A stretch of 32,365 bases of DNA from Solirubrobacteraceae bacterium (GTDB taxonomy: Bacteria; Actinomycetota; Thermoleophilia; Solirubrobacterales; Solirubrobacteraceae): positions 1 through 32,365 of the forward strand of contig JAURVW010001349.1 in assembly GCA_030655275.1 (NCBI GenBank). The letters run 5' to 3'. The position numbers were made by a program, and so were the translations under genes. Of this stretch, positions 1 to 32,365 are shown piece by piece. Within the stretch, counting starts at the first letter, position 1, and every line of letters begins with the position of its first letter. Below the pieces are notes generated by a model. It did no database searches. It was not told the origin of the DNA and saw nothing but the letters and a program-made list of their open reading frames with translations.

Positions 1-291
1 CCCGCCGAGGCCGTCGCCGGTGCCCACGCGATCTACACCGACGTGTGGGTGAGCATGGGCGACGAGGACACCGCCGAGGAGCGCACCGCCGCGCTGCGTC
101 CGTACCGGATCGACGACGCGTTGCTCGACGCCGCCGCCGACGGCGCCATCGCGCTCCACTGCCTCCCCGCTCACCCGGGCGACGAGATCACCGAGTCGGT
201 GCTCTACGGCGACCGCCAGCGCATCTGGGACCAGGCCGAGAACCGCCGCCACGCACAGAAGGCGCTGCTCGAGTTCCTGCTCGAAGCCTGA
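1..291 (+). CDS. argF: Ornithine carbamoyltransferase, C-terminal part (5' truncated by window)
   Basis: Frame 1 reads ...AHAIYTDVWVSMGDEDTAEERTAALRPYRIDDALL...ALHCLPAHPGDEITESVLYG...QAENRRHAQKALLEFLLEA*; the HCLPAH motif and C-terminal layout are typical of OTCase. Confidence 0.95.
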   Translation, partial: PAEAVAGAHAIYTDVWVSMGDEDTAEERTAALRPYRIDDALLDAAADGAIALHCLPAHPGDEITESVLYGDRQRIWDQAENRRHAQKALLEFLLEA

Positions 292-528
292 GCCCGATGG
301 CGCTGCACGGCGCCTGAATCGGAGAGGGGCTCACCCTGAGGACGGCGTGCCTCACATCGCCGCTTTCTGTGCGACTCGGCACGCATCGGGTCCACGGCGC
401 GCCCGCTCCCACCGAACCGCTGTCCCGTAGGGCACACTGGGCGACTGATGCCGTGGTTTCGCGCGGCGTCTGCACGCGCTCCGCGGCGCCCGAGGCCACC
501 CGATGATCCACCCTGTGAAACCACCACT

Positions 529-1332
529 ATGGAAGATCACCAGTCGGCCTCTGGCATCCACGGTGCACGCACATCCGCTGCACGCCACCACGCCATCAGC
601 CGCCCGGCCGCTGTGACTCCTCGCAAGCCACCGAGCGAAGACCACGTCCGCGACGCCTTCAGCGAGGTCGGCGACGCGCTGCAGCGTGCCGTGGTGCTCT
701 CCTCCGATCGCGTGCAGTCGGTCTTCGAGGACGCCGTCCTGCGCGGCCGCATGACGCGCCGCGACGCCGAGGAGCTGGCCGCGAGCCTCGTCTCGCTCGG
801 CCGCGAGCAGGCGCTCGAGTTGCGCAGCGAGGTCGACGCGATCGCCCGCGCGATCCCGGCGAAGGTGGCCGACGTGGCCGATGCCGTCGATCCGCGCAGC
901 AAGCGCCGGCGCAAGAAGCTGCGCGACGAGGAGCAGGAGGAGTCGCGCCGCGAGGCCGCTCGCTTCGTGAGCGCCGAGGCGTTCGCCGGCCGCCCGAAGG
1001 GGCAGCCCGCGTCTGCTGCGGCCGACGCCCCGGCCCCCGAGAAGTCGGGAGCCGCGAAGAAGCCCGCCGCCGCCGCGAAGAAGTCGACGGCCGCGAAGAA
1101 GCCGGCCGCGGCCAAGAAGCCCGCCGCCGCGAAGAAGCCCAAGGCACCGGTCAAGGCACCGGCGGCGACCGCGCCCGGGAAGGCCCCCGCCGACCCCTCA
1201 GCGCTTACGGTGAAGGAGCTCGTCGCGCTGCTGCCGACGCTCGCACCATCCGAACTCACGGTCCTTCGGACGCGGGAGGCCGCCGGCAAGGGCCGCGCCA
1301 CCGTCCTGAAGGCCATCGACGCAAAGGCGTAG
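529..1332 (+). CDS. Coiled-coil/phasin-like protein with histone H1-like Lys/Ala/Pro-rich segment (start uncertain; ORF opens at 448, GTG at about 613 also possible)
   Basis: Helical region DHVRDAFSEVGDALQRAVVLSSDRVQSVFEDAVLRGRMTRRDAEELAASLVSLGREQALELRSEVDAIA, then KKPAAAAKKSTAAKKPAAAKKPAAAKKPKAPVKAPAA, then a short C-terminal module LTVKELVALLPTLAPSELTVLRTREAAGKGRATVLKAIDAKA. Confidence 0.75.
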   Translation: MEDHQSASGIHGARTSAARHHAISRPAAVTPRKPPSEDHVRDAFSEVGDALQRAVVLSSDRVQSVFEDAVLRGRMTRRDAEELAASLVSLGREQALELRSEVDAIARAIPAKVADVADAVDPRSKRRRKKLRDEEQEESRREAARFVSAEAFAGRPKGQPASAAADAPAPEKSGAAKKPAAAAKKSTAAKKPAAAKKPAAAKKPKAPVKAPAATAPGKAPADPSALTVKELVALLPTLAPSELTVLRTREAAGKGRATVLKAIDAKA

Positions 1333-1334
1333 GC

Positions 1335-1766
1335 ATGTCTGCCGACCCCCGCAAGCGCTCGCTCGCCGAGCGCATCTTCGGCCCCGTGTCCGTCTTCGCC
1401 CTGTTCACGACGACCGGCATCCTGCACCTCGCGAAGCCCGGCACGTACGAGCAGATCATGCCGCCGCAGCTGCCCGCGCCCCACGAGCTCGTGATCATCA
1501 GCGGCGTCGCGGAGATCGTCGGCGGCGCGCTCTTCCTCTTCCCGCGGACCCGCCGGTTCGGCGCCTGGTACCTCATCGCGCTCCTGATCGCGGTGTTCCC
1601 GTCGAACGTCTACATGGCGTCGCAGGAGAAGTTCCACAAGATGGTGCCGGGCGGCGAAGCGTCGCTCATCGCGCGCCTGCCGATCCAGTTCCTCATGATC
1701 TGGTGGCTGCATCGCCTCGCGAAGCGCACCTCCCCTTCCCAGACGACCGCCAAGGTGACGGCATGA
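1335..1766 (+). CDS. DoxX-like small membrane protein
   Basis: 143 aa, several hydrophobic helices, FTTTGILHLAKPGTYEQIMPPQLPAPHELVIISGVAEIVGGALFLFPRTRRFGAWYLIALLIAVFPSNVYMA; DoxX-like pattern. Confidence 0.8.
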   Translation: MSADPRKRSLAERIFGPVSVFALFTTTGILHLAKPGTYEQIMPPQLPAPHELVIISGVAEIVGGALFLFPRTRRFGAWYLIALLIAVFPSNVYMASQEKFHKMVPGGEASLIARLPIQFLMIWWLHRLAKRTSPSQTTAKVTA

Positions 1767-3355
1767 GTTCCACTGCCGACGAGACCCCGGCCGACGTCCT
1801 CGCCTCGAGCGACGCGACCACCGTCGACCCCATCGAAGGGGCTGCCGGCACTGCGCCGGTCAACTCCGCCGACACGGCCGATGCCCCCGTTCCCGAGCCC
1901 GCCGACGACGGCCTTCCGCCGCTGCGCGCGGAGCTCTCCGAGAACCGTCCGACGAAGCCGTTCGAGAACCGCCCCGACCGCGGCGACCGCATCGAGCTGA
2001 CCGTCGACCGCTTCGCCCACGGTGGCGCAGGCGTCGCGCGGATGGAGGGCGGCTACGTCGTCTTCGTCACGGGCGCGATTCCAGGCGACCGCGTCCTGGC
2101 CGAGGTCGGCAAGCGCAAGCGCTCCTACGCCGAGGCCCGCACGATCGAGCTCCTCGAGCCGTCGCCCGATCGCGTGGAGCCGAAGGGCGACCACCCCGGC
2201 GCGCCGTGGCAGGTGCTCACCTACGAGCGTCAGCTCAAGGAGAAGGCGGATCAGGTCAAGGACGCGATGCAGCGCCTCGGCCACTTCGAGGATCCGCCGA
2301 TGCGGCCGATCGTCCCGGCCGTCGAACAGTGGCGTTACCGCAACAAGATCGAGTTCTCGTTCGCGCCCGACGACACCAACGATCCTGCCAAGAAGGGCAT
2401 CGCCTGCGGCTTCCACCCGCCCGGTGAGTGGTGGCGCGTGGTCGACGTGGAGGACTTCACCCTCGCGTCCGAGGCCATGAACGACGTGCGCGCGCAGGTC
2501 GTCGCGTGGGCGCGCGAGCACCAGATCCCGGCGTTCGACCGCCGGGCCCGTACCGGCATCCTGCGCAACCTCGTGATCCGCGAGGGCAAGCGCACCGGCC
2601 AGCTGCAGGCCCGGCTCGTGGTCGGCGGCGGCAAGTTCGACGTCGACTCGCTCATCGACGCGGTCGATGTCGACGGCCTCCTGCTCACGAAGACCGATGC
2701 GCAGTCCGAGACCACCCACGGTGGCGAGACGCGCATCCTCAAGGGCAAGGAGCGCCTGGAGGAGGAGCTCCACGGGATCACGTACAAGATCTCCGCCGAG
2801 GCGTTCTTCCAGACGAACACGCTCATGGCCGAGGAGCTCTATTCGATCGTGCGCGACGCGGCCGCCCTCGAGGGCTGGGAGCGGCTCGTCGACCTGTACT
2901 GCGGCATCGGCACGATCGGGCTCACGCTCGCCTCGCGCGTGGGTGAGCTGTGGGGCATCGAGTCGATCCCCGAGGCGATCAACGACGCGATGATGGTCGC
3001 GCAGCGCGAGGGTCTCGACAAGGCGAACTTCGTCGCGGGCGACGTGCGCGTCGCCCTCCCGGCGCTCCTGGAGCGTGGCTTCAAGCCGGACGTCGCCGTC
3101 GTCGACCCGCCCCGCGCGGGCCTCTCGCAGAAGGTGGTCCGGCGGGTCGTCGACGCCGCACCCCGTCGCATCGTCTACGTGTCGTGCAACCCGACGACGC
3201 TCGCGCCGAACGCGCGTCAGCTCGTCGACGCGGGCTACGTGCTCAAGTCGGTCCAGCCGGTCGACATGTTCCCCCAGACGCCCCACATCGAGGCCGTCTC
3301 CGTGTTCGAGCGCGGCCCGAACGGCGTGCAGAACCCGGACCGCGACGAGAAGTAG
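1763..3355 (+). CDS. Class I SAM-dependent RNA methyltransferase, TrmA/RlmD (RumA) family
   Basis: TRAM-like N-terminal region (GDRIELTVDRFAHGGAGVARMEGGYVVFVTGAIPGDRV), VDLYCGIGTIGLTLASRV, DPPRAGLSQKVV and the catalytic VYVSCNPTTLAPNARQL motif. ATGA overlap with the upstream DoxX-like gene. Confidence 0.92.
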   Translation: MSSTADETPADVLASSDATTVDPIEGAAGTAPVNSADTADAPVPEPADDGLPPLRAELSENRPTKPFENRPDRGDRIELTVDRFAHGGAGVARMEGGYVVFVTGAIPGDRVLAEVGKRKRSYAEARTIELLEPSPDRVEPKGDHPGAPWQVLTYERQLKEKADQVKDAMQRLGHFEDPPMRPIVPAVEQWRYRNKIEFSFAPDDTNDPAKKGIACGFHPPGEWWRVVDVEDFTLASEAMNDVRAQVVAWAREHQIPAFDRRARTGILRNLVIREGKRTGQLQARLVVGGGKFDVDSLIDAVDVDGLLLTKTDAQSETTHGGETRILKGKERLEEELHGITYKISAEAFFQTNTLMAEELYSIVRDAAALEGWERLVDLYCGIGTIGLTLASRVGELWGIESIPEAINDAMMVAQREGLDKANFVAGDVRVALPALLERGFKPDVAVVDPPRAGLSQKVVRRVVDAAPRRIVYVSCNPTTLAPNARQLVDAGYVLKSVQPVDMFPQTPHIEAVSVFERGPNGVQNPDRDEK

Positions 3356-3413
3356 TCAGCGCGGCGCTGCCGGCCAGCTCGACGCTGGCTGCGGCGTCAG
3401 CGGGCCTCTGGGG

Positions 3414-3463
3414 GCCGAACGTCGAAATTCACCCCCGGCGAGGGGTGAATCGCGACGTTCGGC
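3414..3463. repeat. Intergenic hairpin repeat, copy 1 (22-nt arms, 6-nt loop)
   Basis: GCCGAACGTCGAAATTCACCCC-CGGCGA-GGGGTGAATCGCGACGTTCGGC; arms complementary except 2 positions. Confidence 0.85.
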
Positions 3464-3518
3464 AGTCGTGAACGGGGCGTGATCGCCGCCCCTACGCGGC
3501 GCTGCGCCGCGTAGCCTG

Positions 3519-3950
3519 ATGGTCATGCTTCGCTACTCCGTTCCCAGCGCCGCCGACGCGGACGTCGCCTGGGCCCTCGTCGCCGAGCCGTCGCGCTGGC
3601 ATGAGTGGTCGCCGCACGTGCGGGGCGCGTGGGGGCTCGGCGACGGCGAGGTCGAGAGCTCGGCCCTCGGTGCTGCGCGCCTCTTCGGCGTGCTGCCGGT
3701 GCCGGCCCGCATCGACATCGTCGAGAAGTCCGCGGAGCGCCGCCACTGGGTCTGGAAGGTCGGCCTGGTGAAGATCGATCACGAGGTGCGCACCGATCCG
3801 GACGGCTGCACCATCGTACTCACCTGCCACGCCCCGGCCGCGCTCGAGCCAGTGATCCGCTTCACCTATTGGCCCATCGTGAAGCTGCTCGTCGACCGCC
3901 TCGCCACGGTCGCCGAGGACGCGCTCCCGCGCACACCCGCCTACGCCTGA
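3519..3950 (+). CDS. SRPBCC (START-like) family protein
   Basis: LRYSVPSAADADVAWALVAEPSRWHEWSPHVRGAWGLGDGEVE...ARIDIVEKSAERRHWVWKVGLVKIDHEV..., typical polyketide cyclase/SRPBCC pattern. Confidence 0.8.
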   Translation: MVMLRYSVPSAADADVAWALVAEPSRWHEWSPHVRGAWGLGDGEVESSALGAARLFGVLPVPARIDIVEKSAERRHWVWKVGLVKIDHEVRTDPDGCTIVLTCHAPAALEPVIRFTYWPIVKLLVDRLATVAEDALPRTPAYA

Positions 3951-4011
3951 GGGCAGGCGTCACCTGAGGGCTGGCGAGGAACTGGAGTCCCGGCTCGGCC
4001 CCGGCGGCGCT

Positions 4012-4926
4012 TCAGCCGTCGACGACCTGCTTCGCGAGGGCGAGCGCGCCCTCGCGGCTGCGGGCGACGGCCATGAACCGGCCGACGTGGCAGAAGACGG
4101 CATCGTCGACACCCGTGGCGGCCTGCAGCTCCTCGCCCTCGAGACCGGCCCAGGCCTCCGGGAAGTCCTTGCGGTTGTCGAAGTTGCCGGTGTCGGCAGG
4201 GACGGCCTGGACGCCCCAGTCGGCGGTGCCGCGCGGGTAGATCACGACGAGGGCGTCGGGCGCCTCCTTCATCACGATCGCCTTCCACGGCAGGCCGCGG
4301 TCGAACTCGATGAGGCGGCCGTCGGGGGCCTTCTCGATCGCCTGTCGCACGAGGCCGGTCGCGCGGGCGCGGGCCTGCGACGACGCGATCTCGCGGCGCA
4401 GGATGCCGTCGGCGAGCATGAGCGCCTCGCCGAAGCCGGACTGCTCGGAGGCCTCGCGGTCGGGGTCGTCCCAGGACGGGCCGTACGACGCGATGAGTCG
4501 ACCCAGGTGGTAGGGCGAGACACCATCGAAGACAGCGTCGGTGATGAGTTCCTGGCCGTTGTCGCCGGCGTCGATCGGCGCGACAAGAGCCTGGTCGAGC
4601 TCCTCGGCGATCGCCTCGCTGCCGCACACCTGTGGTCCGAGCTCGCGCCAGACGAGTCCGAACGAGGCGTACCGGATGCCGTTGGGCCGCTCGCCGGCGT
4701 CGCCCTGGTGGTGGTCGAAGTCGCCGGTGGTCGGGTCGTACTTGCGGCCGACGTCGACCCGCAGGTCGCAGAGGGCGAGCGCATCGGAGTCGCGCGTGCG
4801 GATGATCCCGATCGCGCCGTGGGCGAGCCGAAGGGTGGCGAGGGCGAACACCTCGTCGGCGTGGAACGAACCGGAGTGCGTCCCTACGCGCAGGGGCTCA
4901 GCGGCGGGGGTCTGCTCGTCGCTCAT
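4012..4926 (-). CDS. MYG1 family (UPF0160) protein, putative metal-dependent phosphoesterase/nuclease
   Basis: VGTHSGSFHADEVFALATLRL, DVGRKYDPTTGDFDHHQGDAGERPNGIRYASFGLVWRELG, FCHVGRFMAVARSREGALALA; the SGSFHADE and FDHHQ motifs are diagnostic of MYG1. Confidence 0.92.
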   Translation of the reverse strand: MSDEQTPAAEPLRVGTHSGSFHADEVFALATLRLAHGAIGIIRTRDSDALALCDLRVDVGRKYDPTTGDFDHHQGDAGERPNGIRYASFGLVWRELGPQVCGSEAIAEELDQALVAPIDAGDNGQELITDAVFDGVSPYHLGRLIASYGPSWDDPDREASEQSGFGEALMLADGILRREIASSQARARATGLVRQAIEKAPDGRLIEFDRGLPWKAIVMKEAPDALVVIYPRGTADWGVQAVPADTGNFDNRKDFPEAWAGLEGEELQAATGVDDAVFCHVGRFMAVARSREGALALAKQVVDG

Positions 4927-5177
4927 CCGCAAGAACCTACCCAGGAACACGGGCTGGCGGCGAGGACGTTCTACGTATGAGTCGGTCTCGAAAGAGGCCA
5001 GGGATGTCCGTTTCGCAGGTGCTCTGCAGAGCGCCCACGTGGAAACCTCCAGAAACCGGCTGGATTTCCGGGGGTTCGTGGCCCCGAGCCGCGGGCCGGG
5101 CCGCTCCATCCGGTCGACGGAGCGGCTTGTGATGGGACTCACGCCTCAGTGGCGCGGACATGCCATCTTGCGGGCGA

Positions 5178-6065
5178 TCAGGCGACGGAGGCGACGGCTT
5201 CCGTCGTCGGTTCCTTCGTCGCGCCACCCGACTTGCGCAGCGTCGCCAAGCCGTAGGCGGCCATGAACTCGAGCGTCAGCACGCACACGATGGCGCCGCC
5301 GGTGGAGGCGTCGAGGTGGTAGCTGAGGTACGTGCCGAGGACGCACGCCACGACGCTCGTGCCGACCGCGATCGCGAGCATCCGGTCGAAGCGGTCCGTG
5401 AGGAGATAGGCCGTCGCGCCGGGCGTGATGAGCATCGCGACCACGAGCACGATCCCGACGGCCTGCAGGGCGACGATCACGGTGAGCGCGAGCGCCCCGA
5501 GCAGCAGGGCCTCGAGGCGACGCGGCGAGAGGCCGATCGCGTGGGCATGCGTGGGGTCGAACGCGTAGAGCACGAGGTCGCGGCGCTTGAAGAGCAGCAC
5601 CGAGACCACGATCACGCCGATCACGATCGAGGTGATGATGTCGCTGTCGCTCACGCCGAGGACGTTGCCGAACAGGATGTGGTTGAGGTCGATGTTCGAC
5701 GGGATCACGCTGATGAGCACGAGCCCGAGCGCGAAGAGGCCCGTGAAGACGATGCCGATCGCGGCATCCTCCTTCACCTTGCTCGTGCGGTTGAGGCCGC
5801 CGATCATCGCGACCGCTCCCGAGCCGAAGATGAAGGCGCCGATCGCGAACGGCGCGCCGATCACGTAGGAGAGCACCACGCCGGGCAGCACGGCGTGGGA
5901 GACGGCGTCACCCATGAGCGACCAGCCGAGGAGCGTGAGCCAGCAGGAGAGGACCGCGCACGTGATGCCGCAGACGGTCGCCACGAGCAGCGCGTACTGC
6001 ACGAACGTGTAGTCGAGCGGCTCGGTGAACCAGGTGAAGAGCCCGGCGTTGACGAGGAAGTTCAT
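5178..6065 (-). CDS. Metal (Mn/Zn) ABC transporter permease, ABC-3 family
   Basis: 295 aa polytopic protein: YALLVATVCGITCAVLSCWLTLLGWSLMGDAVSHAVLPGVVLSYVIGAPFAIGAFIFG, AVGIVLVVAMLITPGATAYLLTDRFDRML; ABC-3 signature. Starts with a 4-bp overlap on the ATPase stop. Confidence 0.93.
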   Translation of the reverse strand: MNFLVNAGLFTWFTEPLDYTFVQYALLVATVCGITCAVLSCWLTLLGWSLMGDAVSHAVLPGVVLSYVIGAPFAIGAFIFGSGAVAMIGGLNRTSKVKEDAAIGIVFTGLFALGLVLISVIPSNIDLNHILFGNVLGVSDSDIITSIVIGVIVVSVLLFKRRDLVLYAFDPTHAHAIGLSPRRLEALLLGALALTVIVALQAVGIVLVVAMLITPGATAYLLTDRFDRMLAIAVGTSVVACVLGTYLSYHLDASTGGAIVCVLTLEFMAAYGLATLRKSGGATKEPTTEAVASVA

Positions 6066-6820
6066 GCCGCGACCTCGTGGAGCTGAAGGGCAGAGGCGGG
6101 GACGAACCCGCCGAAGGCCTTGGCGAGTGGCTCGGGCCGCAGGACCTCGTCGGCGGTGCCGCGGGCGACGATCCGGCGGTTGATCAGCGCGATCTCGTCG
6201 CACAGCTCGGGCACGGCGATGAGGTCGTGGGTGGAGACCAGGATCGTGCGTCCCTCGGCGGCGAGGTCGCGCAGGAGGGTGGTGATCGTCGCCTCGCTGC
6301 GCTTGTCGACGCCGGCGAACGGCTCGTCGAGCAGGAGCAGCTCGGCGCCCTGGGCGAGGCCGCGCGCGACGAACGCACGCTTGCGCTGACCGCCGGAGAG
6401 TGCGCCGATCTGGCGGCTGGCGAGGTCGGTCAGCTCCACGCGCTCGAGGGCGCGGTCGATGGCCTCGTGGTCCTCGGGGCGCAGGCGACGGCGGGTGCCG
6501 AGCTTGCCGTACCGGCCCATCGCGACGACGTCGCGCACCGAGACGGGGAATGCCCAGTCGACGTCCTCGTTCTGCGGGGCATAGGCGACGCGGCCGCTGC
6601 GGCGGGCCGCCAGCGAGTCGCCGCCGAACAGCTCGATCGAGCCGGACGACGGCTTCACGAGCCCCATCAGCGCCTTGAACAGCGTCGACTTGCCCGAGCC
6701 GTTCATGCCGATCAAGCCGTGCACGAGGCCTCCCTCGATCTCGAGGTCGACGCCGTCGAGGGCGACCGTGCCGCCGTACCCGACGTGCAGTCCGCGGACG
6801 GACGCGACGGAGTTCGTCAT
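6062..6820 (-). CDS. Metal (Mn/Zn) ABC transporter ATP-binding protein
   Basis: Walker A GMNGSGKSTL, signature LSGGQRKRAFVARGLAQ, Walker B LLLLDEPFAGVD, H-loop STHDL. Confidence 0.95.
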   Translation of the reverse strand: MTNSVASVRGLHVGYGGTVALDGVDLEIEGGLVHGLIGMNGSGKSTLFKALMGLVKPSSGSIELFGGDSLAARRSGRVAYAPQNEDVDWAFPVSVRDVVAMGRYGKLGTRRRLRPEDHEAIDRALERVELTDLASRQIGALSGGQRKRAFVARGLAQGAELLLLDEPFAGVDKRSEATITTLLRDLAAEGRTILVSTHDLIAVPELCDEIALINRRIVARGTADEVLRPEPLAKAFGGFVPASALQLHEVAA

Positions 6821-7773
6821 GACTGGGGCTCCTTCGCGCCGAGGCCGGCAGCGATCGTGGTGGCGTCCTTGCGGAGCAGTTCGAGGTAGGACGGGACGGG
6901 CCCGTCCGGCTTGGAGAGGGAGTCGACGTAGAGGGTGCCGGCGAAGCGCGACCCGGACTCGCTGGCGACGCGCTCCTGGCCCTTCGCGCTCACGGTCGAC
7001 TCGCAGAACACGCCGGGGACCTTGCGGTCGCGGACGAACCGCACGACGGCCGCGATCTGCTGCGGCGTGCCCTGCTGCTCGGCGTTTACCGGCCACAGGT
7101 ACATCTCGTCGAGGTCCAGGTCGCGGGCGAGGTAGGCGAAGGCGCCCTCGCAGGTGACGAGCGCGCGCTGGTTCGCGGGGAGCTTGGCGAGGTCGGCCTT
7201 CACCTCGTCGCCGACCTCCTTCAGCTTCGCGGTGTAGGCGGCGGCGTTCTTGGTGAAGGTGGCGGCGCCCTGCGGGTCGAGCTTCGTGAGCGCCTTGCGA
7301 ATGTTCTCCACGTAGATCACGGCGTTGTCGGTCGACATCCACGCGTGCGGGTTCGCCTTGCCGGCGTACTCGCTCTCGCCCTCGATCGGGATGGGGATGA
7401 TGCCGTCGGTGAGCGTGACCGAGTCGACGCGCGCACGGCTCACGAACTGCTCGAACCATCGCTCGAGCCCAAGGCCGTTCTCAAGGATCAGGTCGGCCTT
7501 GGCGGCGTTCTTGAGGTCGCTCGGGGTGGGCTCGTAGCCGTGCACCTCGGCGCCGGGCTTCGTGATCGAGGCGACGTTCACCCGGTCGCCGGCGACCTCA
7601 CGGGCCATGTCTGCGATCACGGTGAAGGTGGTGAGGACGGTCTTGCGACCGTCGGCGCTCGCAGTCTCCTCGTCGGTCCCGCAGCCGGCCACGCCGACGC
7701 CGAAGAGGGCAGTTGCGAAGAGGAGAGCGAGGACGCGCCACCGTGAGGCGCGACGAAGTGAAGGTTTAGCCAT
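6817..7773 (-). CDS. Metal ABC transporter substrate-binding lipoprotein (ZnuA/TroA superfamily, probably Mn-type)
   Basis: Lipobox ...FGVGVAGCG, VLTTFTVIADMAREVAGDRVNV, HGYEPTPSDL, NPHAWMS, CEGAFAYLARDLDL, VFCESTVS; EGAF and ESTVS resemble SitA/PsaA Mn-binding proteins. Start taken at MAKPSLRRAS. Confidence 0.92.
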   Translation of the reverse strand: MAKPSLRRASRWRVLALLFATALFGVGVAGCGTDEETASADGRKTVLTTFTVIADMAREVAGDRVNVASITKPGAEVHGYEPTPSDLKNAAKADLILENGLGLERWFEQFVSRARVDSVTLTDGIIPIPIEGESEYAGKANPHAWMSTDNAVIYVENIRKALTKLDPQGAATFTKNAAAYTAKLKEVGDEVKADLAKLPANQRALVTCEGAFAYLARDLDLDEMYLWPVNAEQQGTPQQIAAVVRFVRDRKVPGVFCESTVSAKGQERVASESGSRFAGTLYVDSLSKPDGPVPSYLELLRKDATTIAAGLGAKEPQS

Positions 7774-7782
7774 GCCTAAACC
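7763..7782. promoter_or_regulatory. DtxR/MntR-like operator overlapping the start codon of the metal-binding lipoprotein
   Basis: Minus strand GGTTTAGGCATGGCTAAACC: 7-bp inverted arms around CATG, with the ATG start inside the palindrome; located at the head of the metal ABC operon. Confidence 0.6.
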
Positions 7783-7928
7783 ATAGTCGGTCAGTCTGAA
7801 CAAATGAAGAGGGCCCGTGGACGAAACCCTGAGTCGCTCGGCCTGATCGGCCCGGACGGCGGGCGCCGGCGGGGAGCAAGATGGCTCTCACGTTCGGTTC
7901 AGGGAGCCCTCGGTAGAGTCCCGCGCCG

Positions 7929-8795
7929 ATGCTGCTCGCCGCTGCCGACCCGCTGAACTTCTTCGAGGCGATCGTCCTCGGGATCGTGCAGGGCCTCACC
8001 GAGTTCCTGCCGATCTCGTCGAGCGCCCATATCCGGATCGCGTCGGCCTTCGCCGGCTGGGGCGACCCGGGCGCGGCCTTCACGGCCGTCACGCAGATCG
8101 GCACCGAGATCGCGGTCGTCCTGTACTTCCGCAAAGACCTCATCCGGATCCTCACGGCCTGGTTCAAGTCGTTGCCCGCGCGCAAGTGGCCGACCGACCC
8201 GGACGCGCGCATGGGTTGGCTCGTGATCATGGGCACCCTGCCCGTCGTGATCCTCGGGCTCTTCCTGGAGTCACCGATCGACTCCGCCTTCCGCGACCTG
8301 CGCCTGATCGCCGTCACGCTGATCGTGTTCGGCCTGCTGCTCGGCTGGGCCGACCGCGTGTCGCGCTCCGAACGCGAGCTGAAGGACCTCACCGTCAAGC
8401 ACGGCCTGATCTACGGCTTCGCCCAGGCGATGGCGCTGATCCCGGGCGTCTCTCGCTCCGGTGGCACGATCACCGCGGGCCGGCTCCTCGGCTACTCCCG
8501 TGAGGCCGCGACGCGGTACGCGTTCCTGCTGGCGCTGCCGGCCGTGTTCGGCTCCGGCGTCTACAAGCTCAAGGACATCGGCGGCTCGGAGCAGGCCACC
8601 GGCTGGGGCCCGACCATCGCGGCGACGATCGTCGCCTTCTTCGTCGGCTACGCCGTGATCGCCTGGCTCATGCAGTACCTCAAGACGCGCTCGTACGCGC
8701 CGTTCGTGTTCTACCGCGTCGGCCTCGGCGTGCTGCTGCTGGTGCTCGTGTTCTCCGGCGCGATCGACCCCGACAGCGGGTACGTCGCGCCGTAG
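7929..8795 (+). CDS. uppP: Undecaprenyl-diphosphatase
   Basis: EAIVLGIVQGLTEFLPISSSAHIRI and ALIPGVSRSGGTITAGRLLGYSREAATRYAFLLALPAV: canonical BacA/UppP motifs. Confidence 0.97.
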   Translation: MLLAAADPLNFFEAIVLGIVQGLTEFLPISSSAHIRIASAFAGWGDPGAAFTAVTQIGTEIAVVLYFRKDLIRILTAWFKSLPARKWPTDPDARMGWLVIMGTLPVVILGLFLESPIDSAFRDLRLIAVTLIVFGLLLGWADRVSRSERELKDLTVKHGLIYGFAQAMALIPGVSRSGGTITAGRLLGYSREAATRYAFLLALPAVFGSGVYKLKDIGGSEQATGWGPTIAATIVAFFVGYAVIAWLMQYLKTRSYAPFVFYRVGLGVLLLVLVFSGAIDPDSGYVAP

Positions 8796-8797
8796 GG

Positions 8798-8816
8798 CGG
8801 GCCGCGCCGCGGCCCG
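8798..8816 (+). terminator. GC-rich hairpin just downstream of uppP
   Basis: CGGGCCGC-GCC-GCGGCCCG, perfect 8-bp stem starting 2 nt after the uppP stop; no T-tract, so terminator function is inferred from position. Confidence 0.45.
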
Positions 8817-8832
8817 ACGGTCGGTCGGTCGG

Positions 8833-8877
8833 GTGGGCTGGATTGACCGCGCTATTCGCCGTCAACGGAGCCCACGA
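8833..8877. repeat. 45-bp palindromic direct repeat, copy 1
   Basis: GTGGGCTGGATTGACCGCGCTATTCGCCGTCAACGGAGCCCACGA; differs at one position from copy 2; contains inverted arms GTGGGCT/AGCCCAC and TTGAC/GTCAA. Confidence 0.85.
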
Positions 8878-8904
8878 GGGTCCGGGCGAGTCGCGCGGTT
8901 TGTC

Positions 8905-8949
8905 GTGGGCTGGATTGACCGCGGTATTCGCCGTCAACGGAGCCCACGA
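8905..8949. repeat. 45-bp palindromic direct repeat, copy 2
   Basis: GTGGGCTGGATTGACCGCGGTATTCGCCGTCAACGGAGCCCACGA; starts exactly 72 bp after copy 1. Confidence 0.85.
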
Positions 8950-9034
8950 CACCGGGGACGATCCGTGCCGGTCGGCGTGGGCGTCGTAAGCGTCGACAGT
9001 CTTGCGTCGCCGCCGTGCGCCGCCTGTCGCCCAC

Positions 9035-9640
9035 CTAGAAGTCCTCGGCGAAGGCCGTGAGTCGCGCGTAGAGCTTCTCCTTCGCGGCCGGCCATTCCTC
9101 GGGGGTCATCGAGTACATCATCGAGTCGCGCAGGTCGCCGTTGCGGCGCACCGCGTGCCGACGGATCCGGCCGTCGAACTGCGCGCCGAGCGCCTCGATC
9201 GCGGCCTGGGAAGCGTAGTTCTCGCCGTCGGTGCGCCATCCGACCACCGAGGCGCCGAGCGTCTCGAAGGCATGCTCGAGCAGCATGAGCTTGCAGACGG
9301 GGTTCACGTGCGTGCGGTGGAATCGCTTTGCGTAGAACGTGTAGCCGATCTCCACGCGACGGGCCGGCAGGATGATGTCGTGGTAGCTCGTGCTGCCGAT
9401 CACGTCGCCGGAGGGCTCGTCGATCACCGCGAACGCGACCCGCGAGCCGGCGTTGCGCATGTCGATCGCCAGCTGGATGTACTCGGCGGCGGATTCCTCG
9501 TCGGGCACCCAGGTGACCTTCAGCTTCGAGAGGCCGTCGGCGCTGCCGGCCGCCGCCAGGCCCGCCTCGTGCTCGAGTGAGAGGGGGACGAGGGCGACCC
9601 CGCCGCGCCGGAGGGTGACGGACGGGACGACGAACGACAT
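9035..9640 (-). CDS. GNAT family N-acetyltransferase (RimJ/RimL-like)
   Basis: VALVPLSLEHEAGLAAAG...AFAVIDEPSGDVIGSTSYHDIILPARRVEIGYTFYAKRFHRTHVNPVCKLMLLEHAFETLGASVVGWRTDGENYASQAAIEALGAQFDGRIRRHAVRRNGDLRDSMMYSMTPEEWP. Confidence 0.9.
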   Translation of the reverse strand: MSFVVPSVTLRRGGVALVPLSLEHEAGLAAAGSADGLSKLKVTWVPDEESAAEYIQLAIDMRNAGSRVAFAVIDEPSGDVIGSTSYHDIILPARRVEIGYTFYAKRFHRTHVNPVCKLMLLEHAFETLGASVVGWRTDGENYASQAAIEALGAQFDGRIRRHAVRRNGDLRDSMMYSMTPEEWPAAKEKLYARLTAFAEDF

Positions 9641-9718
9641 CAGTCCCAACGTAACCCCGCCACCCGGCGGGGGCATGAGGGCATGCACACAGAGGCGTCA
9701 GCCCGGCGCCGACCAGGG

Positions 9719-9768
9719 GCCGAACGTCGAGATCCACCCCCTGGGAGGGGTGAATTTCGACGTTCGGC
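9719..9768. repeat. Intergenic hairpin repeat, copy 2
   Basis: GCCGAACGTCGAGATCCACCCC-CTGGGA-GGGGTGAATTTCGACGTTCGGC; same arms and loop size as copy 1; the two arm mismatches could be G-U pairs in RNA. Confidence 0.85.
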
Positions 9769-9856
9769 GCGGGGACGTCGACCTGGCCTGCCCGTCGGCG
9801 CCGCAGCCAGCGTGTCGTCGGTCGCGCCAGCCGGCCGGCCGCGCTGCGGCTGTGCC

Positions 9857-11071
9857 TCAGCGCACGCGCAGCTTCGACGCCGCTTCGCGGGCGACGAGAC
9901 GGGCGGCGTCGGCGTCGGTGCCCGTGGCGAGCGCCACACCCATGCGGCGGCCTGGTCGCGCGTCGGGCTTGCCGAAGACCCGCACGTCGACGGTCGGATC
10001 GACGGCCATCGCCTCGGCGACGCCTTCGACGAGCGGCTCCGAACTCACCTCGGTGGCGAGCAGGACGGCGCTGGCGCCCGGGGCGATCTGCGGCACGAAC
10101 CCGTCTTCGTCGCTCGGGATCGGGAGCCCGAGGATCGCGCGCACGTGGAGGGCGAACTCCGAGAGGCGCTGGGTGGCAAGGGTGACCATGCCCGTGTCGT
10201 GCGGGCGCGGGGAGACCTCGCTGAAGAGCACCTCATCGCCGCGGATGAAGAGCTCGACCCCGAAGAGCCCGGTGCCGCCGAGCGCCTCGGTGACGGCGGC
10301 GGCGACGCGCTTGCTCTCGGCGAGCGCGGCCTCGCTCATGGGGTGCGGCTGCCAGCTCTCGCGGTAGTCACCGTCCTCCTGGACGTGCCCGATCGGCTTG
10401 CAGTAGACCGTGCCGCCCGCGTGGCGCACGGTGAGGAGCGTGATCTCGTAGTCGAACTCGACGAAACCCTCGACGATCACGCGGCCGAGCCCGACGCGCC
10501 CGCCCTCCTGCGCGTACTGCCACGACGCTTCGGCGTCGGCCGGCGTGCGGACGACGCTCTGGCCCTTGCCCGACGACGACATCACCGGCTTCACCACGCA
10601 CGGCGTGCCGACGGAGGCGACGGCCTCCTCCAGCTCCTCGAGCGAGTCGCAGAACCGGTAGGGCGAAGTCGGAAGGCCGAGCTCCTCGGCCGCGAGGCGA
10701 CGGATGCCTTCGCGGTCCATCGAGAGGCGAGCGGCGAGAGCGGTCGGGACGACGTGCAGGCCGTCGGCTTCGAGCTCCTGCAGCACGGGCGTCGCGATCG
10801 CCTCGAGTTCGGGGACGACCAGCATCCGAGCGCAGGGCCGGTCGCGCTCGTTGGTGAGGACGGTGCGCAGCTCGGACGCCTCGCTCATGGAGCAGACGAT
10901 GCTGCGGTGCGCGATCTGCATCGCGGGCGCACCCTCGTAGCGGTCGATCGCCACGACCTCGCAACCGAGGCGCATCGCCTCGATGGCCACTTCCCGGCCG
11001 AGTTCGCCGCTCCCGAGGAGGACGAGACGCGTGGCCTGGTCGGTGAGCGGAGGACCGAAGGGGGTGGGCAC
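9857..11071 (-). CDS. purT: Formate-dependent phosphoribosylglycinamide formyltransferase (GAR transformylase 2); start uncertain (ORF opens at 11128)
   Basis: ATP-grasp protein: [112 protein letters not shown]. Confidence 0.95.
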
Positions 11072-11249
11072 GACTGGCAAGATACCGGCCAGCAAACGGG
11101 CCCCGGTGTGCGTTTGGCCGCCCTGCAAGTCGCACTTCTTACGGGGTGATCGGAGTTGTGAACAAACTCGACAGGCAGGTTTGACCTCGTCGTACGGTCA
11201 ACGAAGAACGGCACCTCGCCGCTCCCCCGGAAAGCATCACGCACACCAC

Positions 11250-11522
11250 ATGACCGGTCCCACCCGACCCTCTCGTCCACTCTCCATCAATGCGATCCTG
11301 GCCATCGCGGCGCTCTGCGCGACGGCCTCGGTCCTGGCCGTCCCGAAGGCGACCATCGCTCCGATCCCGGAAGCGATCGCCGAGACCAGCGACGCTCCCG
11401 CGGCGGCCGCCGACCAGGATCAGATCCAGCGCGACCTGACCGCCAACCTCAAGGCCATCGGCCTGGAGGCGACGATCGTGTTCAGCGTCGTCGACGCCGT
11501 GGCCAACGCAGCCACGAGCTAG
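11250..11522 (+). CDS. Small putative secreted/membrane-anchored protein (90 aa), unknown function
   Basis: MTGPTRPSRPLSINAILAIAALCATASVLAVPKATIAPIPEAIAETSDAPAAAADQDQIQRDLTANLKAIGLEATIVFSVVDAVANAATS*; N-terminal hydrophobic segment, divergent from purT. No family recognised. Confidence 0.55.
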   Translation: MTGPTRPSRPLSINAILAIAALCATASVLAVPKATIAPIPEAIAETSDAPAAAADQDQIQRDLTANLKAIGLEATIVFSVVDAVANAATS

Positions 11523-11534
11523 GAACTGCCAAAC

Positions 11535-11554
11535 GAACGATCTCTAGATCGTTC
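11535..11554. repeat. 20-bp palindrome
   Basis: GAACGATCT-CT-AGATCGTTC, perfect 9-bp arms, 13 bp after the stop of the small ORF. Confidence 0.85.
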
Positions 11555-11660
11555 CTGAGGAGGCCATCTCGGATGAGATTCGGGCTGGGCGCGACATGCT
11601 CAGGCCTCTGGCCGTGGGTGTCGTGTCCAGCCCGAAGATCCGCCGAGAGGGCTCCTCCGG
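11554..11660. repeat. Large (about 107 nt) imperfect hairpin in the convergent intergenic region before the purH stop
   Basis: Left arm CCTGAGGAGGCCATCTCGGATGAGATTCGGGCTGGGCGCGACATGCTCAGGCC; reverse complement of the right arm CCGGAGGAGCCCTCTCGGCGGATCTTCGGGCTGGACACGACACCCACGGCC; loop TCT. Confidence 0.8.
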
Positions 11661-11666
11661 GGCGAT

Positions 11667-13253
11667 CTAGTGGCGGAAGTGGCGCAAGTCGGTGAAGACC
11701 ATGGCCACGCCGCGGCGGTTGGCGGCTTCGACGACTTCGTCGTCGCGCTTGGAGCCGCCGGGCTGGATGATCGCCTTGACGCCGGAGTCGATGGCGAGCT
11801 CGGGGCCGTCGGCGAACGGGAAGAACGCGTCGGAGGCGAGCACGGCGCCGTCGAGGGAGTCGACGCGCGACTTGTCGAGGGCGATGCGGACGGAGTCGAC
11901 GCGGCTCATCTGGCCGGCGCCGATGCCGATCGTGGCGCGGTCCTTCGTGATGACGATGGCGTTCGACTTCACGTGGCGCACGACGCGCCAGGCGAAGAGG
12001 AGTTCTTCCCACTCGGCTTCGGTGGGGTGGCGGTCGGAGGCGACCTCGAACTGCGAACGGTCGTCCGGGTCGGTGTCGCGGTCCTGCATGAGCATGCCGC
12101 CGCCGAGGTCGCGGGTCTCGGGGTCGATGCCGCGGCGGAAGCGACGCTCGCGGTCTTCCAGGACGCGCAGGTTGGGCTTCGCGGAGAAGACCTCGAGGGC
12201 CTCGTCGGTGAAGGACGGGGCGACGATCACCTCGACGAAGTTCTCGGCGATCTTCTTGGCGAGGGTGCCGTCGATCTCGCGGTTGAGGGCGATGATGCCG
12301 CCGAAAGCGCTGAGCGGATCGGACCGCAGGGCGCGCTCGTACGCCTCCTGCGGGCTCTCGGCGAGGGCGGCGCCGCACGGGTTGTTGTGCTTGACGATCG
12401 CGCAGGCGGAGTCGCTGAGCTCGGCGACGAGCCGGCGGGCCGAGTCGAGGTCGAGGAGGTTGTTGTACGAGAGCTGCTTGCCCTGGTGCTGCTGCACCAT
12501 CGAGAGGGCGTGCGTGCGGGTGCCGACCTGCGTGTAATACGCGGCCCGCTGGTGCGGGTTCTCGCCGTACGGCAGCTCCATCGTCTTCTCGAAGGCGCGC
12601 ACGTAGAGGTCGGGGAACTGGGCCCCGGCGCGCTCGGAGAACCAGCGGGCGATCGACGAGTCGTAGCGCGCGGTGGTGTGGAAGGCCTCGCCGGCGAGGG
12701 CGCGGCGGGTCTCGGCGGTGAGCTCACCGTCGGAGGCCTCGAGTTCGGCGATGACGCCGTCGTAGGACTCCGGCGATACGACCACGGCGGCGTACGCGTG
12801 GTTCTTCGCAGCGGCGCGGATCATCGACGGGCCGCCGATGTCGATCTGCTCGATGACGGCCGACTCGTCGAGGTCGAGGCGCGCGGCGGTCTGCTCGAAC
12901 GGGTAGAGGTTCACGCAGACGAGGTCGATCCACTCGATGCCGTGCTCGGCGGCGGCGGCGGCGTGCTCGGGATTGTCGCGAACGCCGAGGAGGCCGCCGA
13001 AGATCTTCGGGTGGAGCGTCTTGAGGCGCCCGTCCATCATCTCCGGGAAGCCGGTGACGTCGTCGACCGGGCGGACCTTGACCCCCGCCTTCTCCAGCGT
13101 GGTGAGCGTGCCACCGGTCGAGACGATCTCGACGCCGAGGGCTTCGAGACCCTTGGCGAAGTCGACGATCCCTCGCTTGTCGAAGACCGAGATCAGGGCG
13201 CGCCGGACGCGGACGGCCTCGGGCGGCGTGGGGGCTGATGCTTCGGTGCTCAC
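11667..13253 (-). CDS. purH: Bifunctional AICAR transformylase/IMP cyclohydrolase
   Basis: RRALISVFDKRGIVDFAKGLEALGVEIVSTGGT, VTGFPEMMDGRLKTLHPKIFGGLL, LPYGENPHQRAAYY, LSYNNLLDLDSA, AIVKHNNPCGAA, IQPGGSKRDDEVVEAANRRGVAMVFTDLRHFRH. Confidence 0.98.
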   Translation of the reverse strand: MSTEASAPTPPEAVRVRRALISVFDKRGIVDFAKGLEALGVEIVSTGGTLTTLEKAGVKVRPVDDVTGFPEMMDGRLKTLHPKIFGGLLGVRDNPEHAAAAAEHGIEWIDLVCVNLYPFEQTAARLDLDESAVIEQIDIGGPSMIRAAAKNHAYAAVVVSPESYDGVIAELEASDGELTAETRRALAGEAFHTTARYDSSIARWFSERAGAQFPDLYVRAFEKTMELPYGENPHQRAAYYTQVGTRTHALSMVQQHQGKQLSYNNLLDLDSARRLVAELSDSACAIVKHNNPCGAALAESPQEAYERALRSDPLSAFGGIIALNREIDGTLAKKIAENFVEVIVAPSFTDEALEVFSAKPNLRVLEDRERRFRRGIDPETRDLGGGMLMQDRDTDPDDRSQFEVASDRHPTEAEWEELLFAWRVVRHVKSNAIVITKDRATIGIGAGQMSRVDSVRIALDKSRVDSLDGAVLASDAFFPFADGPELAIDSGVKAIIQPGGSKRDDEVVEAANRRGVAMVFTDLRHFRH

Positions 13254-13346
13254 AGGGGTCCGATCCTATCCCAGCGGCCCCCCGACCGGTTGGGTGGCCA
13301 GCAGTTCTGGACAGCGATGGGACACGTTGCGCCCCGCCGCGGAGGA

Positions 13347-13943
13347 TCAGGCGGGGCTGGGCGGCGCTGCGGAGGCGACACCGGTGACCGCTTCGCAGAG
13401 CAACTCGTGTTCGATCGGCTGCAGCAGGTTGCGTACCTGGCCCGAGTCCGCGCCCGACGGGATGTCGACGGCGCGCTGCAGCAGGACGGGGCCCGTGTCG
13501 ATGCCGTCGTCGACGAGATGGACGGTGACGCCGGTCTCGGCGGCGCCTGCCTCCAGGGCCTGTTCGATCGCGCGCAGACCGGGGTAGAGCGGCAGCAGCG
13601 ACGGGTGCACGTTCACGATGCGGCCCGGGAACGCGGCGATGAAGACGGGGGTGAGCAGCGCCATGTAGCCGGCGAGGACCACGGTGCGCGCTCCCTGCTC
13701 GTGCAGCCACCCGGCGATGGCGGCGTCGCGCGCGGGGCGGTCCTCATAGTCGTCGCGGATGAAGACGCGCGTGGGGATACCAGCGTTCTTCGCGCGCGTG
13801 AAGGCCCGGGCGCCGGGCTTGTCGCCGCCGACCGCGACGATCTCGACCGCCGACCCGTGGATCCGGTCGATCAGCGCCTGGAGGTTGGTGCCCTCCCCCG
13901 AGGCGAGCACGGCGATACGCGGGAGTCCGGCCACGCGGGCCAC
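13347..13943 (-). CDS. purN: Phosphoribosylglycinamide formyltransferase (folate-dependent)
   Basis: RIAVLASGEGTNLQALID, VVLAGYMALLTPVFIAAFPGRIVNVHPSLLPLYPGLRAIEQALEAGAAETGVTVHLVDDGIDTGPVLLQ. Confidence 0.96.
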   Translation of the reverse strand: MARVAGLPRIAVLASGEGTNLQALIDRIHGSAVEIVAVGGDKPGARAFTRAKNAGIPTRVFIRDDYEDRPARDAAIAGWLHEQGARTVVLAGYMALLTPVFIAAFPGRIVNVHPSLLPLYPGLRAIEQALEAGAAETGVTVHLVDDGIDTGPVLLQRAVDIPSGADSGQVRNLLQPIEHELLCEAVTGVASAAPPSPA

Positions 13944-13983
13944 GGTACCGAGGCGGCGCGAGCCCGCGCGGCCCGAGGCGCGC

Positions 13984-14421
13984 CTATGACGCGATGAAGC
14001 TGATCGTGCCGTTGGTCTCCAGCACGGCGTACCGCAGGGAGGTGAGGTCGTCGATCTGGTTGATGCGGGCCTCGGCAGCGAGATCGTCGACGGTGAGCCG
14101 CTCGCGGCGCATGTTGCGGTGGATGATCTTGCCGTCGTGGACGAGCAGCAGCGGCTCGCCCTGCATCTTGGGGCGCAGCGCGGAGAACCGGAAGGACACG
14201 TAGCTCATGAACACGGTGAGCAGCGTGAAGGTGAACATCACGATCACCGCCCCCGTGAGGGAGAAGTCGCTCTGGGTGACGCTCTGCTGGACCATGTCGC
14301 CGATCACCACGAGCAGGATGAGGTCGAAGGGCTGCATCGTCGACAGCTCACGCCGGCCGACGACGCGGGTGATCCCCCAGATGACGAAAAAGATGAAGGT
14401 GGCGCGGAGGACGAGATCCAT
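13984..14421 (-). CDS. DUF421 / YetF-family membrane protein
   Basis: FVIWGITRVVGRRELSTMQPFDLILLVVIGDMVQQSVTQSDFSLTGAVIVMFTFTLLTVFMSYVSFRFSALRPKMQGEPLLLVHDGKIIHRNMRRERLTVDDLAAEARINQIDDLTSLRYAVLETNGTISFI. Confidence 0.93.
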   Translation of the reverse strand: MDLVLRATFIFFVIWGITRVVGRRELSTMQPFDLILLVVIGDMVQQSVTQSDFSLTGAVIVMFTFTLLTVFMSYVSFRFSALRPKMQGEPLLLVHDGKIIHRNMRRERLTVDDLAAEARINQIDDLTSLRYAVLETNGTISFIAS

Positions 14422-14442
14422 GGTGCGGGAGCCTCTCGGCGG

Positions 14443-14988
14443 TCAGGGCAGCACGTTCAGGTGCGCCGGGGAGCGGACCGGGCGGATGTTTGCGCCTTCG
14501 AGGCTGACCGAGGCGTCGTGGCGGCCCATGGTGGTCGGATCGACCTGCAGCTGGGCGTAGACGGTGAGCGTGTCGCCCGGCTGCAGGGTGCCGTAGGTGA
14601 GCGCGAAGGGCGCGTGCCCGTTCGCGTTCGCCGGCCGGCTGGCCTCGCTCACGGGGGCTGGCTCGAGTGAGTTGAGCTGCATGCCGCGGATGAAGCCCGA
14701 GCCGAGCACGAGGGTCGGCGACACGATCTTCGTCTTCGCGCGCACGTTGATCCGCATCGGCCACAGCAGGCCACCGCGAACGGTCTTCGGCATCTGGATC
14801 TCGAGCTCCGCGGCGTCGCTCGTGGCCGCGCGGGTCGACTGCATCTGCCCGAAGGCGCCGGCGAGCGCCGCGACGATCACCGCCAGCATCACGCCGAGCG
14901 CGGCTCGCCGATACCAGGTGTGGCGTTCCCGGCCCCGGAGGTCGCGATGGCGACCGAGGTCGAAGTCGGTGGTGGACGTGGCGGTCAC
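14443..14988 (-). CDS. Single-pass membrane protein with extracytoplasmic beta-rich domain, unknown function
   Basis: TM YRRAALGVMLAVIVAALAGAFGQM after a short cytoplasmic N-terminus; lies immediately upstream of, and on the same strand as, the YetF-like gene. Confidence 0.75.
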   Translation of the reverse strand: MTATSTTDFDLGRHRDLRGRERHTWYRRAALGVMLAVIVAALAGAFGQMQSTRAATSDAAELEIQMPKTVRGGLLWPMRINVRAKTKIVSPTLVLGSGFIRGMQLNSLEPAPVSEASRPANANGHAPFALTYGTLQPGDTLTVYAQLQVDPTTMGRHDASVSLEGANIRPVRSPAHLNVLP

Positions 14989-15042
14989 GGCCGCGTCACT
15001 CTGTCAGCCGGATCGGTCGGGATCGCCGCGCCCGGAACGACT

Positions 15043-15081
15043 GCGGCCCTGCCTCGCGCGCTGGGCGCGAGGCAGGGCCGC
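15043..15081. terminator. Strong perfect hairpin downstream of the lipase-like gene
   Basis: GCGGCCCTGCCTCGCGC-GCTGG-GCGCGAGGCAGGGCCGC, 17-bp perfect stem; further hairpins follow up to 15146. Confidence 0.6.
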
Positions 15082-15154
15082 ATGACCGGGGGCCGGCAGG
15101 CCCCGGGCGATCCCAGTGCAGGGCCGAACGCGTCGCCCGGCCCTGCCGCTCGGA

Positions 15155-16282
15155 TCAGTTGATCGGCTGCGCCGGCACCGGCTGAGCCAGCTCGGGCGGA
15201 GCGGACTTGCAGTTGAGGGTCGACGTCGGGGCGATCGCCGTCGGGTAGGCGCGCGGCGACTCCTCCGGGTAGCTCCAGTGGTTGCCGACGTCCATCAGGG
15301 CGCGGGCGAGCCACTCCCAGGTGCCGGGCGTGGTGTACGCCGGGGAGCCGGGGCAGAGCGTCGGGTTCGTGATCGTGTTGTGCTGCAGTTGCGTGATCGC
15401 GGAGCCCGCGGCCCCGGACTGGACGCGCACGTTGTCGGCACCCCAGAGGGCCTCGGAGCCGGACGGGGTGATGAGGCCGTCATTGCCGGCCCAGTACGTC
15501 GTGTACTCGATCGCGCTGCCGCCAGTGTTGACCGCCGGGGCCTGCGGGGTCTCGTCGCCGGCCCCGAGCGTGTTGACGATGAAGCCGTTGTACTTCTCGT
15601 TGACCTTCATCTGGAAATCGGAGATCGGGTTGACTGCCGCGCAGGTGCTGGTGTTGCTCCACGGGCAAGCGATCGTCTCGGGGCTCGTGCTGCCGTGGCT
15701 GGGCGGCACGATGCCGACCCAGTCGTCGATGAGCGCGGCGCAGCCGGGCGTCTCGTTGCTGGGGTTGCCGCGGCCGGTGTTCGCAATGCAGGAACGGGTC
15801 ACGAGCGAGCCGAGGGAGATGCCGACGAGATCGACCTTGTCGATCTTCTGCGGCTGGGGCGTGCCGGCCGGGAGGGCCGCATTCCACTGCGCGATCTTCT
15901 GGACGATCTTGTTGTAGAGGGCGCGACCCTGGTTCACGACCGGCTGGCACTGGTTGTAGCCGTCGGCGTAGAGCCAGGTGTAGAGCCAGTCGCTCTGGAG
16001 CGGGTCCTTGCCCCACTTGGCGGCCGCATCGGTGCGGGCGTTGGTGACGGGGTCGATCTTCGCCGTGAACAGCTGGTGCAGGTTCGCGGTGGCGGACGTG
16101 TTCTGCAGCCCGCAGAACGGGTCGGCGCCGGGGACGACGATGAGCGGCTCGGCCTTGGTTCCGGGACGGGCCTCGGCGACGGCGGGTACCAGGGCGGTCG
16201 AGGCGAGCGTCGCGAGGGCGAGGGCGCGGAGGGTCTTGAACTTCACAGGATCATTTCGGACAGGGTGGGTGGGTGGCAGCAC
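15155..16282 (-). CDS. Secreted alpha/beta-hydrolase, triacylglycerol lipase/esterase-like (start may be at the internal VKFKTL)
   Basis: Signal peptide (LRALALATLASTALVPAVAEA), IDKVDLVGISLGSLVTRSCIA nucleophile elbow GISLG, DDWVGIVPPSHGST, and a late His region (LQHNTITN / VGNHWSYP). Confidence 0.75.
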   Translation of the reverse strand: MLPPTHPVRNDPVKFKTLRALALATLASTALVPAVAEARPGTKAEPLIVVPGADPFCGLQNTSATANLHQLFTAKIDPVTNARTDAAAKWGKDPLQSDWLYTWLYADGYNQCQPVVNQGRALYNKIVQKIAQWNAALPAGTPQPQKIDKVDLVGISLGSLVTRSCIANTGRGNPSNETPGCAALIDDWVGIVPPSHGSTSPETIACPWSNTSTCAAVNPISDFQMKVNEKYNGFIVNTLGAGDETPQAPAVNTGGSAIEYTTYWAGNDGLITPSGSEALWGADNVRVQSGAAGSAITQLQHNTITNPTLCPGSPAYTTPGTWEWLARALMDVGNHWSYPEESPRAYPTAIAPTSTLNCKSAPPELAQPVPAQPIN

Positions 16283-16713
16283 ACGGACGACGCATGGTGG
16301 CCACCCACCGCAGGGTCACCCGTGCTGCCGATGGCAGCGGTCATCGACCCGCGTTTCCGAGAGTTTCCGAGGCGGGGACATGCGCTGGGGGCCGGGATCC
16401 TGGCCGGCCCGAGGCTGCCCTGCGGTTATAGACGAGCTATCACCAATGTGCCAGGAAAGGTGAGTGAACTACCGCAATATAACAGCGCCATTCAGTGATG
16501 GAACTGAAAGTGGGTGATAGAGCGGGTCACGCTTCGACAGCCTGTCGGACTCGATACCGCAGCGGCCTGCTGGCCCGGGATTCTGGGCATTCGTTCGGAG
16601 GTCGGGCGACGCCGAACGCACGGAGTGACGATCGACGGGCGGCGCCGTCCTCGAACTGGGACAGTGCGACGACGAATGGGTGGCACCACGATCCGTCGCG
16701 GCGCGCAAGGGGG

Positions 16714-16759
16714 TCGACCACCTAGCGCGGTGGTCGATCGTCGCGGCCGGAGCCGCGAC
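16714..16759 (-). terminator. Two adjacent hairpins immediately downstream of purF
   Basis: TCGACCACC...GGTGGTCGA (16714-16737) and GTCGCGGC-CGGA-GCCGCGAC (16740-16759), just past the purF stop at 16766. Confidence 0.5.
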
Positions 16760-16765
16760 CGGGTC

Positions 16766-18199
16766 CTACTGGACGACCGGCAGGGCCTTCTCGAAGGCGA
16801 ACTTGCCGTCGCCGATCTCACCGATCGGGTACTCGCCGGAGAAGCAGGCGTCGCAGTGGTCGCCACGATCGCCGCGGATCGCCTCGTACACGCCCTCGAG
16901 CGAGAGGTAGGCGAGGGAGTCGCAGTCGAGCTCCTCCGCGATCTCCTCGACCGTGCGGTTGTGCGCGATCATCTCGTCCCGGGTGGACATGTCGATGCCG
17001 TAGTGGCACGGGTTCTTGATCGGCGGAGCCGTCGAGCGCATGTGCACCTCGAGGGCGCCGGCGTCGCGGAGCATCTTCACGATCTGGCGGGTCGTGTTGC
17101 CGCGCACGATCGAGTCGTCGACGACCACGATGCGCCGGCCCTCGATGATCTCGGGCAGCGGGTTGAACTTGAGCCGCAGGCCCTGCTTGCGGAGCTCGTG
17201 GCTCGGCTGGATGAAGGTGCGGGCCACGTACCGGTTCTTCACGAGGCCATCGTCGGTGGGAAGGCCGGCCGCGCGCGCGTAGCCACGGGCCGCGGGGGCG
17301 CCAGAGTCGGGGACCGGGATCACGAGGTCGGCGCCGGGTGCCGGGCTCTCGCGGGCCAGCAGCTCACCCATCCGACCGCGCGCAGCCTGCACCGAGTGGC
17401 CGCCCATGATCGAGTCCGGGCGGGCGAAGTAGATGTGCTCGAACACGCAGAACGCCTTGCGCGGCGATTCGACCACCTGGCGGGCCTCCAGGCCGGCCGC
17501 GGTGATCGTGATCAGCTCACCGGGCTCGACCTCGCGGACGAACTCCGCGCCGATGATGTCGAGCGCGCAGGATTCGCTGGCGAGGGCGTAGCGGTTGCCG
17601 AGCTTGCCGATCACGAGCGGGCGCAGGCCGGCCGGATCGCGGAACCCGCAGACGCGGTCCTTGCTCATCACGACGGTCGCGAAGGCGCCCTCGAGCTCGG
17701 GCATGATGTCGGCGATCGCGTCCTCGAGGTTCGAGGCCGGATTGGTCGCGATCATCGCGGCGACGAGCTCGGAGTCGGAGGTCGACCGGAAGCGGACGCC
17801 GTCCTCGCTCATCTCGCGGTGGAGCTTCACCGCGTTGATGAGGTTGCCGTTGTGGGCGAGGGCGATCTCGCGGCGGTCGCTGCGGTAGATCGGCTGCGCG
17901 TTCTCCCAGGCGTTGGAGCCGGTGGTCGAGTAGCGCACGTGCCCGACGGCGAGGTCGCCGCTCAGGGCCTGGAGCTTCTCCTCGTTGAACACCTGGCTGA
18001 CGAGCCCGAGTTCGCGAAGGGTGAGGATGTGCCCTCCCAGATCGCACGTGGCGATTCCGGCTGACTCCTGCCCGCGGTGCTGGAGTGCGTAGAGCGCGAA
18101 ATACGACAGCTTGGCGACTTCGTGCTCGCGGTCCGGGGCAAAGATCCCGAAAACGCCGCACTCATCGCGGGGGCCGTCGCGGTCATCAGCGACGTTCAC
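16766..18199 (-). CDS. purF: Amidophosphoribosyltransferase
   Basis: Start VNVADDRDGPRDECGVFGIFAPD (propeptide plus Cys nucleophile), LYALQHRGQESAGIA, SELVAAMIA, VVVDDSIVRGNTTRQIV, CHYGIDMSTRDEMIA, DHCDACFSGEYPIG: B. subtilis-type Fe-S PurF. Confidence 0.97.
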   Translation of the reverse strand: MNVADDRDGPRDECGVFGIFAPDREHEVAKLSYFALYALQHRGQESAGIATCDLGGHILTLRELGLVSQVFNEEKLQALSGDLAVGHVRYSTTGSNAWENAQPIYRSDRREIALAHNGNLINAVKLHREMSEDGVRFRSTSDSELVAAMIATNPASNLEDAIADIMPELEGAFATVVMSKDRVCGFRDPAGLRPLVIGKLGNRYALASESCALDIIGAEFVREVEPGELITITAAGLEARQVVESPRKAFCVFEHIYFARPDSIMGGHSVQAARGRMGELLARESPAPGADLVIPVPDSGAPAARGYARAAGLPTDDGLVKNRYVARTFIQPSHELRKQGLRLKFNPLPEIIEGRRIVVVDDSIVRGNTTRQIVKMLRDAGALEVHMRSTAPPIKNPCHYGIDMSTRDEMIAHNRTVEEIAEELDCDSLAYLSLEGVYEAIRGDRGDHCDACFSGEYPIGEIGDGKFAFEKALPVVQ

Positions 18200-18352
18200 A
18201 GGTTGAGAGTAGCTGGGTCGGAGGGCAGGAGCGAGTATGCGAACCCTCCACATTCGGGGGTGAGTGGCTGCGCGACACGCCCCTGGCGTGCTCGCGCGCG
18301 AGAAGCCCTGCACGTCGACGGTTCTCGGCCGACGGGCGCTACGGTGGCGCTC

Positions 18353-19105
18353 GTGCCCGCCATCGCGTCGCTGATCCCGAGTCCGCCCCTCGTCTGGGCC
18401 GAACTCATCACCGACGACGTCGCCGGGGCCGTGTCGTTCTACGGCGCGGTGCTCGGCTGGCGAGGCTCCGCACTCCCCGGCACCACCGATCTTGTCGTCC
18501 ACCTCGACGTGGCGCGTACGGCGGGCCCGATCTGCGGGATCCGGCCACGCCTCCCGAGCGACGCACGCCCCGACGGTGGCGTGATCGACGTGAAGGCCGA
18601 CCGCTGGAACGTGCGCATCTCGCCGCCGCGGCCGCCGCGCGCTGCGGATCCCGCCGGCGACCAGCTCATGCGACCCCGCTCGCCCGGTCCGCGGCTGGGC
18701 CGCTGGGCGAGTCCGAGCTCCCTCTGCTTCGCCGAGCTCCGCACGCAGGACGTCGAAGGTGCACGCCTCTGGCTCGAACGGCGCCTCGACGCGATCCTGG
18801 ATCCGGTCCAGCCGCTCGCCGAACCCGGCCTGCGGACCCTCGTGATGCAGAGCTCCGTCGATCCGAGCCTCAACGTCGCCAGCATCGTCGACGAGCCGAA
18901 CCCCGCCGAGGTCGGGTGGTTCCCGTGCGTGCAGGTGGCGTCGCTCGAGAAGGCCCTTGGGGACGCCGAGCTCGCCGGAGTGGCCGAGGTGCGCGAGCGC
19001 CCGTTGCCGGCCGGTTGCCTCGGGACCGCTGCGGCCGAACTCACCGATCCCGGCGGCGCACGCTTCCTGCTGATCGAGCACGGCCCGACGTACGGCCGTC
19101 GGTAG
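18353..19105 (+). CDS. VOC (glyoxalase/bleomycin-resistance) superfamily, two-domain
   Basis: PPLVWAELITDDVAGAVSFYGAVLGWRGSALPG... and a second repeat SSLCFAELRTQDVEGARLWLERRLDAIL...DPGGARFLLIEHG. Confidence 0.85.
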   Translation: MPAIASLIPSPPLVWAELITDDVAGAVSFYGAVLGWRGSALPGTTDLVVHLDVARTAGPICGIRPRLPSDARPDGGVIDVKADRWNVRISPPRPPRAADPAGDQLMRPRSPGPRLGRWASPSSLCFAELRTQDVEGARLWLERRLDAILDPVQPLAEPGLRTLVMQSSVDPSLNVASIVDEPNPAEVGWFPCVQVASLEKALGDAELAGVAEVRERPLPAGCLGTAAAELTDPGGARFLLIEHGPTYGRR

Positions 19106-19255
19106 CGCGCGCCGGCGAGACACCCACCGCAGCGCCGTCGGCCCCACCGGGACCGGCCGGACCGGTCGCACCGCCGCGTGGGGTGTCGTAGTGTCGGCGG
19201 TACGTTCTCGCGCGTCTCCGCGCCCCTCCCGACCTCTGGAGAGTTCGCCCGCACC

Positions 19256-19837
19256 ATGGCCGTTTTTCTGAACAAGGGCGGCAACGTGTCGCTCTCCAAG
19301 GAGGCTCCGGGCCTCACCGCGATCACGGTGGGACTCGGGTGGGACGTGCGCACCACCGCCGGCGTCGACTTCGACCTCGACGCCTCGGCGATCCTCGCGG
19401 GCGAGAACGGCAAGGTCCTGTCGGACAACCACTTCGTCTTCTACAACAACCTCACCTCGCCGGACGGCTCCGTGGAGCACACCGGCGACAACCGCACGGG
19501 TGAGGGCGACGGCGACGACGAGGCGATCAACGTCGAGCTGGCGACGGTCCCCGCCGAGGTGAAGTCGATCGTGATCCCGGTGTCGATCCACGACGCCGAC
19601 GCGCGCGGCCAGAACTTCGGGCAGGTGCGCAACGCGTTCATCCGCATCGTCAACCGCGCCGACGATCAGGAGATCGCCCGCTACGACCTCTCCGAGGACG
19701 CCTCGAGCGAGACGGCGATGGTGTTCGGCGAGGTCTATCGCCACAACGGCGAGTGGAAGTTCCGCGCCGTCGGCCAGGGCTGGACGAGTGGCCTGCGTGG
19801 CATCGCGGTCGACTACGGCGTCGGCGTCGCCGACTGA
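19256..19837 (+). CDS. TerD family protein (tellurium/stress-associated, Ca-binding)
   Basis: [95 protein letters not shown]...; canonical TerD/TerE. Confidence 0.97.
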
Positions 19838-19968
19838 GTCGACCGCGGCGCGATTGCGCCCGAAAGTGGGGCCGTCGTCCGTTGGGGGGACCGCGGCTTC
19901 CACGGCCGTCGGCTCTCGACGGGTTTCGTTCGACGCCGCTCGAGTGCGGTGTTAATTTCTGGCGCAAG

Positions 19969-20877
19969 ATGACTCGTCGCGTGCCCGTTGCCCTCCTGCT
20001 GACCGCTTTGGCCGCAGGTGGTTGGGCGGCGCCGGCGAGCGCCGCGACCAGCACGAGCCTCGCGGCGGTGGCCCCGAAGGCCGGCACCAACACGCGCCTC
20101 AGTTTCAAGGCGAAGCTCGACGTCTCCATGGAGATCGAGGTCAAGGAGACGTACGAGTCGATCCAGACGTGCACGCCCGGCGAGAACGGCTCCGTCAGCT
20201 ACACGTTCGACTACGAGAGCGACGTCGCCGGCGGGGCCAAGGCGCCGTCGACCACGGAGATCAACCTCATCAACGGCGTGGGCGGCACCGCCAAGCCATC
20301 GCGCGGTCAGGCGGGCGGAGCGAAGGAGTCCGGCACGCCAGGCCAGTGGACCGTCAGCCTCGACGACTGCAACGACAGCACCGACGTGCAGCCCCCGGCC
20401 GGCGTGGGGTCTCCGCAGTGCACGCCGCTCGCGGGGCGCGTCGACACGTGGCTCAACACCGATGGGCCCAGCGAGGAGGAGCTGACCCCGCTCACGAGCG
20501 ACGGCACGCTGCTCGTCCAGCGCAACGGCGGCGGGGCGCAGAAGCCGGCTTGCCTGCGGCTGTTCCAGAAGCTCGCATCCTCCAACCAGATCGTCGACTG
20601 GGACCTCGGAGTCTCGGCGGCGACAGGCACGGGCGGCATCAACCAGGTGTTCGCGATCGATCTGCCGAAGCTGTCGCGGAACCTGCTCGAGGTCGTGGGC
20701 AAGAAGGCCCGCTCCGCCCGCCGTTTCTCGGTGACCGGCCCCTGCTACGCCACGGTCGGCAAGTCGTACAACGTCGGCCCGACCTTCGGATCACCCCGCT
20801 ACGAGACCTGCTCGGTAAGCGGCTCCGGGGTCCTGGTCATCACGCGCACCACGCCCGTCAAACGCCTGAAGTTCTAG
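19969..20877 (+). CDS. Secreted protein of unknown function (302 aa)
   Basis: Signal peptide MTRRVPVALLLTALAAGGWAAPASA, then a Cys-containing Ser/Thr-rich mature domain; frame has consistent high-GC coding bias. Confidence 0.75.
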   Translation: MTRRVPVALLLTALAAGGWAAPASAATSTSLAAVAPKAGTNTRLSFKAKLDVSMEIEVKETYESIQTCTPGENGSVSYTFDYESDVAGGAKAPSTTEINLINGVGGTAKPSRGQAGGAKESGTPGQWTVSLDDCNDSTDVQPPAGVGSPQCTPLAGRVDTWLNTDGPSEEELTPLTSDGTLLVQRNGGGAQKPACLRLFQKLASSNQIVDWDLGVSAATGTGGINQVFAIDLPKLSRNLLEVVGKKARSARRFSVTGPCYATVGKSYNVGPTFGSPRYETCSVSGSGVLVITRTTPVKRLKF

Positions 20878-20955
20878 GTGCGCCGAGCCGTCAACGGGCG
20901 GCCCGGGCGAGGAGGGCGCCCGGACGATGAGGGCGGCGGCCGCCGCGGCCGCGCC

Positions 20956-23298
20956 CTACGGGAAGTAGGGCAGCAGGCCGCCGGCCCACGCCTCGTGCAG
21001 CGCGGCGAGGGGCTCGTCGATCGTGAGGTCGCCGGCGCCGATGGCGATGCGGTCGCCGCCGACGGTGCCGACCACGTTGACGGTGGTGAGGGCCGCGAGG
21101 CGCGCGATGGCGTCCTCGTCGCCGGAGACCACGAAGAGGCCGGGGGCCTCGCCGAAGACGGTGGCCCAGGCGTCGGCGCCGGGCTCGGGCACCTCGATGG
21201 TGGCGCCGAGGCCGCCGGCGATCGCGGACTCGGCGACGGCGGTCGCGAAACCACCCTCGGCGATGTCGGTCGCGCTCGAGAGGTCGTCGGCGCGCACGGC
21301 GTCGCGCACGGCCTCGATGGTCGCGCGGATCGCGGCGATGTCCCAGGTCGGGAGGCCGTCGGGCAGGGCCGCGCCGCGGAGCTTGCTCAGCTCGCTCACG
21401 CCGAGCTGCGGCTGCCCGGCGCCGACGATCGCGATCACGTCGCCGTCGCGGGCGAACCCGAGCGGCGCGGTGCGGCGCGAGTCGGGCATCTCGCCGACCA
21501 TGCCGATCACCGGCGTCGGGTAGATCGGGCCCGTGGTGCCTTCGTTGTAGAGCGACACGTTGCCGCCGACGACCGGCACGTCGAGACCGCGGCAGGCGGC
21601 GCCAAGCCCCTTGATCGACTCCGTGAGCTGCCACGCGATGGCGGGCTTCTCCGGGTTGCCGAAGTTGAGGTTGTTCGTGAGGCCGAGCGGGCGCGCACCG
21701 ACCGTCGCGAGGTTCGACGCGCACTCGAGCACGTTCCAGATCGTGCCCTGCTCGGGATCGGCGGCGACCCGGCGACCGGACCCGTCGATCGAGGCCGCGA
21801 TGCCGGGGCGGGGCGCGTCGTCGCCGTTGTCGCCGTGGGCGCCGGGCGCCGCGCCGAGGCCGGCGGCGGTGAGATCGGACGGGGCGAGCGGGTCGTCGGC
21901 GTCCGGGATAGCCAACACGGCGGCGCCGGCGCTCCCGGGGCGCCGTACGGTGCGCGACTGCACGAGCTGGTCGTACTGCTGGAAGAGCGGCGTGCGGTCG
22001 GCGATGTTCGGCGACGCCAGGAGCGTGGTGAGCACGGCGCCCGGGTCGAGGTCGTCCTCGATGCGGCGCGGCGGCGCCGGGTAGAGGCCCGGCGCGGGCT
22101 TCTCCGGGTAGATGTCGTACATCGGGCAGTCGTCGACGAGCGCCGGCACGGGCATGTCGCCCACGAGCGCGTCGCCGTCGAAGATCCGGAAGTGCTTCGT
22201 GTCGGTGACGACGCCGAACGCGGAGCCGTACACCTCCCACTTCTCGCAGACGGCGAGGACCTCGTCGAGCTTGTCGGGCGTGGCGACGCAGATCATGCGC
22301 TCCTGCGACTCCGAGACCATGATCTCGAAGGGCTCGAGGCCCTCCTCGCGCAGCGGCACGAGGGAGACGTCGACGTCGAGGCCGACCTCGCCCTTGCTCG
22401 CCATCTCCGAGGCGGCCGACGTGAGGCCGGCGGCGCCGCAGTCCTGGAGCGACACGATGAGGCCGCGCTGGAGCAGCTCGAGCGAGCACTCCATGACCTT
22501 CTTCTCCTCGAACGGGTCGCCGACCTGGACGGTCGGGCGCTTGCTCGCGTCGTCCTCGCCGAGCTCGGCGGAGGCGAGCACGGAGGCGCCACCGATGCCG
22601 TCGCGGCCGGTGGAGGCGCCGAAGACGATGAGCGCGTTGCCGATGCCCTTCGCGGCGGAGAACATCATCGTCTCCTTGCGCACGAGGCCGATCGCCATCG
22701 CGTTCACGAGGCAGTTCGTCTCGTACGGGCCCTCGAAGTAGAGGTCGCCGCCGATGTTCGGCACGCCGATGAGGTTGCCGTAGTGGCCGATGCCCGAGAC
22801 GGCGCCGTCGAGCAGGAAGCGCGAGCGCTCGGAGTCCTGCGGCTCGCCGAAGCGCAGCGCGTCGAGCACGGCGATCGGGCGGGCACCGAGGGCGAAGATG
22901 TCGCGGAGGATGCCGCCGACGCCCGTCGCCGCACCCTGGAACGGCTCGACGGCCGAAGGATGGTTGTGGGATTCGACCTTGAAGGCCGCGATCCAGCCGT
23001 TGGCCGCCTGGACGGCTCCGGCGTTCTCGCCCGGTCCGAGCACGAGCGACTCGCCCTCCGTCGGCAGCGTGCCGAGGAGCTTCTTGGAGTGCTTGTAGGA
23101 GCAGTGCTCGCTCCACATCAGGGAGAACATCGCGAGCTCGACCTGCGTGGGGTTGCGGCCGACCTTCTCGACGACGAGGGCGTACTCGTCGGCCGTGAGC
23201 CCGAGCGCGATCGCGGCGTCGACGTCCGGCGGCGTTCCCTCCGGGATCGCGCCCTGGGGGACGTCCGGGAACTGGGGGAGCACAGCGGTCTCGGCCAT
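20956..23298 (-). CDS. purL: Phosphoribosylformylglycinamidine synthase subunit PurL
   Basis: LAMFSLMWSEHCSYKHSKKLLGTLPTEG, FKVESHNHPSAVEPFQGAATGVGGILRDIFALGARPIA, SLQDCGAAGLTSAASEMASKG, VVGGNVSLYNEG, SSATDIAEGGFATAVAESAIAGGLGA. Confidence 0.98.
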   Translation of the reverse strand: MAETAVLPQFPDVPQGAIPEGTPPDVDAAIALGLTADEYALVVEKVGRNPTQVELAMFSLMWSEHCSYKHSKKLLGTLPTEGESLVLGPGENAGAVQAANGWIAAFKVESHNHPSAVEPFQGAATGVGGILRDIFALGARPIAVLDALRFGEPQDSERSRFLLDGAVSGIGHYGNLIGVPNIGGDLYFEGPYETNCLVNAMAIGLVRKETMMFSAAKGIGNALIVFGASTGRDGIGGASVLASAELGEDDASKRPTVQVGDPFEEKKVMECSLELLQRGLIVSLQDCGAAGLTSAASEMASKGEVGLDVDVSLVPLREEGLEPFEIMVSESQERMICVATPDKLDEVLAVCEKWEVYGSAFGVVTDTKHFRIFDGDALVGDMPVPALVDDCPMYDIYPEKPAPGLYPAPPRRIEDDLDPGAVLTTLLASPNIADRTPLFQQYDQLVQSRTVRRPGSAGAAVLAIPDADDPLAPSDLTAAGLGAAPGAHGDNGDDAPRPGIAASIDGSGRRVAADPEQGTIWNVLECASNLATVGARPLGLTNNLNFGNPEKPAIAWQLTESIKGLGAACRGLDVPVVGGNVSLYNEGTTGPIYPTPVIGMVGEMPDSRRTAPLGFARDGDVIAIVGAGQPQLGVSELSKLRGAALPDGLPTWDIAAIRATIEAVRDAVRADDLSSATDIAEGGFATAVAESAIAGGLGATIEVPEPGADAWATVFGEAPGLFVVSGDEDAIARLAALTTVNVVGTVGGDRIAIGAGDLTIDEPLAALHEAWAGGLLPYFP

Positions 23299-23385
23299 CG
23301 CAGACGATGGTACCCGTGCCGAGACGGCAGGCGCAGCGACCCGAACCGCGACCGGGGATGCAGGAGGAGAAGGCGCCGCCCGAGC

Positions 23386-23436
23386 GCCGAACGTCGAAAT
23401 TCACCCCTGCTTGGGGGGCCGAACGCGACGTTCGGC
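23386..23436. repeat. Intergenic hairpin repeat, copy 3 (variant right arm)
   Basis: GCCGAACGTCGAAATTCACCCC-TGCTTG-GGGGGCCGAACGCGACGTTCGGC; left arm identical to copy 1; right arm contains its own perfect hairpin GCCGAACG-CGA-CGTTCGGC. Confidence 0.8.
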
Positions 23437-23445
23437 GGAGATCGT

Positions 23446-23868
23446 TCAGCCGACGGCCTCGGCCATCTCCTTCACGCGGGCGAGCTCCTTCTCGATGTGG
23501 CCCATCTGCCGCCCGATCGCCTCATCCGACATCGCCGGCCCGAACAGCAGCGTGAGCAGGTATTCACTGCCCGAGCCGTTCGGGATCACCCGCGAGAACG
23601 TGCCCCGCTCACCGACCGCCGGCTGCTTCTCGGCGAGCAGGTCGACCGTCCCGGCCTCGCGCGAGATCCGCAGCCGGAACCGGGCCTGGCCGGCGATCGT
23701 GTCGACGATCCAGACGCCGCCGTCGGCCGAGACGCCGCCCCGCGCGAACTCCGGCGCGCGCCCGGGCAGCGTGGTCGGGTCGGTGATGATGTCGAGGACG
23801 ACATCCGGCGTCGCGTCGATCGTGATCGAGCGTGTCTCGGCGCGGCGAGGCTCGGTGGACGAAGTCAT
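23446..23868 (-). CDS. SRPBCC family protein
   Basis: MTSSTEPRRAETRSITIDATPDVVLDIITDPTTLPGRAPEFARGGVSADGGVWIVDTIAGQARFRLRISREAGTVDLLAEKQPAVGERGTFSRVIPNGSGSEYLLTLLFGPAMSDEAIGRQMGHIEKELARVKEMAEAVG. Confidence 0.8.
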   Translation of the reverse strand: MTSSTEPRRAETRSITIDATPDVVLDIITDPTTLPGRAPEFARGGVSADGGVWIVDTIAGQARFRLRISREAGTVDLLAEKQPAVGERGTFSRVIPNGSGSEYLLTLLFGPAMSDEAIGRQMGHIEKELARVKEMAEAVG

Positions 23869-23940
23869 GGCATCCAGGCTAGGAGCAGGCGGCATTGCAA
23901 TCTCTTGCGCCAGCCCCTTCTTCGATGCGAGGGTCCGGCG

Positions 23941-24420
23941 ATGTTCGGACCCGCATCCCTCCCGTCCACTGCCCGCCGGGGAGCCGTCGCTCTCCTCGCG
24001 GTCGGGCTGATCGGTGGAGCTGCGTCGCCGGCCGGGGCCGCGAAGCGTGTGTTCGTCGGCTAGCCGACGAACGGATGCGGCACGGGCTCGGAGAACTTCT
24101 GCACCGGCCCGTCGGACTTGCTGTACAAGCCGAAGAGCCTGTTGTTGGTCGCGATGGACGAGGGCGTACGCGTCCGTTCGACGAACCTGCGGTGGACCGG
24201 GTGGGGGACCGCGAAGGCCGTGGCACGCGGGAGCGCTCGCCTTGGCGACGAGGACAACGGCTACTACACCGCCAAGGTGACGGTCCGCCTCACGAAGATC
24301 GTGAAGGCAGGGTGCAGCGACAACGCCGGCAAGTACCGCGCGTATTCCCAGGGGACGCTCGTCGAGGGCACCGGTGGACCGACCGGCGACTCGATCCGCT
24401 TCCAGACGCTCGGCTGCTGA
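23941..24420 (+). pseudogene. Small secreted Cys-containing protein interrupted in frame by TAG at 24061 (nonsense-disrupted gene, readthrough, or sequence error)
   Basis: MFGPASLPSTARRGAVALLAVGLIGGAASPAGAAKRVFVG-TAG-PTNGCGTGSENFCTGPSDLLYKPKSLLLVAMDEGVRVRSTNLRWTGWGTAKAVARGSARLGDEDNGYYTAKVTVRLTKIVKAGCSDNAGKYRAYSQGTLVEGTGGPTGDSIRFQTLGC*; same frame on both sides of the stop. Confidence 0.7.
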
Positions 24421-24433
24421 CCCGCCGGCTCGC

Positions 24434-24724
24434 TCAGTTCAGCCAGCCGGCGAGCTCTCGGTCGTCGATCGGGACGAAGAGATACGGCAGGTCGGCGCGG
24501 GCCCGGTGCACGACGATCGTGAGGTCGAGGCGGCCGGCGAGGTCGACGAAGCTACGCTGCCCGGCGACCTGCGCGAACTGCTCGATCGGCGCGACCTTCT
24601 GCAGCAGCTCGATGTGCGACCGGATCGAGCCGGAGCGCCGCAGGCGCGGCAGCCAGCCGAGCAACGATGCCGCCAGGAGCAGCACGACCGCGGTGCGGGC
24701 CGTCGACGGGGCAGGTCGAGACAT
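24434..24724 (-). CDS. Small membrane-anchored protein of unknown function (96 aa)
   Basis: MSRPAPSTARTAVVLLLAASLLGWLPRLRRSGSIRSHIELLQKVAPIEQFAQVAGQRSFVDLAGRLDLTIVVHRARADLPYLFVPIDDRELAGWLN; one N-terminal TM. Confidence 0.6.
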   Translation of the reverse strand: MSRPAPSTARTAVVLLLAASLLGWLPRLRRSGSIRSHIELLQKVAPIEQFAQVAGQRSFVDLAGRLDLTIVVHRARADLPYLFVPIDDRELAGWLN

Positions 24725-24832
24725 GCCGATCAGCCTACGCCCGCGCTCTGCCGTTGCCGCCCGGTTCCCGGACGCGGCGCGGTCACACGCCCCGGGGCCG
24801 CCGGGGCACGGCGCTGCAGTGCCGCTGGCCGC

Positions 24833-25507
24833 CTAGACGGCGGCGGGTGTGCGTCCGGCCGACTCGAACAGGCGCAGCCCGTCGATCGAACCGAGGAGCG
24901 CGTCGACGGCGTGCTCGGGATGCGGCATGAGCCCGACGACGTTGCCGGCCTCGTTGCAGACGCCCGCGATGTCGTCGATGGAGCCGTTGGGGTTCTGGCC
25001 CTCGGCGTACCGGAAGAGGATCTGGTCGTTGGCCTGGAGCTCGGCGAGCTGGGCGTCCGGCACGTAGTAGCGACCGCAGCGGTGCTTCGCCGGGATGCGC
25101 AGCGTCTCACCGACGGCGACACCCGAGGTGAACGGCGTGCGCGCGGTGGCGGTGACGAGGTCGACCTCCTTGCAGACGAACCGCAGGGAGAGGTTCGGCA
25201 GGAGGGCGCCCGGCAGCAGGCCAGCCTCCGCGAGGATCTGGAAGCCGTTGCAGATGCCGAGCACCGAGCCGCCGGCCTCGGCGAACTTCGTGACCTCACC
25301 CATCACGGGCGAGAAGCGGGCCAAGGCGCCGACGCGCAGGTAGTCGCCGTACGAGAATCCGCCGGGGATGACGACGACGTCGACATCCTTCAGGTCGGCA
25401 TCTCCATGCCAGAGCAGCTCTGCATCACCGACGGCTGCGCAGGCGCGCAGCGCGTCGATCTCATCGCAGGTGCCGGGGAAGCGGACTACGCCGAATCGAA
25501 CGCTCAC
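24833..25507 (-). CDS. purQ: Phosphoribosylformylglycinamidine synthase subunit PurQ (glutaminase); GTG start
   Basis: VRFGVVRFPGTCDEIDALRAC, VVVIPGGFSYGDYLRVGALARFSPVM, GGSVLGICNGFQILAEAGLLPGALLPN, VVGLMPHPEHAVDALLGSIDGLRLF. Overlaps the purS stop (GTGA). Confidence 0.97.
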   Translation of the reverse strand: MSVRFGVVRFPGTCDEIDALRACAAVGDAELLWHGDADLKDVDVVVIPGGFSYGDYLRVGALARFSPVMGEVTKFAEAGGSVLGICNGFQILAEAGLLPGALLPNLSLRFVCKEVDLVTATARTPFTSGVAVGETLRIPAKHRCGRYYVPDAQLAELQANDQILFRYAEGQNPNGSIDDIAGVCNEAGNVVGLMPHPEHAVDALLGSIDGLRLFESAGRTPAAV

Positions 25508-25749
25508 GCAGCAGAGGGTACGGGATCGAGCAGCTCGATCTCGTAGTCCTCGATCAGCGGGTTGGCAAGCAGGCGCTCGCACATCTGATCGAGGTGGGCC
25601 GCGTCGTCGACTTCGAGCTCGACGAGACGGCCGATGCGCACGTCGGTCGCGCCACCGAAGCCGAGGGCCGGCAGGGCACGCTCGACCGCTTCACCCTGGG
25701 GATCGAGGATCCCGGTCTTGGGGCGGATGAGAACGCGTGCACGGGCCAT
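25504..25749 (-). CDS. purS: Phosphoribosylformylglycinamidine synthase subunit PurS
   Basis: MARARVLIRPKTGILDPQGEAVERALPALGFGGATDVRIGRLVELEVDDAAHLDQMCERLLANPLIEDYEIEL, immediately upstream of purQ. Confidence 0.96.
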   Translation of the reverse strand: MARARVLIRPKTGILDPQGEAVERALPALGFGGATDVRIGRLVELEVDDAAHLDQMCERLLANPLIEDYEIELLDPVPSAA

Positions 25750-25804
25750 GAGCTAGTGCAAGGGTAGCGCGTGGGCGCCCTCCTTGCGGACCTTCAGGGT
25801 GGCT

Positions 25805-25844
25805 GCGCCCGGCCATCGCACCCGCGGTCGGTGCGGCCGGGCGC
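25805..25844 (-). terminator. Bipartite hairpin between the NHL/SMP-30-like gene and purS
   Basis: GCGCCCGGC-CAT-CGCACC-CGCGGTC-GGTGCG-GCCGGGCGC: 9-bp outer and 6-bp inner stem, 31 nt downstream of the stop at 25876. Confidence 0.5.
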
Positions 25845-25875
25845 GCCGTAATCCGGCGGTTCGCGATCCTGGCGC

Positions 25876-26838
25876 TCAGGCGCCGGGATCGAAGGCGGCC
25901 GGCACCTCGTAGACCTTGCCGTCGAATCCGGCGCGGAACAGACGCCCCTTCGAGAACCCGACCGAGCCCTTGCCGTAGGCCACCACGCTCGAGTTCGGGA
26001 GGCCCTTCGCGAGCCGGCACGCCTTCTCCGGCGCGTCGATCCGGATGATCTCGCCGGCGTTGTTGGTCGGCACGATCGGCCGGTCCTTCGAGTCGAGCGT
26101 GAGCCCGTCCGGGGCCGCGAACACGTCCGTGCCCTGGAGCGTGAGCACGCGTTCCGGCTTGCTCGGGTTGTCGATCGGGATCCGGGTGACGCCCGGGGCG
26201 AAGAACGTCCGCGACACGTAGAGGTACTTCTGGGCCTTGTCGAGAGCGGCGCCGTTGGCGCTCGGGAGGCTCGCCCACTTCGTGGTGATCGTCCCGTCGG
26301 GCGCCCGCTTGCCGATCAGGCTGGCGAAGTCGTTCGTCGCGAAGATCGTGCCGTCACGGGTGACCGCAAAGCCATTGGCCGCGCTGAAGCCCTTGGCGAG
26401 CGGCGTGAGCGTGCCGGTGACCGGGTCGACCGTCGAGATCGCGCCTGGCTTGAGGACGTCGCCGAAGAGCACGCGCGGGTCGGCCCCGCTGCCGACGATC
26501 ACGGTGCCGTCGGGCAGCAGCTCGAGCGCACCACCGCCGCCGCCGGGGATCGTCGCGACGACCGTGCCCGAGGCACCCGGGCGGTCGAAGCGGATGATCT
26601 TGCCGCCGAGGAGGTCGGTCACCCAGAGACGGCCGGACCGGTCGACGACCATGCCTTCGATCGGCGAGCCGATGTTGCCCTGCAGGATCGGCGCCGGCGC
26701 CGGGATCCCGAGGAACGTCGAGCAGTCCTTGAATCCGGCCATCGCGGGCGAGGCCGAGGCCAGCAGCCCCACCGCCCCGACGAGCACGGAGGCGGCCAGC
26801 GGCCGGCGGAGGGTGGAGGCGGGACGGTTCCTCATCAT
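25876..26838 (-). CDS. Secreted SMP-30/NHL-like beta-propeller protein
   Basis: Signal peptide (LAASVLVGAVGLLASASPAMA); repeated propeller motifs IEGMVVDRSGRLWVTDLLGGKIIRFD, ANGFAVTRDGTIFATND, PDGLTLDSKDRPIVPTNNAGEIIRI. Confidence 0.82.
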   Translation of the reverse strand: MMRNRPASTLRRPLAASVLVGAVGLLASASPAMAGFKDCSTFLGIPAPAPILQGNIGSPIEGMVVDRSGRLWVTDLLGGKIIRFDRPGASGTVVATIPGGGGGALELLPDGTVIVGSGADPRVLFGDVLKPGAISTVDPVTGTLTPLAKGFSAANGFAVTRDGTIFATNDFASLIGKRAPDGTITTKWASLPSANGAALDKAQKYLYVSRTFFAPGVTRIPIDNPSKPERVLTLQGTDVFAAPDGLTLDSKDRPIVPTNNAGEIIRIDAPEKACRLAKGLPNSSVVAYGKGSVGFSKGRLFRAGFDGKVYEVPAAFDPGA

Positions 26839-26925
26839 CCGACCCTACGGCGCTGCGGCCCGCATCGGATGGCCGTCACCTGACTGGCGCTTCATCGAGG
26901 CGCGCGACCCGGGTGAAGGCACCAG

Positions 26926-26965
26926 CCGTCGGCGCGGCCGCCGGAGATCGTCCGCAGGCCGACGG
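26926..26965 (-). terminator. Hairpin downstream of purC
   Basis: CCGTCGGC...GCCGACGG arms, between the purC stop (26988) and the downstream gene. Confidence 0.35.
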
Positions 26966-26987
26966 ACTCCCGGCGGGCGCCGCCGCG

Positions 26988-27890
26988 CTAGACCTTCGGC
27001 GCCGTGTCGACGCCGATGCGCGCGAGCCAGTCGCTGAGCGGCTCGCCGGTGATCCGTTGGTAGGCGTCGCGGTAGCGGTCGGAGGTGCCCTCGACGATCT
27101 CGGCCGGGATCGCGGGAGCCGGGTCGAGCTTGTCCCAGCCCGACCGCGTGGCCCAGTCGCGCACGTACTGTTTGTCGAACGACGGCTGGCCGTGGCCCGG
27201 TTCGTAGCCGTCGACGGGCCAGTAGCGGGAGGAGTCGGGGGTGAGGACCTCATCGGCCACGTGCAGCACGCCGCCTGCGTCGACGCCGAACTCGAACTTC
27301 GTGTCGGCGAGGATCAGGCCGCGCTCGCGGGCGTGCGCCGCCGCCTTCTCGTAGAGCGCGACCGCCTTCTCCTGCACCTGGGCCAGCAGTTCGGGGTCTC
27401 CGACGATCGAGGCGGCCTGGTCGAGATCGATCGCCTCGTCGTGCGCGCCGAGCTCGGCCTTCGTCGACGGCGTGAAGAGCGGCGCGGGCAGCCGGTCGCT
27501 CTCCTGCAGGCCTTCCGGCAGCACGTGGCCGGACACCTTGCCGGTCGCGACGTAGTCGGTCCAGCCCGAGCCGGAGAGGTAACCACGCACGATTGCCTCG
27601 ATCGGGACGATCTGCAGCTTCTTGACCACGATCGCGCGGCCCTTGACCTCGTCCGGCACGCCATCGGAGTCGGAGAGGAAGTGGTTGGGGACCACGTCTG
27701 CGGTGAGCCCGAACCAGAAGACCGACAGGCCGGTGAGGACCGAGCCCTTGCCCGGGATGGGGGTCGGGTGGATCGCGTCGTACGTGGAGATGCGGTCGGT
27801 CGCGACGAGGAGGAGGCGGTCGTCACCGAGGTCGTAGAGCTCTCGGACCTTGCCGGAGGCGATGAGCGGAAGATCGGTGAGGCGCGGCAT
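26988..27890 (-). CDS. purC: Phosphoribosylaminoimidazole-succinocarboxamide (SAICAR) synthase
   Basis: LPLIASGKVRELYDLGDDRLLLVATDRISTYDAIHPTPIPGKGSVLTGLSVFWF, PIEAIVRGYLSGSGW, ILADTKFEFGVDAGGVLHVADEVLTPDSSRYWP. Confidence 0.97.
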   Translation of the reverse strand: MPRLTDLPLIASGKVRELYDLGDDRLLLVATDRISTYDAIHPTPIPGKGSVLTGLSVFWFGLTADVVPNHFLSDSDGVPDEVKGRAIVVKKLQIVPIEAIVRGYLSGSGWTDYVATGKVSGHVLPEGLQESDRLPAPLFTPSTKAELGAHDEAIDLDQAASIVGDPELLAQVQEKAVALYEKAAAHARERGLILADTKFEFGVDAGGVLHVADEVLTPDSSRYWPVDGYEPGHGQPSFDKQYVRDWATRSGWDKLDPAPAIPAEIVEGTSDRYRDAYQRITGEPLSDWLARIGVDTAPKV

Positions 27891-28337
27891 GCGGCGGACG
27901 ATAGGTCGTCGGGCCTGCGTCCTGCTCGGCGCCTCCCCGCTTCGGGCCACCGAGACGAAGGCGACCGCCGACATGCTGTCCGGTGGCCGCCTCCATGTCG
28001 TCTCCAGGGGAGTCCCGTCCCCGCGGTTTGATCCGGCAGGTGGAAGGAAGTACTGCCGGGAAGTCCCGTCTTGGATGTCGACCGCCGCACGTGCCAGCCC
28101 GGCGGAGAACCGGAGATGCGGCATGCGGGCCGCCGAACGCCAGGCACCATTACCCACCCGTCGGGGTAAGGCAAGTTTCCCGAAACAGCGAGCGTTTGCG
28201 GGACATTCTTCCCGACTTCTCGCGCTTTCCGTAACGCCGTTCAGGCCCCCGGATTCCGGGCGAATGCGAACGGTCGACGCCGGCACCGGAACGTTTCGTC
28301 GCGGTCGGCCGTCGTGCCGACCGGGCGGCACGCCGGG

Positions 28338-29633
28338 CTACTGGATCTCGAGCGCGCGGGCCTTCTCGGGCGCCGGAGCACCCCAGCGGACCGCAAAGCC
28401 GCGCTTCTTGCCGCTGGCGATCTGACGCTTCGTCATGAAGACGCTGCGCTTGATCGTGCGGCCGGGCGCGAGGCTCAGCTTGAGTGGGCCGCCACGGGCC
28501 TTGAACCGCAGCTTCTGGATCTTGCTGCCCTTGCGGCGCACGAGGATGCGGAGCGGCCCCTGGCAACGGGACACGTCGCTGGCGCAGTGGATCTTCGCCT
28601 TCACGCCCGTCCGAGTCCAGCGGAGCGACACCTGCAGCTGCGCGGTGCCGGCCTCGCCGATCGTGACCGGCGCGCCCTTCTTGGCCCGCTTCACGGTGGA
28701 GGAGGACGAGGTCGTCCTCGACGGCTGCGGGTCGCGGCGGCTCGCGGCGGTGACCGTGTCGGATGCCTCCGGCGACTGGACCAGATCCGACTCGTCGGGG
28801 CCGGTGACGAAGCTCGTCGTGCGGCTGATGAGCAGGCGCGTGCCGTTCTGGGCGGTCGTCGCGGCCTCCACACGCAGGCCGTACTGCATGTTTTCCTTGA
28901 GCGGCACGACCGGGATCAGGATGGCGCCGCCGTCGAGGAAGCGACCCGAACGGGCGCTGTTGCCGTCGACCCAGCGGAGCTCGACCGACGAGCCGTCGGT
29001 GGCCGTGAGCGAGGCGTTCTGGATGCCGACCGTGGTGAAGCGGTTCGGGCCCTGGGCGTAGACGTAGATGTGCGGGCCGGTCTTGGTGCCCTGCGGCAGG
29101 CCGACCTCGTCGCCCGGCGTGAAGGGTGATTCGCGCGCGATCTCGGCCGGCGCGGTGAACTGCGCGGTGCCGGGCACGGTCGCGAGGCTGATGTCGGACG
29201 GGTTCTGGGCGTCGCGGTCGGCCATGGTGACCATGCACGCGTAGCCGCCGGTGATCGACACGCCGGTCTGCGCGAGCCACGGGTGCAGGACCTGGAACTG
29301 GTGGAAGGGCGCGTTGTGCCACGGGTTGCCGCTGAAGCCGGCGGTGCTGCGGGCGAGCACCGCGCGCGAGCCGGCCCAGAACCCGTCGGCGGAGTAGAGC
29401 TGATTGCCCTCGACCTCACCATGGGTGAGCGTGCCGTTGGCCTCCATGTACTGCGTGTGGGCGTTGCAGGACGAGGCCCAGTCGTTGTTCCACGAGAGCG
29501 GCTTCAGGCCGGCCATCTCGCGCTCGAGGTTCACGGACGCGAGGATCGCGCGCGGCGTGGCCTGCGCGGAGGCGACCGGGAAGGCGGCGGCGAGCGAGGC
29601 GAGCGCAGCCAGTGCGACGGACGAGCGCTTCAT
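28338..29633 (-). CDS. Secreted CAP (SCP/PR1-like) domain protein with basic C-terminal domain
   Basis: Signal peptide (VALAALASLAAAFPVASA); NLEREMAGLKPLSWNNDWASSCNAHTQYMEANGTLTHGEVEGN...; C-terminal Lys/Arg-rich region. 4-bp ATGA overlap with the purB stop. Confidence 0.82.
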   Translation of the reverse strand: MKRSSVALAALASLAAAFPVASAQATPRAILASVNLEREMAGLKPLSWNNDWASSCNAHTQYMEANGTLTHGEVEGNQLYSADGFWAGSRAVLARSTAGFSGNPWHNAPFHQFQVLHPWLAQTGVSITGGYACMVTMADRDAQNPSDISLATVPGTAQFTAPAEIARESPFTPGDEVGLPQGTKTGPHIYVYAQGPNRFTTVGIQNASLTATDGSSVELRWVDGNSARSGRFLDGGAILIPVVPLKENMQYGLRVEAATTAQNGTRLLISRTTSFVTGPDESDLVQSPEASDTVTAASRRDPQPSRTTSSSSTVKRAKKGAPVTIGEAGTAQLQVSLRWTRTGVKAKIHCASDVSRCQGPLRILVRRKGSKIQKLRFKARGGPLKLSLAPGRTIKRSVFMTKRQIASGKKRGFAVRWGAPAPEKARALEIQ

Positions 29634-30922
29634 GAGATCTCGTCCAGTCGACCGACGATCTCGGCGGCGTACCGGGTGTACGCGGTGTAGTCGAAGACGA
29701 TGTCGAGATCGAGGCCCTCGCAGCGGGGGTCGGCGGCGGCGAGCTCCTTGAGCGGGGTGCGCGTGTCCCAGGCGCGCTGGGCGAGCTCCTGGGCCGTGCG
29801 GTAGGCCTCGTCGCGCACGAGCGGCTGGCTCGGGTTGTTGATCAACGCGAGCAGCAGACGCTGGGAGAAGAGGGCGCCGTAGGTGAGTTCGAGGTTCTCG
29901 AGCATGCGATCCGTGTGGACGACCATGCCCTCGGCCAGGCGCAGCGCGAGGCCGTGCATGTAGTCGAGGAGGATCGTCGCGTCCGGAAGGATCACGCGCT
30001 CGGCGCCGGAGTGCGAGATGTCGCGCTCGTGCCAGAGGGCCACGTTCTCGACGCCCGTCTGTGCGTAGCCGCGCAGCACGCGAGCCAGGCCGGTGAGGCG
30101 TTCGCTCGTGATGGGGTTGCGCTTGTGGGGCATTGCGCTCGAGCCCTTCTGGCCCGGCTTGAAGGGCTCCTCGACCTCGCGCACCTCGGTGCGCTGGAGG
30201 TGGCGGAACTCGGTGGCGAACCGTTCGAGCCCTGCGCCGGCGAGCGAGATCGCCTGGAGCACCTCGGCGTGGCGGTCGCGCGGGACGACCTGCGTGGAGA
30301 CCTGTTCGGCCTTCAGTCCGACGCGCTTCAGCACGCGGGCCTCGTAGTCCGGGCTCGTCGCCGAGTAGGTGCCGACGGCGCCAGAGATCGCGCCGACCGC
30401 GGCCTGCGCGAAGGCGGCCTCGAGGCGCTCGACGTTGCGGTGGGCCTCGAAGGCGTAGCCGGCGAGTTTGATGCCGAAGGTGGTCGGCTCGGCGTGGACG
30501 CCGTGGGTGCGGCCCGTCGCGAGCGTGTCCACGTGCTTGCGCGCCTGCACGATGAGCGCGTCGCGGTACTTCTTCGCGCCCTCGATCAGGTGGGTGCCGG
30601 CGTCCTGGAGCTGGAGGCCGAGGGCGGTGTCGAGCACGTCGGAGCTCGTGAGACCGAAGTGGATCCAGCGGCCGGCCTCGCCGAGACCGTCGGAGAGCAC
30701 GTCGACGAAGGCCGCCACGTCGTGGTCGGTGATCTTCTCGCGCTCCTTGGCCGCCTCGACGGTGAAGGTGGCGGCGCGGATGGCGACGAGCTCCTCCTCG
30801 GTGGGCCCGTCCATCTCCTCGCAGGCCGCAACCTCGACGCGGCGCCAGGCCTCCATCTTGGCTTCATCGGTCCAGATGGAACCAAGGGCCGGGCGTGTAT
30901 AGCGCTCGATCACTGCGCACAT
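29630..30922 (-). CDS. purB: Adenylosuccinate lyase
   Basis: [99 protein letters not shown]. Confidence 0.98.
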
Positions 30923-31162
30923 ACTGCCGGACCGGACGGGGGTGTGCCCGGTCCGGCACCCACGGGTGTGCTCGGGTACGCCGTAGTTCCTTACGGGTGC
31001 GGGGCTTTTCGGGCGTGCAAATTTCGACCCCGAACGGGCCTTGTAGACGGGTTCACCCGCGGCCGACGGCGTTCGTGCGCGCCGTCACGCTTCTGGCGAC
31101 GCCCGATCGGCGGTCGAGGCGAGCGGCGCACCGGCCACGTCCGCTGCGGCAGCCCGACCGGT

Positions 31163-31744
31163 CTACAGCGGCAGGGCGCCGCGGCGCATGAGCATCGCCC
31201 ACGCGGCGAGCGTGGCGGCATCGGTGATGTCGCCGTCGGCCATGTGCGCGTCGAACTCCTCGGGCGTGACGGGCCAGGGCGTGATGAGGCCCTGCTCCTC
31301 GGGCTCGAGATCGGTCTCGCCCTCTTCGAGTTCCGTCGCGAACCACACGTCGCAGAACTGGTTCGAGATGCCAGGCGCGAAGGCGACGGCTCCGAGGTGC
31401 TTCAGCTTGCCGGCACTCAGGCCGAGCTCCTCACGCAGCTCCGTGCGGGCAACGGTCTCGGGATCCTCGTCGTGCTCGGGCTGGACGGTGGCGTCGGCGG
31501 GGCCGCTGATGGTGCCCTGCGGGAACTCGATCGACCAGGAGGCCGTCGGGTAGCGCCATTGCCGCACGAGATGGAACCACTCGCCGTCCCACGGGATCAC
31601 GAGCGCGGCGCGGCGCTTCTCGATGACGGCGTAGGAGCCCACGAGCCCGCCGGGGCGCTCGATCTCGTCCTCCCGCAGCGTGGTCCAGCGGCTCTGGAAC
31701 ACGATCCGGCTGGAGGTCGTCTTGATCGGGGACTCGTCGCTCAC
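31163..31744 (-). CDS. NUDIX hydrolase (ADP-ribose pyrophosphatase-like)
   Basis: VFQSRWTTLREDEIERPGG...LVRQWRYPTASWSIEFPQGTISG...ETVARTELREELGLSAGKLKHLGAVAFAPGISNQFCDVWFATELEEGE; Nudix REL-EELG core. Confidence 0.9.
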   Translation of the reverse strand: MSDESPIKTTSSRIVFQSRWTTLREDEIERPGGLVGSYAVIEKRRAALVIPWDGEWFHLVRQWRYPTASWSIEFPQGTISGPADATVQPEHDEDPETVARTELREELGLSAGKLKHLGAVAFAPGISNQFCDVWFATELEEGETDLEPEEQGLITPWPVTPEEFDAHMADGDITDAATLAAWAMLMRRGALPL

Positions 31745-31782
31745 CGGCCGATCATCCCGGACGGCTCACGCGGGCGCGACGC

Positions 31783-32365
31783 TCAGACGGTGCCGCCGGT
31801 GAGCAGGTACGCCTTCGCGGCCTTCTGCCTGGCGTCCTGCGGGATCCGCTTCCCATTGCGGTGCGTGGCGAGCAGTTCGAGCGGACTGCCTGGCCGCGCG
31901 AACACCGCGCCCCTCACGCCGGGCAGGCGGAGCGTCACCTTCGGTCGCGGGATGGCTCGACGGAACTCGCGCTCGGTGCGCGGCACCGCGAGCTTGGCGT
32001 AGGCGATCGCGATCGACCCGTCGGGCTGGCGCTTCGGGATCGTCGACATCGCGGCGATGATGCGCCGCGTCTTCGGGGCCTTCAGCAGCGTGAACTCCTG
32101 CGTCGGCAGCGCGTTGCGACCGGCGCACGCCTCGACCGCGAGGAACGCGCGGGACCCGCGGATCTCGACGACGCCGTCGAGGCGCAGGACCCGGCCGCGC
32201 AGCTTCGCGGCCTTCGATCCGTGCGATTCCGCGCCGGTGGTGCAGACCGGCTGCGTCGGGATCGGCTCGGGCGTCGGGGTTGGCACCGGCGTGGGGGTCG
32301 GGACGCGCGTGGGCGTGGGCGTGGGTGTCGCCTGCTCGGGCGTCGTGCGGGCGGCGACCGCGGGC
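31783..32365 (-). CDS. Uncharacterised protein with Thr/Pro-rich linker (5' truncated by window edge)
   Basis: Minus-strand frame open to the window edge: ...EQATPTPTPTRVPTPTPVPTPTPEPIPTQPVCTTGAESHGSKAAKLRGRVLRLDGVVEIRG...AYLLTGGTV*; TP-rich linker followed by a basic domain. Confidence 0.65.
   Translation of the reverse strand, partial: PAVAARTTPEQATPTPTPTRVPTPTPVPTPTPEPIPTQPVCTTGAESHGSKAAKLRGRVLRLDGVVEIRGSRAFLAVEACAGRNALPTQEFTLLKAPKTRRIIAAMSTIPKRQPDGSIAIAYAKLAVPRTEREFRRAIPRPKVTLRLPGVRGAVFARPGSPLELLATHRNGKRIPQDARQKAAKAYLLTGGTV

What the first reader, a model, noticed from the sequence alone, without database searches (positions are those of the whole stretch)
11535..11660. About 107-nt near-continuous hairpin abutting a perfect 20-bp palindrome in a convergent intergenic region
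Between the stop of the 90-aa ORF (11522) and the purH stop (11667-11669), nearly every base belongs to an inverted repeat. A perfect palindrome (GAACGATCT-CT-AGATCGTTC) runs directly into two roughly 51-53-nt complementary arms with a 3-nt loop (TCT). Long matched blocks are CTCGG, TTCGGGCTGG and CGACA. This is far longer than a rho-independent terminator and has no T-tract. Candidates: a structured non-coding RNA or 3'-UTR of the small secreted-protein gene, a bidirectional terminator, a MITE-like element, or an RNase III-processed dsRNA. Function is inference; the symmetry is directly visible.
Basis: partly seen in the sequence, partly recalled or inferred. Interest (0 to 1): 0.68.

Follow-up and report, generated by a model that had tools for sequence, protein, structure and literature searches.

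The report
Repeated palindromic hairpin at gene ends
The hairpin after the purH gene is one of about 70 diverged copies of a 103-base palindromic element, found in one genus of actinobacteria, that sits at the stop codons of ordinary genes and often carries inverted and direct copies of the gene's last bases, as a mobile element inserted by an unknown mechanism would.

Summary
In detail: 11556-11658 folds far better than shuffled sequence, more strongly on the + strand (z -8.5) than on the - strand (-5.2). It is not a one-off. A covariance model finds about 70 copies in all four held species of the genus (Solirubrobacteraceae, Patulibacter-like) and essentially none in other genera of the order (232 genomes) or in a 397-genome phylum sample. 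The stem covaries massively (33 of 40 pairs changed on both sides; 0/500 shuffles) around constant motifs. No Rfam family matches.

Copies are polar. The hairpin begins at a gene's stop codon (within 15 nt in 47 of 72), before the intrinsic terminator where one is seen, yet the folded strand (51 G-U versus 0 A-C cells) is antisense to that gene. Here the gene is purH, not the 90-aa ORF. Many loci read: gene end - hairpin - inverted gene end - gene end again; a relative's empty site fits two such insertions in tandem.

Best reading: a new genus-specific family of non-autonomous mobile palindromic elements, some kept as 3'-UTR hairpins. Mobility and fold-back copying are inferred; no mobilising enzyme was found (RAYT and reverse transcriptase absent).

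The parts
11556..11658 (+). Core palindromic element (103 nt hairpin), folded strand = + strand
   Evidence: Fold z -8.5; covariance-model match 112.9 bits to R1 (built with it) and 77.7 bits to R2
11575..11585 (+). Conserved 5' side of the basal motif GAGATTCGGGC, whose GA faces GA of the 3' side (tandem G-A mismatch)
   Evidence: GAGATTCG nearly invariant in A-type copies
11630..11640 (+). Conserved 3' side of the basal motif GCCCGAAGATC
   Evidence: CGAAGATC nearly invariant in A-type copies
11603..11613 (+). Hairpin tip GGCC-TCT-GGCC, next to a conserved unpaired A
   Evidence: AG..C..G..C of the tip is nearly invariant across copies; coordinates
11544..11555 (+). Outer foot CTAGATCGTTCC, inverted copy of the purH end; pairs with 11659-11670
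   Evidence: Inverted-copy test p 0.015 for this locus; coordinates
11659..11670 (+). Opposite outer foot GGGGCGATCTAG, holding the purH stop codon (reverse complement)
   Evidence: Sequence
11535..11554 (.). 20-bp palindrome; read here as inverted plus second direct copy of the gene end. The direct copy is not significant at this locus (p 0.185)
11667..13253 (-). purH, the host gene: its stop codon lies 8 nt before the core
   Evidence: Pfam AICARFT_IMPCHas and MGS; gap
11253..11522 (+). 90-aa convergent ORF, possibly coding (GC by codon position 0.66/0.56/0.88), no Pfam match; not the gene to which the element is anchored

Best explanation
It is one copy of a genus-specific, non-autonomous mobile palindromic element about 103 nt long. 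The active form would be the single strand antisense to the host gene (window + strand), folded into a hairpin with conserved tandem G-A mismatches and a conserved bulged tip, recognised by an unidentified enzyme supplied in trans. It inserts at the 3' end of a gene, at or within about 15 nt of the stop codon, usually after a C and often supplying the stop itself as C^TGA. Insertion duplicates about 12-18 nt of the gene end, and the hairpin's free end folds back and copies the gene end in reverse, giving: gene end - hairpin - inverted gene end - gene end - original terminator. Once in place it can be transcribed on the gene's strand as a stable 3'-UTR hairpin, and some copies are kept long term (groEL, nrdJ). 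Shown: a multicopy genus-limited family, structure constrained on one strand, fixed orientation at gene ends, inverted and direct gene-end copies at a subset of loci, an empty site. Inferred: transposition itself, a single-stranded intermediate, fold-back copying, an enzyme in trans, any effect on mRNA.
For: About 70 copies in four species of one genus, none convincing elsewhere. Covariation: 33/40 and 27/40 pairs with changes on both sides, 0/500 shuffles. Strand: G-U 51 versus A-C 0 cells, and 36 versus 11; + strand more stable in 69/70 copies. Position and polarity at stop codons. Inverted gene-end copy significant at p<=0.05 in 24/65 loci, direct copy in 12/65, about 3 expected each. Empty site: the thiolase of G002 has gene end, 30 nt, terminator; G003 has gene end, hairpin 1, E'E, hairpin 2, E'E, TGA, 28 nt, a similar terminator. 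purH of G003 has no hairpin.
Against: No mobilising enzyme found: Y1 transposase/RAYT and reverse transcriptase are absent from all four genomes. No copy is shown to have moved recently: no two strains of one species were compared. 41 of 65 loci show no significant inverted copy and 53 no direct copy, so the duplication is seen only at a subset. Part of the inverted extension and covariation could come from replication template switching (PMC8794818). Old copies retained at orthologous genes suggest function, not only mobility.
Confidence: 0.6

Rival explanations
1. A 3'-UTR hairpin of the host mRNA (purH strand), selected for mRNA 3'-end protection or processing, spread by recombination and kept by selection; mobility is past or incidental.
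For: Sits between stop codon and terminator; groEL copies in three species look inherited and their stems changed in step; the complement strand still folds strongly.
Against: The strand that would be in the mRNA is the less stable one and carries A-C where the other carries G-U; conserved tandem G-A and U-G sites make sense on the antisense strand only. It does not explain direct repeats of the gene end.
Confidence: 0.2
2. A structured antisense or stand-alone RNA transcribed from the + strand at each locus.
For: Strand bias of G-U pairs and motif conservation typical of structured RNAs.
Against: Left flanks share no common sequence and differ between copies, so no shared promoter is visible (not tested by promoter scan); host genes and left neighbours differ; no Rfam match.
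Confidence: 0.08
3. A long terminator or quasi-palindrome formed and kept perfect by replication template switching, without mobility.
For: Location after stop codons; long GC-rich stem; template switching can create and repair such stems (PMC8794818).
Against: No T-tract; separate classical terminators follow in 15/64 loci, against 2/64 shuffled and 2/64 on the other strand; a copy lies between two co-directional genes (L083). Arm correction would erase the conserved G-A mismatches and U-G runs. Motifs shared between unrelated loci are not explained.
Confidence: 0.08

Closest known systems
REP / BIME elements (GTAG- and CGTC-tagged repetitive extragenic palindromes), PMC3733652
   Same: Multicopy, lineage-specific palindromes directly after genes, often between convergent genes, whose end can supply a stop codon
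   Different: 103 nt instead of 20-40; GTAG tag in 4 and CGTC in 12 of 68 copies near the feet, so no consistent tag; no RAYT in the genus; copies of the host gene end beside the element
Rickettsia palindromic elements (RPE-1 to RPE-8)
   Same: Dispersed palindromic hairpins of roughly 100 nt, lineage-specific, mechanism of spread unknown (partly from general knowledge; RPE-1, -4, -6 mentioned in PMC3733652)
   Different: RPEs are known for insertion inside reading frames; these sit at stop codons with one orientation. RPE sequences were not compared
MITEs (miniature inverted-repeat transposable elements)
   Same: Short non-coding inverted-repeat element, multicopy, target duplication at a subset of sites
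   Different: Duplication is longer (about 12-18 nt) and comes with an inverted copy; no parent transposon found; sequence of the stem is free to vary (general knowledge for MITE features)
Integron attC sites
   Same: Imperfect palindrome after a gene's stop codon, antisense ('bottom') strand is the folded form, structure kept while sequence varies (general knowledge; PMC3053210 title/abstract)
   Different: No RYYYAAC/GTTRRRY core boxes in any of 68 copies; scattered single copies at housekeeping genes, not cassette arrays
IS200/IS605 hairpin ends
   Same: One strand's imperfect hairpin, with mismatches, would be the recognised form
   Different: Y1 transposase absent from the genus; gene-end duplications are not expected for that mechanism (general knowledge)

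Membership tests
REP elements (GTAG or CGTC superfamily) | 20-40 bp palindrome with a GTAG or CGTC tag at one end | tested here: not met
   103 nt; tag near a foot in 4 (GTAG) and 12 (CGTC) of 68 copies
REP elements (GTAG or CGTC superfamily) | RAYT transposase in the genome (GTAG type) | tested here: not met
   PF01797 absent from G000-G003; control genomes positive. MAGs are 85-93% complete
REP elements (GTAG or CGTC superfamily) | Location close to 3' ends of genes | tested here: met
   47 of 72 within 15 nt of a stop codon
Integron attC site | R boxes RYYYAAC and GTTRRRY at the two feet | tested here: not met
   0 of 68
Integron attC site | Antisense strand is the folded, structured strand | tested here: met
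   together
MITE | Terminal inverted repeats and target-site duplication | tested here: inconclusive
   Whole element is an inverted repeat; direct repeats of the gene end significant in 12 of 65 loci; one empty site
MITE | Shares ends with an autonomous transposon | not tested
   Only Y1 transposase and reverse transcriptase families were searched
Rickettsia palindromic elements | Sequence similarity to an RPE family | not tested
   RPE sequences were not compared
Known structured RNA (Rfam 15) | Score above a family's gathering threshold | tested here: not met
   No match in the window or in eight copies; relaxed search gave only weak chance-level matches
Rho-independent terminator | GC-rich hairpin followed by a T-tract | tested here: not met
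   No T-tract at either foot in the window; separate terminators downstream in 15/64 loci

The most novel reading that the evidence does not exclude
A new kind of bacterial mobile element: a strand-polar hairpin that inserts at stop codons and, by target-primed or fold-back synthesis, writes an inverted and a direct copy of the gene end beside itself; moved as single-stranded DNA or as RNA by an enzyme not yet known.
Probability: 0.28. Interest if true: 0.85.

Novelty: new variant of a known kind. Interest (0 to 1): 0.6.

Why it matters
It adds an apparently undescribed repeat family in a poorly studied actinobacterial lineage, with a strand-specific folded element placed almost to the base at stop codons of housekeeping genes. 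If the layout gene end - hairpin - inverted end - end reflects the insertion reaction, it points to an unknown transposition chemistry. Because some copies are kept and still covary, it also offers natural tests of what hairpins directly after stop codons do to mRNA, and of how far template switching mimics selection on structure.

Tried and rejected
Rfam at gathering and relaxed thresholds: nothing credible. RAYT/IS200 transposase as mobiliser: absent from the genus. Reverse transcriptase (SINE-like target-primed insertion): PF00078 absent from the genus. attC: core boxes absent. Phage or plasmid origin: no match to a B-type copy in phages or plasmids, none to exact B-type patterns in IMG/VR. 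L005 (G014) from the first blastn was a 24-base match inside a coding frame and was dropped. Strand-biased cytosine deamination as the cause of the G-U excess: on general knowledge it should act mainly on the non-transcribed (gene-sense) strand and give A-C, the opposite of what is seen; argued, not tested. Literature: no paper in the library held the genus Solirubrobacter together with REP.

Full report
Observation. The sequence is as described. GAACGATCT-CT-AGATCGTTC lies at 11535-11554 and the long hairpin at 11556-11658, with GGCC-TCT-GGCC at its tip. On the + strand 11523-11666 folds to -91.6 kcal/mol (shuffles -56.9 +/- 4.1, z -8.5), on the - strand to -74.1 (z -5.2); no shuffle did as well in either case. 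The stem continues into the purH end (11544-11555 with 11659-11670).

A family, not a singleton. blastn found a second copy in the same genome and copies in two other species of the genus. A covariance model from four of these found more, and a second model from 35 copies gave, after removing both-strand duplicates, about 22, 6, 27 and 16 copies in the four held species of the genus. In the rest of the family there was one weak hit among 142 genomes, in the order none outside the genus in 232 genomes, and in a 397-genome phylum sample one weak hit. An exact B-type pattern in a named collection hit only MAGs called Solirubrobacteraceae bacterium and Patulibacter sp.. There was no match in IMG/VR, phages or plasmids and none in Rfam.

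Structure and strand. Copies fall into two overlapping groups: A (the window copy; GAGATTCG ... CGAAGATC near the base) and B (CGCCGCAGAT ... GATGCAAGCGAGA, tip GGTTTAGGCC..GGCCGGGCC). Constant parts are tandem G-A mismatches and the tip; between them lies a stem of roughly constant length but free sequence. In A, 97.4% of cells pair, 33 of 40 pairs have changes on both sides, 0 of 500 shuffles reach any measure, and slid structures give 12-14 such pairs; in B 95.0%, 27 of 40, 0 of 500. At pairs that are Watson-Crick by consensus, the window + strand shows 51 G-U and 0 A-C cells in A, 36 and 11 in B, and it folds better than its complement in 69 of 70 copies with RNA and with DNA energies. The folded molecule is therefore most likely the + strand sense, as RNA or single-stranded DNA. 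Caveat: the copies are related, so 69 of 70 is not 70 independent observations.

Position. Read on the other strand, the element begins at the stop codon of a gene: within 15 nt in 47 of 72 copies, within 200 nt in 60, against 8 of 72 with a gene ending within 15 nt of the far foot. The base before the foot is C in 59 of 68 and the foot starts TGA in 39 of 68, so the element often supplies the stop. In the window the gene is purH, whose TAG lies 8 nt before the core. Other hosts look like groEL (three species), nrdJ (three species), enolase, glpX, thiolase and rplL; these names were read from the protein sequences and not run through Pfam. Classical terminators follow downstream on the gene's strand in 15 of 64 loci, against 2 on the opposite strand and 2 in shuffles. 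In L083 the hairpin lies between a YbaB-like gene and a co-directional recR-like gene. The folded strand is thus antisense to the host gene, which argues that the host mRNA is not the molecule that shaped the structure.

Gene-end copies. On the gene's strand many loci read E - hairpin - E' - E, E being the last 12-18 nt of the gene or of gene plus stop, E' its reverse complement. Against flanks of other loci as null, the inverted copy is significant at p <= 0.05 in 24 of 65 loci, the direct copy in 12, both in 8. In the window the inverted copy is significant (p 0.015) and the direct copy is not (p 0.185). The clearest case is a thiolase. In G002 the gene end ATCGAGCGCATC-TAG is followed by 30 nt and a terminator; in G003 (93% identical protein) it is followed by hairpin 1, E'E, hairpin 2, E'E, TGA, 28 nt and a similar terminator. 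Two dissimilar hairpins with the same E'E additions are hard to explain other than by two insertions, or by one unit duplicated and its hairpin later replaced. The nrdJ-like gene of G000 also holds two hairpins in tandem.

Age. groEL hairpins of three species share bases (GATTTCGG ... CCGAAAGC) not seen at other loci, so they look inherited, and their stems have changed in step. nrdJ is similar, and the G001 copy combines one foot from each of the two G000 copies. Some copies are therefore old and kept, while species-specific tip types point to newer spread.

How it works. The best account is a non-autonomous mobile hairpin with a preference for gene ends and fold-back copying of the target. 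The steps from the folded strand to the inserted state are inferred. The two enzymes tested, the RAYT/IS200 type and reverse transcriptases, are missing from all four genomes, within the limits of 85-93% complete MAGs. Template switching (PMC8794818, abstract read) can generate inverted copies and keep arms matched and may contribute; it does not explain the shared core, the persistent G-A mismatches or the direct repeats.

Known kinds. It resembles REP elements in location and in supplying stop codons (PMC3733652), but differs in length, tag and transposase. In outline it works like an attC site (antisense strand folded, directly after a gene), but lacks the core boxes in 68 of 68 copies. I file it as a new variant of the known kind 'bacterial palindromic repeat / MITE-like element'. 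No mobilising enzyme, transcript or activity has been shown.

Noticed in passing
L011, L014, L024, L028, L035, L036 (species G002), just upstream of the hairpin on the gene strand: Many G002 copies carry an extra repeated stretch, ggttcgcctggcggctcacggtcttggtgagc, between the gene's stop codon and the hairpin, sometimes in tandem, so the spreading unit in that species is larger.
   Followed up: partly
L088 1501-1858 (G001:C190): Two adjacent copies with an enlarged tip: about 60 extra bases inside the hairpin, the second interrupted by a run of N.
   Followed up: no
L085 1501-1603 (G003:C58): The one clear copy in reversed orientation: a gene on the folded strand ends at the foot and no gene ends at the usual foot.
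   Followed up: no
L021 and L017/L029 (nrdJ-like gene, G001 and G000): The single G001 hairpin has one foot like hairpin 1 and the other like hairpin 2 of the G000 tandem pair, as if recombined within an array.
   Followed up: partly
window 8833-9060: A tandem-like repeat visible in translation on both strands (GWIDRAIRRQRSPR... twice; GSVDGE... twice) in an intergenic stretch.
   Followed up: no
window 9857-11128 (-): A PurT-like gene (Pfam ATP-grasp and PurT_C) lies downstream of purH on the same strand, past the hairpin and the convergent 90-aa ORF.
   Followed up: no
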